From: Halomarinibacterium sedimenti
GTDB lineage: Bacteria; Bacteroidota; Bacteroidia; Flavobacteriales; Flavobacteriaceae
Assembly (NCBI RefSeq): GCF_019312585.1
Contig: NZ_JAHWDP010000001.1
Span: forward strand, 620,001 to 684,000
Length of the DNA: 64,000 nucleotides
Direction of reading: 5' to 3'
Position 1 is the stretch's first letter. Each line of letters opens with the position of its first letter. The notes under the pieces were generated by a model, which had not been told where the DNA came from, ran no database searches, and saw nothing but the letters and a program-made list of their open reading frames with translations. The position numbers were made by a program, and so were the translations under genes. Positions 1-64,000 of this stretch are shown piece after piece.

Positions 1-1197
1 GTCGCTAAACCCCAACGTATTTCTGAAATATCGAATGCCACAGAGCTTCGCCTCAACACCCAAGACGAAGAACTCAATCGTGTGTTGGGTGGCGGCTTGG
101 TGCCTGGCTCCTTAACCCTTTTGGGTGGTGAACCCGGCATTGGGAAAAGTACCTTAATGCTTCAAATAGCTCTGAAACTTCCTTATAAAACCTTATACGT
201 TTCTGGGGAAGAAAGTGCCCAACAAATTAAAATGCGCGCCGAGCGTATTGTGCCTAAAGCTGAAAATTGTTTCATTTTAACCGAAACGAAAACGCAAAAT
301 ATTTTTAGGCATATTGCTGATATGGAACCCGATATTGTGGTGATAGATTCCATTCAAACCTTACAAACTGATGTCATTGAAAGTACGTCGGGGAGTATTT
401 CGCAAATACGGGAATGTACTTCCGAATTGATAAAATTTGCCAAAGAAACCGATACACCTGTTGTGTTGATTGGGCATATCACCAAAGATGGAAACATCGC
501 TGGGCCTAAAATTTTGGAACATATGGTGGATACCGTACTCCAATTTGAAGGAGATCGAAATCACGTGTACCGAATTCTACGTGCCCATAAAAACCGCTTT
601 GGAAGCACCAACGAATTAGGCATTTACGAAATGCAAGGAAGCGGATTGCGAGAAGTCTCCAATCCTTCCGAAATATTAATCTCCAAAAACGATGAAGACT
701 TAAGTGGTACTGCTATTGCCGCCACCTTAGAGGGCATGCGCCCCTTGATGATAGAAATACAAGCTTTAGTAAGTACTGCGGTGTATGGCACACCGCAACG
801 TTCTGCTACGGGTTATAATGCCAAACGCTTGAATATGATTTTGGCGGTGTTGGAAAAACGCGCAGGATTTAAATTAGGGGCTAAAGATGTCTTTTTAAAT
901 ATCACGGGCGGTATCACTGTGGACGATCCCGCTATTGATTTGGCAGTGGTGGCTGCGGTACTATCCTCCAATATTGATGTGGCGATTGATAAGTCCTTAT
1001 GTTTTGCCGCAGAGGTAGGACTCGCTGGGGAAGTACGCCCCGTTACCCGTGTAGAACAACGTATTTTGGAAGCCGAAAAATTAGGCTTTGGCAGCATTGT
1101 CATCTCCAAATACTGCAAACTCCCCAAGCAGGATTATACCATAAACATCATTAAAGTAGCCAAAGTCCACGATGTGGTAAGGCATTTGTTTGTGTAG
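1..1197 (+). CDS. radA: DNA repair protein RadA, 5' truncated by window edge
   Basis: RadA/Sms is a RecA-like ATPase that helps process recombination intermediates and branch migration. The reading frame is open from base 1, so the gene begins upstream; a GTG at 82 is an internal Val, not the start. About 398 residues are present of a family length near 455, so the N-terminal CxxC zinc finger is what is missing. Visible are the Walker A motif (GEPGIGKST, about base 130), the RadA-specific KNRFG motif (about base 588) and the C-terminal Lon-protease-like domain (ITGGITVDDPAIDLA region, bases 900-960). The next gene on the strand is 49 bases on and looks unrelated. The identification is firm. 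Confidence 0.95.
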   Translation, partial: VAKPQRISEISNATELRLNTQDEELNRVLGGGLVPGSLTLLGGEPGIGKSTLMLQIALKLPYKTLYVSGEESAQQIKMRAERIVPKAENCFILTETKTQNIFRHIADMEPDIVVIDSIQTLQTDVIESTSGSISQIRECTSELIKFAKETDTPVVLIGHITKDGNIAGPKILEHMVDTVLQFEGDRNHVYRILRAHKNRFGSTNELGIYEMQGSGLREVSNPSEILISKNDEDLSGTAIAATLEGMRPLMIEIQALVSTAVYGTPQRSATGYNAKRLNMILAVLEKRAGFKLGAKDVFLNITGGITVDDPAIDLAVVAAVLSSNIDVAIDKSLCFAAEVGLAGEVRPVTRVEQRILEAEKLGFGSIVISKYCKLPKQDYTINIIKVAKVHDVVRHLFV

Positions 1198-1246
1198 ATA
1201 TTTCATATCTTTATTGTAGTATTGATTATAGATTACTATTAATGCA

Positions 1247-2806
1247 ATGAAAAAATACTATAGTTATTTATTTTTTTTATACGCAACAATTGCTTTTTCA
1301 CAATACACCTTAGTACCAGACCCCGTTTTTGAACAATATTTAATTGATGAAGGGATAGACACTGATGGTATTATAAACGGGCAATTTTTAACCAGTAATG
1401 CTCAAGGAGTCATATTTATAGATTTAGATAATTTACCTGTAACGGACCTTACAGGCATAGAAGCCTTTGAGCAACTAGAACGATTAGATGCAAGAAACAC
1501 AAATTTTGAGACCGCAGATTTTTCCCAAAATTTACAATTAGATCAATTAACAATCACGAATAGCCCACTTCTTTCAATTAATCTAACACAAAATCTAAAT
1601 TTAATAACACTCTTTATAGATAATTGCAACATAAGTACAATTGACGTAACCCAAAACACAAATCTTGTACAATTATCATTAGACAGCAATAACCTCTCTA
1701 CTATAGATGTAGCTGGATTACACTCCTTAAATTCACTATCCTTAGAAAACAATCATTTTACTACTATCGATATTCCCCTTCCCAATTTAGGGGGATTGTT
1801 TTTACAAGAAAACCAAATAAGCAGTATTGATGTTTCTGGGCTTACTTCTTTAGCTACTTTATATATTCATGAAAACCAACTTACACAGCTGGACATCTCT
1901 AATAATCTGGGCCTAAAGTTTCTTAATTGTGCAGATAATTTATTAACTGCCCTAGATGTTTCTAACAATACACAATTAGAATATTTAGTTTGTTCAAGTA
2001 ATTCTATTAATAACATAAATCTAGGGAGTGGGTTACAAAACTTAGAATCCCTTGGTTGTTCTTATAATTCACTTTCCAATATTGACCTATCAAATGTTCC
2101 AAAACTAAAAACTTTTGGTGTTGTCGATAATAATCTTGACTCTATTGACTTTACAGCTTGCCCATTACTAGAGAGAGCTTTTATAATAGACAACCCCATA
2201 GACACTTTTCTCGATTTAACTCAAAATCCAGCACTTTTAACTGTTGGTTTTGAGAATACTTTGGTTTATGGTATTGATGTTACACAATGCCCCTTATTGT
2301 ATTATATTGCTTTTAGTAATTCTCAAATTACAACCATAGACCTATCCAACAACCCTGTTTTGGAGGATGTTTGGGCTAGGGATAATAGTATTTTACAAAG
2401 TATTGATTTACGTAATGGAAATAATTCTTTAATAGATTTATCATCAATTGGTAGCCTTAATTTAAAATGTATTTATGTAGATGATGCTTCCTCTGGGGAT
2501 GGAGAATTTAATATAGACCCAACTACCCACTTGGTCAACAACGAAGCAGAGTGTGAGGCACTTGGTTTGGAAGAAAACAGAATCGATATTGTAAAAATGT
2601 ATCCCAACCCAGTAATAGATATTTTAACTATTGAAAGTTTGGAGCCCATTACAAAAGTGACATGTTACGATATGCTAGGACGGAAACTTTTGGAAGAATC
2701 ACAAAATTTTAATCCTATTTATCTAGCAAATCTACCTAGTGGCTTATTGCTTGTTGAAATAGAAACTGAGCAAGGAAAAGTAATACAAAAAATAGTAAAA
2801 GAGTAA
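1247..2806 (+). CDS. Secreted leucine-rich-repeat protein with T9SS sorting domain
   Basis: This 519-residue protein has a signal peptide (residues 1-19, ending FS-Q) and an N-terminal DPVFEQYLIDEGID segment common in flavobacterial secreted LRR proteins. It continues with a run of roughly 21-residue leucine-rich repeats (about residues 60-400; repeated pattern L..L....N.L..IDVS.N). The C-terminal domain (about 450-519; YPNP, LGRKLLEE, LPSGLLLVEI) is a type A T9SS sorting domain, so the protein should cross the outer membrane and be released or surface-anchored. LRR proteins of this kind usually bind proteins or glycans, but the ligand is unknown. An ATG at 1242 is followed at once by a stop, so 1247 is the start. 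Its stop lies one base from that of the convergent OmpA gene. Confidence 0.85.
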   Translation: MKKYYSYLFFLYATIAFSQYTLVPDPVFEQYLIDEGIDTDGIINGQFLTSNAQGVIFIDLDNLPVTDLTGIEAFEQLERLDARNTNFETADFSQNLQLDQLTITNSPLLSINLTQNLNLITLFIDNCNISTIDVTQNTNLVQLSLDSNNLSTIDVAGLHSLNSLSLENNHFTTIDIPLPNLGGLFLQENQISSIDVSGLTSLATLYIHENQLTQLDISNNLGLKFLNCADNLLTALDVSNNTQLEYLVCSSNSINNINLGSGLQNLESLGCSYNSLSNIDLSNVPKLKTFGVVDNNLDSIDFTACPLLERAFIIDNPIDTFLDLTQNPALLTVGFENTLVYGIDVTQCPLLYYIAFSNSQITTIDLSNNPVLEDVWARDNSILQSIDLRNGNNSLIDLSSIGSLNLKCIYVDDASSGDGEFNIDPTTHLVNNEAECEALGLEENRIDIVKMYPNPVIDILTIESLEPITKVTCYDMLGRKLLEESQNFNPIYLANLPSGLLLVEIETEQGKVIQKIVKE

Positions 2807-2807
2807 T

Positions 2808-3761
2808 TTATATTCCCTCCAACAATTTACTTATTTCATCCAGTTTTGGTGTTAAAATCACCTCAATTCGGCGGTTTTTGGCACGACCTTCACTGGTGTC
2901 ATTAGTAGCAATGGGGGCAAATTCCCCTCGACCCGCAGCGGTTAAATTGTCTTTGGGGATGCCTTTATTTTCGGTTAAAATGTTGACAATAGCCGTAGCG
3001 CGTTTGGTCGATAAATCCCAATTGTCTTGGATGTTTCCGTTGGCAGAATAAGGGACATTATCGGTGTGTCCCTCAATTAAAACTGCTATTTCTGTGTTTT
3101 TGGCCAACACATTGCCTAAAGCATTTACCGCTTCCCTTCCACGGGTATTTACGGCCCAGCTTCCACTTTCAAAAAGGAGTTTGTTTTCCATGGAGACATA
3201 TACTTTCCCGTCGCGCTGTTCTACAGTGAGTCCGTTGCCTTCAAAATTGGTTAAAGCAGCAGAGATCGCGTCTTTCAGCTTTTTCATTTGGGCATCTTTA
3301 GCAACAATCATACTTTCTAATTCTTCCACCCGTTTGGAGCGGTCTTCCAATTTTTTCTGAAGAATATTCAATCGAGCGGCTTCTTCAGCTAAGGCTTTTT
3401 CTTTGGCTTCCAATTGCTCTAACAACTTTCGGTTGCGCTCCAAATTTTCAGTGAGTGCCGAGCTACTATTCTCCTCCAAGGCATCGTAAGAGTCTTTCAG
3501 TCGGTCATAGTTACTCTTAGTTGCTGAAAGCTCCATAGCCAAAGCCGTTTTTTCAGCATTCAGTTTTTCAATTTCCTTCCGTAGATTTGCAACGGTATAG
3601 TTGCTGCCATTGCCTTCTTTTCCGTCTAATTGAGACATCAGCAATTCGTTTTCGGCTTTTAAATCGTCGTATTTAGCTTGTAAATCGTTGTAGATTTTTG
3701 GGGAAACGCAGGAAACTAGCAACAATGTAGTTCCTATTCCGAAGAAAATTTTATTCAGCAT
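2808..3761 (-). CDS. OmpA-family peptidoglycan-binding lipoprotein
   Basis: The 317-residue protein starts with a lipoprotein signal peptide (lipobox LVSC, Cys18), so it is likely tethered to a membrane facing the periplasm. Residues about 22-165 are strongly heptad-like and rich in Glu, Lys and Leu, predicting a long coiled coil. Residues about 195-305 form an OmpA C-terminal domain (GHTDNVPY, LSTKRA, GRGEFAP, NRRIEV), which in this family binds diaminopimelate in peptidoglycan. The likely role is linking an envelope component to the cell wall; no partner is evident. The gene lies 17 bases from xth on the same strand and may be cotranscribed with it, although the functions are unrelated. Confidence 0.85.
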   Translation of the reverse strand: MLNKIFFGIGTTLLLVSCVSPKIYNDLQAKYDDLKAENELLMSQLDGKEGNGSNYTVANLRKEIEKLNAEKTALAMELSATKSNYDRLKDSYDALEENSSSALTENLERNRKLLEQLEAKEKALAEEAARLNILQKKLEDRSKRVEELESMIVAKDAQMKKLKDAISAALTNFEGNGLTVEQRDGKVYVSMENKLLFESGSWAVNTRGREAVNALGNVLAKNTEIAVLIEGHTDNVPYSANGNIQDNWDLSTKRATAIVNILTENKGIPKDNLTAAGRGEFAPIATNDTSEGRAKNRRIEVILTPKLDEISKLLEGI

Positions 3762-3778
3762 ATCGTAGGTTTTGGGTA

Positions 3779-4543
3779 TTAAAATGATAATTCAACCAAA
3801 TGTGGACAGTGATCGCTATGTTCTGCCTCGGGTAATATAACGGCTCTTTTTAAATTATCTTGTAGCGGTTGTGCTACCATATTATAATCGATGCGCCACC
3901 CTTTGTTATTGGCTCTAGAATTAGCACGATAACTCCACCACGTATAGTTATGAGGTTCTTTATTAAAATGACGGAAACTGTCTATAAATCCGCTTTTTAT
4001 AAATCGATCAATCCATTCACGTTCCACGGGTAAAAACCCAGAAACAGTGGCATTACGAATGGGGTCATGAATATCAATGGCTTCGTGACAAATATTATAA
4101 TCACCACAAATCACCAAATTGGGAATTTCCTTTTTTAGGTTGTTGATGTAGTCCTGAAAATCTGCCATATAGGTAAGTTTGTGTTCCAATCGGTCGAGGT
4201 TAGTACCACTTGGGAGGTACAAACTCATCACCGAAACATTGTCAAAATCTAAGCGAATGTTTCTTCCTTCAAAATCCATGTACTCGATTCCAGTACCGTA
4301 TTCCACGTGCTTGGGCTCTATTTTACTAAAAATCGCTACACCACTATAGCCCTTTTTTTGTGCGCTAAACCAATAATGATAGGGATAGCCTGCCGCTTCA
4401 ATTTCGGCAACTTCCACTTGGTCTTCGTTGGCTTTGGTTTCCTGAATACAAATGACATCGGGGTTGGCGGCTTGCAACCACTCTAAAAAGCCTTTGCGCA
4501 TGGCAGCGCGAATTCCGTTTACGTTATAAGAGATTATCTTCAT
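3779..4543 (-). CDS. xth: Exodeoxyribonuclease III (AP endonuclease)
   Basis: Exonuclease III cleaves DNA at abasic sites and removes 3' blocking groups during base-excision repair. The 254-residue length and the motifs fit the Xth family of the endonuclease/exonuclease/phosphatase fold: N7 in SYNVNGIRA, metal-binding E35 in IQETKA, the GDYNICH segment, WRIDYN and the catalytic SDH at 243-245. It is the first gene of a likely two-gene minus-strand unit with the OmpA-family gene. Start at ATG 4543 gives the canonical MKIISYNVNG beginning. The identification is firm. Confidence 0.95.
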   Translation of the reverse strand: MKIISYNVNGIRAAMRKGFLEWLQAANPDVICIQETKANEDQVEVAEIEAAGYPYHYWFSAQKKGYSGVAIFSKIEPKHVEYGTGIEYMDFEGRNIRLDFDNVSVMSLYLPSGTNLDRLEHKLTYMADFQDYINNLKKEIPNLVICGDYNICHEAIDIHDPIRNATVSGFLPVEREWIDRFIKSGFIDSFRHFNKEPHNYTWWSYRANSRANNKGWRIDYNMVAQPLQDNLKRAVILPEAEHSDHCPHLVELSF

Positions 4544-4667
4544 CTTTCTTTTGTTTTTCTCAAACCACTAAAATAAATAACCCCGTATATTTACCCATAA
4601 GAAGTTGCGAAAGGTTTTCACAAAACAATCAACAAAATAAAACCTTTGGCAAACAGTTTTAGTATTG

Positions 4668-7600
4668 ATGAAATTATACTACTTATTTTTAATTGTTTTC
4701 GTTACGTTTTCGGTGCAAGCTCAGGACACTTTATCGAATTACCGAACAAAAAAAGTAGCTGTACAAGACACTGTTTTAATAGATTCGTTAAGTATTAATC
4801 CTTCTAACTTCGGAATACTCGATGCTCAAGGAAATTCTATTTCCACTGAAAAATATTCGGTAGATTTTGTAAACGGAAGCGTCACCTTTTCGGAAGAACT
4901 TCAGCAGCAATTAGATTCTGTTACTGTAAATTACCTTCGGTATCCCGTATTTTTAACGCGGGAGTATTATTTGCTTGATTCCAAAATAATCGTGGACAAT
5001 ACCAGTTCCATCGAAAAACTCTATGCGTTGGAAAGAAGCACTGCAAAAACAGGCACTTCTCCTTTTGAAGGCCTAAATACCCAAGGTAGTATTTCGCGTG
5101 GAATTACCGTTGGGAACAATCAAAATACGGTAGTTAATAGTGAGTTGGACCTACAAATTACAGGTAAAATTAGTGAACGGGTTTCCATTAGAGCATCGCT
5201 ACAAGATGCCAATATCCCAAGTCAGGAAGGGGGTTATTCGCAGAATTTAGACGAATTTGACCAAATTTTTATCGAGCTTTTTAGCGATAATTGGAACATA
5301 CGTGCCGGTGATGTCGATTTACAAAACTCACAAAGCTATTTTGGGCGGTTTACCAAGAAAATTCAGGGAATATCGCTATACGGTCAACTTATTGGAGAAG
5401 ATGGCTCTAAGTCCTCTGCATTTGCTTCAGCAGGGCTTGTAAGAGGAGTTTTTCAACGCAGTCAGTTTACAGGTCAGGAAGGAAATCAAGGGCCGTATAA
5501 ATTGGTGGGACCCAATGGCGAATTGTTCATTTTAATTGTTTCGGGAAGCGAACGGGTGTATGTAAATGGATTACTGCTCAATCGTGGAGAAAATGCAGAT
5601 TATGTAATCGATTACAATGCAGGGGAATTAAAATTTAACCCCACCTATCCCATTACGGCCAATATGCGGATTACAGTGGAATATCAATTTACCGAAAGAA
5701 ATTATACTCGATTTATTGGCTATGGAGGTGGAAATTATGAAACCGAAACTTTGAAAATAGGGGCTTACGTTTATTCAGAAAGTGATGCAAAAAATCAACC
5801 GCTGCAGCAAAACTTAACGGAAGAACAAGTGAACATTTTAGTTGCAGCTGGGGATGATCCCAGTTTAATGAATGCCCCTTCGGCAGTGTTGGATTCTTTT
5901 TCCGAAAATAAAATTCTGTATAAAAAAGAAATCGTTGGCGGTGTTGAAGTTTTTGTGTTTTCAAACAATCCTGAAGACGAGTTATTTAATGTACGTTTCA
6001 GTTTGGTGGGTGCCAATCAAGGGAATTATATCATCACTTCCACCGAATCTATCGCCAATATTTTTGAATATGTGGCTCCGGTAAATGGGATGCCACAAGG
6101 AAGCTACGAACCCATTGTGCGATTAACCCCTCCCGAAAAATTACAAATTGGCGGTGTACATGGAAGCTATTCCCCTTCCGAGAAAACTGAAATTGGTTTT
6201 GAACTGGCAGGAAGTGTTAATGACCAAAACTTATTTTCGAATATCGACAATAATGACAACGACGGTTTTGCCGCCAGACTCGCTGGAAGGCAAACCTTAC
6301 TTAAAACAGCTGACACTTTACAAGTAATTGGTTTTGGAAGTTTTGATTATCTCCACCAAGATTTTAAAACCATTGAGCGCTTTTACAACATTGAATTTAA
6401 TAGAGATTGGAATTTAGAAATCCCGCTTGGCAACCAAAATTTTATTACTACAGGCGTTGAAGTAAGTCGCCCCAAAAATGGAAGTCTTCGGTATGAGTTT
6501 CAGCATTTAAACTTTTCTGAAAATTTTACAGGTAGCAGGCATGTAGCTTTTGCCAATGTGAGGCTTCAGAAATTACGAGTAACAAATTCAACTAGCTATT
6601 TAAACAGTGAAAGTGATAACCAAAGGACAACTTTTCTACGAACCTATAATAATGCAGTTTATGGTTTTAAAAAGGCTTGGGTGGGAGGAAAAGTGATGCT
6701 AGAAGACAATCAAGCCAAGGTAGTGGCTAATGATAGCTTAACCCCTTTAAGCCAACGATTCTCACAATACGAAGTATATACAGGCATAGGGGATAGCACG
6801 CAGGTTTTTGCCGAAGTGGGCTATCGCTATCGGGTAAATGATAGTGTTAGAAATAATCTGCTCAAAAAGGTAAATACATCCAACGACTATTATATAAAAT
6901 CGAAATTGATTAATAACCAAAGTACACAATTAGCTGTATTTGCCAATTATCGTCTCATTAATTATGAAGACACCTCCATTGAAGATGAAAAAAATCTAAA
7001 TACTCGATTGCTGTATTCCCAATCCCTTTGGAATGGAAAAGTGCGCTTAAACAGTGCATTTGAAACCAATAATGGAGTACTTCCTCAACAGGAATTCACC
7101 TTTTTAAAAGTAGAACCGGGTCAAGGAACTTTTACTTGGATAGACTATAATCAAAACGGAGTGCAAGAATTAAATGAATTTGAAGTAGCACAGTTTCAAG
7201 ATCAAGCCGAATATTTAAAAGTATTGTTACCCAATCAAGTTTTTATACGTGTGAAAAATAATCGGTTTAGCCAGATAGTTACGTTACAACCACAAGATTG
7301 GGTAAATGATTCTGGATTAAAAAAAGTCCTTTCAAAATTTTACAATCAAACTTCCTATGTGATTGACAGAAAAATAAGAAGAGACAACGATTTAGCATCT
7401 ATAAACCCTTTTAAATCGGGTGGTGAAAATGAATTTGGTTTAAATTTAAATTTCAAAAACGTGTTGTTTTTTAATCGCGGAAAGCAACGATACACAACCA
7501 GTTACACGTATTTATCGACTTCTAGCAGAAATCTTATTTCATTAGGGCTTCAGGAAAACAAATTGAAGAGTCATCAACTAAATTTCACCCATCAATTTGA

Positions 7601-8084
7601 GGAAGTATGGTTGGCCAATTTGAAGGGAGGCTTCGGAAGTAACGAAACTCTTTCAGAAAACTTTGAAAACCGAAATTTCAATTTGGAAAATTATCAAATC
7701 AACCCCAAGATTTCATATTTAGCAAGTCGTCAAACTCGATTTGATGTGTTTTATCAGTATATGAATGAAGAAAACACTTTAGGTGATTTAGAACAACTAA
7801 AACAGCAAAAAATAGGCTTTTCCTTTGCCCACAATAATGTGGAGAAGATTTCTATTTCTGGAGAATTTAACTATATCGATAACGCATTTACAGGCAGTGC
7901 TTTTTCACCTGTGGCTTATACCATGTTAGAGGGGCTTCAGCCTGGTATAAACTTTACTTGGAATTTGTTATTTCAGAAAAGGATAACGAAATACTTAGAT
8001 GCTAATTTATCCTACTTTGGAAGGAATAGTGAGAACTCAAAGACCATTCATACTGGGACAATCCAGCTTAGAGCATTCTTCTAA
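4668..8084 (+). CDS. Large probable outer-membrane beta-barrel protein, function unknown
   Basis: The frame is open from a TTG at 4665, but ATG 4668 gives the expected signal peptide (MKLYYLFLIVFVTFSVQAQ), so I take 4668 (1138 residues). The mature part is rich in alternating hydrophobic and polar strands, aromatic residues and Asn/Gln, and ends in a phenylalanine-rich strand (IQLRAFF), as outer-membrane barrels do. A segment near residues 140-250 (SISRGITVGNNQ, GDVDLQNSQSYFG) looks like the most conserved part. At residues 826-837 there is a DxNxNGxxxxxE loop resembling a calcium-binding EF-hand or dockerin loop. I do not recognise a characterised family. It is too short for SprA, although the style is similar. 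It is monocistronic, ending in a shared bidirectional terminator. Confidence 0.7.
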   Translation: MKLYYLFLIVFVTFSVQAQDTLSNYRTKKVAVQDTVLIDSLSINPSNFGILDAQGNSISTEKYSVDFVNGSVTFSEELQQQLDSVTVNYLRYPVFLTREYYLLDSKIIVDNTSSIEKLYALERSTAKTGTSPFEGLNTQGSISRGITVGNNQNTVVNSELDLQITGKISERVSIRASLQDANIPSQEGGYSQNLDEFDQIFIELFSDNWNIRAGDVDLQNSQSYFGRFTKKIQGISLYGQLIGEDGSKSSAFASAGLVRGVFQRSQFTGQEGNQGPYKLVGPNGELFILIVSGSERVYVNGLLLNRGENADYVIDYNAGELKFNPTYPITANMRITVEYQFTERNYTRFIGYGGGNYETETLKIGAYVYSESDAKNQPLQQNLTEEQVNILVAAGDDPSLMNAPSAVLDSFSENKILYKKEIVGGVEVFVFSNNPEDELFNVRFSLVGANQGNYIITSTESIANIFEYVAPVNGMPQGSYEPIVRLTPPEKLQIGGVHGSYSPSEKTEIGFELAGSVNDQNLFSNIDNNDNDGFAARLAGRQTLLKTADTLQVIGFGSFDYLHQDFKTIERFYNIEFNRDWNLEIPLGNQNFITTGVEVSRPKNGSLRYEFQHLNFSENFTGSRHVAFANVRLQKLRVTNSTSYLNSESDNQRTTFLRTYNNAVYGFKKAWVGGKVMLEDNQAKVVANDSLTPLSQRFSQYEVYTGIGDSTQVFAEVGYRYRVNDSVRNNLLKKVNTSNDYYIKSKLINNQSTQLAVFANYRLINYEDTSIEDEKNLNTRLLYSQSLWNGKVRLNSAFETNNGVLPQQEFTFLKVEPGQGTFTWIDYNQNGVQELNEFEVAQFQDQAEYLKVLLPNQVFIRVKNNRFSQIVTLQPQDWVNDSGLKKVLSKFYNQTSYVIDRKIRRDNDLASINPFKSGGENEFGLNLNFKNVLFFNRGKQRYTTSYTYLSTSSRNLISLGLQENKLKSHQLNFTHQFEEVWLANLKGGFGSNETLSENFENRNFNLENYQINPKISYLASRQTRFDVFYQYMNEENTLGDLEQLKQQKIGFSFAHNNVEKISISGEFNYIDNAFTGSAFSPVAYTMLEGLQPGINFTWNLLFQKRITKYLDANLSYFGRNSENSKTIHTGTIQLRAFF

Positions 8085-8089
8085 ATAAA

Positions 8090-8114
8090 AAAGAGCGGGA
8101 CAATCCCGCTCTTT
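8090..8114. terminator. Bidirectional rho-independent terminator
   Basis: A perfect 11-base stem (AAAGAGCGGGA / TCCCGCTCTTT) with a CAA loop is flanked by A and T runs. It sits between the convergent ends of the 1138-residue outer-membrane protein gene and the GEVED-domain gene, so it can serve both. Confidence 0.9.
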
Positions 8115-8133
8115 AAATTATTAAACTCTAAAA

Positions 8134-10758
8134 TTACTTCACAATAATTCTTGCAGTTTTATAGGAGTTACCGTAGATATCTCCCATCTTAATGATGTAT
8201 ATACCTGTAGGGGCATATGACATATCTAATTCATACTTAAATGTATCTCCATCTTTATCAATGTTATTGAAAGCAAGTGTTTGTCCTAACACATTGTATA
8301 CAGCAATAGCTGCTCTTTCATCATAATCAGTAATTAAAGAGATATTAAATTGATTGTTAGGTAATGATTCTACAATTAATTCTGAAGCATCAGTTGCAAA
8401 ATCACTAATTCCTAATGTACCATCAATATTTACAGTATAATCGTGAGTAGTACCATATTGCATAGAATCACAAGGATCATTTAAATCTCCCGCAAAACCA
8501 GTATCTCCAGCACGAATACGAAGTCTACGATCACCAGAAGAAAGTCCAGTAGGTAATGTGAATGGAATGTTTACATCAACTCCATCAGGGTTCACTAAAA
8601 CATCTGAAAATACTTGCTCACTTGCTTCAAACGTCCCGTTATTGTTGTAATCTATCCACATAGAGGCCAATTCGTCTGGAGAATCATATCCTGTTTGTAC
8701 AGTAAGAGTATAACTTCCCCCTTCATCTAAATTGGTACTCATAGCAGTAAAATCATCGTATCCAGTATTACAAGGAATAGGATTGTTTGTAATTGTTTCT
8801 AACACAAACTTGGTAATACCATCTCCAAAAGAACAGTCGCTTGGTGGCTCACAGTACAGCAATCCACTTGTAACAATTTTTGTAACCTCATCATTGGCGG
8901 TATTAGTATCCCCAGTTAGATTTGTTTTAGATACAATGGTATATGTTCCAGCAGCAGATAAATCTGCTTGGGTAGCGAAAGTAAACGACTCTGAAGCACC
9001 ACCAACAATAGTCCCACTATAGTTTTCAACTACAGCTGTACCCCCGTTAATAGTATATTGTACTTCTGGGTTCGTTATGTCGTTAGTCCCATAATTACGA
9101 ATGGTAATGGTGACGTCTTCATTTGCGGTTAATACCCCATCATTTGGAGCATCTATTGAAGTTACTCCAATATCATCAACGGCTGTATTTGGAGCCAATT
9201 GGAAAACACCAACTACTCCTTTTCTACCGCTATTCATGTATTCATTAATAAACCAGAAAGTGCTATCATCTGCAGGATCTATATCTATTTTACTATAATC
9301 CCCATAACGCAATCCAGGGATATTAGCATTCCCGTTTGCAATTAATTCTTCTGAAGCAGTCATAACTCCTAAGGCATCACCATCGAATCTTCCTGTATAA
9401 TAAGAACTTACTCTAACAGTTGTAGATGTGGTAGGACCAGACATAGATGTATATCCCATACCTATGTTACCTGCTCCATCCATAATCATACTAGCATGCC
9501 AAGCATGTCTTCCATCGGGAGCCGTATAGGTTCCTTCTTGGTATAAAGTCCAAGGCATATTATCTGCTGTTTGACGAAATTCGAACCAACGAACTCCAGC
9601 TAACTCTCCACCACCAGCGTCGGTATCAACAACAAAGTTAAACACCGCAGAGTTGTGAGATCCAAATTTTCTAAACTGTGCTTGATTCATAATAGTCGCT
9701 TGAAGTGCATCAATAGCAACTCCGCCACCTGGTTGTGTTAGGTTTGAAAAACTTCCTCCATCAAATACACCAATAAAAGGAGTTGTGGCAATTTGTGTAG
9801 CAGCTGAAACCGTTGAATTCGCTGGTACAGCCCAATCTACATCAATTGTCCAATACTTTACGTGATCGGTTGCAACTCCACCCCAAGCATCATCCTGCAT
9901 ATATATAATAGTCGCTCCACCTGCAGCCGGCATTGTGTCATCACTCACGTTCAGTGCCTGAGGACTATAAAAACCACTTGTTATAATCCCAGGAAGGTTA
10001 AAGGTTTGGAATCCTGCGCCAGCATTTCCTGCTAACATCTCAGCTCTTTCTAAAGCCCAAACTCTATTTGAACCACCTACGTTTGCAGTCATATAATATC
10101 CATCACTCCATACAGATAGTTTTTGGTAGTCATTTACCCCAGCATAGGTATAAACATACCAGCTAGAAGTAATTGGATCTGGACCATCTGATACAGCTAC
10201 TTGTACGTTACCGTTAAAGAAAAGGTAAGAGATTACCCATCTATTGGCTGCAGAGTCGTAAGACGCTGTTAAATCACAACAACCTCCCCCTGAGAAAATA
10301 TTAGTTACACCCAATTGCCCGGTTAACGGATTTCCAGATTTATCAAAAATCCTATATCCAGTATTAAAAACAACAAACACATGGTTAGGTCCTACTGCCA
10401 AAGAAGGGTCTGTAGGTTGTGAACCAGATGCATAAGCGTCAAAAACAATAGAAGGAGGCATAATGCGAACACTTTGTTCCATTTCATGTCTATTTCTCAC
10501 AAAATAATCATCTTGAGTTTGTTTATCCTTTCCAATAATCACTCTGTTCCCTAGAGATCTTTTATCACGAGCTTCTTCAGAAGATTTCTCAGCAGGAATC
10601 AAATAATCCCTTGACGCCATAGAAGGAACAATCTCCATTGAAGTCGCTGTCCCATACGTAAACACCCCTTGAGGTTCGTTTGGAACAATTTGTTGAGCAT
10701 ACATTGAAGTGCTAAGGACCACCACAAGCAGCGCTAAAAAATAATTTTTAAGTTTCAT
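8134..10758 (-). CDS. Secreted GEVED-domain protein with T9SS sorting domain
   Basis: This 874-residue protein has a signal peptide (residues 1-21, ending YAQ). It then has a roughly 500-residue region of unknown fold (TDPSLAVGPNHVFVVFN near residue 116; several aromatic blade-like segments that could form a propeller) and a CARDB-like Ig module (about 535-635; DIGVTSIDAPNDG). A GEVED domain follows (about 670-785; MWIDYNNNGTFEASEQ, RLRIRAGD), and then a type A T9SS sorting domain (about 800-874; VYNVLGQTL, PTGIYIIKM). GEVED domains are common in secreted Bacteroidota proteins but their role is not settled. No catalytic motif is evident. The gene stands alone between two terminators, with a near-consensus promoter at 10799-10828. 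Confidence 0.8.
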   Translation of the reverse strand: MKLKNYFLALLVVVLSTSMYAQQIVPNEPQGVFTYGTATSMEIVPSMASRDYLIPAEKSSEEARDKRSLGNRVIIGKDKQTQDDYFVRNRHEMEQSVRIMPPSIVFDAYASGSQPTDPSLAVGPNHVFVVFNTGYRIFDKSGNPLTGQLGVTNIFSGGGCCDLTASYDSAANRWVISYLFFNGNVQVAVSDGPDPITSSWYVYTYAGVNDYQKLSVWSDGYYMTANVGGSNRVWALERAEMLAGNAGAGFQTFNLPGIITSGFYSPQALNVSDDTMPAAGGATIIYMQDDAWGGVATDHVKYWTIDVDWAVPANSTVSAATQIATTPFIGVFDGGSFSNLTQPGGGVAIDALQATIMNQAQFRKFGSHNSAVFNFVVDTDAGGGELAGVRWFEFRQTADNMPWTLYQEGTYTAPDGRHAWHASMIMDGAGNIGMGYTSMSGPTTSTTVRVSSYYTGRFDGDALGVMTASEELIANGNANIPGLRYGDYSKIDIDPADDSTFWFINEYMNSGRKGVVGVFQLAPNTAVDDIGVTSIDAPNDGVLTANEDVTITIRNYGTNDITNPEVQYTINGGTAVVENYSGTIVGGASESFTFATQADLSAAGTYTIVSKTNLTGDTNTANDEVTKIVTSGLLYCEPPSDCSFGDGITKFVLETITNNPIPCNTGYDDFTAMSTNLDEGGSYTLTVQTGYDSPDELASMWIDYNNNGTFEASEQVFSDVLVNPDGVDVNIPFTLPTGLSSGDRRLRIRAGDTGFAGDLNDPCDSMQYGTTHDYTVNIDGTLGISDFATDASELIVESLPNNQFNISLITDYDERAAIAVYNVLGQTLAFNNIDKDGDTFKYELDMSYAPTGIYIIKMGDIYGNSYKTARIIVK

Positions 10759-10798
10759 TAGTGTAATTTTAGTTATGGGTTAATTTTTAATAAGACTT

Positions 10799-10828
10799 TA
10801 AAAATACTACGATTTCTTCAAAATACAA
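10799..10828 (-). promoter_or_regulatory. Candidate promoter of the GEVED-domain gene
   Basis: Read on the minus strand there is TTG, 19 bases, then TATTTTTA, one mismatch from the Flavobacterium -7 element TAnnTTTG. It lies about 40 bases before the start codon at 10758. Confidence 0.4.
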
Positions 10829-11001
10829 GCAAGATTTCTAATTTTTTGTTAAAAATAGCTCCTTGGTTATTAGGTGTTTAAGACGTGTTTTCTCCAGTAA
10901 TTTAATAGGGTTCTATTTCTTTTATGGGTTTGGCAATTATCAAAGTGTGGGTTAAATGGCACATTTATTGTATTTTAACAATCTACTAAAATATTAAACA
11001 G

Positions 11002-11358
11002 ATGAAGTCAACATTATTATTATTTGCAATTGTATTGTTTATGAGTTGTTCGACAACAAAAAACACTAAAGAAAGTATGGATAAAGCGCAAAACACGGCG
11101 ATGGAAACTAAAAAAATGATTGAAAACGGGTTTTTAGCAGGGACCATTTCAGTATCTACAGCAGAAGGAGATTGCCCTTTTACCATTAAAGTGAATGGCG
11201 ATGAAGGCTCCTATTTTCTAGATCCAATAAATCTGGATGAAACCTATAAAATAGATGGTGAAAAAATATGGTTTACTTATAACGGATTACGCATGATGAA
11301 TCGTTGTGATAAAGCAAGTCCAATTTCAATAAAAGAAATACAAAAAAGAGCGGAATAA
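11002..11358 (+). CDS. Small lipoprotein, hypothetical
   Basis: The 118-residue product has a lipoprotein signal peptide (lipobox FMSC, Cys16) followed by a short polar linker (STTKNTKESMDKAQ). A compact domain (about residues 45-118) contains two Cys residues (GDCPF and NRCDK) that could form a disulfide. I do not recognise the family, although small lipoproteins of this layout are frequent in Flavobacteriaceae. It lacks the acidic residues after the Cys that mark surface export, so it may face the periplasm. It stands alone, and its stop codon lies inside the loop of the terminator at 11345-11368. Confidence 0.7.
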   Translation: MKSTLLLFAIVLFMSCSTTKNTKESMDKAQNTAMETKKMIENGFLAGTISVSTAEGDCPFTIKVNGDEGSYFLDPINLDETYKIDGEKIWFTYNGLRMMNRCDKASPISIKEIQKRAE

Positions 11359-11368
11359 TCCGCTCTTT
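11345..11368. terminator. Bidirectional terminator overlapping the lipoprotein stop
   Basis: The stem AAAGAGCGGA / TCCGCTCTTT has a four-base loop that contains the TAA stop of the upstream lipoprotein gene. It separates this gene from the convergent glyS. The stem is almost the same as that at 8090-8114. Confidence 0.85.
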
Positions 11369-11372
11369 TAAT

Positions 11373-12905
11373 TTATGACAACCACTTTTTATAAGAGATA
11401 CTGTCATTCATTTTTTCTGAAAGTTCTTTTATTTTAACACGCTCCTGCAACATGGTATCTCTGTTACGGAGTGTTACAGTCCCATCTTCTTTTGTTTGAT
11501 GGTCCACAGTTATACAATAAGGTGTTCCTGCAGCGTCTTGTCTTCTATATCTTCTTCCTACAGCATCTTTTTCATCATAAATTACATTGTAATCCCACTG
11601 AAGGTCTTCAATAATTTTATGAGCAATCTCTGGTAATCCATCTTTTTTCAAAAGAGGTAAAACCGCAGCTTTTACCGGTGCCAAGATAAATGGTAATTTT
11701 AATACGGTCCTTTCACTTCCGTCTTCTAATGTTTCCTCTTGAAGGGAATGACTTAATACGGCTAAAAACATTCTGTCCAAACCAATAGATGTTTCTACCA
11801 CATAAGGCACGTAACTTTCATTTAATTCTGGATCGAAAAACTGAAGTTTTTTCCCTGAATATTCTTCGTGGGCTTTTAAGTCAAAATCGGTTCTAGAATG
11901 AATTCCTTCTAATTCTTTAAATCCAAATGGGAAATTAAATTCTATATCTGCAGCTGCATTGGCGTAGTGCGCTAATTTTTCGTGGTCGTGAAAACGGTAA
12001 TTTTCTTTCCCCATTCCTAGGGATAAATGCCAATTTAATCGTGTTTCTTTCCAGTATTCGTACCATTTCATTTCTTCACCTGGGCGAACAAAAAATTGCA
12101 TTTCCATTTGTTCAAACTCTCGCATACGGAAGATAAATTGTCTTGCTACAATTTCATTTCTGAAAGCCTTTCCTGTTTGAGCAATTCCAAACGGAATTTT
12201 CATTCTTCCTGTTTTCTGAACATTTAAAAAGTTAACGAAGATTCCTTGTGCCGTTTCTGGACGAAGGTATAAGTCGGTTGCACTGTCTGCAGACGCTCCT
12301 AACTTGGTGCCAAACATTAAGTTAAACTGTCTTACCTCTGTCCAATTCTTTGATCCTGTATCGGGGTCTGCTATTCCTAGTTCTTCAATTAGTGCTTTTA
12401 CATCGGCAAGATTTTCGGTCTCTAAAGATTTTGCCATCCTGTTCAAAATAGCTTGCTTCTCTTCACGATAACGAAGGACTCTGTCGTTAGTTGAAACAAA
12501 CTGAGCTTCATCAAAACTTTCACCAAATCGTTTTTTGGCTTTATCAATTTCCTTTTGTGCTTTTTGCTCTAGTTTTTCGGCAAAATCTTCAATGAGCACA
12601 TCGGCTCGATATCTTTTTTTGGAATCCTTATTATCAATAAGTGGGTCATTAAATGCATCTACGTGACCAGATGCTTTCCAAGTAGTTGGATGCATTAATA
12701 TTGCAGCGTCGATACCTACAATATTTTGGTGCATATATACCATGCTTCGCCACCAATATTCTCGTATATTCTTCTTTAATTCTACACCATTTTGAGCATA
12801 ATCATAAACTGCGCTTAATCCGTCGTATATTTCGCTTGATGCAAATATGTATCCATACTCTTTTGAGTGGGATACTACTTTCTTAAATAAATCTTCGTTT
12901 GCCAT
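11373..12905 (-). CDS. glyS: Glycine--tRNA ligase (homodimeric type)
   Basis: This cytoplasmic class II aminoacyl-tRNA synthetase charges tRNA-Gly. The 510-residue single chain is the alpha2 (GlyQS, eukaryote-like) form and not the alpha2-beta2 form of enterobacteria. Motif 2 (FRNEIVARQFIFRMREFEQ) and motif 3 (SIGLDRMFLAVL) are visible, and a C-terminal anticodon-binding domain follows (KAAVLPLLKKDG, VGRRYRRQDAAGTPY). The start at ATG 12905 gives the family-typical MANEDLFKKVVSHSKEYG. The gene is monocistronic between terminators at both ends. Confidence 0.95.
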   Translation of the reverse strand: MANEDLFKKVVSHSKEYGYIFASSEIYDGLSAVYDYAQNGVELKKNIREYWWRSMVYMHQNIVGIDAAILMHPTTWKASGHVDAFNDPLIDNKDSKKRYRADVLIEDFAEKLEQKAQKEIDKAKKRFGESFDEAQFVSTNDRVLRYREEKQAILNRMAKSLETENLADVKALIEELGIADPDTGSKNWTEVRQFNLMFGTKLGASADSATDLYLRPETAQGIFVNFLNVQKTGRMKIPFGIAQTGKAFRNEIVARQFIFRMREFEQMEMQFFVRPGEEMKWYEYWKETRLNWHLSLGMGKENYRFHDHEKLAHYANAAADIEFNFPFGFKELEGIHSRTDFDLKAHEEYSGKKLQFFDPELNESYVPYVVETSIGLDRMFLAVLSHSLQEETLEDGSERTVLKLPFILAPVKAAVLPLLKKDGLPEIAHKIIEDLQWDYNVIYDEKDAVGRRYRRQDAAGTPYCITVDHQTKEDGTVTLRNRDTMLQERVKIKELSEKMNDSISYKKWLS

Positions 12906-12920
12906 GGCGCAAAAATAAAA

Positions 12921-12948
12921 AAACCGCTACGATAACTCGTAGCGGTTT
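12921..12948 (-). terminator. Rho-independent terminator after the coiled-coil protein gene
   Basis: A perfect 12-base stem (AAACCGCTACGA / TCGTAGCGGTTT) with a TAAC loop lies just past the minus-strand stop at 12970 and before the start of glyS. It therefore separates two same-strand genes. Confidence 0.9.
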
Positions 12949-12969
12949 TCAATTTTTTAAAAAACTTAA

Positions 12970-13851
12970 TTATTTAAGCTCCATAGTTGTGGTTGCAACT
13001 TGTTGAGGACCGTCAAAAACATTGATGGTATAACGCCCTTCAATTAGTTCTTCTTCATTAGCATTTACCAATACACAAACATCAAGCTCTTCTTGTTCGT
13101 AGAAAACTTTAGTAGAAGTACTGTAGTTTAAAACACCACTTTCAAACTCAATTGTGGATTTATCTCCAAGCAAATTGTTTTTAGGGTTAATTACTTGAAC
13201 AAAAAGTAATCTGTCTCCTTTTTGAGCAATAATATTAGGAGTTAAAGTAAAACATGCTCTCACTTTATCTGCACGACTTGCTCTACGAGTATCTACAATT
13301 TTACCGCTGCTTCGAACAATAACCGCTTCTCCTCTTAAGTCAATTGCTTTTACTACCGAACCTTTTTTAATAGTTTCGGACATAGCAAGATTTTCCTGAC
13401 TTACAGAATCAACCACTTTTATTGTTTGATTAATCATTGTTTTAGCACTATCAATCTCTACGGCAAGCATCCTGTTAGATTGTATTAAGCTATCGGCTCT
13501 TGCGAAAAGCATTTTACGCTCATCCTTTAAACGACCAATTTCAATTTTGTAACGCTGAATTAATGCTACGTTAGCTTCGGCTGTTTTTACTGAGTCTAAT
13601 AAAACCTCGATACGCTCTCTTGCAGCAATAAGGTCTTTGTCTTTAAGTTCATTGTCTTTTATTAACTCATCATATTCTACGATAAGTTCTTCAAGATCAG
13701 TTTCAATTTCTGATTTTTGTTTTTCTAGTCCAGCTACTGTATTTTTACTATCGTTGTAAAGTGATACAGTGTAAACTCCTAGGCCAATTAAAAGCGCTGT
13801 TAAAACACCAATTAGTATTTTAAATTTTGTACTGTTGCTTTCGTTGTTCAT
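12970..13851 (-). CDS. Membrane-anchored coiled-coil protein, hypothetical
   Basis: The frame is open to 13959, but I choose ATG 13851 (293 residues, MNNESNSTKF). The extension would overlap comF on the other strand, and a -7 promoter element sits at 13879-13886. The protein has one transmembrane segment (about residues 12-30, ILIGVLTALLIGLGVYTVSLY) and a long coiled coil (about 35-150; E, K, D and L rich). A C-terminal beta-rich domain (about 165-293; RRASRADKVRACFTLTPN) follows. The topology suggests an inner-membrane anchor with most of the protein in the periplasm. This layout is common in Flavobacteriaceae but I know no function for it. Confidence 0.75.
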   Translation of the reverse strand: MNNESNSTKFKILIGVLTALLIGLGVYTVSLYNDSKNTVAGLEKQKSEIETDLEELIVEYDELIKDNELKDKDLIAARERIEVLLDSVKTAEANVALIQRYKIEIGRLKDERKMLFARADSLIQSNRMLAVEIDSAKTMINQTIKVVDSVSQENLAMSETIKKGSVVKAIDLRGEAVIVRSSGKIVDTRRASRADKVRACFTLTPNIIAQKGDRLLFVQVINPKNNLLGDKSTIEFESGVLNYSTSTKVFYEQEELDVCVLVNANEEELIEGRYTINVFDGPQQVATTTMELK

Positions 13852-13878
13852 AATTATATAGATGTTAGGTTTATGAAG

Positions 13879-13886
13879 CAAATGTA
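13879..13886 (-). promoter_or_regulatory. -7 element upstream of the coiled-coil protein gene
   Basis: The minus strand reads TACATTTG, a full match to TAnnTTTG, 27 bases before ATG 13851. No convincing TTG lies at the normal spacing. It supports 13851 over the longer start. Confidence 0.4.
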
Positions 13887-13937
13887 ATACAAGGGTTCTT
13901 TTGCATTTGTTTATAAAATGGTAAAAAAAATTAAAAT

Positions 13938-14600
13938 ATGTTAAATCTTTTATTTCCAAAGATTTGCAATAGTTGTAAAAATAAATTGCTCCAAGGTGAA
14001 GAAATTATATGCGCTTATTGCAGACACCAATTGCCTTTAGCTTGTTTTCACCGCACTAACAACGATACCATGAAAAACATTTTTTATGGTAGATTCCCCT
14101 TAGAAAATGCAACCGCTTTAGTCATGTTTCAGAAAAAAGGGAGTACCCAAGAGATTTTACACAACCTAAAGTATCGCGGACAAAAAGAAATTAGTGCCTT
14201 TTTTGGCAAGTGGTTAGGAGCAGAATTGTCCCAAAATGATTCATACAAGTCCATAGATTTGGTTATTCCAGTACCCCTTCATAGGAAAAGACTAAAAAAA
14301 AGAGGATATAATCAGGTTTCTGGCTTTGGAAAAGAAATAGCGTCCAGCCTCAATGTTCCTTTTCGAGAAGATATTTTATTAAAAGTAAGCCAAACAGATT
14401 CGCAAGTATTCAAAAAAAGAATCACTCGTTTTGCCAGTGAAGAAATATTTACACTTTCCAAACCGGAAGAAATTACCAATAAACATGTTCTACTGGTTGA
14501 TGATATTGTTACCACAGGAGCTACTATTGAAAACTGCGCACAACAATTACTTAAAAACACCCAAGCAAAACTTAGCATCGCTACCATGGCAATTGCCTAA
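13938..14600 (+). CDS. comF: ComF family phosphoribosyltransferase-like protein
   Basis: The 220-residue protein has an N-terminal zinc ribbon with two Cys pairs (CNSC and CAYC, residues about 10-28). A type I phosphoribosyltransferase domain follows, with the PRPP-binding loop VLLVDDIVTTGAT near residue 190. ComF homologues are needed for DNA uptake during natural transformation in several bacteria and are thought to act in the cytoplasm; the reaction is not established. The length is usual. The gene begins 86 bases from the divergent coiled-coil gene and is followed 24 bases on by the Ig-like lipoprotein gene, probably in one transcript. Confidence 0.88.
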   Translation: MLNLLFPKICNSCKNKLLQGEEIICAYCRHQLPLACFHRTNNDTMKNIFYGRFPLENATALVMFQKKGSTQEILHNLKYRGQKEISAFFGKWLGAELSQNDSYKSIDLVIPVPLHRKRLKKRGYNQVSGFGKEIASSLNVPFREDILLKVSQTDSQVFKKRITRFASEEIFTLSKPEEITNKHVLLVDDIVTTGATIENCAQQLLKNTQAKLSIATMAIA

Positions 14601-14624
14601 CAAAGTTTACTTATTTTTGTCTTC

Positions 14625-16238
14625 ATGAAAAGCACTTTTTGGAAATTTTTAATTGTATTTGTTTGCATTTTGTGCTTTTCACAATGTGCTAAAAAAGGAA
14701 CTCCAACTGGAGGACCAAAAGATACCATCCCACCTATTATTCTAAAAAGTAATCCTGAAAATTACAACACGCATTTTACAGGAGATGAAATACGAATTTA
14801 TTTTGATGAAAACATAAAACTGAAAGATCTTCAGCAAAACCTCATCATTTCTCCTCCTTTAAAATATCAACCTGTTATTACTCCTGCTACATCTTCCAAA
14901 GTGTTGAAAATTAAAATTTTAGACACCTTAAAGGAAAATACCACCTATGTTTTCAATTTTGGAACCAGTATCACCGATAATAACGAAGGAAACGAGTTTG
15001 AATATTATAAATATGTCCTTTCAACTGGAGATTATATCGATAGCCTCACTGTAAAAGGAATCATCCATGATGGATTATTACCTGCACCCGACAAAAAAAC
15101 AACTGTGATGCTTTATGAAGTTTCTGAAGCTTTTAAGGATTCTATTATTTTTTCAGAAAAGCCCACATACATTACCACTACTAAAGAAAAAGGATCTGAT
15201 TTTGAATTAACTAATTTAAAAGACGGCACTTATTTACTGGTTGCACTACAAGAAGAAACGAGCAATTATACCTTTCAACCTAAAAAAGATAAAATTGCAT
15301 TTCTAGAAAATTTTATTTCTGTCCCTGCCGACACGAGTTACAACCTAACCTTATTTAAAGAAGTTCCCGATTACAAAATGACACGACCCAGTCATATAAG
15401 TAAAAACAAGATAGACTTTGGTTTTGAAGGAAAAATCGATTCATTAACTATTACTCCTTTAAGTAGTTTGCCCGAAGATTTTACTTCCCAAATACTACGA
15501 GACAAACAAAAAGACACCTTGCACTATTGGTTTAAACCCGCTGTAAATATTGAAGAACAAGACACCTTAAGGTTCCTGGCTTCACGGAAGGGTCAATTGG
15601 ACACATTAGTTGTAAAAATGCGCGATTTGTTTGCAGACTCGCTTCAAATTGGAAAATTATCTGCCAATATTATTACACCAAAAGACAGTATTAAAATAGG
15701 CGCAAATACGCCTTTATTATCTGTAAATGTTGAAAAATTTGAAGTTATGGATAAGGATTCTGTGACTTATGAAGTTGCCGTCTTTTTAGACAAAATAAAA
15801 AATGAAGCTTCTTTAATTTTTCCAAAGAAAGAAGATAATTCCTACCGAATTACGGTTCTGCCTGAAGCCTTTCAAGATTTCTTTGAAAAAACCAACGATA
15901 CCTTAAAATTTGCGGTAAAAACGAATCCTCTATCGGACTATGGAACATTAAAATTCTTGCTTCAAAATATCAAGGAATTTCCAGTGCTTGTAGAATTGGT
16001 AGATGATAAGTTTAAACTTGTTGCTTCTGAATATTTAGTAGAAAATAAAGAAGTCTATTTTGATTACCTCACACCCAATAAATATTATTTAAGAATTATC
16101 TACGATTCTAATCAAAACAAGCAATGGGATACAGGTAACTTTCTCCTAAAGATACAGCCCGAAAAAATAGTGTACTATCCCAAACAAGTTGAAGTACGGA
16201 GTAATTGGGATGTTAACGAAATTTTTATTGTAGAGTAA
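14625..16238 (+). CDS. Lipoprotein with N-terminal bacterial Ig-like domain
   Basis: The 537-residue product has a lipobox (FSQC, Cys21) followed by AKKGTPTGGPKD, a start very typical of a conserved Bacteroidota lipoprotein family. Residues about 35-130 form a Big_5-type Ig-like domain (PPIILKSNPENYNT, IRIYFDENIKL, YVFNFGTSITDNNEGN). The remainder is beta-rich without a recognisable catalytic motif. It is probably an envelope structural or adhesion-related protein. It likely shares a transcript with comF. Its 3' end overlaps the end of the convergent omega-amidase gene by 14 bases. Confidence 0.8.
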   Translation: MKSTFWKFLIVFVCILCFSQCAKKGTPTGGPKDTIPPIILKSNPENYNTHFTGDEIRIYFDENIKLKDLQQNLIISPPLKYQPVITPATSSKVLKIKILDTLKENTTYVFNFGTSITDNNEGNEFEYYKYVLSTGDYIDSLTVKGIIHDGLLPAPDKKTTVMLYEVSEAFKDSIIFSEKPTYITTTKEKGSDFELTNLKDGTYLLVALQEETSNYTFQPKKDKIAFLENFISVPADTSYNLTLFKEVPDYKMTRPSHISKNKIDFGFEGKIDSLTITPLSSLPEDFTSQILRDKQKDTLHYWFKPAVNIEEQDTLRFLASRKGQLDTLVVKMRDLFADSLQIGKLSANIITPKDSIKIGANTPLLSVNVEKFEVMDKDSVTYEVAVFLDKIKNEASLIFPKKEDNSYRITVLPEAFQDFFEKTNDTLKFAVKTNPLSDYGTLKFLLQNIKEFPVLVELVDDKFKLVASEYLVENKEVYFDYLTPNKYYLRIIYDSNQNKQWDTGNFLLKIQPEKIVYYPKQVEVRSNWDVNEIFIVE

Positions 16239-17001
16239 AAGAGTCTCTATCCCTCAAGAATTGTAAATGCTCTCTATTTTGTTGAATATGCTCTTTTGAA
16301 AGTACAATAGTTTCCATAAATTCTTTTTCAAATGCTGGGATTGAAACTTGCTCCCCTAATATATCATACACAGCGCTGTGACCAATATATTCGTGACCGT
16401 TACCATCTAGACCCGTTCTATTAACGCCAACACAGTACGCCATATTTTCAATAGCTCTTGCTTTTAGCAAAGCATCCCAAGCTGCAATTCTCTTTTTAGG
16501 CCAATTAGCAACATACAGCAACACATCATAATCTTCTGTATTTCTTGCCCAGACAGGGAAGCGAAGATCATAGCAAACTAAAGGACAAATCCTCCAGTTT
16601 TTATAATCAATTATGAGCTTTGTATTTCCTGCCGTAAACACCTCATTTTCTCCCGCCAAAGTAAAGGTGTGTCTCTTATCGTAATATTGCAATATCTCAT
16701 TTTTATATACAAACAATAACCGATTAAAAAATTGATTATCCTCCTTAATAATAACACTCCCAGCAATGGCTGCATCCACTTTTATAGACTGTTTTATCAT
16801 CCATTGAAGCGTTGGTCCCTGCATAGCTTCGGCAAGAGTGGAAGCGTTCATCGTAAAGCCTGTGGTAAACATTTCTGGCAACACAATAAGATCTGTTTGT
16901 TCAGAAATGGTATCAATTTTTTCTGAAAACATCGCTCTATTAGCCTCGGGATTTTCCCAATGCAAATATGATTGTATTAGGGTTACTTTTAAATCGTTCA
17001 T
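16225..17001 (-). CDS. Omega-amidase of the nitrilase superfamily (YafV-like)
   Basis: Nitrilase-fold amidases of this group hydrolyse alpha-ketoglutaramate or alpha-ketosuccinamate as a repair step after glutamine transaminases. The catalytic triad is visible: E43 in LPEMF, K109 in YDKRHTF and C143 in CYDLRFP. The 258-residue length and the TGFTMN and NWPKKR segments match YafV-type omega-amidases. Start ATG 17001 forms an ATGA overlap with the stop of the upstream ankyrin gene, implying translational coupling. A methionine aminotransferase of the type that can generate such keto-acid amides lies about 3 kb away, separated by katG. Confidence 0.88.
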   Translation of the reverse strand: MNDLKVTLIQSYLHWENPEANRAMFSEKIDTISEQTDLIVLPEMFTTGFTMNASTLAEAMQGPTLQWMIKQSIKVDAAIAGSVIIKEDNQFFNRLLFVYKNEILQYYDKRHTFTLAGENEVFTAGNTKLIIDYKNWRICPLVCYDLRFPVWARNTEDYDVLLYVANWPKKRIAAWDALLKARAIENMAYCVGVNRTGLDGNGHEYIGHSAVYDILGEQVSIPAFEKEFMETIVLSKEHIQQNREHLQFLRDRDSFTLQ

Positions 17002-17462
17002 TGTAACAAATCTATGGCTTCTTTCATTCCCTGCATTATAGCATGGTCTAAAGCAGTTTTTCCACTATCATCTTTAATAGTTTTGTCGGCCCCATGTTCT
17101 ATAAGCAACTTAATGATGTTTATCTTTTTAAACATGGTTGCATAAATCAATGCGGTAGCACCGTTGTAATTCTTTACATTAACATTGGCTCCGTAATTAA
17201 TAAGTAACTTTGCAATGGCGTCATACCCCTTAAAACAAACACCCATTAATGCCGTATTTCCAGAAGCATCTTGCGTATCTATATCTTGAGGAATTTCTAA
17301 AATAGCTTTTGTAACTTGCTCATTCCCGTAATAGGTTGCTAATAATAAGGGCGTAGAGCCTCTTGCATCTTTCTGTTTTACATACTCAGGATTTTGAGAA
17401 AGCAAGTTTTTTACAGTCTCCAACTCTCCTTTTCGTATGGCATCAAATATGGATGTACTCAT
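16998..17462 (-). CDS. Ankyrin-repeat protein
   Basis: The 154-residue cytoplasmic protein consists almost entirely of four to five ankyrin repeats (GSTPLLLATYYGNE, GNTALMGVCFKGYD, GATALIYATMFKK, GKTALDHAIMQG), with no signal peptide. Small ankyrin proteins usually act as protein-binding scaffolds. In other bacteria some (AnkB types) accompany catalase, and katG is the next gene upstream here, but no such function is shown by the sequence. The terminator at 17477-17508 separates it from katG. It overlaps the omega-amidase start by four bases, so the two are expected to be made together. Confidence 0.85.
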   Translation of the reverse strand: MSTSIFDAIRKGELETVKNLLSQNPEYVKQKDARGSTPLLLATYYGNEQVTKAILEIPQDIDTQDASGNTALMGVCFKGYDAIAKLLINYGANVNVKNYNGATALIYATMFKKINIIKLLIEHGADKTIKDDSGKTALDHAIMQGMKEAIDLLQ

Positions 17463-17476
17463 AATCGTAGTTAAAA

Positions 17477-17508
17477 AAAGCGGAACAGTAAAGTTACCAT
17501 TCCGCTTT
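17477..17508 (-). terminator. Terminator after katG
   Basis: The outer stem AAAGCGGAA / TTCCGCTTT encloses a second short pairing (GTAA / TTAC). It lies just past the katG stop at 17533 in the minus direction, and before the ankyrin gene. Some readthrough is possible. Confidence 0.7.
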
Positions 17509-17532
17509 GGGTTTTACAATAGTGTTACATAA

Positions 17533-19785
<2,253 letters not shown>

Positions 19786-19906
19786 TTATTTTATGCTTTA
19801 TTATGCTAAAATTACCACTCTTAAAACCAATTAAAAAGAAATTCTAATTGTATGTTTTAATCCTAGTATTGAAGAAACTTATATTACAAGTCTGTTACTA
19901 TAATTT

Positions 19907-21043
19907 TTAGATATTATTTAAAATTGCGGCTGCCTGCTGGAGTGTTTCATTAGTTTTAGCAAAACAGACTCTAAGTTGTTTAAAATCTGCCTGATTTTTG
20001 TTAAAAACTGAAGTTGGAATGGAAGCTAACTTAAATTCTTTGGTTAACTTTTCAGCAAAAGCAATATCGCTTTCATCAGTAATTTTTGAATAATCCAATA
20101 GCTGAAAGTATGTCCCCTTCGAAGGCATAAATTGAAATTTTGAATCCTTAATTAAATTTAGAAAAAAATCGCGTTTTTCTTCATAAAAATTGGGTATAGA
20201 TAAAAAACGAGACGGATTTTCTAAATAGTTTGCAAGCCCTTTTTGAACAGGATGATTTACACAGAACACATTGTATTGATGCACTTTTTGAAACTCTTTC
20301 ATTAAATTCTCTGGTGCCAAACAATACCCCATTTTCCATCCAGTGTTATGAAAGGTTTTTCCAAAAGAAGCCGTGATAAAAGTCCGTTGCGAAAGTGCTT
20401 CAAAACGTGCTGCACTTTGATGAATTTCCGTATCAAAAATGATATGCTCGTACACCTCATCACTTAACACTAATAAATTGTGCTTGTCTGCCAATATTTG
20501 CAATTGAAGCATATCCTTTTCAGAAAAAACCGTGCCGCTTGGATTATGCGGACTATTAATAATAATCATTTTGGTATTTGCGGAAATAGCTTGAGCGACC
20601 TCACCCCAATTAGGTGTATAAAAAGGAGGTTTTAATTGAATAGCTTTTGTAACTCCACCAAAAAGTTTTATTGCAGGTTCATAACAATCATATGCTGGAG
20701 CAAAAATAATTACCTCATCTCCTTTATGAATGGTGGCAGCAATGGCCGTAAAAATAGCTTGCGTTGCTCCTGCCGTAATTGTTATTTCACTAGTAGGGTT
20801 ATATTTTTTACCGTAAAGGGTTTGTACTTTCTCATAAATTCGTTCCCGCAATCCCAAATCTCCTTGCATAGGCGCATACTGATTAAATCCGTCTTTCATT
20901 GCCTTTGAAACAGCTTCGATGAGCACTGGGTCACTTTCAAAATTGGGAAACCCCTGGGAAAGATTAAGGGCTCCATATTCCGAAGCCATTTTACTCATGA
21001 CTGTAAAAATACTTGTAGTGACGTTGGGAAGTTTCGATATCAT
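19907..21043 (-). CDS. Methionine aminotransferase (class I/II PLP aminotransferase, YbdL-like)
   Basis: The 378-residue protein resembles Escherichia coli YbdL along its whole length (LNLSQGFPNFE near residue 27, NQYAPMQGDLGLRE near 54, NSPHNPSGT near 163). PLP-binding K229 lies in SFGKTFHNTGWKMGYC, and substrate-carboxylate Arg in LRVCFAK lies near the C-terminus. This family transfers the amino group from methionine, and also from glutamine or aromatic amino acids, to a keto acid. A role in methionine salvage together with the nearby omega-amidase is possible. It is downstream of the sdh operon, behind a terminator, on the same strand. Confidence 0.9.
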   Translation of the reverse strand: MISKLPNVTTSIFTVMSKMASEYGALNLSQGFPNFESDPVLIEAVSKAMKDGFNQYAPMQGDLGLRERIYEKVQTLYGKKYNPTSEITITAGATQAIFTAIAATIHKGDEVIIFAPAYDCYEPAIKLFGGVTKAIQLKPPFYTPNWGEVAQAISANTKMIIINSPHNPSGTVFSEKDMLQLQILADKHNLLVLSDEVYEHIIFDTEIHQSAARFEALSQRTFITASFGKTFHNTGWKMGYCLAPENLMKEFQKVHQYNVFCVNHPVQKGLANYLENPSRFLSIPNFYEEKRDFFLNLIKDSKFQFMPSKGTYFQLLDYSKITDESDIAFAEKLTKEFKLASIPTSVFNKNQADFKQLRVCFAKTNETLQQAAAILNNI

Positions 21044-21056
21044 GTTATAAAAATAG

Positions 21057-21085
21057 AAAATCCCGAGTGGAAAACTCAGGATTTT
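21057..21085 (-). terminator. Terminator of the sdh operon
   Basis: The stem AAAATCCCGAGT / ACTCAGGATTTT (one C-A mismatch) has a five-base loop. It lies downstream of the sdhB stop at 21113 and before the aminotransferase start, with A and T runs on both sides. Confidence 0.75.
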
Positions 21086-21112
21086 ATAAAGTATACTTTT
21101 AATAATAGTAAT

Positions 21113-21859
21113 TTATCCCTTCAAGCTTGCCGTTAAATATTCACGGTTCATACGAGCAATGTTTTCCAAAGAAATTCCTTTTGGGCATTCTACTTCACAT
21201 GCTCCCGTATTGGTACAATTTCCGAAGCCTTCTTTGTCCATTTGCTCTACCATATTTAATACACGTTGTGTCGCTTCAACACGCCCTTGAGGTAACAATG
21301 CAAACTGACTTACCTTAGCAGAAGTAAAAAGCATAGCACTTGCATTTTTACATGCTGCAACACAAGCACCACAACCTATACAAGTGGCGGCTTCAAAAGA
21401 TTCGTCTGCGTCGTGTTTGTTGATAGGAATGGCATTGGCATCAATAGTATTTCCTGAAGTATTCACAGAAATAAACCCTCCTGCCTGCTGAATTCTATCA
21501 AACGAACTACGATCTACCATTAAATCCTTAATCACTGGAAAGGCTTTAGCACGGAACGGCTCAATCACAATGGTATCTCCGTCAATAAACTTACGCATAT
21601 GTAATTGACAGGTAGTAACAAGTCGATCTGGTCCGTGTGGCTCGCCATTAATTTGAAGCGAACATGACCCACAAATTCCTTCTCGGCAATCGTGATCAAA
21701 AACAACGGGGTCTTCACCTTTATCAATAAGTTGTTCGTTCAAAACATCCAGCATTTCCAAAAAGGACATGTCACCATCTACGCCATCTATAGCGTAGGTT
21801 TGCATACTCCCTTTCGCTTGGGCACTTTTTTGTCTCCAAATTTTTAATGTAAGCTTCAT
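21113..21859 (-). CDS. sdhB: Succinate dehydrogenase/fumarate reductase iron-sulfur subunit
   Basis: SdhB carries electrons from the flavin subunit to quinone in complex II. The 248-residue protein has the plant-type 2Fe-2S cysteines ([10 protein letters not shown] and a later TTCQLH). The 4Fe-4S motif ([11 protein letters not shown], near residue 158) and the last cluster motif ([14 protein letters not shown], near residue 216) follow. It is the third gene of sdhC-sdhA-sdhB, 3 bases after sdhA, so the operon is tightly packed. It ends at a clear terminator. The identification is firm. Confidence 0.96.
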
Positions 21860-21862
21860 AGT

Positions 21863-23863
21863 CTATTTGTATGAACGGGTTTTTACTTCAATGTTTTCGT
21901 ATTCTAAGCTTTCCTTATGCAATACCGCATCACTGGGCTCTCCTTTGTACTCCCAAGCAGCAACGTACATAAAGTTTTCGTCATCTCTTAGTGCTTCTCC
22001 TTCTTCGGTTTGGTATTCTTCTCTAAAGTGTCCACCACAAGATTCGTTTCTATGCAAGGCATCTTTTGCGAATAGTTCTCCCAATTCAAGGAAATCTGCA
22101 ACGCGCATTGCTTTTTCAAGTTCAGGATTCATTTCATCCATAGTTCCTGGGACTTTTACTTCGCTCCAAAACTCAGCTCGTAAGGCTTTAATTTCTGAAA
22201 TGGCTTCCTTAAGTCCTTTTTCGTTACGAGCCATTCCAACTTTATCCCACATGATTTTTCCTAAACGTTTATGGAAGTGATCCACACTTTTAGAACCCTT
22301 ATTATTGATCAACTTTTCGAGCGTAGTTCTTACATTCTTTTCTGCCTCATCAAATTCTGGTAAGTCTGTTGAAATTTTTCCTGTTCTAATATCTTTTGAA
22401 AGATAATCCCCAATAGTATAAGGCAGCACAAAATATCCATCGGCTAAACCTTGCATTAAGGCACTTGCTCCCAACCTGTTGGCTCCGTGGTCACTAAAGT
22501 TAGCTTCCCCAGCAGAATAACAACCCGGGATAGTAGTCATTAAATTATAATCTACCCAAACGCCTCCCATGGTGTAATGAACCGCAGGATAAATCATCAT
22601 AGGAGTTTTATATGGGTTTTGATCTACAATTTTCTCATACATCTGAAACAAGTTTCCATACTTATTCTCCACCACTTTTTCACCTAATTCGCGAATGATA
22701 TCTACGGAAGGATTTTCAATATGGTTCATCACAGCTTGCTCTTTTCCGTAGCGCATAATAGCCGAAGAAAAATCCAAATACACCGCCTCTCCAGTTTTGT
22801 TAACACCAAAACCAGCATCGCAACGCTCTTTTGCAGCACGAGATGCTACATCACGAGGCACTAAGTTTCCGAAAGATGGATAACGTCTTTCTAAATAGTA
22901 ATCTCTGTCTTCTTCAGCAAGGTCGGTAGGTTTTAATTTCCCTTCACGAATCGCTTTCGCATCTTCTAACTTTTTTGGAACCCAAATTCTACCGTCGTTT
23001 CTAAGGGATTCAGACATCAACGTTAACTTCGATTGGTGATCCCCAGAAACTGGAATACAAGTAGGGTGAATTTGCGTATAGCACGGATTTGCAAAATAGG
23101 CTCCTTTTTTATGAATTTTCCAAGAAGCAGTTACGTTACTTCCCATGGCATTGGTAGATAAGAAAAACACATTTCCGTATCCTCCTGTGGCAATTACCAC
23201 GGCGTGAGCCGAATGTCTTTCGAGTTCTCCAGTAACTAAATCACGAGCGATTATTCCACGTGCCTTACCATCTACAATCACCAAATCAAGCATTTCGTGA
23301 CGATTATAAGGCTTAATCTTTCCACGGTTAATTTGACGATTCATCGCAGAATAGGCTCCCAACAATAACTGCTGACCTGTTTGTCCTTTGGCATAAAATG
23401 TTCTTGAAACGAGTACCCCTCCAAACGAACGGTTATCTAGTAATCCTCCATATTCACGGGCAAACGGAACGCCTTGTGCCACACATTGATCTATAATATT
23501 TGCAGATACTTCTGCGAGGCGATACACATTTTCTTCGCGAGAGCGATAATCTCCTCCTTTAATAGTATCGTAAAAAAGACGATAGGTAGAATCCCCATCA
23601 CCTTGGTAATTTTTTGCTGCGTTAATTCCTCCTTGTGCTGCAATGGAGTGCGCACGACGTGGAGAATCTTGGTAACAAAACGTTTTTACATTGTAACCCA
23701 ATTCTGCAAGGGTTGCGGCGGCACTTCCTCCCGCTAATCCTGTTCCTACAACAATCACATCGATGTTACGTTTGTTGGCAGGGTTAACAAGGTTAATGTC
23801 GTTTTTATGTTTTGTCCACTTCTGGGCTAAAGGTCCTTTGGGTAATCGTGATTCTAATGACAT
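21863..23863 (-). CDS. sdhA: Succinate dehydrogenase/fumarate reductase flavoprotein subunit
   Basis: SdhA oxidises succinate to fumarate. The 666-residue protein has the FAD dinucleotide fold ([19 protein letters not shown], near residue 36) and the His that covalently binds FAD ([11 protein letters not shown], near residue 71). The substrate-side segment HPTCIP and the catalytic-region Arg motifs ([25 protein letters not shown]) are also present. The length and the [14 protein letters not shown]-type C-terminus fit the B-type enzyme of Bacteroidota and epsilonproteobacteria, which can work as succinate:menaquinone reductase or fumarate reductase. It lies between sdhC (11 bases) and sdhB (3 bases). 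Confidence 0.97.
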
Positions 23864-23874
23864 ATCGGTAGCTA

Positions 23875-24540
23875 TTAGTGGATTAAATGGTTAATATGAT
23901 GATAAAGAGCTATAAAAATAAAGCCCGCAGGAATTACAATAGCAAAGGCTTTTGTAAACCCTTTTAAACCTCTTGAATATTTATTGTTGAATCCCACACT
24001 TTGGAAAGCCGAAGCAAAGCCATGCCATAAATGCACCGCCAATAGAATAAAAGCAATTACATAAATAATGACACGGGAATGGCTTTCAAATTTATGAACG
24101 GTCTCTGCGTAATAACGAGTTGGGTCTTCTGGGTGAGACTCAATGTATTTGTGAACAATTTCAGGAATCCAAAAATCGTAAAAATGCAATCCTAAAAAAG
24201 CAAGAATCACGAGTCCAGAAATAATCATATTTCTAGAAGCCCAACTTGCATTAGCACTTCCTTTATAACTGGCATATTTTACGGCTCGGGCATTCCTATT
24301 TTTAATTTCAAGTACAAATCCCATCACAAAATGAAAAATTACACCAAAAATTAAAATGGGTTGTAAAACCCCCTGTACCAATCCATTGGTTCCCATGAAA
24401 TGGGACCAACTATTAAAAGTGTCTGGTGCGATTACCGAAGTAAAATTTATAACAAAATGTTGTGCTAGAAAAAAGACCAAAAATAATCCAGAAAGTGCCA
24501 TAGCCACTTTTCTGGCAATTGAGGAGGAGAGTAATCCCAT
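23875..24540 (-). CDS. sdhC: Succinate dehydrogenase cytochrome b subunit
   Basis: This is the membrane anchor and quinone site of complex II, in the single-subunit, five-helix, di-heme B-type form. The frame is open to 24597, but ATG 24540 ([18 protein letters not shown], 221 residues) is the family-typical start. The longer version would run through the -7 promoter element at 24567-24574. Five hydrophobic helices are visible, with His residues placed as heme ligands ([38 protein letters not shown]). It is the first gene of the sdhCAB operon. Confidence 0.93.
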
Positions 24541-24566
24541 AGTGTATCTTTTCAAAATTTCATTTA

Positions 24567-24598
24567 CAAAAATACGGCTCAAAAGAATGATTGCCAAA
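24567..24598 (-). promoter_or_regulatory. Promoter of the sdhCAB operon
   Basis: On the minus strand TTTG is followed by 20 bases and TATTTTTG, a full match to the Flavobacterium consensus TTG / TAnnTTTG. It lies 26 bases before the sdhC start at 24540. Confidence 0.7.
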
Positions 24599-24652
24599 CT
24601 TTGACATTTCTTTTAAGCCGAATTTAGAACGGTTTTAAACAATAATAAAATC

Positions 24653-27490
24653 CTACTTGATTTCTAATTTTTGTTTTGCGGTTTTTCCAGAAATAGCCAC
24701 CTCAACAGTATAACTTCCTTTGGCTAAATAATACTTCCCGTTTTGTGCTTTTGAAATTTTATTCCCAGCTTTTTCAAATGCCTTCACTCCCTTTTCGGAA
24801 AGTGTAACATCGTATTTTGAAAGATTAAACCCTTTTACCGCATCTACTTTCCATTGTTGTAATTCTTTTCCGTCTTCTGAAAAAACAGTAATCGTTGCTT
24901 TTCCTTCCGAAGGACTATAAAACTGAATATCCATTGAGGGTTCAAAGGCATCCCTCCACTCACTGAAACTACTTCCCCAACGTCGTGAAGCACGAAGTGG
25001 TTCTATAGCATTAACGAGTAAATTATCCTTGGTCTCTTCGGAAACTTGTTGTAATAAACTAATATTTGCTATATAAATAGACCTTCCGTGGGTACCTAAT
25101 ACCAAATCTTTTGCTTCAGGTTGCACTCTTATATCGTGAAAAGCTACATTAGGCAATCCTTCGGAAAAAGCTTCCCAACTTGCTCCTTTATTAAAAGAAA
25201 CATAGGCGCCATTATCGGTCCCCAAATACAAAATATTCATGTTTTCTGAATCTTCGCGAATCACATTTACAGGAGATGCAGGAAGATTGCTACTAATGCT
25301 ATTCCAAGTGTCTCCAAAATCTTCACTTACATAGACATATGATGTAAAATCATCCCAACGATACCCGTTTAAGGTAACATACACTCTTGCCTTTTTATGT
25401 TTTGAAGCTACTACACGACTCACCCATAAATCTTTTGGAAACGAATTTGAAATCTTTTTCCAATCGCCTCCAGCATTTCGTGTAACGTACACCAATCCAT
25501 CATCACTTCCCGTATAAAGTAAACCAAACTGGAATGGAGATTCACTAATACTTGTAAGTGTTCCATAGGCAACATTTCCGGGTTTTCCCCCATTGGTAAG
25601 ATCAAAGGAAATAGCCTCCCAATCGTCCCCTTTGTTCATACTTCGCATCAATTTATTTCCACCCAAATACAATATATCTTGGTTATGCGAACTTAATAAA
25701 ATAGGAGTTTGCCAGTTGAAGCGATACGGACTTTCACCTAATTCATGCTTTGGCTGTATGTATTTATTTTCATTGGTATCTCGATGCAATCGATAGTAAT
25801 TTCCAAACTGAAAACCCGTATACACAATGTTGTTGTTACGATTGTCTATTTCTACTTGCATACCGTCACCCCCCATAATCATTTCATACGGATATTTTCC
25901 AGATTGATGCCAATATACATCCTCTTCAGTTTCATTTGAGCCAACCCAAACCCCATTGTCTTGCAAGCCACCATACACATTATACGGTTTAGCATTGTCT
26001 ACATTTATGGCATAAAACTGTCCCACTGCTGGCGTATTACATTTTGTCCAATTTTTCCCATCATCATAACTTATATTTACCCCGCCATCGTTCCCATTAA
26101 TTAAATGACCTGACATTTTAGGGTTAATCCAAAGGGCGTGATGATCGGCATGCACATTATCGGCATCGATGGAAGTAAAAGTTTTTCCGCCGTCTTTCGA
26201 TTTTAAAATAGGAACTCCATAAATGTAAATTCCGTTGGGATTGTTAGGGTCTACATGAATTTTTCCGAAGTAATACCCATAGGAATAATAAATCCCATCG
26301 AGATAGCCTTTATGAGTTTTATTCCACGTTTTTCCAGCATCGGTACTTTTATACACTTCGGCACCAATAACAGGCGTATCGAATAATAAAGTGTTCGCAT
26401 CTTCAAGATACTTTGCCAAATCCATAGGAACCACACCACCACTACTGACCATTTGCTTCACATTGTCTGCCTTGTATTTATCCTGAAATCCATTGTTACG
26501 CAAATAACTCTCTAGCTTAGTATTATCTAAATTCAGGAAAGCCTCTTTACTCATAGATTTGAAATCCTCTTTGGTAAGTCCTTCTACTTTATCTTCCTTT
26601 TCTTTATCTCTTAAAAACTGATTGTCGTGAATAGCATACACCGTATTTTCATCAACAACAGCTAGTCCAATTCTACCCACACCATCCCCTGTTGGGAATC
26701 CGCTAGCAGCACTAGAAACAATGGTCCATGTATTTCCTGCATCCACACTTTTGTAAATGGCACTTCCTTCTCCATTGCCTTTAAAATTCCAAGCTTTTCG
26801 GTCTTTGTCCCAAGAAGAGGCATACATTAAATTGAAATTATTAGGATGTACATCCATTTCAATAATTCCTGTATGGGTATTTATAAAAAGGGTTTTGTTC
26901 CAGGTTTTTCCACCATCGAAAGTTTTAAAGACACCACGCTCAGTATTTTCAGAATACAAATGCCCAGTAACTCCCACGACCAATTCCTCTGGATTACTTG
27001 GGTTAATTAAAATCTTGGCAATATGATGCGAATCTTTCAATCCCATATTCTGCCAAGTCTTTCCGTTGTTGGTGCTTTTTAAAAGTCCAATGCCAGCATA
27101 GCTGGAGCGAGATGCATTAACTTCTCCCGTACCCACCCAAATCGTTCTATTTTTCCAATCTACAGCTAGCGACCCTACATTTTGGGTAGGACTAGTATCC
27201 AAAACAGGCTCGAAACTCGTTCCATTATTGACCGTATGCCAAACGCCCCCACTGGCATAACCTACATAAAATTCGGTAGGATTGACAGGGTTCACTGCAA
27301 TGTCTACCACACGACCACTCATTACTGACGGTCCAATATTTCTAAAAGGCAGATTTTTAACTAAAGAATTTTTTGTGAGTTGCTCCTTTTGCTGAAGCGC
27401 TTTATCAACTTCGCTTACGGAAGTTGCAGGTTGTTGTGCAAAAAAATGAATGGAAATTCCTAAAAATAGAAAGGTGATAAAATTTTTCAT
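24653..27490 (-). CDS. Secreted VPS10/sortilin-like Asp-box beta-propeller protein
   Basis: The 945-residue protein has a signal peptide (residues 1-18, ending FFAQ) and at least ten Asp-box motifs of the S-x-D/N-x-G-x-x-W type (for example TNNGKTW, DGGKTW, DAGNTW, DAGKTW, EDFGDTW). These mark a large two-propeller structure like the sortilin VPS10 fold. Such proteins are often mislabelled glycosyl hydrolases; I see no sialidase or other catalytic signature. The C-terminal segment (about 865-945) is an Ig-like beta domain (SYTVEVAISG). There is no obvious T9SS sorting domain, so it may stay in the periplasm. It is divergent from the Crp/Fnr-type gene, with overlapping control sequence. Confidence 0.85.
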   Translation of the reverse strand: MKNFITFLFLGISIHFFAQQPATSVSEVDKALQQKEQLTKNSLVKNLPFRNIGPSVMSGRVVDIAVNPVNPTEFYVGYASGGVWHTVNNGTSFEPVLDTSPTQNVGSLAVDWKNRTIWVGTGEVNASRSSYAGIGLLKSTNNGKTWQNMGLKDSHHIAKILINPSNPEELVVGVTGHLYSENTERGVFKTFDGGKTWNKTLFINTHTGIIEMDVHPNNFNLMYASSWDKDRKAWNFKGNGEGSAIYKSVDAGNTWTIVSSAASGFPTGDGVGRIGLAVVDENTVYAIHDNQFLRDKEKEDKVEGLTKEDFKSMSKEAFLNLDNTKLESYLRNNGFQDKYKADNVKQMVSSGGVVPMDLAKYLEDANTLLFDTPVIGAEVYKSTDAGKTWNKTHKGYLDGIYYSYGYYFGKIHVDPNNPNGIYIYGVPILKSKDGGKTFTSIDADNVHADHHALWINPKMSGHLINGNDGGVNISYDDGKNWTKCNTPAVGQFYAINVDNAKPYNVYGGLQDNGVWVGSNETEEDVYWHQSGKYPYEMIMGGDGMQVEIDNRNNNIVYTGFQFGNYYRLHRDTNENKYIQPKHELGESPYRFNWQTPILLSSHNQDILYLGGNKLMRSMNKGDDWEAISFDLTNGGKPGNVAYGTLTSISESPFQFGLLYTGSDDGLVYVTRNAGGDWKKISNSFPKDLWVSRVVASKHKKARVYVTLNGYRWDDFTSYVYVSEDFGDTWNSISSNLPASPVNVIREDSENMNILYLGTDNGAYVSFNKGASWEAFSEGLPNVAFHDIRVQPEAKDLVLGTHGRSIYIANISLLQQVSEETKDNLLVNAIEPLRASRRWGSSFSEWRDAFEPSMDIQFYSPSEGKATITVFSEDGKELQQWKVDAVKGFNLSKYDVTLSEKGVKAFEKAGNKISKAQNGKYYLAKGSYTVEVAISGKTAKQKLEIK

Positions 27491-27507
27491 TTTGGGTTGG
27501 TTTAATT

Positions 27508-28194
27508 ATGGAAAAATACAGAACAACTAATTTACGGCAAAATAATTTGTCCAAGTTTAACACCCTTACTAAATTTAGTTATGTAATTTCGGCTCAATCA
27601 AATAAGCTTGTGAAACCTTCAAAAGAACTTTTAGAACATAGTATAAAAAGGATTTTAAACACAAAAAATCTTGAAGACTCAATTCCTGAAATCGTATCCT
27701 GCTTTGAAGTTTTACATTTAAAAAAAAATGAATTTTTTGTAGCGGAAGGTAACATTTGTCGCTATTTCTGTTTTGTGGAAAGTGGTATTTTACAGCATTC
27801 CATTATAGTTTCAGGGGAAGAAAAAACCACTTATTTAGCATTAAAAAACACCTACACTTCGGCCTTAAAAAGCTTTAAAAACCAAATACCATCAAGAAAA
27901 AACATCAAAGCCATAAGCCCTTGTTCACTATGGATTTTAACTATTGATACGTTTAATTTTTTACTGCAAAACAACGAAGCTTTCTTTCAGTTTTATTTCC
28001 ATTTAATTGAAAATCAGATTTTTTTAATCGACGATTATCGCATCAACCTGCTTACCCTTTCTCCAGAAGAGCGTTACCAAAACATGCTCCTTAACGAACC
28101 CTATTTATTGCAACAAGTTCCGCTACGCTATTTAGCGTCTTTTTTAGGAATTTCGACACGGCATATGAGTAGGATTCGAAAAAATACGATTTAA
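27508..28194 (+). CDS. Crp/Fnr-family transcriptional regulator
   Basis: The protein has a cyclic-nucleotide-binding-like beta-roll (about residues 60-150; KKNEFFVAEGNICRYFCFVESG). A C-terminal helix-turn-helix follows (about 195-226; PLRYLASFLGISTRHMSRIRK). The Arg-Ser ligand motif of true cAMP receptors is not evident, so the ligand is unknown. The only ATG is at 27508 (228 residues). A GTG at 27610 would give 194 residues, the usual length for this Bacteroidota group, and the candidate promoters at 27511-27577 favour that shorter form. It is divergent from, and may regulate, the VPS10-like gene. Confidence 0.85.
   Translation: MEKYRTTNLRQNNLSKFNTLTKFSYVISAQSNKLVKPSKELLEHSIKRILNTKNLEDSIPEIVSCFEVLHLKKNEFFVAEGNICRYFCFVESGILQHSIIVSGEEKTTYLALKNTYTSALKSFKNQIPSRKNIKAISPCSLWILTIDTFNFLLQNNEAFFQFYFHLIENQIFLIDDYRINLLTLSPEERYQNMLLNEPYLLQQVPLRYLASFLGISTRHMSRIRKNTI
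27511..27540 (-). promoter_or_regulatory. Candidate promoter of the VPS10-like gene
   Basis: Minus-strand TTG, 19 bases, then TATTTTTC, one mismatch from TAnnTTTG. It ends 20 bases before the start at 27490 and lies wholly inside the first codons of the divergent regulator ORF. Confidence 0.45.
27546..27577 (+). promoter_or_regulatory. Candidate promoter of the Crp/Fnr-type gene (if GTG 27610 is the start)
   Basis: TTTG is followed by 20 bases and TAAATTTA, one mismatch from TAnnTTTG. It is placed 32 bases before GTG 27610. It is only meaningful if the annotated ATG at 27508 is not the true start. Confidence 0.35.
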
Positions 28195-28229
28195 CGCCAT
28201 TTGGCTACTTTTTTCTTCAATGCATTCCG

Positions 28230-28237
28230 TAATTTTG
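28230..28237 (+). promoter_or_regulatory. -7 element upstream of pepP
   Basis: TAATTTTG matches TAnnTTTG fully and lies 22 bases before ATG 28260. No TTG is at the expected spacing. Confidence 0.4.
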
Positions 28238-28259
28238 AAGAAATCAAATTTTTGAACAA

Positions 28260-29549
28260 ATGAAATACCTTCCTATAGACCGAAAATTATACATCAAAAA
28301 TCGCAAAAACTTTATGGCACAAATGAAGCCCAAAAGTATTGCTGTTTTTAATAGTAACGATATTTATCCTGTAAGTGCCGATAGCACCATGCCTTTTAAC
28401 CAGCATCGTGATATTTTGTATTTAAGCGGTGTTGACCAAGAGGAAAGCATCCTTTTGTTGTTTCCGGAAGCTCATGAAGAAAAGCACAGAGAGGTCCTTT
28501 TTTTAAGAGAAACCAATGATCACATTGCTGTGTGGGAAGGGGAAAAGTTGACCAAAGAAAGAGCATTTGAAGTAAGCGGAATTAAAACCGTGTATTGGCT
28601 AAGTGAATTTGATAAAATCTTTTTCGAATTGATGACCGAAGCCGAAACGATTTATTTTAACACCAACGAGCATTACCGCCAAAGTGTAGAAACCGAAACG
28701 CGTGAAGATCGTTTCATTAAAAAAACTAAAGAACAATTTCCAGCGCATTCTTGGGCAAAAAGCAATCCTATTTTACAACGTCTGCGCTCTATAAAAGATG
28801 CTATTGAAATTGATTTATTACAAACCGCTTGTAACATTACCGAAAAAGGTTTTAGAAGAGTCCTCAATTTTGTAAAACCTGGCGTTTGGGAATATGAAAT
28901 TGAAGCTGAATATATCCACGAATTTGTGCGCAATCGATCCAAAGGATTTTCCTACACCCCCATTATTGCCAGTGGAAATAATGCTAATGTGCTTCATTAT
29001 ATTGAAAACAACCAACCATGTAAAGATGGCGACCTCATCTTAATGGATGTGGGTGCAGAATATGCCAATTACAGTAGCGACATGACCCGTACCATTCCAG
29101 TTAATGGGAAATTTACGAAGCGACAAAAAGAGGTGTACAATGCGGTAAACCGTGTAAAAGTTGAAGCCACCAAGATGCTGGTTCCTGGAAATTTTTGGAA
29201 AGAATACCACGTAGAAGTGGGTAAATTAATGACTTCAGAATTGTTGGGGTTAGGATTAATTGATAAGGCCGATGTTCAAAATGAAAATCCAGATTGGCCA
29301 GCATATAAAAAATACTTTATGCATGGGACGAGTCATCATATGGGATTAGATACTCACGATTACGGAATTTTATGGGAACCCATGAAAGCCAATATGGTCT
29401 TTACCGTAGAGCCAGGCATTTATATCCCTGAGGAAGGATTTGGAGTGCGGTTGGAAGACGATGTGGTCATTCAGTCAAAAGGAGAGCCTTTTAACCTTAT
29501 GAAAAACATCCCCATTGAAGCCGATGAAATTGAAGAGTTAATGAATTAA
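28260..29549 (+). CDS. pepP: Xaa-Pro aminopeptidase (aminopeptidase P)
   Basis: Aminopeptidase P removes an N-terminal residue next to proline, in the cytoplasm. The 429-residue protein has the N-terminal creatinase-like domain (about 1-160) and the C-terminal pita-bread fold. All five metal ligands are in place: D263 and D274 (DVGAEYANYSSD), H355 (MHGTSHHMG), E384 (VEPGIYIP) and E399 (RLEDDV). These align with D260, D271, H354, E383 and E406 of the E. coli enzyme. It is a single gene with its own -7 element and a strong terminator. Confidence 0.95.
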   Translation: MKYLPIDRKLYIKNRKNFMAQMKPKSIAVFNSNDIYPVSADSTMPFNQHRDILYLSGVDQEESILLLFPEAHEEKHREVLFLRETNDHIAVWEGEKLTKERAFEVSGIKTVYWLSEFDKIFFELMTEAETIYFNTNEHYRQSVETETREDRFIKKTKEQFPAHSWAKSNPILQRLRSIKDAIEIDLLQTACNITEKGFRRVLNFVKPGVWEYEIEAEYIHEFVRNRSKGFSYTPIIASGNNANVLHYIENNQPCKDGDLILMDVGAEYANYSSDMTRTIPVNGKFTKRQKEVYNAVNRVKVEATKMLVPGNFWKEYHVEVGKLMTSELLGLGLIDKADVQNENPDWPAYKKYFMHGTSHHMGLDTHDYGILWEPMKANMVFTVEPGIYIPEEGFGVRLEDDVVIQSKGEPFNLMKNIPIEADEIEELMN

Positions 29550-29579
29550 AAAAAGCCCCGAAAAATGCGGGGCTTTTTT
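29549..29579 (+). terminator. Rho-independent terminator of pepP
   Basis: The stem AAAAAAGCCCCG / CGGGGCTTTTTT has a seven-base loop and begins at the last base of the pepP stop. The T run is on the plus strand. The A run lets it also serve the convergent CBM48 gene. Confidence 0.9.
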
Positions 29580-29599
29580 ATGATTTTGGGCAAAAAAAG

Positions 29600-29896
29600 T
29601 TAGACGTGCAACACACTGTTTTCTGCACCAGCGTAATCATTCCACGCATACGCATCTGCTTGCTCATCGTTTGTATAGGTTCCGTCAACGATATAACGAA
29701 ACTCATACGATTGGTCTTTATCTAAATCTAAGGTCCCTTTAAAGGTTCCGTTTTTTAATTTTTTAAGCGGAGTTTTCTTTGCGCTCCATCCATTAAAAGA
29801 TCCTACAACTTTTACTTCTTTAGCTTCCTCTGCAGGAACCGTAAAAGTTACTTTACAAACTGGCTTGCTCTTTAAATATTGTTTTGTAATTGCCAT
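29600..29896 (-). CDS. Stand-alone isoamylase early-set (CBM48) domain protein
   Basis: The 98-residue protein is little more than one CBM48/AMPK-type glycogen-binding module (TFTVPAEEAKEVKVVGSFNGW at residues 17-37, YEFRYIVDG, ending AGAENSVLHV). It has no signal peptide and no catalytic domain. Such modules bind alpha-glucans, and single-domain versions are frequent in Bacteroidota, but their role is not established. No glycogen gene is nearby. It has its own near-perfect promoter at 29922-29952. Confidence 0.88.
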   Translation of the reverse strand: MAITKQYLKSKPVCKVTFTVPAEEAKEVKVVGSFNGWSAKKTPLKKLKNGTFKGTLDLDKDQSYEFRYIVDGTYTNDEQADAYAWNDYAGAENSVLHV

Positions 29897-29921
29897 GATT
29901 ATTAGTTTTAAAATTCGTCTT

Positions 29922-29952
29922 CAAATCTAAAACACAAAAGTTCTTCTACAAA
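29922..29952 (-). promoter_or_regulatory. Promoter of the CBM48 protein gene
   Basis: On the minus strand TTTG, 19 bases, TAGATTTG: a full match to the Flavobacterium promoter consensus, 26 bases before ATG 29896. The rest of the 253-base gap up to 30149 shows no gene or other signal that I can support. Confidence 0.7.
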
Positions 29953-30149
29953 CCTTTAACTGCTAAAATATCAGCGTTTTACGAATATGATAATATGTCA
30001 AAGGCTTTATTAATGAGTTCACAAAAAAAACAGTAATAAAATGATGATTTACTAAGAAAATGTGTCTTTTTAAGGAGCCTTTTTTCAGAAAAAAATGGAC
30101 GACATCGTTTTCGATTTTTAGAGAAAATGTTAAAAAAGTAAGGAAAACG

Positions 30150-31442
30150 TCAATTTTCTTCTAAAAGAGTTTCAGAATTGTTGTTTTTTTGAATAATATT
30201 AAGCAAAATAAAAGTTACCATAGCTGGTAAAATCCAACCCATATTTTGATGCGCTAACGGAATGAAATTTTTAATCACTCCCCAATTCTCTTCGGGTAAA
30301 ATCACTCCCAAAAAATCGGGAATACTAAATAAAAATGTCACTAAAACAACCCCTCTAAAAATCAACTTTGAAGTATAGTTTTGGGGCAGTACATTTAACA
30401 ATATCAAAACTATTGTAATAGGGTAAATAAACATAAGTGCTGGGAAGGCAATCGCTATAATATAATTTACGGGTAATTGTCCCATAACAACACCTAAAAT
30501 ACAGCCAAGAATTGCGGTAATTTGATAGGCTTTTGGGGCTTGATTTGTAATTTCTTTTACAAAATCGGCTGTTCCAGTAACAATTCCAACGGCAGTCGTA
30601 AAACATGCTAATGCCACCAAAACTGCTAAAAAAGCGGTGCCGATATTCCCTAAGGATTGGACACTTACAAAGGTTAAAAATTGTGCCCTGTCACCTACTT
30701 CTGGCAATAAACTATAATGCGCTCCTAAAGCAATAAGTCCAGCGTACATTAAAAATAAAGCTGTCCCAGCCCAAAGACCAGCTTTACCAATAATTTTCTT
30801 TTTTTCAGTAAACGATAATTTTGTTTGAAATGATAATGATATTACAATGACGCCACCCACAACAACACCACCAATTGCGTCAAAAGTTTGATAGCCCTCA
30901 AGAATTCCTGAAGTAAAATTGTTTTCAAAAATGCTAGCGCGAAGCATTTCTACTTCTGAAGAAAGCCCAATGACAATTATCAAAAATAAGATGATAAAGA
31001 TAAGGGGGGTAAGAAATTTACCAACGATATTTAAAATTTTGGATCTATTTAGAACAAAAATGAGTACTAGCATAAAATATAGGGTACTAGTCCAAATCGA
31101 GGAAATGGAAAAATAAGGGGCAATAGCCATTTCATAAGTTACAGAAGCCGTTCGTGGAGATGGCAACGTAATAGAAATGATGTATATAATTATCGCAAAA
31201 AGTAGTGCAAATTTTGAGGAGACTTTTTTCCCAAAATCAAGTAACGAACCTTGCAATTTTGCATGTCCATAAATGGCCAAAATAGGAATGACCACGGCAG
31301 AAACTAAAAACCCCAGCAACACCCAAAACCAATCCTGCCCACTATTATAGCCTAAAAAAGGCGGCAAAATGAGGTTGCCAGCACCAAAAAAAAGTGAAAA
31401 CAAAGCAAAAGCTACTATAAAGGTTTGTTTGGTGTGTTTCAT
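30150..31442 (-). CDS. brnQ: Branched-chain amino acid:cation symporter
   Basis: BrnQ (LIVCS family) imports leucine, isoleucine and valine across the inner membrane with Na+ or H+. The frame is open to 31529, but ATG 31442 gives the family start MKHTKQTFIVAFALFSLFFGAGNLILPPFLG (430 residues) and removes most of the overlap with the divergent hydrolase gene. About twelve hydrophobic segments are visible and the GAGNLILPP signature is intact. The two divergent starts are only 30 bases apart, so their promoters must overlap each other or the coding ends. Confidence 0.93.
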   Translation of the reverse strand: MKHTKQTFIVAFALFSLFFGAGNLILPPFLGYNSGQDWFWVLLGFLVSAVVIPILAIYGHAKLQGSLLDFGKKVSSKFALLFAIIIYIISITLPSPRTASVTYEMAIAPYFSISSIWTSTLYFMLVLIFVLNRSKILNIVGKFLTPLIFIILFLIIVIGLSSEVEMLRASIFENNFTSGILEGYQTFDAIGGVVVGGVIVISLSFQTKLSFTEKKKIIGKAGLWAGTALFLMYAGLIALGAHYSLLPEVGDRAQFLTFVSVQSLGNIGTAFLAVLVALACFTTAVGIVTGTADFVKEITNQAPKAYQITAILGCILGVVMGQLPVNYIIAIAFPALMFIYPITIVLILLNVLPQNYTSKLIFRGVVLVTFLFSIPDFLGVILPEENWGVIKNFIPLAHQNMGWILPAMVTFILLNIIQKNNNSETLLEEN

Positions 31443-31472
31443 TGGCAGATATTTGCCCGTGAAGATAGAAAA

Positions 31473-32243
31473 ATGATTTTTCAGTACGACAATACCTCTA
31501 TTTATTATGAAACTCACGGCAAAGGTCAAGCCATGGTCTTATTGCACGGGTTTTTGGAGAGCTCCTCTATTTGGAAGAATTTTATTAAACCGCTTTCTGA
31601 AAAATACACGGTTATCCTTATTGACCTTCCTGGACATGGAAAAAGTGATTCTATTTCCGAAACTCATTCCATGGAATTGATGGCAGAAGTTGTAAATGAA
31701 CTACTTCATTTTTTAAAAATTGACAAAGCAATTTTTGTAGGGCACTCCATGGGTGGATATGTTGCATTGGCTTTTACAGAACTTTTTGAAGAAAAAGTTT
31801 TAAAATTAATTTTATTGAATTCTACAACTGAAGCCGATAACGATGAACGAATAGAAAACAGAAATAGGGCCCTTCAGTTACTAAAAAAACAAAAGAAAAC
31901 TTTTATTGGGATGGCTATATCGAATCTTTTTTCTGAAAAAACAAGATTACAATTTCCCAAAGAAATTGTAATCTTGAAAGAAGAAGTCTATCAATTTACC
32001 ACAAAGGGTATATCAGCAAATATAAAAGGGTTGAGAGACAGGAAAGATAGAACAGAAATCCTTAAGAAGTTCCCTCGAACAAAATGGATTGTATGTGGAA
32101 ATGAAGATCCCATCGTCCCGATTTCAAGTTCAAAAAGAATAGCAAAGGATACGAATTCTGAGATAAAAATTCTTCATAGCACTCATATGAGTTGGTTAGA
32201 AAATCAAGAGGAAATTGTTAAATTTTTGCTTTTTATCGATTAA
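31473..32243 (+). CDS. Alpha/beta hydrolase
   Basis: A cytoplasmic serine hydrolase of unknown substrate. The frame opens at 31425 but that part overlaps brnQ; ATG 31473 gives 256 residues and the family start MIFQYDNTSIYYETHG. The catalytic triad is visible as S92 (GHSMGG), D212 (GNEDPIVP) and H238 (STHMSW), with the oxyanion LLHGF near residue 24. The closest named relatives are MenH/BioH-like esterases, but nothing nearby supports menaquinone or biotin synthesis. A 13-base direct repeat covers its stop codon. Confidence 0.88.
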   Translation: MIFQYDNTSIYYETHGKGQAMVLLHGFLESSSIWKNFIKPLSEKYTVILIDLPGHGKSDSISETHSMELMAEVVNELLHFLKIDKAIFVGHSMGGYVALAFTELFEEKVLKLILLNSTTEADNDERIENRNRALQLLKKQKKTFIGMAISNLFSEKTRLQFPKEIVILKEEVYQFTTKGISANIKGLRDRKDRTEILKKFPRTKWIVCGNEDPIVPISSSKRIAKDTNSEIKILHSTHMSWLENQEEIVKFLLFID

Positions 32244-32261
32244 TTTTACTTTTTATCGATT
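32229..32261 (+). repeat. Short direct repeat at the end of the hydrolase gene
   Basis: CTTTTTATCGATT occurs at 32229-32241 and again at 32249-32261 (period 20 bases). The first copy runs into the TAA stop. It may be a slippage product; no protein-binding role is evident. Confidence 0.5.
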
Positions 32262-32308
32262 TTTATTAAAAAAAATTATATATTTAGTTCATCCAAAAAT
32301 TGAAAACC

Positions 32309-32560
32309 ATGAACTATAACTCCCCAACCAAATCGTTTTCCTTTTCTGGTATCGTTTGCAGTACATTTGGACATGATTATTTAATTACCCGAAAGGTAAC
32401 CAACCACATAAAAGAATATAGATGTTCTCATTGTGGAAAAGAAGTAACTAATACTTTTTCAGGAAACTTAGAAATCTTAACCTCCAAAAACAAAAAAATT
32501 AATTCATCACTGGCTTTGTTTTTTGAAAAGAAAATGAAGCGTTATTCTGTAGCATCATGA
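32309..32560 (+). CDS. Small zinc-ribbon-like protein A
   Basis: Frame open from TTG 32300, but ATG 32309 is preferred (83 residues). The protein has STFGHDYLITRK near residue 24 and a CxxC pair in KEYRCSHCGKEV near residue 39. The spacing fits a small metal-binding knuckle formed by one His and two Cys residues. It is clearly related to the next gene, which has GHRF and KEYKCTCCDKKF in the same order. I do not know a function; the shape recalls short phage-type DUF1660 zinc-finger proteins. Its TGA stop overlaps the next ATG (ATGA). Confidence 0.65.
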   Translation: MNYNSPTKSFSFSGIVCSTFGHDYLITRKVTNHIKEYRCSHCGKEVTNTFSGNLEILTSKNKKINSSLALFFEKKMKRYSVAS

Positions 32561-32763
32561 AGAAAAAAATGCTATGTAAGTTATTAGGACATCGATTTGT
32601 AAGTATTAAAAAGGAGGATATCCTTATTAAGGAATACAAATGTACTTGTTGTGATAAGAAATTTACTGTAGATGGCTATGGTAGGATTGTAAAACTTTCT
32701 AAATACTGGGAAGACAATAATCTAGTGTTCGAAAGAAAGTTCAGAAATAGAGCTGCCGTATAA
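32557..32763 (+). CDS. Small zinc-ribbon-like protein B (paralogue of A)
   Basis: The 68-residue protein starts MKKKMLCKLLGHRF and has the CxxC pair KEYKCTCCDKKFT near residue 27, like DUF1660-type small zinc-finger proteins. It is translationally coupled to the preceding paralogue by an ATGA overlap. It ends directly against the stop of the convergent thiL gene, leaving no spacer. The C-terminus (YWEDNNLVFERKFRNR) is basic and aromatic. A nucleic-acid-binding role is a guess only. Confidence 0.65.
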   Translation: MKKKMLCKLLGHRFVSIKKEDILIKEYKCTCCDKKFTVDGYGRIVKLSKYWEDNNLVFERKFRNRAAV

Positions 32764-33816
32764 CTATTCTTCTTGTAAAGAATTCCACCCTCTTGCAATT
32801 ACCGGTATCTTTGTATTTGCTCTCGTAATTAAATGTATTCCTTCTTTTTGGGCAGTGATATGCCCAATAACAGTTAAGTTTGGATTTGCCTTAATCTTTG
32901 GAAAATCTTCTGTTTTAATAGTAAATAGTAACTCATAATCTTCTCCGCCACTCATGGCTATGGTTGTGCTATCTAGCTCAAACTCTTCACAGGTTGAAAT
33001 TACTTGTGGGTCTAACGGAATTTTATCTTCGTAAATATTACAACCTGTTTTTGATGCTTTACAGATGTGAAGTATTTCAGAAGACAACCCATCGCTAATA
33101 TCAATCATGGATGTTGGAACAACTTCCAACTCTTTCAATAGGGAAACAATATCTTTTCGTGCTTGGGGTTTTAGTTGCCTCTCAACTAAATAGGTATATG
33201 GTTCTAAATCGGGTTGCGAATTGGGATTCGCTTTAAAAACTTGTTTTTCACGTTCCAAAACTTGAAGCCCCAAATACGCACCGCCAATATCTCCAGAAAT
33301 AACCAGTAAATCATTTTCTTTTGCCCCGCTACGGTAAACAATATCTTCTTTTTTGGCCTCTCCAATCGCCGTAATACTAATAATTAAGCCCGATGTAGAA
33401 GAAGTAGTATCTCCTCCCACGAGGTCTACATTGTAAATTTTACAAGCCGTTTTTATTCCATCGTAAAGTTCATCCAAAGCTTCAACAGGAAATCTATTAG
33501 AAACAGCGATAGAAACAGTAATTTGTTTAGGCTGTGCATTCATAGCATATACATCACTTAAATTTACTATCACAGCTTTGTATCCCAAATGCTTTAAAGG
33601 CATATAGCCTAGATCAAAATGAACACCTTCAACTAATAAATCTGTAGTTATTATCTTCTGTAATTCGATATCCCCACTAATTACTGCAGCATCATCCCCA
33701 ATACCTTTTACTGAAGATTTATGTCTCAATTTAATGCCTCTTGTTAAGTGGTCAATTAATCCAAATTCTCCTAGCTCAGAAATCTTAGTATTGGACTTGT
33801 TTTTATCTTCTATCAT
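32764..33816 (-). CDS. thiL: Thiamine-monophosphate kinase
   Basis: ThiL phosphorylates thiamine phosphate to thiamine diphosphate, the active cofactor, in the cytoplasm. The 350-residue protein shows the PurM-like ATP-binding features: KGIGDDAAVI near residue 37, TTDLLVEGVHFD near 58, LVGGDTTSS near 134, DISDGLSSE near 223 and MSGGEDYELLF near 263. It is a single gene. Its promoter element lies 21 bases upstream, and its end abuts the zinc-ribbon gene. Confidence 0.95.
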   Translation of the reverse strand: MIEDKNKSNTKISELGEFGLIDHLTRGIKLRHKSSVKGIGDDAAVISGDIELQKIITTDLLVEGVHFDLGYMPLKHLGYKAVIVNLSDVYAMNAQPKQITVSIAVSNRFPVEALDELYDGIKTACKIYNVDLVGGDTTSSTSGLIISITAIGEAKKEDIVYRSGAKENDLLVISGDIGGAYLGLQVLEREKQVFKANPNSQPDLEPYTYLVERQLKPQARKDIVSLLKELEVVPTSMIDISDGLSSEILHICKASKTGCNIYEDKIPLDPQVISTCEEFELDSTTIAMSGGEDYELLFTIKTEDFPKIKANPNLTVIGHITAQKEGIHLITRANTKIPVIARGWNSLQEE

Positions 33817-33836
33817 ACTTATAAAATATCAAGGAG

Positions 33837-33844
33837 CAAAAATA
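33837..33844 (-). promoter_or_regulatory. -7 element of thiL
   Basis: The minus strand reads TATTTTTG, a full TAnnTTTG match, 20 bases before ATG 33816. The TTG element is not clear. Confidence 0.5.
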
Positions 33845-33979
33845 CAATTTCAGAAACGAAGTATCCTTAAAAAGAAGCAAGGATTATAAATCTTTCAAAA
33901 ATGAAGGCCAAATACATTAAAAAACTATAATATTTTCAACAAAATAAGGACTTTAACAATTATATTACTATTAATTTGT

Positions 33980-33987
33980 TAGCTTTG
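33980..33987 (+). promoter_or_regulatory. -7 element of the first choice-of-anchor B gene
   Basis: TAGCTTTG matches TAnnTTTG. It lies inside an upstream extension of the reading frame (open from 33976), which argues that translation starts at 34063 and not at 33976. Confidence 0.45.
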
Positions 33988-34062
33988 AAAGCTAAAAATT
34001 TCTTGATAAAGAATTCATTACCTATTTATTATATCTTATTTACCATATTTAACCCAACTCCC

Positions 34063-35982
34063 ATGATGAAAAATTTACTATCATTATTGCTTCTTATTCC
34101 ATTTATTTCCATTTCGCAAACACCTTGTGCAGGAGGAATGGCAGGAACATATCCTTGTGATGGATATGACTTACAATCTCGTCTAAGTTTAACCGATTTA
34201 AATGCTGGTTCAGGAAATGATTCTTGGGGTTGGACAGATCCTCTTGACGGAAAAGAATATGCAATTATGGGGCTAAATAATGGCACGGCTTTTATTGATA
34301 TTTCCGATCCTGTAAATCCAATATATTTAGGAAAATTACCTACTCATAGTGGTAACAGCACTTGGAGAGATATTAAAGTTTACAATAATCACGCTTTTGT
34401 TGTAAGTGAAGCTAATAATCATGGAATGCAAGTATTTGACTTAACAAGATTAAGAAGTGTTACTAGCCCTCCTGTTACATTTACTGAAGATGCTCATTTT
34501 AATGGTTTTGGGAGTGCTCATAATATTGTTATTAATGAAGACACTGGTTATGCTTATCCCGTGGGAACAAATTCGTTTAACGGAGGACCTTGGTTTATTA
34601 ACATACAAAACCCAGTAAATCCTGTAAGTGAAGGTGGATATTCTATGGACGATTATAGTCACGATGCACAAGTTGTTACATATAATGGCCCCGATGGAGA
34701 TTACACTGGTAGAGAAATTTTAATAGGAAGTAACGAAACCGAAGTTGTAATCGTAGATGTTACTGACAAAGCAAACCCTGTAAATATTTCTAGCATAAGC
34801 TACACCAATGTAGGGTATACGCACCAAGGGTGGTTTACCGAAGATCAAAGATATTTTATTTTAGGGGATGAGGTAGATGAACTAGACTTTGGTTTTAATA
34901 CAAGAACTGTAATTTTCGATTTTGATGATTTGGACAACCCACAATTTCATTTTGAATATTACGGAGCGACTGAAGCCATTGACCATAACGGATATGTTGT
35001 TGGAGATAAGTATTTTATGGCAAATTATAGAGCTGGAATGCGCGTATTCGATATAAGCGATATTGCAAACCAAAACTTCAGTGAAATAGGATATTTTGAT
35101 TCGTACCCTAATAATAACAACGCAAATTTTGATGGTGCATGGAGTGTGTTTCCGTATTTTGGCAGTGGAAATATTGTAATTAGCGATATTAACCGTGGAT
35201 TTTTTGTTGTAAAATCGAATGAAATTGACAACACAAATCCCGTTGCTGTTTGCCAAGACTATACCGCTAAAATTGCTCAGAATGGCCAAGTTATAGTTTC
35301 TGGAAGTAATATAGATGGAGGCTCTTCAGATGATAGTGGATTTATTTCATATACGGTTACTCCAAATGTATTTGACTGTTCTGATATAGGGTCTACAATT
35401 ACAGTTACGCTTACCGTTACAGACCCTTCTGGAAATTCAGACAGTTGTACAGCAGATGTAACCATTGTGGATAACCTAGGACCTCTTTTAGAATGTCTAG
35501 ACAATCAATCTCAAGAAGTTGATGCCGGCCAAACTTTCTATACTTTACCAGATTATGTTGCCAATGGCGATATTACAGCAGTAGATAATTGTACTGCCAG
35601 TGTTACAATATCTCAAGACCCTATCCCTGGCACACAACTTACCGAAGGGCCACATACAATAACTTTTGAAACTATGGATGATGAAGGAAATATAAGTTCT
35701 TGCTCCTTTGATTTAACTGTAGTTCCAGAATTAGGGATTGAAGACTCTTTGTTTTCAAAGGGATTATCTCTTTTCCCAAATCCATCTAAGGGAGCATTAA
35801 CCATTACATCTAAAACTGAAAATATCACTTCAATTACAATAATAGATATTACAGGTAAACGATTACATGAAATAAACAATCTTGATGTAACTCAAACAAC
35901 AATTGATATCTCAGCATTTTCAAAAGGTATTTATTTTATTAATTTAAATGGAAAAGCGACAAAAAAAATAATAAAACAATAA
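34063..35982 (+). CDS. Choice-of-anchor B family secreted protein 1 (T9SS)
   Basis: ATG 34063 gives 639 residues with a signal peptide (MMKNLLSLLLLIPFISIS). Residues about 20-380 form the choice-of-anchor B region, a propeller of LVIVD-like repeats (FIDISDPVNPIYLGKLPTHS, IVDVTDKANPVNISS, VFDISDIANQ). Two HYR-like Ig modules follow (about 390-480 and 485-560; DPSGNSDSCTADVTIVDN, DDEGNISSCSFDLTVV), and then a type A T9SS sorting domain (about 565-639; LFPNPSKGAL, SKGIYFINLNG). It is the first of three tandem paralogues. No catalytic motif is evident; a binding or scaffold role at the cell surface is an inference. Confidence 0.85.
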   Translation: MMKNLLSLLLLIPFISISQTPCAGGMAGTYPCDGYDLQSRLSLTDLNAGSGNDSWGWTDPLDGKEYAIMGLNNGTAFIDISDPVNPIYLGKLPTHSGNSTWRDIKVYNNHAFVVSEANNHGMQVFDLTRLRSVTSPPVTFTEDAHFNGFGSAHNIVINEDTGYAYPVGTNSFNGGPWFINIQNPVNPVSEGGYSMDDYSHDAQVVTYNGPDGDYTGREILIGSNETEVVIVDVTDKANPVNISSISYTNVGYTHQGWFTEDQRYFILGDEVDELDFGFNTRTVIFDFDDLDNPQFHFEYYGATEAIDHNGYVVGDKYFMANYRAGMRVFDISDIANQNFSEIGYFDSYPNNNNANFDGAWSVFPYFGSGNIVISDINRGFFVVKSNEIDNTNPVAVCQDYTAKIAQNGQVIVSGSNIDGGSSDDSGFISYTVTPNVFDCSDIGSTITVTLTVTDPSGNSDSCTADVTIVDNLGPLLECLDNQSQEVDAGQTFYTLPDYVANGDITAVDNCTASVTISQDPIPGTQLTEGPHTITFETMDDEGNISSCSFDLTVVPELGIEDSLFSKGLSLFPNPSKGALTITSKTENITSITIIDITGKRLHEINNLDVTQTTIDISAFSKGIYFINLNGKATKKIIKQ

Positions 35983-36023
35983 TTCAATATGGAGCCTTTA
36001 ATGAGGCAACAAAAAAAGCATCA

Positions 36024-37940
36024 ATGAAAAATTTTATATTTCTTACAACCTTATTTATAACAAGCGGATTATTGGCACAAACTCCTTGTGTAGCCGGTAT
36101 GGCTGGAGCATATCCCTGTGATGGATACGACTTGGTCTCCCATATCCCTCTTGGAGTTTTTGCTACTTCTGGTGCTAATGATAACTGGGGGTGGACAGAT
36201 CCTTTAAATGGTGATGAGTATGTATTAATGGGACTTGAAGATGGAACTGCATTTATAGATATTTCAGACCCCATTAACCCTGTTTATTTAGGAAAACTCG
36301 CAACTCATACAACAAGTACTACTTGGAGAGACGTAAAAGTGTATAACAATTATGCTTTTATTGTTAGTGAAGCAGGTGGCCATGGAATGCAAGTCTTCGA
36401 TTTAACAAGGCTAAGAAGTGTTGTAAGTCCTCCAGTAACATTTACCGAAGACGCTCATTATGACAGTGTTGGTGCAGCTCACAACTTGGTTATGAATGAA
36501 GACACTGGCTATGCTTATATGGTGGGAGGAGATTCGTTTGGAGCTACTTTTATAGATGTATCCAACCCTCTAAGCCCACAAACAGCTGGGGCTTATACTA
36601 CAAGTTATATCCATGATGCACAAGTTGTAATTTATAATGGTCCTGACACAGATTATACTGGTCATGAAATTATGATTAGTAGTAATGGATGGGAACAAAC
36701 TGTCAAAATTATTGATGTAACGAATAAAGCTAACCCAATAGAAATTTCAACCATTTTTTACACAAATCCTTCCTACTCTCATCAAGTGTGGTTTACTGAA
36801 AATCAACAACGTATATTAATTGGAGATGAAATAGATGAACAAGATTTTGGATTTGATACCAGAACCATTGTTTACGATTTAACTGACTTAGACAACCCGG
36901 TTCACGATTTTGACTTTTTTGGTACCACCGCTGCAACAGATCACAATGGTTATGTGCTAGGAGATTCATACTATTTGGCTAATTATTCTGCAGGATTAAG
37001 AGTTCTCGATATTTCGGGAATTGCATCAAACACCATTTCAGAATCAGGCTATTTTGACACGTATCCATCTGGAAATAATTCAGGTTATGATGGAGTATGG
37101 AACGTGTATCCTTATTTTGGAAGTGGTAATATTGCAATTAATGACAGAAGTGGTGGGTTCTTCTTAGTAAAAGCTTCTGGAGTAGACACTACAGACCCAA
37201 CAGCAGTCTGCCAAGATTTTACTGCAGCACTAGATGAAAACGGAGAAGTCGTTGTTGCTGGAAGTGATGTAGACGGAGGTTCTAGTGACGATAGTGGTTT
37301 TGTATCATTTACAGTAACCCCTAATACGTTCGATTGCTCAGATATTGGAACTCCAGTAACTGTAACACTAACAGTTTCAGATCCTTCAGGAAATACAGAT
37401 ACTTGTACAGCTATTGTTACAATAGTCGACAACTTAGGTCCAGTATTTGACTGTTATAACGACGAAACAGTTCTTTTTGATGCTGGTCAAAACTTCTTTA
37501 CTTTGCCCGATTATGTGGCAAACGGAAATGTAACTACAACCGATAATTGTAGTACAGGACTCACAATATCACAGTCTCCAGCTGCTGGAATTGAACTTCC
37601 AGAGGGGACACACACCATTTCTTTTGAGTCTACAGATGATGAAGGGAATACTAGTAATTGTTCTTTTGAATTAACGGTTGTTCCAGAATTAGGCATTGAA
37701 GACACCCCGTTTTCAAAAGGAATTATTTTGTATCCAAACCCTAGTTCAGATAAAATTAATATTGTTTCAAAAAACCAAAATATTACGTCCATTTCTGTGG
37801 TAGACATAACTGGAAAAGTACTCATCAATTTGAAGAATATTGACTCATTGCAAACAACCATTGACATATCTTCCTTTTCAAAAGGAATCTATTTTATTAA
37901 TCTTAACGAAAAAGCATCAAAAAAAATAATCAAACAATAG
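36024..37940 (+). CDS. Choice-of-anchor B family secreted protein 2 (T9SS)
   Basis: The 638-residue protein is a full-length paralogue of the preceding gene with the same order: signal peptide (residues 1-19, LLAQ), choice-of-anchor B propeller (FIDISDPINPVYLGKLATH, GMQVFDLTRLRSVVSPP), two HYR-like modules (DPSGNTDTCTAIVTIVDN, DDEGNTSNCSFELTVV) and a type A sorting domain (LYPNPSSDKI, SKGIYFINLNEKASKKIIKQ). The two C-termini are nearly identical, which points to a recent duplication or gene conversion. The gap to gene 1 is 41 bases, so they are probably cotranscribed. A strong terminator follows. Confidence 0.85.
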   Translation: MKNFIFLTTLFITSGLLAQTPCVAGMAGAYPCDGYDLVSHIPLGVFATSGANDNWGWTDPLNGDEYVLMGLEDGTAFIDISDPINPVYLGKLATHTTSTTWRDVKVYNNYAFIVSEAGGHGMQVFDLTRLRSVVSPPVTFTEDAHYDSVGAAHNLVMNEDTGYAYMVGGDSFGATFIDVSNPLSPQTAGAYTTSYIHDAQVVIYNGPDTDYTGHEIMISSNGWEQTVKIIDVTNKANPIEISTIFYTNPSYSHQVWFTENQQRILIGDEIDEQDFGFDTRTIVYDLTDLDNPVHDFDFFGTTAATDHNGYVLGDSYYLANYSAGLRVLDISGIASNTISESGYFDTYPSGNNSGYDGVWNVYPYFGSGNIAINDRSGGFFLVKASGVDTTDPTAVCQDFTAALDENGEVVVAGSDVDGGSSDDSGFVSFTVTPNTFDCSDIGTPVTVTLTVSDPSGNTDTCTAIVTIVDNLGPVFDCYNDETVLFDAGQNFFTLPDYVANGNVTTTDNCSTGLTISQSPAAGIELPEGTHTISFESTDDEGNTSNCSFELTVVPELGIEDTPFSKGIILYPNPSSDKINIVSKNQNITSISVVDITGKVLINLKNIDSLQTTIDISSFSKGIYFINLNEKASKKIIKQ

Positions 37941-37947
37941 AATAATA

Positions 37948-37979
37948 TTAAAAGGGCGGTACACTAACCGCCCTTTTAA
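37948..37979 (+). terminator. Terminator after the second choice-of-anchor B gene
   Basis: A perfect 13-base stem (TTAAAAGGGCGGT / ACCGCCCTTTTAA) with the six-base loop ACACTA lies 7 bases past the stop. It separates paralogues 1-2 from paralogue 3 and its operon. Confidence 0.9.
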
Positions 37980-38006
37980 TTCGTTCTAGCTATAAATACT
38001 CGAACT

Positions 38007-39413
38007 ATGAAAAAAATTACATTTCTTTTAGGCTTATTAATTACCTCTCCATTCTTTGCTCAAACACCTTGTTCTGGTGGTACAGCAAATGGTTTTCCTT
38101 GTGAAGGATATGACCTTCAATCCAAGTTTGTTTTAGCTGAAATGGGTGCTTCAGATGGGAATGATTCTTGGGGTTGGACAGATCCAGATGACGGCACAGA
38201 ATATGCACTTGTTGGATTGGACAACGGTACCGCTTTTATAAATATCTCAGACCCAATCAACCCTATTTATTTAGGAAAGCTTCCTACACATACAAATCCT
38301 AGTATCTGGAGAGATATTAAAGTTTATAATAACCATGCCTTTATTGTAAGTGAAGCTAACGGACATGGATTACAAGTGTTCGATTTAACTCGATTAAGAA
38401 ATGTTGCTAGTCCACCAGAGACATTTACAGAAGATGCTCATTTAGGAGTTTTTGGAAGCGCACACAATATTGCTATAAACGAGGATAGTGGCTATGCTTA
38501 TGTAGTTGGAACCGATGAGGCTAATGGTGGCCCTTTATTCATTAATATTCAAAATCCTTTGTCTCCTTTTATGATAGGGGATTACGATGGAAGTGGGTAT
38601 ACTCACGACGCCCAAATAATTATATATGATGGCCCTGACAGTGATTATACAGGAAAAGAAATATTTTTTGGTAGTAATGCAAATGAAGTTGTGATTGTAG
38701 ATGTTACAGATAAATTGAATCCTCAGTTAATTTCAACCATTACCTACGGGAATACATCATATACTCACCAAGGTTGGTTAACCGAAGATCGTAATTACCT
38801 TCTTGTTGGAGACGAAATAGACGAGCAAGACTTCGGGTTTAACACCAGAACTATAGTATTTGATGTTTCGGATCTAGACAATCCATCTTTTCATTTCGAT
38901 TACTTTTCAAATATTGCTTCTACAGACCACAACGGTTATGTAGTGGGTAATACTTTTTACTTGGCAAGCTATAGTGGAGGAATGAGAGTGATTAATATTT
39001 CAGACATTGCAAATCAAAATATGAATGAAATTGGATATTTCGATACCTATCCTGCCAACAATAATGCTAATTACCGTGGTTCATGGAATGTATATCCATT
39101 TTTTGTTAGTGGAAATATTGTGATTAGTGGAGAAGGAGGATTTACTTTAGTAAAGGAATCGAACCTTGGAATTAATGATAATGAAAATTTTAATTTTTCT
39201 ATGGCCCCTAATCCTGCCACAGAGAATATCACAATTACATCAAAAGTTGCTCCTATTCAAAGTATAGAAATATATAGTGTTTTAGGGCAAAAAGTAATGG
39301 ATAAAGTTGTGCCTCAAAATGTAACCCAAACTATTAATATTTCAACGCTAAAAACAGGGATGTATTTAGTAACCATTAATAAAAATACTACCCTAAGATT
39401 AGTTGTGAACTAA
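38007..39413 (+). CDS. Choice-of-anchor B family secreted protein 3, short form (T9SS)
   Basis: The 468-residue paralogue has the signal peptide (residues 1-18, FFAQ) and choice-of-anchor B propeller (FINISDPINPIYLGKLPTH, GLQVFDLTRLRNVASPP, VIDVTDKLNPQLIST-like strands). It lacks both HYR-like modules and passes directly to a different type A sorting domain (about 395-468; MAPNPATENITI, SVLGQKVM, KTGMYLVTI). It is the first gene of a likely four-gene operon with the propeller lipoprotein (11-base gap), MbnP and MbnH genes, so this copy may be the one dedicated to that module. Confidence 0.85.
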   Translation: MKKITFLLGLLITSPFFAQTPCSGGTANGFPCEGYDLQSKFVLAEMGASDGNDSWGWTDPDDGTEYALVGLDNGTAFINISDPINPIYLGKLPTHTNPSIWRDIKVYNNHAFIVSEANGHGLQVFDLTRLRNVASPPETFTEDAHLGVFGSAHNIAINEDSGYAYVVGTDEANGGPLFINIQNPLSPFMIGDYDGSGYTHDAQIIIYDGPDSDYTGKEIFFGSNANEVVIVDVTDKLNPQLISTITYGNTSYTHQGWLTEDRNYLLVGDEIDEQDFGFNTRTIVFDVSDLDNPSFHFDYFSNIASTDHNGYVVGNTFYLASYSGGMRVINISDIANQNMNEIGYFDTYPANNNANYRGSWNVYPFFVSGNIVISGEGGFTLVKESNLGINDNENFNFSMAPNPATENITITSKVAPIQSIEIYSVLGQKVMDKVVPQNVTQTINISTLKTGMYLVTINKNTTLRLVVN

Positions 39414-39424
39414 GTCTTAAAAAA

Positions 39425-40852
39425 ATGCTATTTAAAAAGAAAAGAAGATTTATTCCCATTGTCCTATTGATATGTGGTGGGCTATTCTTTGTAAGTTGTT
39501 CCAAAAAAGATGAAAACACACCTGTAGATGATACTACCACTACAGATGACGATACCGGAACAACAGACGATAATACTCCAGGTCCATTTTTAGGAGAAAT
39601 TGATTGGATAAAAACCTACGGTGGAAGTGACATTGATCAGGCCGTTGCGATTGTGGAAGCCGATGATGGAAACTACGTTGTTGCTGGAAGTACTCGAAGT
39701 ACAGATGGTGAATTAGCATCAAAACCCACTAGTGATAGTGATTATTGGGTGTTAAAAATATCATCAGCAGATGGTTCCATTATGTGGAACAAAGTCTATG
39801 GAGGAACAGAAGACGAGGTAGCTTCAAGCATCACAAAAACAAGTGACGGAGGTTATGTTCTATCTGGGTATAGCCGAAGTCCTAACGATCAATGTGGCAC
39901 ACAACCCAATGCAGGATTTCACGATTATTGGCTGCTAAAAATTGACGGAAATGGTAATGAAATGTGGTGTCAAAATTTTGGGTATTCGGGAAGTGATCAA
40001 GCATTCGATGTGTTTGAAACCAATGAAGGTGGCTATTTTGCAACTGGATTCTTCGATGTTTCAGCAAGTGGTGGCGAAGGAAATAATGATCGTCAAGGCG
40101 CTGGAAACGCTCACGGAGTGGGTGAATTCTGGGCTATTAAAATGGATTCAGACGGAGAATTTATTTGGACTCGGTATTTTGGAGGGTACAATAATGACAG
40201 AAGTTACGACGCATTACAAACCCCAGACAATGGATTTTTATTAATTGGTTCTTCTGAAAGTATTCCAGAAGAAAACTCAGATATTGAACTGAATCACGGA
40301 AGTTATGATTTTTGGGTGGTCAAAGTGAATAGTGCTGGAACTAAAGAATGGACAAAGACTTATGGCGGAATTGAAATTGATGTGGCCTATGCAATAACCC
40401 CCACTCCAGATGGAAATTACTTTATTGTGGGAGATTCACGAAGCATAGATCAAGATGTTTCTAATAATTATGGAAATGCAGACGTTTGGCTCATAAAAAT
40501 TTCACCTACAGGTCAATTATTAATGGAGAAAAATTTTGGTGGTAGTCAATTTGATTCTGCTAAAAGTATCCTACCAATATCAGACGGAAATTATCTTATC
40601 TCAGGTGCCACCAGAAGTCAAAGTAACGATGTTTCGGCAAACAATGGGGAAAATGATGCTTGGGTATTTGTAATTGATGCATCTGGAACCCTTCTATTCG
40701 AAAAGGCTATTGGTGGTAGTGCCCTTGACTTTGCAGAGGATGCCATACAATCAAATGGAAAATTAATCGTTGTTGGAAATACCGAAAGTAATGATGGGGA
40801 TATCCCTATAAATAAAGGAATTAAAGACTTATTGATTGTAAAAATTAGATAA
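39425..40852 (+). CDS. Seven-repeat beta-propeller lipoprotein
   Basis: The 475-residue protein has a lipobox (FVSC, Cys25) followed by SKKDEN and an Asp/Thr-rich linker (about 30-52). Seven repeats of about 58-66 residues follow, each with a W-x-K-x-YGG start, a DGGYVVAG-like centre and a DYWVLKI-like end. Seven such units predict a closed seven-bladed propeller. The charged residues after the lipid Cys resemble the Bacteroidota surface lipoprotein export signal. No enzyme motif is seen. It lies 11 bases after choice-of-anchor B gene 3 and 22 bases before mbnP, so a shared function is likely. Confidence 0.8.
   Translation: MLFKKKRRFIPIVLLICGGLFFVSCSKKDENTPVDDTTTTDDDTGTTDDNTPGPFLGEIDWIKTYGGSDIDQAVAIVEADDGNYVVAGSTRSTDGELASKPTSDSDYWVLKISSADGSIMWNKVYGGTEDEVASSITKTSDGGYVLSGYSRSPNDQCGTQPNAGFHDYWLLKIDGNGNEMWCQNFGYSGSDQAFDVFETNEGGYFATGFFDVSASGGEGNNDRQGAGNAHGVGEFWAIKMDSDGEFIWTRYFGGYNNDRSYDALQTPDNGFLLIGSSESIPEENSDIELNHGSYDFWVVKVNSAGTKEWTKTYGGIEIDVAYAITPTPDGNYFIVGDSRSIDQDVSNNYGNADVWLIKISPTGQLLMEKNFGGSQFDSAKSILPISDGNYLISGATRSQSNDVSANNGENDAWVFVIDASGTLLFEKAIGGSALDFAEDAIQSNGKLIVVGNTESNDGDIPINKGIKDLLIVKIR
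39596..40849 (+). repeat. Seven protein-level tandem repeats (YGG propeller blades)
   Basis: Seven diverged repeats inside the lipoprotein gene. They start near EIDWIKTYGG, IMWNKVYGG, EMWCQNFGY, FIWTRYFGG, KEWTKTYGG, LLMEKNFGG and LLFEKAIGG. The period is 174-201 bases. They are visible only after translation. Confidence 0.75.
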
Positions 40853-40874
40853 AATATTAATTGATAAATAAACT

Positions 40875-41657
40875 ATGAAAAAAATTGCACTAATACTTAT
40901 GATGGCTGTTGCCTTTGTAAGTTGTAATGATGACGATGGAAATGCTCCTATTGAAAATGTAACAGTAGATGTTAATTTTACTCACAACTGGGATGGTGAT
41001 GCCATTGAAAATGCAGATTTTGATGTGATCCAATATACCAATGCTCATGGTGAAACCCTTAGTCTTTCAAAGTTAGTATACCTTATTTCTGATGTAACTT
41101 TTACAAATGCCAGTGGAGAGGTTTTTGATGCCGGGGACTATACCTTAGTCAATGTGAGAGAAGGAAGCAATTTAACCTTTACTCCACAAATTGAAATCCC
41201 AGAAGGAACCTATTCTGTGTCATTTACCTTTGGATTTGATGATGAAGATAATGATCAAAATTATCAAGATTTAAACTCGGCTGATGGTGGATGGAACGTG
41301 CCAGTAATCCTTGGTGGTGGATATCATTATATGAGAATGGAGGGTAAATATATAGACGCATCGAGCCCTGATGAAACCAATTATCAATATCACACCATTA
41401 GAGCTGTTGATTTAGACGATCAAGGAATCATTTCAACATTAACAGATACTTCATTTGAGGTGAATCTTGGACAAGTTACCATAGGAAACACTACCAATAT
41501 TGAAGTTAAAATGAACGTTGCAGAATGGTTCAAAAACCCAAATACTTGGGATTTAACACAATTATACACCATGTTAATGCCAAATTATAATGCCCAAATC
41601 ATGATGAGTGGTAATGGTGCAAATGGTGTATTTAGTTTAGGAAATGTAACTCAGTAA
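40875..41657 (+). CDS. MbnP-family copper-binding lipoprotein
   Basis: MbnP-type proteins bind copper through a site that includes a tryptophan oxidised to kynurenine by the partner heme enzyme MbnH. The 260-residue protein has a lipobox (FVSC, Cys17) followed by NDDDGN, the family opening VDVNFTHNWDGD, KLVYLISDV, the SFTFGFDDED segment and GGYHYMRMEG. Candidate ligand or target residues are H37, W39, H58, W140, H151 and H173; which Trp would be modified cannot be decided here. It lies 16 bases before the di-heme enzyme gene. The Asp residues after Cys17 suggest surface exposure. Confidence 0.87.
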   Translation: MKKIALILMMAVAFVSCNDDDGNAPIENVTVDVNFTHNWDGDAIENADFDVIQYTNAHGETLSLSKLVYLISDVTFTNASGEVFDAGDYTLVNVREGSNLTFTPQIEIPEGTYSVSFTFGFDDEDNDQNYQDLNSADGGWNVPVILGGGYHYMRMEGKYIDASSPDETNYQYHTIRAVDLDDQGIISTLTDTSFEVNLGQVTIGNTTNIEVKMNVAEWFKNPNTWDLTQLYTMLMPNYNAQIMMSGNGANGVFSLGNVTQ

Positions 41658-41673
41658 ATTTAAATTTATCTAA

Positions 41674-42735
41674 ATGAAATACGGGCTAGCTTTATTCCTA
41701 CTCCTTTTCACACTAATTTCTTGTAATAAAGATGATGGTGGTGGGGCGTACACAGCTACTCCTTTAAATTTGGAGATACCTTCTTTTTTTGAAGAAAATA
41801 TTCTACCCCCTATCATTCCTGAAGATAACCCTATGTCTGTAGAAGGAGTTGCATTAGGCAAGAAATTATTTTTCGACCCTATTTTATCGGCAAATAACAC
41901 CCAGTCTTGTGCAGACTGCCATAGTCCCCAAAATGGGTTTAGTGATGCCAGGCAATTTAGTATTGGAATTACGGGCGAAGCGGGAAATAGAAACTCCATG
42001 CCACTTCAAAATTTAGCATGGAATTACAACGGAAAGTTCTTTTGGGATGGTCGAGCTGGTTCCTTGGAGAATCAAATTTTTGAACCAGTCACTAATCCAA
42101 TTGAAATGGCTAATACTTGGCCCAATGCCGTTGCTTCGCTTCAAAATTCGACAGAATATCCTGTATTATTTGATGATGCCTTTGGAACAACAACCATTGA
42201 TTCTACAATGGTTTCTAAAGCCATTGCGCAATTTATGAGAACCCTTATTTCTGGAAACTCTCGATTCGATCAGTTTCAAAGAGGAGAAATAGAATTATCT
42301 CCTTCCGAAGCAAATGGACTTAATGTGTTTTTAGATGAATCAAGAGGAGATTGTTTTCACTGCCATGGAAATCCTTTAAACCCGCTCTGGACAGATAATA
42401 TATTTCATAATAATGGGCTTGACGAATTCTTTATAGACAAAGGGTTGAGTAATGTAACTGGTGACCCAAGGGATGACGGTAAGTTTAAAACCCCCTCCTT
42501 AAGAAATTTGGCCTTTACAGCACCCTATATGCACGACGGTCGCTTTGAAACACTGGATGAAGTTATTAATCATTATAGTGAAGGCCTGGTCTATTCTGAA
42601 ACAATAGACCCTCTTATGAAAGCCGTTGGCGAAGGTGGTGTACATCTCTCTGAAGAGGACAAAGCAGATCTAAAAGCCTTTCTTTTATCCCTTTCGGACC
42701 CAAGCTTTATAAACAATCCCGATTTTCAGAATTAA
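41674..42735 (+). CDS. Di-heme cytochrome c peroxidase family lipoprotein (MbnH/MauG-like)
   Basis: The 353-residue protein has a lipobox (LISC, Cys17) followed by NKDDGGG, and two heme c attachment sites, C79-C82-H83 (CADCH) and C227-C230-H231 (CFHCH). Other family segments are QNLAWNYNGKFFWDGRAGSLENQ, FKTPSLRNLAFTAPYMHDGRF and a late LSEEDKADLKAFL helix. The family includes bacterial cytochrome c peroxidase, MauG and MbnH. The MbnP gene just upstream favours an MbnH-like role, oxidising a Trp of MbnP. The C-x-K-D-D start of the mature protein matches the surface-export signal known from Capnocytophaga. It is the last gene of the operon. Confidence 0.9.
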   Translation: MKYGLALFLLLFTLISCNKDDGGGAYTATPLNLEIPSFFEENILPPIIPEDNPMSVEGVALGKKLFFDPILSANNTQSCADCHSPQNGFSDARQFSIGITGEAGNRNSMPLQNLAWNYNGKFFWDGRAGSLENQIFEPVTNPIEMANTWPNAVASLQNSTEYPVLFDDAFGTTTIDSTMVSKAIAQFMRTLISGNSRFDQFQRGEIELSPSEANGLNVFLDESRGDCFHCHGNPLNPLWTDNIFHNNGLDEFFIDKGLSNVTGDPRDDGKFKTPSLRNLAFTAPYMHDGRFETLDEVINHYSEGLVYSETIDPLMKAVGEGGVHLSEEDKADLKAFLLSLSDPSFINNPDFQN

Positions 42736-42825
42736 CAATAATTCTTTTTGTTAATTATTACCTAAATCTATAGTGTTATAGTATTTAATATATAGCTCCT
42801 CTATGGTTAAACAAACCAATTGCAG

Positions 42826-42833
42826 TATATTTG
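42826..42833 (+). promoter_or_regulatory. -7 element of the suf operon
   Basis: TATATTTG matches TAnnTTTG and is 29 bases before ATG 42863. It is the best candidate for transcription of the whole suf gene run. No Fe-S regulator site that I could defend is visible. Confidence 0.5.
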
Positions 42834-42862
42834 CATACTTAATTTAGAACAAGTCTATATAA

Positions 42863-43192
42863 ATGATTAAGGTAAGTGATACTGCAAAAACCAAAATTGC
42901 TCAATTAATGAGTGAAGAGGGCTATAATCCCGAAAAGGATTATGTGCGCGTAGGTGTTAAAAGTGGTGGATGTTCTGGATTGTCCTACGAATTAACTTTC
43001 GATAAAGATCAATCTCCAGAGGACAAACTATTTGAGGACAACCTGATTAAAATTGTGGTAAACAAAAAAAGCTTTTTATACTTGGTTGGGACTACCCTTG
43101 AATATAGTGGGGGTCTTAATGGAAAGGGGTTTGTTTTTAATAACCCTAATGCCAATAGAACGTGTGGGTGCGGAGAAAGCTTTTCACTTTAA
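42863..43192 (+). CDS. sufA: A-type iron-sulfur carrier protein
   Basis: This HesB/IscA/SufA-family protein carries nascent Fe-S clusters to target enzymes. The 109-residue length is usual and the three conserved cysteines are present (C37 in GGCSGL; C101 and C103 in RTCGCGESF). It opens the suf gene run, with only 18 bases between its stop and the sufB ATG, so SufA is the natural name, although SufA, IscA and ErpA cannot be told apart from sequence alone. Confidence 0.92.
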   Translation: MIKVSDTAKTKIAQLMSEEGYNPEKDYVRVGVKSGGCSGLSYELTFDKDQSPEDKLFEDNLIKIVVNKKSFLYLVGTTLEYSGGLNGKGFVFNNPNANRTCGCGESFSL

Positions 43193-43210
43193 AATGTATT
43201 GAAAAAGAAT

Positions 43211-44659
43211 ATGGGAAAATTCACTGAAGACGATTTAAAAAAAGAGCTGGAAACAAAGGAATATGAGTACGGCTTTTATACCGATATAGAATCGGATACA
43301 TTTCCTGTGGGTTTAAATGAAGATATCGTTCGGGCTATCTCACTTAAAAAAGAAGAACCCGAATGGATGACCGAATGGCGATTAGAAGCCTTTAAAGCTT
43401 GGAAAGAAATGATAGAGCCAGAGTGGGCCAATGTAACCTACGAAAAGCCCAACTTTCAAAATATCTCATATTACTCTGCTCCTGGGTCAAAGAAAAAATA
43501 TGAAAGTCTTGAAGATGTAGACCCAGAATTACTGGAAACCTTCAACAAATTAGGTATTTCTCTTGACGAGCAAAAAAAACTAACTGGGGTTGCCGTTGAT
43601 ATTGTGATGGATTCAGTTTCTGTTGCAACCACCTTTAAAAAAACTTTATCTGAAAAGGGAATTATCTTTTGTTCCATTTCTGAAGCCATTCAAAAACATC
43701 CAGAACTAGTAAAAAAATATATTGGTAGTGTGGTTCCACAAAAAGACAATTTTTATGCAGCGTTAAATAGTGCTGTTTTTAGTGATGGTTCTTTTTGTTA
43801 TATCCCAAAAGGAGTGCGTTGCCCTATGGAACTTTCCACCTATTTCCGAATTAACCAAGCAGGTACAGGACAATTTGAACGCACCCTTGTTATTGCAGAC
43901 GAAGGGAGCTATGTAAGCTATTTGGAAGGCTGTACTGCCCCAAGTCGTGATGAAAACCAATTACACGCAGCGGTGGTAGAATTAATTGCTCTTGACGATG
44001 CTGAAATAAAATATTCCACGGTTCAAAACTGGTATCCTGGAGGAAAAGATGGAAAGGGAGGAGTATTCAATTTTGTAACCAAAAGGGGCATTTGCGAAAA
44101 GAATGCAAAAATATCTTGGACACAGGTAGAAACCGGAAGTGCAGTTACTTGGAAATATCCAAGCTGTGTGCTTAAAGGTGATAATTCGATTGGGGAATTC
44201 TATTCTATTGCAGTGACCAATAACTATCAGCAAGCGGATACGGGAACGAAAATGATTCACTTAGGAAAAAATACCCGAAGTACAATTATTTCAAAAGGAA
44301 TTTCGGCTGGTAAATCACAAAACAGTTATCGTGGCTTAGTAAAAATAAGTCCACGTGCAGACAATGCTCGTAATTTCTCTCAATGTGATTCATTATTAAT
44401 GGGTAATAATTGTGGGGCGCATACCTTTCCTTACATTGAAGCTAACAATAAATCGGCGAAGGTAGAACACGAAGCTACTACCAGTAAAATTGGGGAAGAC
44501 CAAATATTTTATTGCAATCAAAGAGGTATAGATACCGAGAAAGCCATTGCTCTTATTGTAAATGGATTTAGTAAAGAAGTTTTAAATAAGCTACCCATGG
44601 AATTTGCCGTGGAAGCACAAAAATTATTAGAAATTAGTTTAGAAGGTTCCGTAGGATAA
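43211..44659 (+). CDS. sufB: Fe-S cluster assembly protein SufB
   Basis: SufB is the scaffold subunit of the SufBC2D complex on which clusters are built. The frame is open from TTG 43199, but ATG 43211 ([14 protein letters not shown], 482 residues) is the usual beginning. The conserved core is complete ([83 protein letters not shown]). A small lipoprotein gene, not sufC, follows 12 bases later. Confidence 0.96.
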
Positions 44660-44671
44660 AAATTAAATACA

Positions 44672-45100
44672 ATGAAAAAAGTACTACTTACAATGACCGT
44701 TTTGCTTTCAATAAGCATGGTTTCTTGTAAAAATTCTGAAAAAAATTCTGAAGCAATAGAAAATAATGAGAGTAATTCAACAAAACTCATGCAAAACACA
44801 CTTCCATCCTACGCCGGAGAATATTTTTATTCTAATGATGGTGCTGTTTTAAAAGGCACTCATTTTATCTACGCTGTGACCATGGATGATATGGCAAAAG
44901 AATTAGGAGATAAAATTGCCCCAATAAAGAAAGAAGAATACGACATGGTTCCTGTAGTTGTAAAAGGAGTAGTTGAAGTGAATCCTGCCTATGAAAGAGG
45001 AGAAAAGGTTTGGGAACAAATTATTACAATAAAAGAAATAGTTTCTGTAAGCGATGCGCCAGCAGAAATAGATATTAAAATTGAAGAAAAGAAAAGCTAA
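44672..45100 (+). CDS. Small lipoprotein embedded in the suf operon
   Basis: The 142-residue product has a lipobox (MVSC, Cys19) and a polar linker rich in Asn, Ser and Glu. A compact domain follows (about 45-142; YAGEYFYSNDGAVLKGTHFIYAVTMDD, VPVVVKGVVEVNP, WEQIITIKEI), recalling small beta-rich lipoproteins such as NlpE-like or copper-resistance folds. I do not recognise the family. It sits between sufB and sufC with 12 and 2 bases of spacing, so it is cotranscribed with them, yet the product should be outside the cytoplasm where SufBCD works. Confidence 0.72.
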   Translation: MKKVLLTMTVLLSISMVSCKNSEKNSEAIENNESNSTKLMQNTLPSYAGEYFYSNDGAVLKGTHFIYAVTMDDMAKELGDKIAPIKKEEYDMVPVVVKGVVEVNPAYERGEKVWEQIITIKEIVSVSDAPAEIDIKIEEKKS

Positions 45101-45102
45101 TT

Positions 45103-45855
45103 ATGCTGAAAATTAAAAACTTACACGCAAGTGTAGAAGATAAAGATATTTTAAAGGGAATTAACCTTACGGTTAATCCAGGGGAAGTACATGCTATTAT
45201 GGGACCTAATGGTTCTGGGAAAAGTACATTAGCCTCAGTAATTGCTGGAAAAGATGAATTTGAAGTAACCAAAGGTGGTATCGAACTCGAAGGAGAAGAT
45301 ATTAAAGAATTAGACCCAGAAGAAAGAGCTCATAAAGGAGTGTTTCTCTCTTTTCAATATCCTGTTGAAATTCCAGGTGTTTCGGTGACCAATTTTATTA
45401 AAACAGCCATTAACGAAACCCGAAAAGCCAAAGGGCAAGAAGATATGCCAGCTGCCGAAATGCTTAAAAAAATTAAGGAAAAAGCAGATTTACTGGAAAT
45501 TGACCGTAAGTTTTTATCACGTTCGTTAAATGAGGGATTCTCTGGAGGAGAAAAGAAGCGAAATGAGATATTCCAACTCGCTATGATGGAGCCGAAATTG
45601 GCCATCCTTGACGAAACCGATTCTGGTCTTGATATCGATGCACTTAAAATTGTTGCTAACGGAGTTAACAAGTTGAGAAATGCTGATAATGCAGTAATTG
45701 TTATTACACATTACCAACGCCTACTAGACTATATCGTACCCGATTATGTTCACGTATTAATGGACGGAAAAATTGTAAAGTCTGGAAGCAAAGAATTGGC
45801 TTATCAATTAGAAGAAAAAGGATACGATTGGATTAAAGAAGAAGTGAAAGCATAA
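45103..45855 (+). CDS. sufC: Fe-S cluster assembly ATPase SufC
   Basis: SufC is the cytoplasmic ABC-type ATPase of the SufBC2D scaffold. The 250-residue protein has Walker A (GPNGSGKST near residue 34), the Q-loop FLSFQYP, the signature FSGGEKKRNE near residue 146 and Walker B LAILDETDSGLD near residue 166. It starts 2 bases after the embedded lipoprotein gene and ends 3 bases before sufD. Confidence 0.97.
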   Translation: MLKIKNLHASVEDKDILKGINLTVNPGEVHAIMGPNGSGKSTLASVIAGKDEFEVTKGGIELEGEDIKELDPEERAHKGVFLSFQYPVEIPGVSVTNFIKTAINETRKAKGQEDMPAAEMLKKIKEKADLLEIDRKFLSRSLNEGFSGGEKKRNEIFQLAMMEPKLAILDETDSGLDIDALKIVANGVNKLRNADNAVIVITHYQRLLDYIVPDYVHVLMDGKIVKSGSKELAYQLEEKGYDWIKEEVKA

Positions 45856-45858
45856 CAA

Positions 45859-47172
45859 ATGAGTTTAAAAGAAAAAATACTCTCCTCCTACCTAGCTTTT
45901 GAAGATTATTTGGAAGACGATTCGCCTATCCACGATCTTCGAAATAAAGCCATTAAAACGTTTGAAAGTCATGGCTTTCCATCAAAAAAAGAGGAGGCTT
46001 GGAAATACACATCCCTGAACGCTCTTTTAAAAGAAGACTATAGTATTTTTCCTAAAAAGGAAACAACTATTGAGTTTAAAGAGGTGAGAAAATATTTTTT
46101 ACACGAAATCGACACTTTTAAAATTGTATTTGTCGATGGTGTTTACAGTTCATTTTTGTCGTCAACAACACATGATGGGATGGATATTTGCCTATTATCT
46201 GCGGCATTAAGCAAAGACAAGTACAAGCCTGTAATAGAAACTTATTTTAACAAAGTTGCCAAAGAAGATAGTCTTACTTCATTAAATACTGCATTTGCCA
46301 AAGAAGGAGCCTATATATATATCCCGAAACATAAAGAAGTTCAAAAACCTGTCGAAATAATTAACTTTTACACAGGTTCCGAAACAGCGTTAATGCTTCA
46401 GCCACGTAACTTAATTATTGTTGGCGAAAATGCCCATATTCAAATTATTGAGCGTCATCAAAGTCTTTCAGAAAATGCTGTATTAACAAATTCGGTTACT
46501 GAAATTTTCACCGAAAAAAGAGCGTTTGTAGATTATTATAAAATACAAAACGACTTGCCTTCGGCTTCGTTAATAGATAACACCTATATAAAGCAAGAAC
46601 GTGACAGTGTTTGTAGTGTTCATACATTTTCTTTTGGGGGAAAGCTAATTAGAAACAACCTCAACTTTTATCAATATGGAGAGCACTGTAACTCTATTTT
46701 AAAAGGAGTAACTATTCTAGAACAAAAACAGCACGTAGACCACAATACATTGGTGCACCATATTGCTCCTAATTGCGAAAGTCACCAAGATTATAAGGGA
46801 ATTTTTGATGATAATTCCACAGGGGTTTTTAATGGAAAAATCCTAGTTGAAAAAGATGCTCAAAAATTGGATGCTTTTCAGCAAAACAACAACATTCTCA
46901 TAAGCGATAAAGCTACCATTAACTCAAAACCTCAATTAGAAATATTTGCCGATGATGTGAGATGTTCTCACGGTTGTACGATTGGCCAATTAGACGATGA
47001 GGCTATGTTCTACCTTCGTTCTCGAGGTATTGGCGAAAAAGAAGCTCGTGCCTTGTTAATGTATGCTTTTGCAAACAATGTTTTGGAAAGCGTTAAAATC
47101 CCCGAACTAAAAAAGCGAATCAATAAGCTCATTGCCAATAAAATTGGTGTGAATTTAGGATTCAATTTATAA
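45859..47172 (+). CDS. sufD: Fe-S cluster assembly protein SufD
   Basis: SufD is the SufB-related partner subunit of the scaffold complex. The 437-residue protein has the N-terminal helical part (HDLRNKAIKTFESHGFPSKKEEAWKYTS) and the beta-helix core (YIYIPKHKEVQKPVEI, HVDHNTLVHHIAPNCESHQDYKGI). The C-terminal segment is conserved (DDVRCSHGCTIGQLDDEAMFYLRSRGI). It lies between sufC and sufS. Confidence 0.96.
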   Translation: MSLKEKILSSYLAFEDYLEDDSPIHDLRNKAIKTFESHGFPSKKEEAWKYTSLNALLKEDYSIFPKKETTIEFKEVRKYFLHEIDTFKIVFVDGVYSSFLSSTTHDGMDICLLSAALSKDKYKPVIETYFNKVAKEDSLTSLNTAFAKEGAYIYIPKHKEVQKPVEIINFYTGSETALMLQPRNLIIVGENAHIQIIERHQSLSENAVLTNSVTEIFTEKRAFVDYYKIQNDLPSASLIDNTYIKQERDSVCSVHTFSFGGKLIRNNLNFYQYGEHCNSILKGVTILEQKQHVDHNTLVHHIAPNCESHQDYKGIFDDNSTGVFNGKILVEKDAQKLDAFQQNNNILISDKATINSKPQLEIFADDVRCSHGCTIGQLDDEAMFYLRSRGIGEKEARALLMYAFANNVLESVKIPELKKRINKLIANKIGVNLGFNL

Positions 47173-47194
47173 AAAACACCTAAAAATTAGTTGT

Positions 47195-48412
47195 GTGAGT
47201 TTCGATGTCCAAAAAATACGCGAAGATTTTCCTATACTTAAACGCAAAGTAAATGGACATTCTTTGGTATACTTGGACAATGCGGCTACTTCACAAAAAC
47301 CACAAGCAGTTATTGACTGCATGGTAGATTATTATTCAAATTATAATGCAAACATTCATCGTGGGGTACACACACTATCACAAGAAGCTACCGATGCGTA
47401 TGAGGTTGCGCGAAAAAAAATTCAGAATCACTTTGGCATAACACATCCCGAAGAAGTAATATTCACTTCTGGAACTACTCACGCCATTAATCTAGTGGCA
47501 AACGGATTTTCGTCTTTCCTGAAAAAAGGAGATGAAGTACTCGTTTCGGCCATGGAACATCACTCTAATATTGTTCCGTGGCAAATGTTGTGCGAAAGAA
47601 CAGGTGCCACTTTGAAGGTAATCCCTATGAATGAAACGGGCGAATTGGTCATGGAGGATTTTGAAAAATTACTTTCAGAAAGCACGAAACTCGTTTTTGT
47701 AAATCACGTATCCAATGCCTTGGGGACAATCAACCCCATTGAGGAAATTATCATTAAAGCTCATAAAGTTGGGGCAGCCGTGTTAATAGATGGTGCACAG
47801 TCCTGTGCTCATATAAAACCCAATTTAAACGCACTGGATGTAGATTTCTATGTGACCTCTGCGCATAAAATGTGTGGTCCAACAGGTGTTGGAATGCTCT
47901 ATGGAAAAAAAGAATGGCTTGAAAAATTACCTCCCTACCAAGGTGGTGGCGAAATGATTAAAGAAGTGACTTTCGAAAAAACCACCTATGCCGGGCTACC
48001 CCATAAATTTGAAGCGGGTACACCCAATATTGCTGGTGGAATTGCCTTTGGAGCAGCCATTGATTACTTAAATGAAATTGGTTTTAAAGAAATTACTGCT
48101 TACGAAGATGGGCTTTTAAGCTACGCAACCTTAGAGCTATTGAAAATTGAAGGCTTAAAAATTTATGGTACTTCAAAAAATAAAACCTCGGTTATTTCTT
48201 TCAATTTAGATGGAATACACCCTTACGATGTGGGTACTATTGTAGATAAATTAGGCATTGCGGTTAGGACAGGGCACCATTGTGCACAACCTATTATGGA
48301 TTATTATAAAATTCCTGGAACGGTTCGTGCATCCTTTTCGTTTTATAATACCAAAGAAGAAGTGGATAAACTTGTTGAAGCTGTAAAAAGAGCAAAAATG
48401 ATGCTTAGTTAA
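47195..48412 (+). CDS. sufS: Cysteine desulfurase SufS
   Basis: SufS takes sulfur from cysteine for Fe-S assembly, using PLP. The 405-residue protein has the family start SFDVQKIREDFPIL after a GTG codon at 47195, which I accept because no ATG lies near and the N-terminus is complete. PLP-binding Lys in TSAHKMCGPTG (near residue 225) and catalytic Cys in RTGHHCAQP (near residue 359) are present. The spacing to sufD is 22 bases. Confidence 0.95.
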   Translation: MSFDVQKIREDFPILKRKVNGHSLVYLDNAATSQKPQAVIDCMVDYYSNYNANIHRGVHTLSQEATDAYEVARKKIQNHFGITHPEEVIFTSGTTHAINLVANGFSSFLKKGDEVLVSAMEHHSNIVPWQMLCERTGATLKVIPMNETGELVMEDFEKLLSESTKLVFVNHVSNALGTINPIEEIIIKAHKVGAAVLIDGAQSCAHIKPNLNALDVDFYVTSAHKMCGPTGVGMLYGKKEWLEKLPPYQGGGEMIKEVTFEKTTYAGLPHKFEAGTPNIAGGIAFGAAIDYLNEIGFKEITAYEDGLLSYATLELLKIEGLKIYGTSKNKTSVISFNLDGIHPYDVGTIVDKLGIAVRTGHHCAQPIMDYYKIPGTVRASFSFYNTKEEVDKLVEAVKRAKMMLS

Positions 48413-48476
48413 CAGATTTTTAAAAGTTTGACGTAGAGAAATATAGTATCTTAGAACAAATGAAACCATCATCGAT

Positions 48477-48908
48477 ATGAAAAATATACTCTTAATTTTA
48501 TTGACGACAATTTTTGTAATGAGTTGTGACGAAACTAAAAGAGTGATAGACACTGCTGGAAATGTGCAACTTTCAGGAAACTACAATGTTACCGAAATTA
48601 ACGGAAATACGATTACTGAAAAAGCTCCAAATATTCGTTTTTATGCCTTGGACAAAACCATACGAGGTAATACGGGTTGTAACTCCTTTTTTGGAAGCTA
48701 TGCTTTAGATTTATATGCTCTTTCATTTAGTGACATTGGCTCCACCGAAATGGCGTGCGATCAACCTATTATGGATGTAGAAAATGCATTTCTAAACGCT
48801 CTCAACAATACAGGGTCCTATGACATCCAAAACCGAGTGTTAACATTATACTCAAAAAACGACAGAACAGTACTGCTCAAGGCAAATAAGGAAGTAACTG
48901 AAGATTAA
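48477..48908 (+). CDS. META/HslJ-domain lipoprotein embedded in the suf operon
   Basis: The 143-residue protein has a lipobox (VMSC, Cys17) and a META domain (about 30-135; LSGNYNVTEINGN, IRGNTGCNSFFGSY, IGSTEMACDQPIMDVE, LTLYSKNDRTVLL). HslJ relatives in E. coli affect novobiocin resistance; here the function is unknown. The gene lies 64 bases after sufS and its stop directly precedes the sufE ATG with no spacer, so translation is likely linked. A weak internal promoter in the 64-base gap cannot be excluded. Confidence 0.85.
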   Translation: MKNILLILLTTIFVMSCDETKRVIDTAGNVQLSGNYNVTEINGNTITEKAPNIRFYALDKTIRGNTGCNSFFGSYALDLYALSFSDIGSTEMACDQPIMDVENAFLNALNNTGSYDIQNRVLTLYSKNDRTVLLKANKEVTED

Positions 48909-49334
48909 ATGACAATAACAACCATACAAGAAGAATTAATTGATGAGTTTTCACTCTTCGATGACTGGATGGACAAATATGAACACCTCATTGAACTTGG
49001 AAAATCATTACCGTTAATTGATGCTTCTTTAAAAACCGAGGAGAGGCTCATAAAGGGATGCCAGAGTAAAGTGTGGCTTCACGCGGAAATGACAGACGGC
49101 AAAGTAGTATTTACGGCAGACAGTGATGCAATTATTACCAAAGGAATTATTGCGGTATTGGTTCGGGTTTTTTCAAATCAATTGCCAGAAACTATAATAA
49201 ACGCAGATACTTCCTTTATCGATGAAATTGGATTAAAAGAACACCTTTCCCCTACTCGTGCTAACGGATTGGTGTCTATGATTAAACAAATGAAATTATA
49301 CGCGGTGGCCTTTCAAGCCCAGCAAAAAAAATAA
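48909..49334 (+). CDS. sufE: Sulfur acceptor protein SufE
   Basis: SufE accepts persulfide from SufS and boosts its activity. The 141-residue protein has the conserved segment ERLIKGCQSKVWL with the acceptor Cys near residue 51, and the LSPTRANGL motif in the C-terminal part. It begins one base after the META lipoprotein stop and ends 2 bases before sufT. Confidence 0.95.
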   Translation: MTITTIQEELIDEFSLFDDWMDKYEHLIELGKSLPLIDASLKTEERLIKGCQSKVWLHAEMTDGKVVFTADSDAIITKGIIAVLVRVFSNQLPETIINADTSFIDEIGLKEHLSPTRANGLVSMIKQMKLYAVAFQAQQKK

Positions 49335-49336
49335 CC

Positions 49337-49663
49337 ATGAGTACAACAGAAATTGATACAACCGAATTAGGTGAAAAAATAGTAAAAGTGCTTAAAACCA
49401 TTTTTGACCCGGAAATCCCTGTGGACATTTACGAACTAGGTTTAATTTACGATGTGTTTGTAAATGAAGACAGCGAAGTAAAAATTTTGATGACGCTTAC
49501 TACACCCAATTGCCCTGTAGCCGAATCTTTACCGCTAGAGGTTGAAGAAAAAGTAAAAAGTATCAAATTGGTGAAAGACGCTGAGGTTGAAATTACTTTC
49601 GATCCACCTTGGAGCCAAGATTTAATGAGCGAAGAAGCCAAACTAGAATTGGGAATGCTTTAA
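49337..49663 (+). CDS. sufT: SufT/MIP18 (DUF59) family Fe-S protein maturation factor
   Basis: MIP18-family proteins help deliver Fe-S clusters to targets. The 108-residue protein shows the signature FDPEIPVDIYELGLIYDV near residue 22, TTPNCPVAESLP with the conserved Cys near residue 55, and the tail FDPPWSQDLMSEEAKLELGM. Its place after sufE supports the SufT name. Its stop overlaps the next start by one base (TAATG). Confidence 0.93.
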   Translation: MSTTEIDTTELGEKIVKVLKTIFDPEIPVDIYELGLIYDVFVNEDSEVKILMTLTTPNCPVAESLPLEVEEKVKSIKLVKDAEVEITFDPPWSQDLMSEEAKLELGML

Positions 49664-50166
49664 TGGAAGGAGATATTGTAAATAGAGTGGCCAATAGTGC
49701 CTTAGTCACCTTTGATTTGGAAGATTTCTATCCTGAAGGGAAAAGAATCGAACTCGATATATCCCCCTGGTTATTTGAAGGAGTTATCCTTCGTGAAAAA
49801 GAATTCCGAAGCCATGTAAAAAACCTACCTCTTTCAGAATTTAAAGATGCTTATGTGGCACTTCATTGTACCACCGATGCTATTATCCCTGGATGGGCGT
49901 ATATGCTTGTTTCGCTACAACTAGCGGGAACCGCCAAAAAAGTAATCGTTGGGACTTTAAACGATTTAGAAACCCTTCTTTTTTCAGAAATAATTGCGCG
50001 CATGGATCTTACTTCATTTAAAGACAAACCCGTTATTATTAAGGGTTGTGCACACAAACCCATTCCTGAAAATGCCTTTGTTTTGTTGGCACAAAAGCTT
50101 CAGCCTATTGCCAGAAGTGTGATGTATGGGGAGGCTTGTTCTTCGGTTCCCTTATACAAAAAGTAG
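49663..50166 (+). CDS. DUF2480 family protein
   Basis: Frame open from 49609, but ATG 49663 (MEGDIVNRVANSALVTFDLEDF, 167 residues) overlaps the sufT stop by one base and is the standard family start. DUF2480 is a Bacteroidota family regularly found beside suf genes. No catalytic role is established. Two Cys residues in CAHKPIPENAF and YGEACSSVPLYKK at the C-terminus are notable and could bind metal or carry sulfur, but that is inference. It is the last gene of the suf run. Confidence 0.88.
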   Translation: MEGDIVNRVANSALVTFDLEDFYPEGKRIELDISPWLFEGVILREKEFRSHVKNLPLSEFKDAYVALHCTTDAIIPGWAYMLVSLQLAGTAKKVIVGTLNDLETLLFSEIIARMDLTSFKDKPVIIKGCAHKPIPENAFVLLAQKLQPIARSVMYGEACSSVPLYKK

Positions 50167-50248
50167 TATTTGTTAGGTAAAAAGTTATTTTTCATCGAAA
50201 ACCATTCTTTCTTTTTCTTATTTAGGATTCTAAAATTGTAGGAAATAG

Positions 50249-50256
50249 TACTTTTG
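50249..50256 (+). promoter_or_regulatory. -7 element of the DUF3078 gene
   Basis: TACTTTTG matches TAnnTTTG, 24 bases before ATG 50281, in the 114-base gap after DUF2480. It suggests this gene is transcribed separately from the suf operon. Confidence 0.5.
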
Positions 50257-50280
50257 CGGAAAATTTATAAAAATTAAACA

Positions 50281-51204
50281 ATGAAAAAAATTGCCCTATC
50301 CGTATTGTTATTAGGTACTATTCAGTTTTCTTTTGCTCAAGATGATGCAACTACAGAAGAAGGTCCAAAAGATGGATGGACCAAAGAAGGTAATGTGTCA
50401 TTACTATTTAGCCAATCTGCTTTTAACGCAGAATGGACTGGTGGAGGAACATCAAACTATGCGGCTAACCTTAATCTTTCTTATACTGCAAACTACCGTA
50501 GTGGTGACTGGAGCTGGGATAACCGTTTGTTAGTTGATTACGGAATTAGCAAAACAAAAGACCAAGAGTTTACCCGTAAAACGAGTGACCGTTTTGAAAT
50601 AAATTCCATCCTAGGAAAACAAATAAATGAAAGTAACTGGTACTATTCGTATTTCTTGAATTTTAAAACACAAATGACTTCTGGTTATGTTTATGGTGAA
50701 GACACCAATGGTGACGAAATAAGAACAGAAACTACAAAAGCTTTTTCGCCAGCTTACCTTCAAACCGGTCCAGGTATGCTTTGGAAGAAAAATGACAATT
50801 TATTTGTGAATATTTCACCAGCTACTGCAAAACTCATTTTTGTAAATGGTGACTTTACTAATGTTGGAAACAATCAAGTTGATATAGATGCCTTTAACGA
50901 AGCAGGTGGATATTTTGGTGTGGAAGCAAACGAATCTATGCGTTTTGAGTTTGGAGCATCGATTAATGCTTATGCTAAGTTTAAGCTAATGGATAATATT
51001 TCTTTTGAAAATATTTTAAACCTATACAGCAACTACCTTGATAATCCTCAAAATGTTGATATCGATTATACCGCAAATTTGGTAATGTCTATTAACAAAT
51101 GGATAACTGCTAATGTAGCTTTCCAAGCGATTTATGATGATAATGCGGTACAAGCATTCCAAATTCGTGAAGCCTTAGGAATTGGTGTTACTTACGGTTT
51201 CTAA
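50281..51204 (+). CDS. DUF3078 outer-membrane protein
   Basis: The 307-residue protein has a signal peptide (residues 1-19, FSFAQ) and a conserved opening (GWTKEGNVSLLFSQSAFNAEWTGGG). Alternating amphipathic strands follow (WSWDNRLLVDYGISK, WYYSYFLNFKTQM), ending in a strand with a C-terminal Phe (GIGVTYGF), as expected for an outer-membrane beta-barrel. DUF3078 proteins are widespread in Bacteroidota with unknown function. It is flanked by its own -7 element and a strong terminator. Confidence 0.88.
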   Translation: MKKIALSVLLLGTIQFSFAQDDATTEEGPKDGWTKEGNVSLLFSQSAFNAEWTGGGTSNYAANLNLSYTANYRSGDWSWDNRLLVDYGISKTKDQEFTRKTSDRFEINSILGKQINESNWYYSYFLNFKTQMTSGYVYGEDTNGDEIRTETTKAFSPAYLQTGPGMLWKKNDNLFVNISPATAKLIFVNGDFTNVGNNQVDIDAFNEAGGYFGVEANESMRFEFGASINAYAKFKLMDNISFENILNLYSNYLDNPQNVDIDYTANLVMSINKWITANVAFQAIYDDNAVQAFQIREALGIGVTYGF

Positions 51205-51223
51205 GAAAATAATATTGTTAAAT

Positions 51224-51257
51224 AAAAAAAGGCTGCTAACAAATAGCAGCCTTTTTT
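51224..51257. terminator. Bidirectional terminator between the DUF3078 gene and hflX
   Basis: The stem GGCTGCTA / TAGCAGCC has a five-base loop, an A run before and a T run after. It lies between convergent genes and ends 2 bases before the hflX stop. Confidence 0.92.
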
Positions 51258-51258
51258 A

Positions 51259-52473
51259 TTATCCTTCTTCTGGATAGTATTCGGGATACAAGAAATTGTT
51301 ATAGGGAAAACGAGTGATGTGGATTTCTCGTACTTTTTCATAAACCGTTTTTCTAAATTCTTCTAGATTGTCTTTATTTAATGCCGAAATAAACAACGCA
51401 TCACCATTGGTTTTCGCCATCCAAGTATCTTTCCATTCTTCAAGTGTGTAATGGGCTTTTGTTTTTTCAGTTACTAAATCATCTGAGTCGATCTCTTCAG
51501 GTTCATAGGCATCAATTTTATTAAACACCATTAAGGTGGGCTTATCGGCACTTTTAATTTCGTCTAAAATGTTATTAACGGAGGCGATATGATCTTCAAA
51601 CGCATGATGCGAAATATCCACCACGTGCAATAACAAATCTGCTTCCCTAACCTCATCCAGTGTGCTTTTAAATGATTCCACCAATTGTGTGGGCAATTTT
51701 CTAATAAATCCAACGGTATCACTCAATAAAAATGGGAGGTTTCCAATCACCACTTTTCGCACAGTAGTATCTAGGGTAGCAAATAATTTATTTTCGGCAA
51801 AAACATCGCTTTTGCTTATTACATTCATTAAAGTAGACTTTCCCACATTGGTATATCCTACTAAAGCAACCCGCACCAATGCACCTCGATTTCCACGTTG
51901 AACAGCCATTTGCTTATCGATACTTTCCATCTTTTTCTTCAAAAGGGAAATTCTATCTCGAACAATACGACGGTCAGTCTCAATTTCTGTTTCTCCGGGA
52001 CCCCGCATTCCAATACCCCCTTTTTGACGCTCCAAGTGAGTCCACATTCCTGCAAGACGCGGCAGTAAATATTCGTATTGCGCTAATTCAACTTGCGTTC
52101 GCGCATAACTAGTTTGTGCTCTTTGAGCGAAAATGTCCAAAATTAGATTGGTTCTATCGATTATTTTGCACTGAAGTACTTTTTCGATATTCTTTTGCTG
52201 CGCAGGAGAAAGCTCGTCGTCGAAAATAACTATACTTACCTCATTTTCTTCTACAAAGATTCTTATTTCTTCAATCTTTCCCGTCCCAATAAATGTTTTG
52301 GGATTGGGCATTTCCAATTTTTGAGTATATCGCTTAATAACTTCACCTCCGGCGGTATAGGCCAAAAATGCTAATTCGTCCAGATATTCTTGGGCTTTTT
52401 CTTCGTCTTGTAATTTCGTAATAAGCCCTACTAAGACGACCTTTTCATATTCAATTTCCTTGTGTTCTAGCAT
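51259..52473 (-). CDS. hflX: GTPase HflX
   Basis: HflX is a ribosome-associated GTPase that splits stalled or hibernating ribosomes under stress. The 404-residue protein has the N-terminal HflX domain with the glycine-rich linker (RQKGGIGMRGPGETEIETDRR). The G domain has G1 (VGYTNVGKST), G3 (DTVGFIRKLP) and G4 (NKID). The length is usual. It has its own -7 element at 52492-52499, and the gene is divergent from the EEP-family gene. Confidence 0.95.
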   Translation of the reverse strand: MLEHKEIEYEKVVLVGLITKLQDEEKAQEYLDELAFLAYTAGGEVIKRYTQKLEMPNPKTFIGTGKIEEIRIFVEENEVSIVIFDDELSPAQQKNIEKVLQCKIIDRTNLILDIFAQRAQTSYARTQVELAQYEYLLPRLAGMWTHLERQKGGIGMRGPGETEIETDRRIVRDRISLLKKKMESIDKQMAVQRGNRGALVRVALVGYTNVGKSTLMNVISKSDVFAENKLFATLDTTVRKVVIGNLPFLLSDTVGFIRKLPTQLVESFKSTLDEVREADLLLHVVDISHHAFEDHIASVNNILDEIKSADKPTLMVFNKIDAYEPEEIDSDDLVTEKTKAHYTLEEWKDTWMAKTNGDALFISALNKDNLEEFRKTVYEKVREIHITRFPYNNFLYPEYYPEEG

Positions 52474-52491
52474 AAATTTTTAATATTATAG

Positions 52492-52499
52492 CAAAGGTA
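52492..52499 (-). promoter_or_regulatory. -7 element of hflX
   Basis: The minus strand reads TACCTTTG, a full TAnnTTTG match, 18 bases before ATG 52473. The TTG element is not evident. Confidence 0.45.
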
Positions 52500-52547
52500 C
52501 AAACTGTTTGGTAGGGTTTTTTGTATTTTTCATTCAAAATAAAAAGA

Positions 52548-53528
52548 ATGCGTCATAATTCTTCCGAAAATACATGCCACTACAACATGGCCTTCTATAA
52601 TTTAGAAAATTTATTCGACACAAAAAACGATACACGAACACTGGATGATGACTTTACAGCACATTCTTATAAAAAATGGAATGACAAGCGTTTTCGGAAA
52701 AAAATTTCAAACCTTGGCAAAGTAATTTCCAAAATAGGAATTGATAAAATTGGATTTCCACCTGTATTATTGGGTGTTGCCGAAGTGGAAAACAGTTTTG
52801 TGTTAGATGCATTAATACAATCCAAACACCTTAAGAAAAAAGAGTATGGCTATGTCCATTTTGATTCTCCCGATGAACGCGGAATTGATACCGCTTTACT
52901 TTTCAGAAAAAAATATGTTGAAATTCTGTCAAAGGAAACACACACACTATACATAACTAATGAGTTGGGTGAAAGAGATTACACCCGAGATATTTTGCAC
53001 GTGGAGGTAAAAATAGAAGAACACCCTATTCATATTTTAGTAAATCATTGGCCTTCACGAAGAAGTGGTACAGAAGAAACTTCTCATAAACGGGTGGCAG
53101 CTGCCTCCAAAAATTTGGAGATTATAAACTCCGTTCTCCAAGTAAATTCGAATGCGAGAATAGTCATTATGGGAGATTTTAACGACGATCCACATAGCGA
53201 AAGTATTAAGAAACTAACTTCAGATTTTTTATATAATCCCATGGAAGTATTATTTTCTAAATATGAAGGGAGTTTAAGCCATAGAGAAACTTGGCATTTG
53301 TTTGACCAAATCATTATTTCTCATAATTTTTTACAGGGTGCGCCCAATTTATTTCAGTTTAAAAGCGCTCACATTTATAATCCAAGAGAAATAAAAGAAG
53401 CTAAGGAACGATTTAAGCACTTACCCTTAAGGACCTTTCTTGGAAAAAAATATTTAGGAGGATTTAGCGATCATTTCCCCGTATATACTGTTTTTTCAAT
53501 GATAGCGCGAAAAAGCAGCAACGATTAA
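52548..53528 (+). CDS. Endonuclease/exonuclease/phosphatase family protein
   Basis: Frame open from TTG 52521, but ATG 52548 (MRHNSSENT, 326 residues) is the likelier start. The EEP-fold motifs are visible: FYNLENLFDT near residue 19, GVAEVENSFVLDAL near 71, NHWPSRRSG near 168, MGDFNDDPHS near 207 and the final GFSDHFPVY. The protein has no signal peptide. The substrate (nucleic acid or phospholipid) cannot be told. In Bacteroidota such proteins are often near secretion or envelope genes. Confidence 0.88.
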   Translation: MRHNSSENTCHYNMAFYNLENLFDTKNDTRTLDDDFTAHSYKKWNDKRFRKKISNLGKVISKIGIDKIGFPPVLLGVAEVENSFVLDALIQSKHLKKKEYGYVHFDSPDERGIDTALLFRKKYVEILSKETHTLYITNELGERDYTRDILHVEVKIEEHPIHILVNHWPSRRSGTEETSHKRVAAASKNLEIINSVLQVNSNARIVIMGDFNDDPHSESIKKLTSDFLYNPMEVLFSKYEGSLSHRETWHLFDQIIISHNFLQGAPNLFQFKSAHIYNPREIKEAKERFKHLPLRTFLGKKYLGGFSDHFPVYTVFSMIARKSSND

Positions 53529-53628
53529 TCGTAGTTTTTTTGATTTTCGTCTAAAAGTTAATTAATCGTTAAGTTTTATATCTTTTTTAGTTATTTTAGA
53601 CCCTTATAAAAACTAATCTTAATTTGTA

Positions 53629-56139
53629 ATGAATACACTTTTACCTCTGTGTTTAAAAACAATTTCTTCAGCTCACAAAATTTTTATATTAGGTAGTTGT
53701 TTTATATTTTTTTTAAGCTTCAATTCTTTTGCTCAAGGCCCCGGCTCTCTTTTTGTAGACGCTGGACCAGATGTTACAGTTGATTGTAATACTGGTACGG
53801 GATGTGCTAATATTACAGCAAACTTTCTTGAAACTTTTGAGACTATTAGCTCTAATTATACGGTAGAATCGATTACATATAACCCCCCTTTTCCATTTAA
53901 TGGATTGGCAAATTCTATTAATATTACTACCGATGATACTTGGTCTCCCGTAGATACACTACCCTATGATTTTTGTTTTTTTGAAAATATTGAAACCCAA
54001 TTTCAAGTAGGTTCTAATGGGGTAGTGCGATTTGATGTTGATCCAGGAGACACAACAAATGGTTGGTCTTTTTCTGAAAATTTACCCAATAACAGCAATC
54101 CTACCCTTGGGGAAGCTAATGTTTTTACACCAGTGCACGATATACATCCTAGTATAAACCCAACCAATGAGATTGGATATGAAGTCCTAGGAACTTTCCC
54201 AAATAGAGTATTAGTGGTATCTTATTACGAAGTTGCTATGTTTTCTGGTGCTTGTAATAATATGTTAGCTACACAAATGGTTGTTTTTTATGAATTTTCT
54301 AATGTCATTGAAATTTACATGCAAGACAAGCCAGTTTGTACCACTTGGAATAGTGGAAATGCGGCTTTAGGGATTCAAAATAATGATGGAAATATTGCTT
54401 TTGTTCCGCCAGGAAGAAACACATCCGATTCCCCTTGGACCGCCAATAATGAAGCATGGCGTTTTACTCCTGCTGGAGTTGAAACGTATGTTTTTGAATG
54501 GCTTGATGCCAATGGAACTGTGATTAGTACAAATCCTACTGTTGAAGTATGCCCTGTTGGAACAGAAATTTTTACAGCAAGAGTTACTTATACAAATTGT
54601 AATGGGGATACCGTAATATTAACCGATGATGTTGCGGTTACTGCTGAAGCAACTTTTAGTGTTGAATTAGGAGAAAACCAAGAATTTTGTGATACGCCCA
54701 ACTACAATATTACTGCAGAAATTATAGATGGTGATCCTAACGATGCTACATTTTTATGGAGTACAGGCGAAACTACACAAACCATTACAGTTTCTACATC
54801 AAACACCTATACTGTAGATGTAACCATTGGAGGCTGTACTGTTACTGAAAGTGTAGATGTAACCTTTAACGAAGTGCCTAATTTTGATTTAGGAACTGCA
54901 ATTTCAACTTGTATTTTAGATAATATAGTTCTAGATGCTACTCCTTCAAATTATAATATTTCAGATGTAACTTTTGAGTGGAGCCTCGACGGAAATGTCC
55001 TCACTGGAGAAACATCAAATTCTTTACTAATTACTACAACAGGCACCTATAGTGTAGTTGTCGATTATCAAGGGTGTATTGGCGAAGATTCAATTACCGT
55101 TGCTGCTGCAAATGATATTGATGTATCATTAGGTCCAGATTTTTCAACTTGTTTTAATGAAATAGTCGTCCTCGATGCTACTCCTTCAAATTATGATTTA
55201 ACCCTTGCTTCCTTTCAATGGAGCTTTAACGGTACAATATTAACAGGGGAAAGTAGTGCTACTTTAATTGCTGAAGAACCTGGTAATTATAATGTAATTG
55301 TCTCTATTGGAGTATGTAGTGTTTCAGAAAGTATTGAAATCACTCCAAGTAATGACATAGAATTATCCTTAGGCGATGATATTGAAACTTGCTTTGATGA
55401 AGAAATTATTCTGGATGCATCACCATCAAATTATGACCCAACATTAGCTAATTACCAATGGAGCTTGAATGGAACCGTAATTGAAGGTGAAACTCTTCCT
55501 ACATTGGTGGTTTCAGAATCTGGAGCCTATAGTGTTATTGTATCTATTGGTGCATGTACAGGGTCAGATTCCATTGTTATTTCTGGAAGGGATGATTTAA
55601 TTGTTACTATAAACGAAGATTTTAAAACCTGTCCAGACGAAATACAAACCTTAACGGCAAATACTTCCGAAACCGATGTTACCTACCAATGGTACCTTAA
55701 CGGAGATATTATTGTGGGTGCAACTGATAGTGTTTTAGAAATCTCCGTTCCTTCAAATACAGTAGGAGAACAAATCTATTCTGTAACCATTTCAGTGGGA
55801 GATTGTTCGGGATCAGACGATGTAAGTGTGGTGTTATACGATGTTGGAAAATGTACTATTTCGCAAGGATTATCCCCTAACGGAGATGGCATGAACGATT
55901 GCCTCGATTTAGAATTTATAAGTGACCGCACTGGAGCTTTCTCTGTTGAAATATTTAATCGTTACGGCATGAGTGTTTTTTCACAAGATAACTATGTAAA
56001 TGAATTTTGTGGTATTGACCAAGATGGTAATGAATTAACAACAGGAACTTACTTCTATGTTATGAAATTTGCTACCCCAGACCCTGTCTATGGAGACTTA
56101 AAAACAGGCTGGGTATATATCAACAAAGAAGTAAAATAA
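53629..56139 (+). CDS. T9SS type B cargo protein with four Ig-like repeats
   Basis: The 836-residue protein has a signal peptide (about residues 1-36, LSFNSFAQ) and an N-terminal region resembling PKD/Ig-associated surface domains (about 45-290; GWSFSENLPNNSNPTLGEANVF). Further Ig-like segments lead into four tandem repeats of exactly 80 residues (bases 54889-55848). The type B T9SS sorting domain, also called gliding-motility-associated C-terminal domain, is at about 743-836 (SQGLSPNGDGMND, VEIFNRYGMSVF, LTTGTYFYVMKF). It heads a three-gene unit with PorP/SprF and an OmpA-family protein, the usual partners for exporting and attaching type B cargo. Confidence 0.92.
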   Translation: MNTLLPLCLKTISSAHKIFILGSCFIFFLSFNSFAQGPGSLFVDAGPDVTVDCNTGTGCANITANFLETFETISSNYTVESITYNPPFPFNGLANSINITTDDTWSPVDTLPYDFCFFENIETQFQVGSNGVVRFDVDPGDTTNGWSFSENLPNNSNPTLGEANVFTPVHDIHPSINPTNEIGYEVLGTFPNRVLVVSYYEVAMFSGACNNMLATQMVVFYEFSNVIEIYMQDKPVCTTWNSGNAALGIQNNDGNIAFVPPGRNTSDSPWTANNEAWRFTPAGVETYVFEWLDANGTVISTNPTVEVCPVGTEIFTARVTYTNCNGDTVILTDDVAVTAEATFSVELGENQEFCDTPNYNITAEIIDGDPNDATFLWSTGETTQTITVSTSNTYTVDVTIGGCTVTESVDVTFNEVPNFDLGTAISTCILDNIVLDATPSNYNISDVTFEWSLDGNVLTGETSNSLLITTTGTYSVVVDYQGCIGEDSITVAAANDIDVSLGPDFSTCFNEIVVLDATPSNYDLTLASFQWSFNGTILTGESSATLIAEEPGNYNVIVSIGVCSVSESIEITPSNDIELSLGDDIETCFDEEIILDASPSNYDPTLANYQWSLNGTVIEGETLPTLVVSESGAYSVIVSIGACTGSDSIVISGRDDLIVTINEDFKTCPDEIQTLTANTSETDVTYQWYLNGDIIVGATDSVLEISVPSNTVGEQIYSVTISVGDCSGSDDVSVVLYDVGKCTISQGLSPNGDGMNDCLDLEFISDRTGAFSVEIFNRYGMSVFSQDNYVNEFCGIDQDGNELTTGTYFYVMKFATPDPVYGDLKTGWVYINKEVK
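54889..55848 (+). repeat. Four in-frame 240-base repeats encoding Ig-like modules
   Basis: Units start at 54889, 55129, 55369 and 55609, exactly 240 bases apart. Each begins near LG-x-x-(I/F)-x-TC and contains a VLDATPSNY-like and a WSLNGT-like segment. The fourth unit is more diverged. Confidence 0.85.
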
Positions 56140-56175
56140 TAAAAAGCTAACAATCAAAATAAACAACTCATTATA

Positions 56176-57090
56176 ATGAAAAAATTCGCACTATTCGGAC
56201 TCTTAGTTTGTATTATGTGTGTTGAAATTGCACAAGCGCAACAAGATCCACAATACACCCAATATATGTACAATATGAATGTGGTAAACCCTGCCTATGC
56301 AGGCTCCAAAGAAACCCTTTCCCTAACAGCATTGTATAGAAAGCAATGGTCTGGTCTGGACGGAGCACCAGAAACCATTACCTTTTCTGGGCATAGTCCT
56401 GTAACAGATGAAGTGGGATTAGGACTTTCTGTGATAAAGGATGAACTAGGACCCGTAAAAGAAACCAATGCCTATGTAGATTTTTCATATACACTTCAAG
56501 TGGGTGAAAATCTAAAATTAGCCTTAGGTTTAAAAGCAGGAGCTACCTTTCACGATGTGGGTTTAGCAGATTTAGAATTACAAGACCCTAACGATCCTTT
56601 TTTCTCTCAAGATATTAGCAATACCTATCCTAATGTGGGTGCAGGGGCTTTCTTTTATGGAGATAATTTTTATGTAGGACTTTCGGTACCTAACTTCTTA
56701 AATTCGGTTCATTTAGATGAAAACGGATTAAAATACGGAAGCGAAACCAATCATTATTTTGCTACTGCAGGATATGTATTCCAAGTATCAGAAAATATGA
56801 AGTTAAAACCATCTGTGATGGTAAAATCGGCCTTTGATGCGCCCCTTTCTTTCGACGGAAACATCAATGCCCTTTTCTACGAGAAATTTGAACTAGGGGT
56901 TTCGTATCGCTTAGAAGATTCATTTAGTGGTCTTGTTGGATTTCAAGCCACAGATTATTTAAGAATTGGATATGCATACGACCACGTCATAAGTGAACTA
57001 GATGCTGTTGCAAGTGCTTCACACGAAGTTATATTAACCTTCGATCTATTCTTTAAGAAAAAATCACTTCGTTCCCCTAGATACTTCTAA
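56176..57090 (+). CDS. PorP/SprF family T9SS outer-membrane protein
   Basis: The 304-residue beta-barrel protein has a signal peptide (residues 1-22, AQAQ) and the family opening QQDPQYTQYMYNMNVVNPAYAGSK. Repeated barrel strands are visible (GLGLSVIKDELGPVKETNAYVDFSYT, GVSYRLEDSFSGLVGFQ). SprF-type proteins are needed to secrete particular type B cargo in gliding Flavobacteria, and the cargo gene directly upstream is the likely client. The spacing is 36 bases from the cargo gene and 22 bases to the OmpA-family gene. Confidence 0.93.
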   Translation: MKKFALFGLLVCIMCVEIAQAQQDPQYTQYMYNMNVVNPAYAGSKETLSLTALYRKQWSGLDGAPETITFSGHSPVTDEVGLGLSVIKDELGPVKETNAYVDFSYTLQVGENLKLALGLKAGATFHDVGLADLELQDPNDPFFSQDISNTYPNVGAGAFFYGDNFYVGLSVPNFLNSVHLDENGLKYGSETNHYFATAGYVFQVSENMKLKPSVMVKSAFDAPLSFDGNINALFYEKFELGVSYRLEDSFSGLVGFQATDYLRIGYAYDHVISELDAVASASHEVILTFDLFFKKKSLRSPRYF

Positions 57091-57112
57091 TACCTAAAAT
57101 AATTTCATACCC

Positions 57113-58999
57113 ATGAAAAAAATATATACACTCTTTCTAATTTTCACTGTAACCTTTACAGTAGCACAAAATAAAGACACTAAAAAGGCAGATCAACTCT
57201 ACCATAGAATGGCGTATGTGGATGCCGCAGAGGCGTATCAAAAACTGCTGAAAAAAGGGAAAGCAGATCGCTACGTTTTTGAACAATTGGCCAATAGTTA
57301 CTACTTTATTAACGATACCAAAAAAGCCGAAACCTATTACAAGCGTGTTGTAAAAGGAAAAAAGGTAAATCCAGAAACCGTTTACAACTATGCGCAATCG
57401 CTTAAGGCAAATGGCAAGTACAGCGATTATAACGAAGCCATGAAAACCTTTGCCGAATTAGCGCCAACCGACTCCCGTGCCGTGGAGTTTATGAAGAACC
57501 CTAATTACGTGCCACAAATCATGGAAGATTTTGCGCGTTTTGAAGCTAAGAATCTAGAAGATATCAATACCGAATATTCCGAATTTGGAGGGATTACCGT
57601 AGGCAAAGATTTCTACTTTTCTTCAGCAAGAAATACCACGCGTAAAAAATACCAATGGAACGAACAACCGTTCTTAGACATCTATAAAGCCGAACATGTG
57701 GGCAACACCGTAAAAAATGCAACCCTGCTAGAAGGCGATGTAAACACCAAATACCACGAAGGAAATGTAGCCATCACCCCCGATGGAAAACGCATCTACT
57801 TCGACCGTAACGACTATTTTAACGGAAAATACGATAAAGACGACGAAGGCATTAACCAGATTAACTTGTATTACAGCGAGTGGGTAGACGGTGGCTGGAA
57901 AGGTGTATTCGAAGTACCTTTTAATAGCAGCGAGTACTCTACAGGGCATCCCGCCTTAAACCCTAATGGCAATTGGTTGTATTTTGTAAGCGATATGCCA
58001 GGCGGCAAAGGAGGCTCAGACATTTACAGAGTAAATATAGATGCCAATGGTAATTTTAGCAAGCCCGAAAGGCTTCCAGACAACATCAATACCGAAGGAA
58101 AAGAAAACTTCCCTTACCTAGACAGCGTAGGCAATCTATACTTCTCTAGCGATGGCCATCAAGGTCTTGGCGGACTCGATATTTTCTATGCCGAAGCCAA
58201 TGGAGCACGATTCGAAAATCCTGTTAACCTAGGAAAAGGTGCCAATACCGAGGACGATGACTTTGCTTTTATCTGGAATAGTGAAACCAAAACTGGCTAT
58301 TTATCTTCTAACAGAAAAGGCGGAAAAGGAAGCGATGATATCTATATGGTAAAAGCCGTTGAGCCACCTTGCGATGTAGATATGGACATCTTGGTAATTA
58401 ACGAATACACCAAAGAACCTATTTTTGGTGCTAGACTCGATTTATACGATGGTCAAGAAAACAAACTAAGCACCAAAACAACCGCCGAAAACGGAAAAGG
58501 AAACATCCTTGCCGCTTGTAATCAAGACCACGTAGTACAAGCGTTTATGACAGGTTTCGAACCTAATTCTGTAAGTGTAGGAGCACAAGGCAAAGGAAAA
58601 CTTTCCAAAACTATTGCCTTACGTCCTATCGAAATGATTATTGTAGACGATAAAGTAGTGCTTAACCCTATTCTATTCGATTATAACAAATGGAACATTA
58701 AGCCCAAGGCGGCCTTTGAGCTAGATAAGTTGGTAGAAATCATGAAAAAATACCCTAATATGAAAATTAAGGTAGAAGCCCATACCGATAACCGTGGGAA
58801 AGATGATTACAACCGCGAACTCTCCGAAAAACGTGCCCAAAGCACCGTACAATATGTCATCTCGCAAGGAATTGACGCCTCACGCATAAGCGGACAAGGC
58901 TTTGGAGAAGACAAACCCGTAGTGGCCTGTGGCACTAACTGTAGCGATGCAGACCACCAAAAGAACCGTAGATCCGAATTTATTATTATTGAACGCTAA
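57113..58999 (+). CDS. OmpA-family protein with TPR and PD40 propeller (T9SS-associated)
   Basis: The 628-residue protein has a signal peptide (residues 1-18) and TPR-like helices (about 22-130). A WD40-like PD40 propeller follows (about 150-415; FYFSSARNTT, WLYFVSDMPGGKGGSDIY, LYFSSDGHQGLGGLDIFY). A carboxypeptidase-regulatory-like domain (about 425-510) and an OmpA peptidoglycan-binding domain (about 520-628; VEAHTDNRGKDDYN, SEKRAQSTVQYV, NRRSEFIII) complete it. This order matches proteins that accompany PorP/SprF and resembles PorE of the T9SS. It probably anchors the secretion or attachment complex to peptidoglycan. It uses more C-ending codons than its neighbours. Confidence 0.92.
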   Translation: MKKIYTLFLIFTVTFTVAQNKDTKKADQLYHRMAYVDAAEAYQKLLKKGKADRYVFEQLANSYYFINDTKKAETYYKRVVKGKKVNPETVYNYAQSLKANGKYSDYNEAMKTFAELAPTDSRAVEFMKNPNYVPQIMEDFARFEAKNLEDINTEYSEFGGITVGKDFYFSSARNTTRKKYQWNEQPFLDIYKAEHVGNTVKNATLLEGDVNTKYHEGNVAITPDGKRIYFDRNDYFNGKYDKDDEGINQINLYYSEWVDGGWKGVFEVPFNSSEYSTGHPALNPNGNWLYFVSDMPGGKGGSDIYRVNIDANGNFSKPERLPDNINTEGKENFPYLDSVGNLYFSSDGHQGLGGLDIFYAEANGARFENPVNLGKGANTEDDDFAFIWNSETKTGYLSSNRKGGKGSDDIYMVKAVEPPCDVDMDILVINEYTKEPIFGARLDLYDGQENKLSTKTTAENGKGNILAACNQDHVVQAFMTGFEPNSVSVGAQGKGKLSKTIALRPIEMIIVDDKVVLNPILFDYNKWNIKPKAAFELDKLVEIMKKYPNMKIKVEAHTDNRGKDDYNRELSEKRAQSTVQYVISQGIDASRISGQGFGEDKPVVACGTNCSDADHQKNRRSEFIIIER

Positions 59000-59022
59000 T
59001 AACAGCGCACTAACTAACCATA

Positions 59023-59054
59023 AAAAACCCTTACCGTAAAAAGTGAGGGTTTTT
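59023..59054 (+). terminator. Terminator of the T9SS trio
   Basis: The stem AAAAACCCTTAC / GTGAGGGTTTTT (one T-G wobble) lies 23 bases past the OmpA-family stop and ends in a T run. Confidence 0.85.
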
Positions 59055-59132
59055 GTTTTACGTAAGAATTTTTCCAGGGTTTTATAAAGGAATTTATGAG
59101 TTATATATGGTTGTTAACTCACGTTAATGTTC

Positions 59133-59516
59133 TTATGAAGCAACTATCAACAAAATCAACATAAAGGGAAGTAAAATCCCTACCATAAAATACACAATGT
59201 TAAATAACCTATCCCAAAATAATCCACTTCGCCAATCCATCGCAGTATCCACCGGAACTCTACCAAATCTCTTAATAAATATTTTAAGACATACTCTGAA
59301 AATTAAGTATGCTAAAATTGGATTAATCAAGCAAAGTGCGAAATTGTTTCTGTTATAATCCAAAATAGCAAATACAATTCCGAGGACCGCAATTATAGTT
59401 AGGATGCTGGTTATTAAAACAAAATATTTTTGCTGAGTAATAAACTCTCTCGCAAAAAGTAAAAGTACTAATGGCAACAAGAAACTGCTTAAAAATAGAA
59501 TTCCAACTATGTCCAT
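59133..59516 (-). CDS. Small four-helix membrane protein, hypothetical
   Basis: The 127-residue protein has four hydrophobic segments (about residues 3-20, 32-52, 63-80 and 104-126) and a short loop with RFGRVPVDTAMDWRSG between the third and fourth. No family is recognised. Its promoter is not clear. The 290-base gap after it holds the ileS promoter and otherwise nothing I can support. Composition is in line with neighbours, but it is the least certain protein gene in the window. Confidence 0.55.
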   Translation of the reverse strand: MDIVGILFLSSFLLPLVLLLFAREFITQQKYFVLITSILTIIAVLGIVFAILDYNRNNFALCLINPILAYLIFRVCLKIFIKRFGRVPVDTAMDWRSGLFWDRLFNIVYFMVGILLPFMLILLIVAS

Positions 59517-59749
59517 TTATGTTAGTCCCTTGTTAAATCCTGCCTATTCTCAGGGATGTCTGGAAACCTTCTTTCAAAGATACTAAATTCCCTTTTTGCA
59601 ATTACTATGCATCATTCTTGTGGTTTTACAAGTAGATTAATTATTAATAATAAAAATGGTTGATTTAAGAAAGGTTTTCCTTAATAGAGCCTTTTTAAAT
59701 TCAATTCTTAATTAAACAAATTATTTATGATTTACTATCGCTATTTACC

Positions 59750-59781
59750 TTGTACTATTTCTTCAAAATTTAGTATTTTCG
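59750..59781 (+). promoter_or_regulatory. Promoter of ileS
   Basis: TTG, 21 bases, then TATTTTCG, one mismatch from TAnnTTTG, 25 bases before ATG 59807. No T-box is expected in this phylum and none is seen. Confidence 0.5.
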
Positions 59782-59806
59782 CAACCTCAATAAATGAAAA
59801 TGCTTT

Positions 59807-62800
59807 ATGGCGAATAAATTCAAGGAATACAAAGGATTAAACCTCCCTCAACTAGGCGAGGAAGTACTCGATTTTTGGAAAAAAGAAAACATTTTCGAAA
59901 AGAGTATTTCCATTCGCGAAGGAGCGCAGCCTTTTGTCTTTTTTGAAGGCCCACCATCCGCCAACGGATTGCCGGGAATTCACCACGTCATGGCACGCGC
60001 CATAAAAGATATCTTTTGCCGTTACAAAACCCAAAAAGGCTTTAAAGTAGACCGAAAAGCAGGATGGGACACCCACGGATTGCCCATAGAACTAGGGGTT
60101 GAAAAAGAACTCGGTATCACCAAAGAAGATATTGGGGTTAAAATTTCGGTGGAAGAATACAACGCTGCCTGCCGTAAAGCCGTGATGCGCTACACCGATG
60201 TGTGGAACAAAGTCACCGAAAGTTATGGCTATTGGGTAGATATGGACGACCCATACATTACCTACGATCCCAAGTATATGGAAAGTGTGTGGTGGCTTCT
60301 AAAGCAGATTTACAACAAAGACTTACTATACAAAGGCTATACCATTCAGCCATATTCTCCCAAAGCAGGAACAGGCTTAAGCTCTCACGAGCTCAATCAG
60401 CCAGGCACCTACCAAGATGTCACAGACACCACAGTAGTAGCACAGTTTAAAGCCAAAACCGAAACCCTCCCCGAAGCATTAAAAGCCTTTGGAGAGATTC
60501 ATTTTTTAGCCTGGACCACCACCCCTTGGACGCTTCCAAGTAATACCGCCTTAACGGTGGGTCCTAAGATTGACTATGTACTGGTAAAGACATTTAACCA
60601 ATACACCTTTGAGCCTATCCAAGTAATTTTAGCAAAGAACTTGGTGGGAAAACAATTTACAGGAAAATACGAAGCTGCCGAAAGCGAAGCGGATTTAGAA
60701 AACTATTCAAAAGAAGATAAAAAGATACCGTATTGGGTACTTTCAGAATGTAAAGGAGCCGACCTCGTAGACATCCATTACGAACAACTCTTACCCTACA
60801 CTCTGCCTTTTGAAAACCCTGAAAATGCCTTCCGCGTGATTGCAGGAGATTTCGTAACCACCGAAGACGGTACGGGTATCGTACACACCGCCCCTACCTT
60901 TGGAGCCGACGATGCCAAAGTAGCCAAAGAAGCTACCCCAGAGGTGCCGCCCATGTTGGTAAAAGACGAAAACAGCAACTTAGTGCCGCTTGTCGATTTA
61001 CAAGGACGTTTCCGTCCAGAAATGGGAGAGTTGGCAGGCAAGTACGTAAAGAATGAATATTATAACGATGGCGAAGCCCCAGAGCGCAGTGTGGATGTGG
61101 AGATTGCCATCCGTTTAAAAGAAGAAAACAAAGCCTTTAAGGTAGAAAAGTACGTGCACAGTTACCCAAACTGCTGGCGTACCGATAAACCTATTTTATA
61201 CTATCCGCTGGATTCGTGGTTCATTAAAGTAACTTCGTTCCGCGATAGAATGTTTGAGCTTAACGAAACCATCAACTGGAAGCCTAAAGCTACGGGTGAA
61301 GGACGTTTTGGAAATTGGTTGGCCAACGCCAACGATTGGAACTTGTCACGTTCCCGCTATTGGGGAATTCCATTACCCCTTTGGCGCACCGAAGACGGAA
61401 AAGAAGAAATCTGTATTGGCTCGATAGAAGAATTGAAAGCCGAAATGCAAAAAGCTGTTCAGGCAGGATTCATGTCGAAAGATATCTTTGAAGGATTTAC
61501 TGTAGGTGATTTTTCAGATGAAAACTATGCTTCGGTGGACCTTCATAAAAACATTGTAGATGACATTGTGTTAGTTTCCCCAAGTGGAAAACCGATGAAA
61601 CGCGAAGCTGATTTGATAGATGTGTGGTTCGACAGTGGCAGTATGCCCTATGCACAATGGCACTACCCTTTTGAAAATAAGGAAAAGGTAGAAGATACGT
61701 GGCGTAAAGCCGATTTCATCGCAGAAGGCGTAGACCAAACCCGTGGCTGGTTTTATACCCTGCACGCAATCGCCACCATGATTTTTGATGATGTGGCCTA
61801 TAAAAATGTAGTGTCCAATGGATTGGTACTCGACAAAAACGGACAGAAAATGTCCAAGCGTTTAGGCAATGCGGTGGACCCTTTCGATGTTTTAGATCAA
61901 TACGGTCCGGATGCAACGCGTTGGTATATGATAAGCAATGCTAACCCTTGGGACAACTTAAAATTTGATATTGACGGCATTGGCGAAGTGCGTAACAAGT
62001 TCTTCGGAACGCTTTACAATACCTATAGTTTCTTCAGTTTGTATGCCAATTTGGATAACTTCAGTTATTCCGAGGCAGACATTCCTTTAGAAAAACGTCC
62101 TGAAATTGACCGCTGGATCCTTTCCGAATTGAATACCTTAATTCAGAAAGTGGATGATGCCTATGCAGACTATGAGCCTACCAAGGCCACCAGAGCTATT
62201 TCAGAATTTGTTCAGGAAAACCTAAGTAACTGGTTTGTACGTTTAAGCAGAAGACGTTACTGGAAAGGTAGCTACGCCGAAGATAAAATATCGGCTTATC
62301 AAACCTTATACACCTGTTTGGTGACTGTAGCTCAATTAGGAGCGCCTGTAGCACCTTTCTTTATGGACCGCTTGTACAAAGATTTAACGGCTGGAACGGT
62401 CCAAGGAGGTAAAGAGTCTGTACATCTAAGTAACTTTCCAAAGACAAATGCGTCTTACATAGACAAAGTCTTGGAGCGTAAAATGCAGAAGGCACAAACA
62501 ATATCTTCGTTGGTTTTATCGTTACGACAACGCGAGAAGATTAAAGTGCGTCAGCCGCTTCAAAAAATTATGATTCCTGTGTTGGATGCTTCGGAAAGAG
62601 AAGAAATATTAGCAGTTTCAGACTTAATTAAACACGAAGTAAACGTAAAGGAAATTGAGTTAATAAATGAAGATTCTGGTATTTTAGTAAAGCAAATAAA
62701 GCCCGATTTTAAAAAGTTGGGGCCTCGTTTTGGTCAGGAAATGAAAGGGATTGCACAGGTTATTAATGGATTTGACCAAAAAGAAATTGCAACCTTAGAA

Positions 62801-63208
62801 AAAGATGGGGAAATATCAGTTTTTCATAACGGAAAAAATAGTACATTGACCCTCGATGACGTAATCATAAGTTCTCAAGATATTGAAGGTTGGTTGGTGG
62901 CAAATGCCGATGGCGTAACTGTTGCGCTAGACGTAACCATATCGCAGGAGCTTAAAAATGAAGGGATTGCTAGAGAGTTGGTAAATAGAATCCAGAACCT
63001 TAGAAAAGACTCTGGTTTTGAAGTAACAGACCGAGTAGATGTAACCCTACAAGAAGAAGCAGTATTAAAAACCGCAATTGAGCAAAATATTGAGTATATT
63101 AAACAAGAAACGTTAACCGAAGTTTTAGAATTTCAACAAGCAGTGGGAGATGGAACAGAAATTGCTTTTGATGGAATAGAAACTAGGTTACGCATTAAAA
63201 AACACTAA
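59807..63208 (+). CDS. ileS: Isoleucine--tRNA ligase, type 2-like with GXHH signature
   Basis: This cytoplasmic class I synthetase charges tRNA-Ile and edits mischarged valine. The 1133-residue length and sequence fit the eukaryote-like type 2 group. The ATP-binding signature at residues 57-60 reads G-I-H-H (in PPSANGLPGIHHV), that is GXHH instead of the usual HXGH. The editing domain (WTTTPWTLPSNTALT near residue 226) and the KMSKR loop (near residue 680) are intact, as is the DVWFDSGSMPYAQW segment. Type 2 IleRS is linked to mupirocin resistance, and the GXHH form to an extreme version of it. The gene is followed 4 bases on by a DksA-like gene. Confidence 0.96.
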   Translation: MANKFKEYKGLNLPQLGEEVLDFWKKENIFEKSISIREGAQPFVFFEGPPSANGLPGIHHVMARAIKDIFCRYKTQKGFKVDRKAGWDTHGLPIELGVEKELGITKEDIGVKISVEEYNAACRKAVMRYTDVWNKVTESYGYWVDMDDPYITYDPKYMESVWWLLKQIYNKDLLYKGYTIQPYSPKAGTGLSSHELNQPGTYQDVTDTTVVAQFKAKTETLPEALKAFGEIHFLAWTTTPWTLPSNTALTVGPKIDYVLVKTFNQYTFEPIQVILAKNLVGKQFTGKYEAAESEADLENYSKEDKKIPYWVLSECKGADLVDIHYEQLLPYTLPFENPENAFRVIAGDFVTTEDGTGIVHTAPTFGADDAKVAKEATPEVPPMLVKDENSNLVPLVDLQGRFRPEMGELAGKYVKNEYYNDGEAPERSVDVEIAIRLKEENKAFKVEKYVHSYPNCWRTDKPILYYPLDSWFIKVTSFRDRMFELNETINWKPKATGEGRFGNWLANANDWNLSRSRYWGIPLPLWRTEDGKEEICIGSIEELKAEMQKAVQAGFMSKDIFEGFTVGDFSDENYASVDLHKNIVDDIVLVSPSGKPMKREADLIDVWFDSGSMPYAQWHYPFENKEKVEDTWRKADFIAEGVDQTRGWFYTLHAIATMIFDDVAYKNVVSNGLVLDKNGQKMSKRLGNAVDPFDVLDQYGPDATRWYMISNANPWDNLKFDIDGIGEVRNKFFGTLYNTYSFFSLYANLDNFSYSEADIPLEKRPEIDRWILSELNTLIQKVDDAYADYEPTKATRAISEFVQENLSNWFVRLSRRRYWKGSYAEDKISAYQTLYTCLVTVAQLGAPVAPFFMDRLYKDLTAGTVQGGKESVHLSNFPKTNASYIDKVLERKMQKAQTISSLVLSLRQREKIKVRQPLQKIMIPVLDASEREEILAVSDLIKHEVNVKEIELINEDSGILVKQIKPDFKKLGPRFGQEMKGIAQVINGFDQKEIATLEKDGEISVFHNGKNSTLTLDDVIISSQDIEGWLVANADGVTVALDVTISQELKNEGIARELVNRIQNLRKDSGFEVTDRVDVTLQEEAVLKTAIEQNIEYIKQETLTEVLEFQQAVGDGTEIAFDGIETRLRIKKH

Positions 63209-63212
63209 AACG

Positions 63213-63596
63213 ATGGCTGAAGATTTAAAAACACGCTATAGCGATAAGGAACTTGAAGAGTTTAAATCCCTAATTGTAGAAAAAATTGCCAAAGCAAAAG
63301 AGCAATTAGCGCTTATTGAAAGTGCCTATAAAAATGATAGTAATAATGGAACAGACGATACTTCCCCAACGTTTAAAGCATTTGACGAAGGAAGCGAAGT
63401 AATGAGCAAAGAAACCTCATCGCAATTAGCCATTAGACAAGAAAAATTTATTCGGGATTTAAAAAATGCCCTTATCCGTATTGAAAATAAAACCTACGGA
63501 ATTTGCCGTGTGACAGGAAAATTAATTAATCCAGAGCGATTAAAATTAGTGCCACACGCTACCTTAAGCATTGAAGCTAAGAATATGCAAAAATAA
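63213..63596 (+). CDS. TraR/DksA-family protein with degenerate zinc finger
   Basis: The 127-residue protein has the coiled-coil N-terminal part (about residues 10-90) and the short C-terminal finger region of DksA/TraR proteins. The finger reads YGICRVTGKLINPERLKLVPHAT, keeping one Cys of the four zinc ligands, so it probably folds without zinc. DksA-type proteins bind RNA polymerase and modulate initiation with ppGpp. Cotranscription with ileS (4-base gap) is common in Flavobacteriaceae. It could have diverged in function. Confidence 0.87.
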   Translation: MAEDLKTRYSDKELEEFKSLIVEKIAKAKEQLALIESAYKNDSNNGTDDTSPTFKAFDEGSEVMSKETSSQLAIRQEKFIRDLKNALIRIENKTYGICRVTGKLINPERLKLVPHATLSIEAKNMQK

Positions 63597-63608
63597 CAAC
63601 GCCCTCTT

Positions 63609-64000
63609 TTGAATAAAAACGGCATACATAATAAGAATATAAACCCCATCGTTTTAACGTGGGGTTTTTTTCTATTACTAAACTTAGGATTCGTTGTTCA
63701 TGGGTATTCCCAAAAAGTGATTGAAAAGACTTGGGATGCCAATGCCTTTGACAAACTTGAGATTAATAGCGATGATGTTTTTAAGATTAAAATAGTAACG
63801 GAGCAAACTTCAGAAATAAAGCTTATTTCTCAAATTGAAGGAGAGAACTATGAGAATTTAAATATTGGCGCTTCAGAAAAAGGAAAAACCCTTACGTTAA
63901 AGACTACGTACAGACCCTATTTTAAACCCAAAAACGATAAACTAGCTGCACATAAAGTCATTTCAATTGAAATGATTTTGACCATTCCCGAATCTATGGA
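63609..64000 (+). CDS. Partial secreted protein ORF, 3' end beyond the window
   Basis: The frame is open from TTG 63609 to the window end (at least 130 residues) and has no in-frame ATG until near base 63970. The translated start has a hydrophobic stretch ending VVHGYSQ (about residues 14-35) that looks like a signal peptide. It is followed by FDKLEINSDDVFKIKIVTEQ, which recalls the beginning of head-GIN or DUF2807-like secreted adhesins. The terminator at 63641-63671 lies inside the signal-peptide part. Either a TTG start is used, or this is a decayed gene; the true promoter and start are unclear. Confidence 0.5.
   Translation, partial: MNKNGIHNKNINPIVLTWGFFLLLNLGFVVHGYSQKVIEKTWDANAFDKLEINSDDVFKIKIVTEQTSEIKLISQIEGENYENLNIGASEKGKTLTLKTTYRPYFKPKNDKLAAHKVISIEMILTIPESM
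63641..63671 (+). terminator. Terminator after ileS-dksA, inside the next ORF
   Basis: The stem AAACCCCA / TGGGGTTT has an inner CGTT / AACG pairing and is followed by a run of seven T. It lies 45 bases after the DksA-like stop and is overlapped by the reading frame of the partial secreted protein. Confidence 0.75.

Follow-up and report, generated by a model that had tools for sequence, protein, structure and literature searches.

The window, a stretch of 64,000 nt of the Halomarinibacterium sedimenti genome, contains a run of six co-directional genes (33976-42735): three choice-of-anchor B proteins in tandem, followed by a beta-propeller lipoprotein, an MbnP-family lipoprotein and an MbnH-family di-heme enzyme (Table 1). 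The three upstream proteins are members of the choice-of-anchor B family (TIGR04312), whose anchor varies by lineage, and each carries a C-terminal Por_Secre_tail of type IX secretion system (T9SS) cargo, with 52.6, 54.6 and 50.3 bits against a cut-off of 27. The gene at 38007..39413 lies directly upstream of the propeller gene. The signal peptide of the propeller, MLFKKKRRFIPIVLLICGGLFFVSC, is followed by the lipid Cys and SKKDEN; an orthologue was present at 47/77 MbnP loci. The same genome encodes the T9SS part GldK (604.8 bits), as well as a protein of cytochrome c assembly.

Table 1. Features of the six-gene run and other lipoproteins of the window (LES rule as defined in the text).
Feature	Position	Strand	Evidence or remark
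Choice-of-anchor B (first of the three tandem proteins), C-terminal T9SS type A sorting domain	33976..35982	+	TIGR04312 578.2 bits; TIGR04183 45.4 bits (cut-off 23); PF18962 52.6 bits
Choice-of-anchor B, T9SS type A tail	36024..37940	+	TIGR04312 497.5 bits; PF18962 54.6 bits
Choice-of-anchor B, T9SS type A tail	38007..39413	+	TIGR04312 523.6 bits; PF18962 50.3 bits
SBBP/delta-60-like beta-propeller lipoprotein	39425..40852	+	NF047494 53.1 bits, under its cut-off of 400
Propeller lipid Cys and +2..+6 (C SKKDE)	39497..39514	+	acids off-register, net charge 0, fails LES rule
MbnP-family lipoprotein, probable metal-binding substrate	40875..41657	+	PF20243 102.7 bits (cut-off 27)
MbnP lipid Cys and +2..+6 (C NDDDG), LES-like	40923..40940	+	passes LES rule
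MbnP Trp140, first Trp of WxW; second is Val142	41292..41294	+	W140 in 72/77
MbnP His173, candidate metal ligand	41391..41393	+	invariant, 77/77 sequences
MbnH-family di-heme enzyme, lipoprotein	41674..42735	+	PF03150 196.9 bits
MbnH lipid Cys and +2..+6 (C NKDDG), exact C-x-K-(D/E)-(D/E)	41722..41739	+	passes LES rule
MbnH first heme c site CADCH	41908..41922	+	CxxCH kept in 76/77
MbnH second heme c site CFHCH	42352..42366	+	kept in 77/77
VSPK lipoprotein	2808-3761	-	fails LES rule
STTK lipoprotein	11002-11358		fails LES rule
AKKG lipoprotein	14625-16238		atypical FSQC box, rejected by final caller; fails LES rule
KNSE lipoprotein	44672-45100		fails LES rule
DETK lipoprotein	48477-48908		two acids, net charge 0; fails LES rule

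The sequence of the MbnP-family protein gave no significant match in the PDB (a profile gave 7L6G at E 2.9), and its identity was therefore settled by fold comparison: the model (pLDDT 93.7) best matched 7L6G, the MbnP of Methylosinus trichosporium (Z 16.1, rmsd 3.6, 214 residues), the next best match having a score of 4.8. A relation to transthyretin or fimbrial proteins was rejected as too weak (Z about 4-5). No NCBIfam match was found up to E 0.01, TIGR04052 included, so the protein is not placed in that equivalog, and its motif reads WNV, the second Trp of WxW being lost. Given these two observations, this MbnP may neither form kynurenine nor bind copper. Its copper function is putative; candidate Trp and His residues are present.

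The MbnH-family protein has two CxxCH sites, a CCP_MauG domain and an adjacent MbnP. Its best NCBIfam model was TIGR04039, with 260.8 bits, below the cut-off of 362.85, as were three other MbnHs of the family (196.1-257.7 bits). The best PDB match was 6E1C (9e-53), listed there as 'Di-heme enzyme' only, which we take to be the MbnH partner of M. trichosporium MbnP. The window and the Methylosinus pair share gene adjacency, MbnP fold and di-heme enzyme; the window proteins differ in being lipoproteins with LES-like signals, in their propeller and T9SS-tailed neighbours, and in the MbnP features named above. No methanobactin genes were found among the six genes, and a copper role deduced from the neighbourhood was rejected, none of the six being transporter-like. 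At one locus of another clade that was scanned (L076), the pair is adjoined by a TonB-dependent receptor that weakly resembles TIGR01778 (89 bits against a cut-off of 472) and by a YtkA-like lipoprotein, below cut-off.

Lipoboxes were called with our own script, not SignalP, and a signal peptidase II box with its lipid Cys was found in the propeller, MbnP and MbnH. The mature ends are CSKKDEN, CNDDDGN and CNKDDGG, as read in the first-pass annotation, which assigned an acidic, surface-export-like signal to all three proteins. Such a signal was scored (LES rule) when at least two D/E were present at +2..+6 after the lipid Cys and this segment was net acidic. MbnP and MbnH pass; the propeller does not, since SKKDE has a net charge of 0, with K at +3/+4. 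The di-heme protein is, as had been stated, an exact match to C-x-K-(D/E)-(D/E), given as the LES optimum of Capnocytophaga (PMC5080379), where shifting KDD away from the Cys by one residue is described as lowering export. Two of three SusDs of the same genome start CEQDLEQ and CTDLAIEE, a style unlike K-D-D, which therefore may not be the LES consensus of this organism.

The five other window lipoproteins named for comparison are present, and all lack the signal under the same rule. The small lipoprotein at 44672 was considered as a further surface protein and rejected, similar lipoproteins at that distance passing the rule no more often than background (9/36). The contrast within the window, 2/3 against 0/5, gave a Fisher p of 0.107, or 0.018 once the propeller was counted as a pass. 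Across 400 kb sampled from the H. sedimenti genome the rule was passed by 8/32 lipoproteins, part of these calls being doubtful, and at this background the chance of at least 2 of 3 passing is about 0.16. The contrast, offered as a sign of surface display, thus has the expected direction and is weak on its own; it is conservation across relatives, and not this contrast, that places the signal above chance.

Conservation was scored in a family set of 77 MbnP loci, two fragmentary MbnP hits (G124) of 79 being left out, and in a named set, the best 80 of 573 confirmed relatives, which overlaps the family set (common loci e.g. L286/L067, L292/L072, L299/L069). Rates count only rows with a called lipobox. 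This dropped 6/77 MbnPs, 16/77 MbnHs, 12/47 propellers and 16/34 lipid-type choice-of-anchor B proteins, many with off-pattern boxes and a few truncated or unanchored, together with 6/32 SusD, 2/30 GldK and 4/30 BamD control loci; in the named set 70/79 MbnPs, 64/80 MbnHs and 61/79 propellers were scored. The orthologue rows are not independent, so that p-values overstate significance.

In the family loci the rule was passed by 66/71 MbnPs, 40/61 MbnHs, 21/35 propellers and 10/18 lipid-anchored choice-of-anchor B proteins. Orthologues devoid of the acidic signal, which the first-pass annotation had named as evidence against its claim, are thus mostly not what was found. The best 80 of 573 gave 68/70, 43/64 and 48/61 for MbnP, MbnH and propeller. 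The positive control SusD passed in 24/26 cases and the negative controls in none (GldK 0/28, BamD 0/26, together 0/54); other lipoproteins of the flanks passed in 16/63 and 20/82. The 21/61 MbnH failures include several with a single acid in +2..+6 (e.g. CSNESVETY), and with about a third failing the strict rule MbnH is the weaker case.

The position of the acids is also conserved. In MbnP the D/E frequency is 0.90, 0.68 and 0.73 at +4, +5 and +6, and acid is limited to +4..+7, staying near 0.1 from +8 on; this drop between +4 (0.90) and +8 (0.10) led us to reject an acidic linker. Among distinct MbnP pentamers 48/53 pass, the signal being kept through sequence turnover. Propellers, like Capnocytophaga, carry K/R at +3 (frequency 0.51-0.57) and D/E at +4/+5; acids recur in them, less strongly, at +10 to +14. 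Outside the family, where 29 phylum loci were read (two of which, L354 and L355, gave a wrong ORF), only 7/13 lipoprotein MbnPs pass, several having K-rich starts such as CKKSDD. A general habit of di-heme peroxidase lipoproteins was rejected: among proteins read from one search, 3/17 lysine-rich paralogous peroxidases passed, versus 10/16 of the MbnH type. Three distant CCP-type lipoproteins (L268-L270) do pass the rule.

Lipid anchors and T9SS tails occur as alternatives. The choice-of-anchor B protein beside the propeller is T9SS-tailed in 16/47 cases and lipid-anchored in 31/47 (lenient caller). For 108 choice-of-anchor B proteins of the named set (best 80 of 573), a T9SS tail only was found in 65, a lipobox only in 24, both anchors in 1 and neither in 18; on a quick tree of 59, tail presence requires 7 changes, at least 2 of them being forced by starred branches. 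In 58 phylum MbnP rows both MbnP and MbnH were lipoproteins in 36, neither in 13, MbnH only in 7 and MbnP only in 2. All 7 MbnPs of the 'MbnH only' rows match a T9SS tail model (over cut-off in 3 for Pfam and 4 for NCBIfam); they form a group apart from the MbnP of the window and may owe their tail to a single origin. Where MbnP has a lipobox so does MbnH, in 72/74 family and 36/38 phylum rows. The 13 phylum pairs without lipid anchors, and two in the family loci (L083, L088), imply that surface display is not universal. At one family locus (L059) an MbnP whose lipobox is off-pattern and which lacks a T9SS tail lies beside a lipoprotein MbnH.

Surface display, as the first-pass annotation suggested, is supported by the conserved LES register, by the T9SS tails on the neighbours and on some MbnPs, and by the matched anchoring of MbnP and MbnH; support is weaker for MbnH, and the propeller is off-register. 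From the sequence data, the six genes probably specify an outer-surface assembly, which may be co-transcribed, with the MbnP/MbnH pair at the surface and propeller partners that may associate with it physically. The three choice-of-anchor B LVIVD proteins would be exported by the type IX secretion system; the propeller, MbnP and MbnH would be lipidated, MbnH would acquire its two c-type hemes while in the periplasm, and the three would then be flipped to the outer leaflet via the Bacteroidota LES route. With H2O2, MbnH would oxidise one of the tryptophans of MbnP, either at the surface or earlier, when both are still in the periplasm, and the oxidised Trp would form part of a kynurenine-type site that binds copper, or some other metal, on the cell surface. 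The fullest version, in which LES-displayed MbnH uses environmental or algal H2O2 to turn surface MbnP into a kynurenine-type metal trap enclosed by a shell of propellers with T9SS or lipid anchors, is put forward tentatively.

MbnH/MauG-type enzymes use H2O2 as oxidant, take electrons from their tryptophan substrate and need no electron donor; because of this chemistry, and of a published precedent, the remark that electron supply and acceptors would be unusual for a surface heme enzyme was overstated. The precedent is SACCP, a di-heme peroxidase that shares its location on the surface of Methylococcus with MopE (PMC3912023). MopE/SACCP of Methylococcus capsulatus and CorA/CorB of Methylomicrobium album share the theme of a surface kynurenine-type copper protein with a gene-linked di-heme peroxidase; they belong to other bacteria, and the portion of PMC3912023 available describes no LES or T9SS. 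In sequence, MbnP shows no marked resemblance to MopE or CorA (PMC3621798).

A different job for MbnP in this lineage, within a real surface complex, is possible, if short of being our expectation: WxW would have been lost and HxW with extra His gained, and MbnH would catalyse another oxidation or act as a surface-protecting peroxidase. This would fit the 47 propeller-linked MbnPs, which have WxV in 30, WxW in 12 and FxV in 5 cases (the other 30 family MbnPs all have WxW), Trp at 39 in 41/47 and His at 37, 151 and 173 in 33/47. Against it, MbnP retains its fold, its invariant His173 and its partnership with MbnH.

We consider it unlikely that MbnP alone is on the surface and that MbnH stays on the periplasmic side, where it would modify MbnP ahead of flipping. 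The lower pass rates of MbnH in both sets point that way, as does Methylomicrobium, where CorA is on the surface, and CorB and MEALZv2_1030035 are described as predominantly periplasmic (PMC3912023). Against it stand the exact C-x-K-D-D of the window MbnH, the shared lipoboxes, and the few K/R of MbnH-type proteins in +2..+6 (mean 0.25 versus 1.53 in paralogous peroxidases). That the propeller, MbnP and MbnH are ordinary outer-membrane lipoproteins facing the periplasm, their acids being chance or a flavobacterial habit, would agree with the genome background and the non-significant window contrast and is very improbable given the GldK and BamD controls, the narrow acid register kept across pentamers, and the T9SS tails replacing lipid anchors in choice-of-anchor B proteins and some MbnPs.

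The proposed surface assembly of MbnP, MbnH and propellers shares with LES surface lipoproteins of Bacteroidota (SusD, MucG, BamH-K) an acidic signal that immediately follows the lipid Cys; in Flavobacterium johnsoniae LES-SiaC is surface-exposed (PMC11885536). The presence of heme proteins at the surface is not in itself new: a paper on Methylococcus deals with extracellular electron transfer and outer-membrane cytochromes (PMC6281684). In a limited literature search no c-type heme enzyme was found among LES surface lipoproteins; our literature search also returned no study of MbnP/MbnH in Bacteroidota and no localisation experiments on MbnP, MbnH or the propeller in that phylum. Here the choice-of-anchor B family is tied to an MbnP/MbnH gene run.

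The MbnP family is present in 71/149 sampled Flavobacteriaceae genomes and 51/198 of the phylum Bacteroidota, and the reading proposed here would give this family a location and hence a job. On this reading a heme protein would cross the outer membrane by flipping, and could serve as a test cargo for the lipoprotein flippase, whose identity PMC12578637 treats as an open question. The reading also suggests a surface metal-capture strategy in flavobacteria, and a lipid LES or a T9SS tail would serve as a simple sequence readout of localisation. If the surface MbnH/MbnP chemistry is true, a metalloprotein would be covalently matured on the bacterial surface, and its anchor, lipid or T9SS, would be exchanged in evolution.

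The reading frames, signal peptides and residues after the lipid Cys of the propeller protein, MbnP and the di-heme protein MbnH were reproduced exactly on re-reading of the window, and the five comparison lipoproteins of the first-pass annotation were present. The annotation had described all three operon lipoproteins as acidic and the others as not. Under a rule of at least two D/E in +2 to +6 after the Cys, with net acidic charge there, MbnP and MbnH passed and none of the five others did; the propeller had been overstated, its K residues lying at +3/+4 and its acids at +5/+6, with a net charge of 0 over +2 to +6. The propeller is thus a near-miss to C-x-K-(D/E)-(D/E), the Capnocytophaga optimum of the lipoprotein export signal (LES), which the di-heme protein matches in sequence. 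In the available part of PMC5080379, SiaC showed lower export when two residues, not one, parted KDD from the Cys.

Features of the window and of relatives' loci (L-numbers)
Feature	Source	Position	Strand	Remark
Three tandem choice-of-anchor B proteins	window	33976-39413		directly upstream of propeller; T9SS type A tail over cut-off in each
Propeller lipid Cys codon	window	39497	+	C-SKKDEN
MbnP lipid Cys codon	window	40923	+	C-NDDDGN
MbnH (di-heme) lipid Cys codon	window	41722	+	C-NKDDGG
Small lipoprotein	window	44672-45100		CKNSEKNS; no Pfam match
MbnP/MbnH pair	L083	3916-5619		no lipid anchor
MbnP/MbnH pair	L088	5006-6728		no lipid anchor
MbnH frame	L052	5871		late start, no signal peptide
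MbnH frame	L100	6006		late start, no signal peptide

The contrast ran in the annotated direction (2/3 against 0/5) and was weak (p = 0.107). Sampling of the same genome in 20 pieces of 20 kb yielded 32 called lipoproteins, of which 8 passed the rule, a background that gives a probability of 0.16 for at least two of three passing. Within the window alone, the acidic-signal contrast is hardly above chance.

Across the family Flavobacteriaceae, the rule separated SusD (24/26 passing) from GldK (0/28), which faces the periplasm, and from BamD (0/26). A periplasm-facing BamD is consistent with the accessible portion of PMC12578637. For a matched control, 41 family genomes were searched with CCP_MauG (PF03150) and 50 of the proteins found were read: 10/16 lipoprotein enzymes of the MbnH type passed (mean K/R in +2 to +6, 0.25; these overlap the 77 family loci described below), as did 3/17 lipoprotein paralogues (mean 1.53) and 3/3 distant CCP-type lipoproteins. 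The last, di-heme proteins of about 446 aa (L268, L269, L270; CATDDGY, CATDNDDY, CQSDNDY), are perhaps further surface heme enzymes. No lipobox was found in the di-heme paralogue of the window's own genome.

MbnP (PF20243) was present in 71 of 149 sampled family genomes, and 77 of 79 MbnP loci were fetched and read with one lipobox caller for all proteins. MbnH adjoined MbnP in all 77, and a propeller orthologue occurred in 47. Passing rates were 66/71 for MbnP, 40/61 for MbnH, 21/35 for propellers and 10/18 for choice-of-anchor B proteins with a lipid anchor. A second set comprised the 80 best named loci recovered by searching with the window's MbnH, some of them common to both sets; here the counts were 68/70, 43/64 and 48/61 for MbnP, MbnH and propeller, and 20/82 for other flank lipoproteins. 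With distinct pentamers counted once, 48/53 MbnP, 40/59 MbnH and 20/33 propellers passed, and 8/32 in the own-genome sample. In 29 further phylum loci, 12 of 18 lipoprotein MbnPs passed (5/5 in the family, 7/13 elsewhere). The acidic signal that the annotation expected of orthologues is thus kept in the family and weaker outside it. Since orthologues are not independent, the case rests on the pattern and not on p-values.

Two short MbnH frames (L052, L100) could be due to truncation or frameshift; in that of L100 the first CxxCH is absent. Within the 77 loci, 36 small lipoproteins resembling that at 44672-45100 were chosen by size, signal and like distance, not homology; they lie beside putative Suf genes.

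The acidic residues of MbnP are in register, with D/E frequencies of 0.06, 0.27, 0.90, 0.68, 0.73, 0.34 and 0.10 from +2 to +8. In propellers, the frequency of K/R at +3 is 0.51-0.57 and that of D/E at +4/+5 is 0.51-0.84. The pattern corresponds to the Capnocytophaga LES register and is not that of a uniformly acidic linker. The SusD acid peak falls at +2 to +4. Two SusDs of the window's genome start CEQDLEQ and CTDLAIEE, so this organism has more than one LES style.

In the choice-of-anchor B copy adjoining the propeller, the anchor (ALTERNATIVES) was a type IX secretion system (T9SS) tail in 16 of 47 loci and a lipid in 31 (lenient caller). The 108 choice-of-anchor B proteins of the named set comprised 65 with a T9SS tail only, 24 with a lipobox only, 1 with both and 18 with neither called. 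A quick tree built from 59 of these proteins, with tails and signal peptides removed, needed 7 changes in tail presence or absence, at least 2 of them forced by well-supported branches. Since T9SS cargo crosses the outer membrane, an acidic-signal lipoprotein at that position is best interpreted as surface-anchored as well.

MbnP occurred in 51 of 198 sampled phylum genomes. An MbnH partner was present at the same locus for 58 MbnP rows (L385 and L407 have two MbnPs beside one MbnH): 36 had both proteins as lipoproteins, 13 had neither, 7 had only MbnH and 2 only MbnP. The seven MbnPs whose MbnH partner alone is a lipoprotein all matched a T9SS tail model at the C-terminus (Pfam 17.9-45.4 bits), 3/7 over the PF18962 cut-off (27) and 4/7 over that of TIGR04183 (23); the L408 MbnP ("neither" class) matched too. 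MbnP, too, thus occurs with a lipid anchor in some loci and with a T9SS anchor in others. In the family loci, both were lipoproteins in 72, MbnP only in 2, neither in 2 and MbnH only in 1 (L059, its MbnP having an off-pattern lipobox and no T9SS tail). Enzyme and substrate usually have matching anchoring. On a 72-row MbnP tree, the three anchor states need 5 changes; tailed MbnPs form a group separate from the window's lineage, and their tail may have a single origin.

The window MbnP matched PF20243 with 102.7 bits, and its AlphaFold2 model (pLDDT 93.7) had Methylosinus MbnP (7L6G) as its best structural match, with a Z of 16.1 across 214 residues against 4.8 for the next best. The di-heme protein is closest in the PDB to 6E1C (9e-53), which we take to be MbnH; its nearest NCBIfam model, TIGR04039, scored below cut-off. 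Across the 77 loci, the first and second CxxCH of MbnH were kept in 76 and 77, MbnP His173 was invariant and Trp140 was found in 72. Residues 140-142 of the window MbnP read WNV where the motif that names TIGR04052 is WxW. The 47 propeller-linked MbnPs have WxV (30), WxW (12) or FxV (5), the second Trp missing in 35; those without a propeller link have WxW in 30/30. Trp at 39 occurs in 41/47 of the linked group, and His at 37, 151 and 173 jointly in 33/47. The MbnPs of the L083 and L088 pairs, an unanchored form within the same family, lack His37 and Trp39. If any Trp is modified, the candidates would include W140 and W39.

MbnH and MauG use H2O2 and draw electrons from a substrate Trp, so no outside electron donor is required, and the annotation's argument from an unusual electron supply at the surface fails on this chemistry. 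The most likely route would be Sec export, lipidation, heme attachment and LES-dependent surface delivery. A cytochrome c assembly protein is present in the genome. As far as the accessible portion of PMC12578637 goes, the flippase for this delivery is still unknown; that of PMC11885536 places LES cargo at the surface of F. johnsoniae without any LolA/LolB.

In the other flavobacterial MbnP/MbnH clade, part of the loci have an upstream TonB-dependent receptor weakly similar to a copper-receptor model (L076 scanned), which hints at a role in metal uptake. In L073, L076 and L081 of this clade the pair is preceded by a TonB-dependent receptor of 661 aa, a lipoprotein resembling YtkA and a protein of about 122 aa with an LCxNx7CNGxC pattern. 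In L077, L089, L099 and L104, a protein of about 300-330 aa with a DxCxCGS-like start lies 3' of MbnH.

Comparison with relatives gives good support, short of proof, to the annotated reading that propeller, MbnP and MbnH would be displayed on the cell surface. The proposed surface metal capture would be consistent with both published systems, MopE/SACCP and CorA/CorB, as far as the available parts of PMC3912023 and PMC3621798 describe them.
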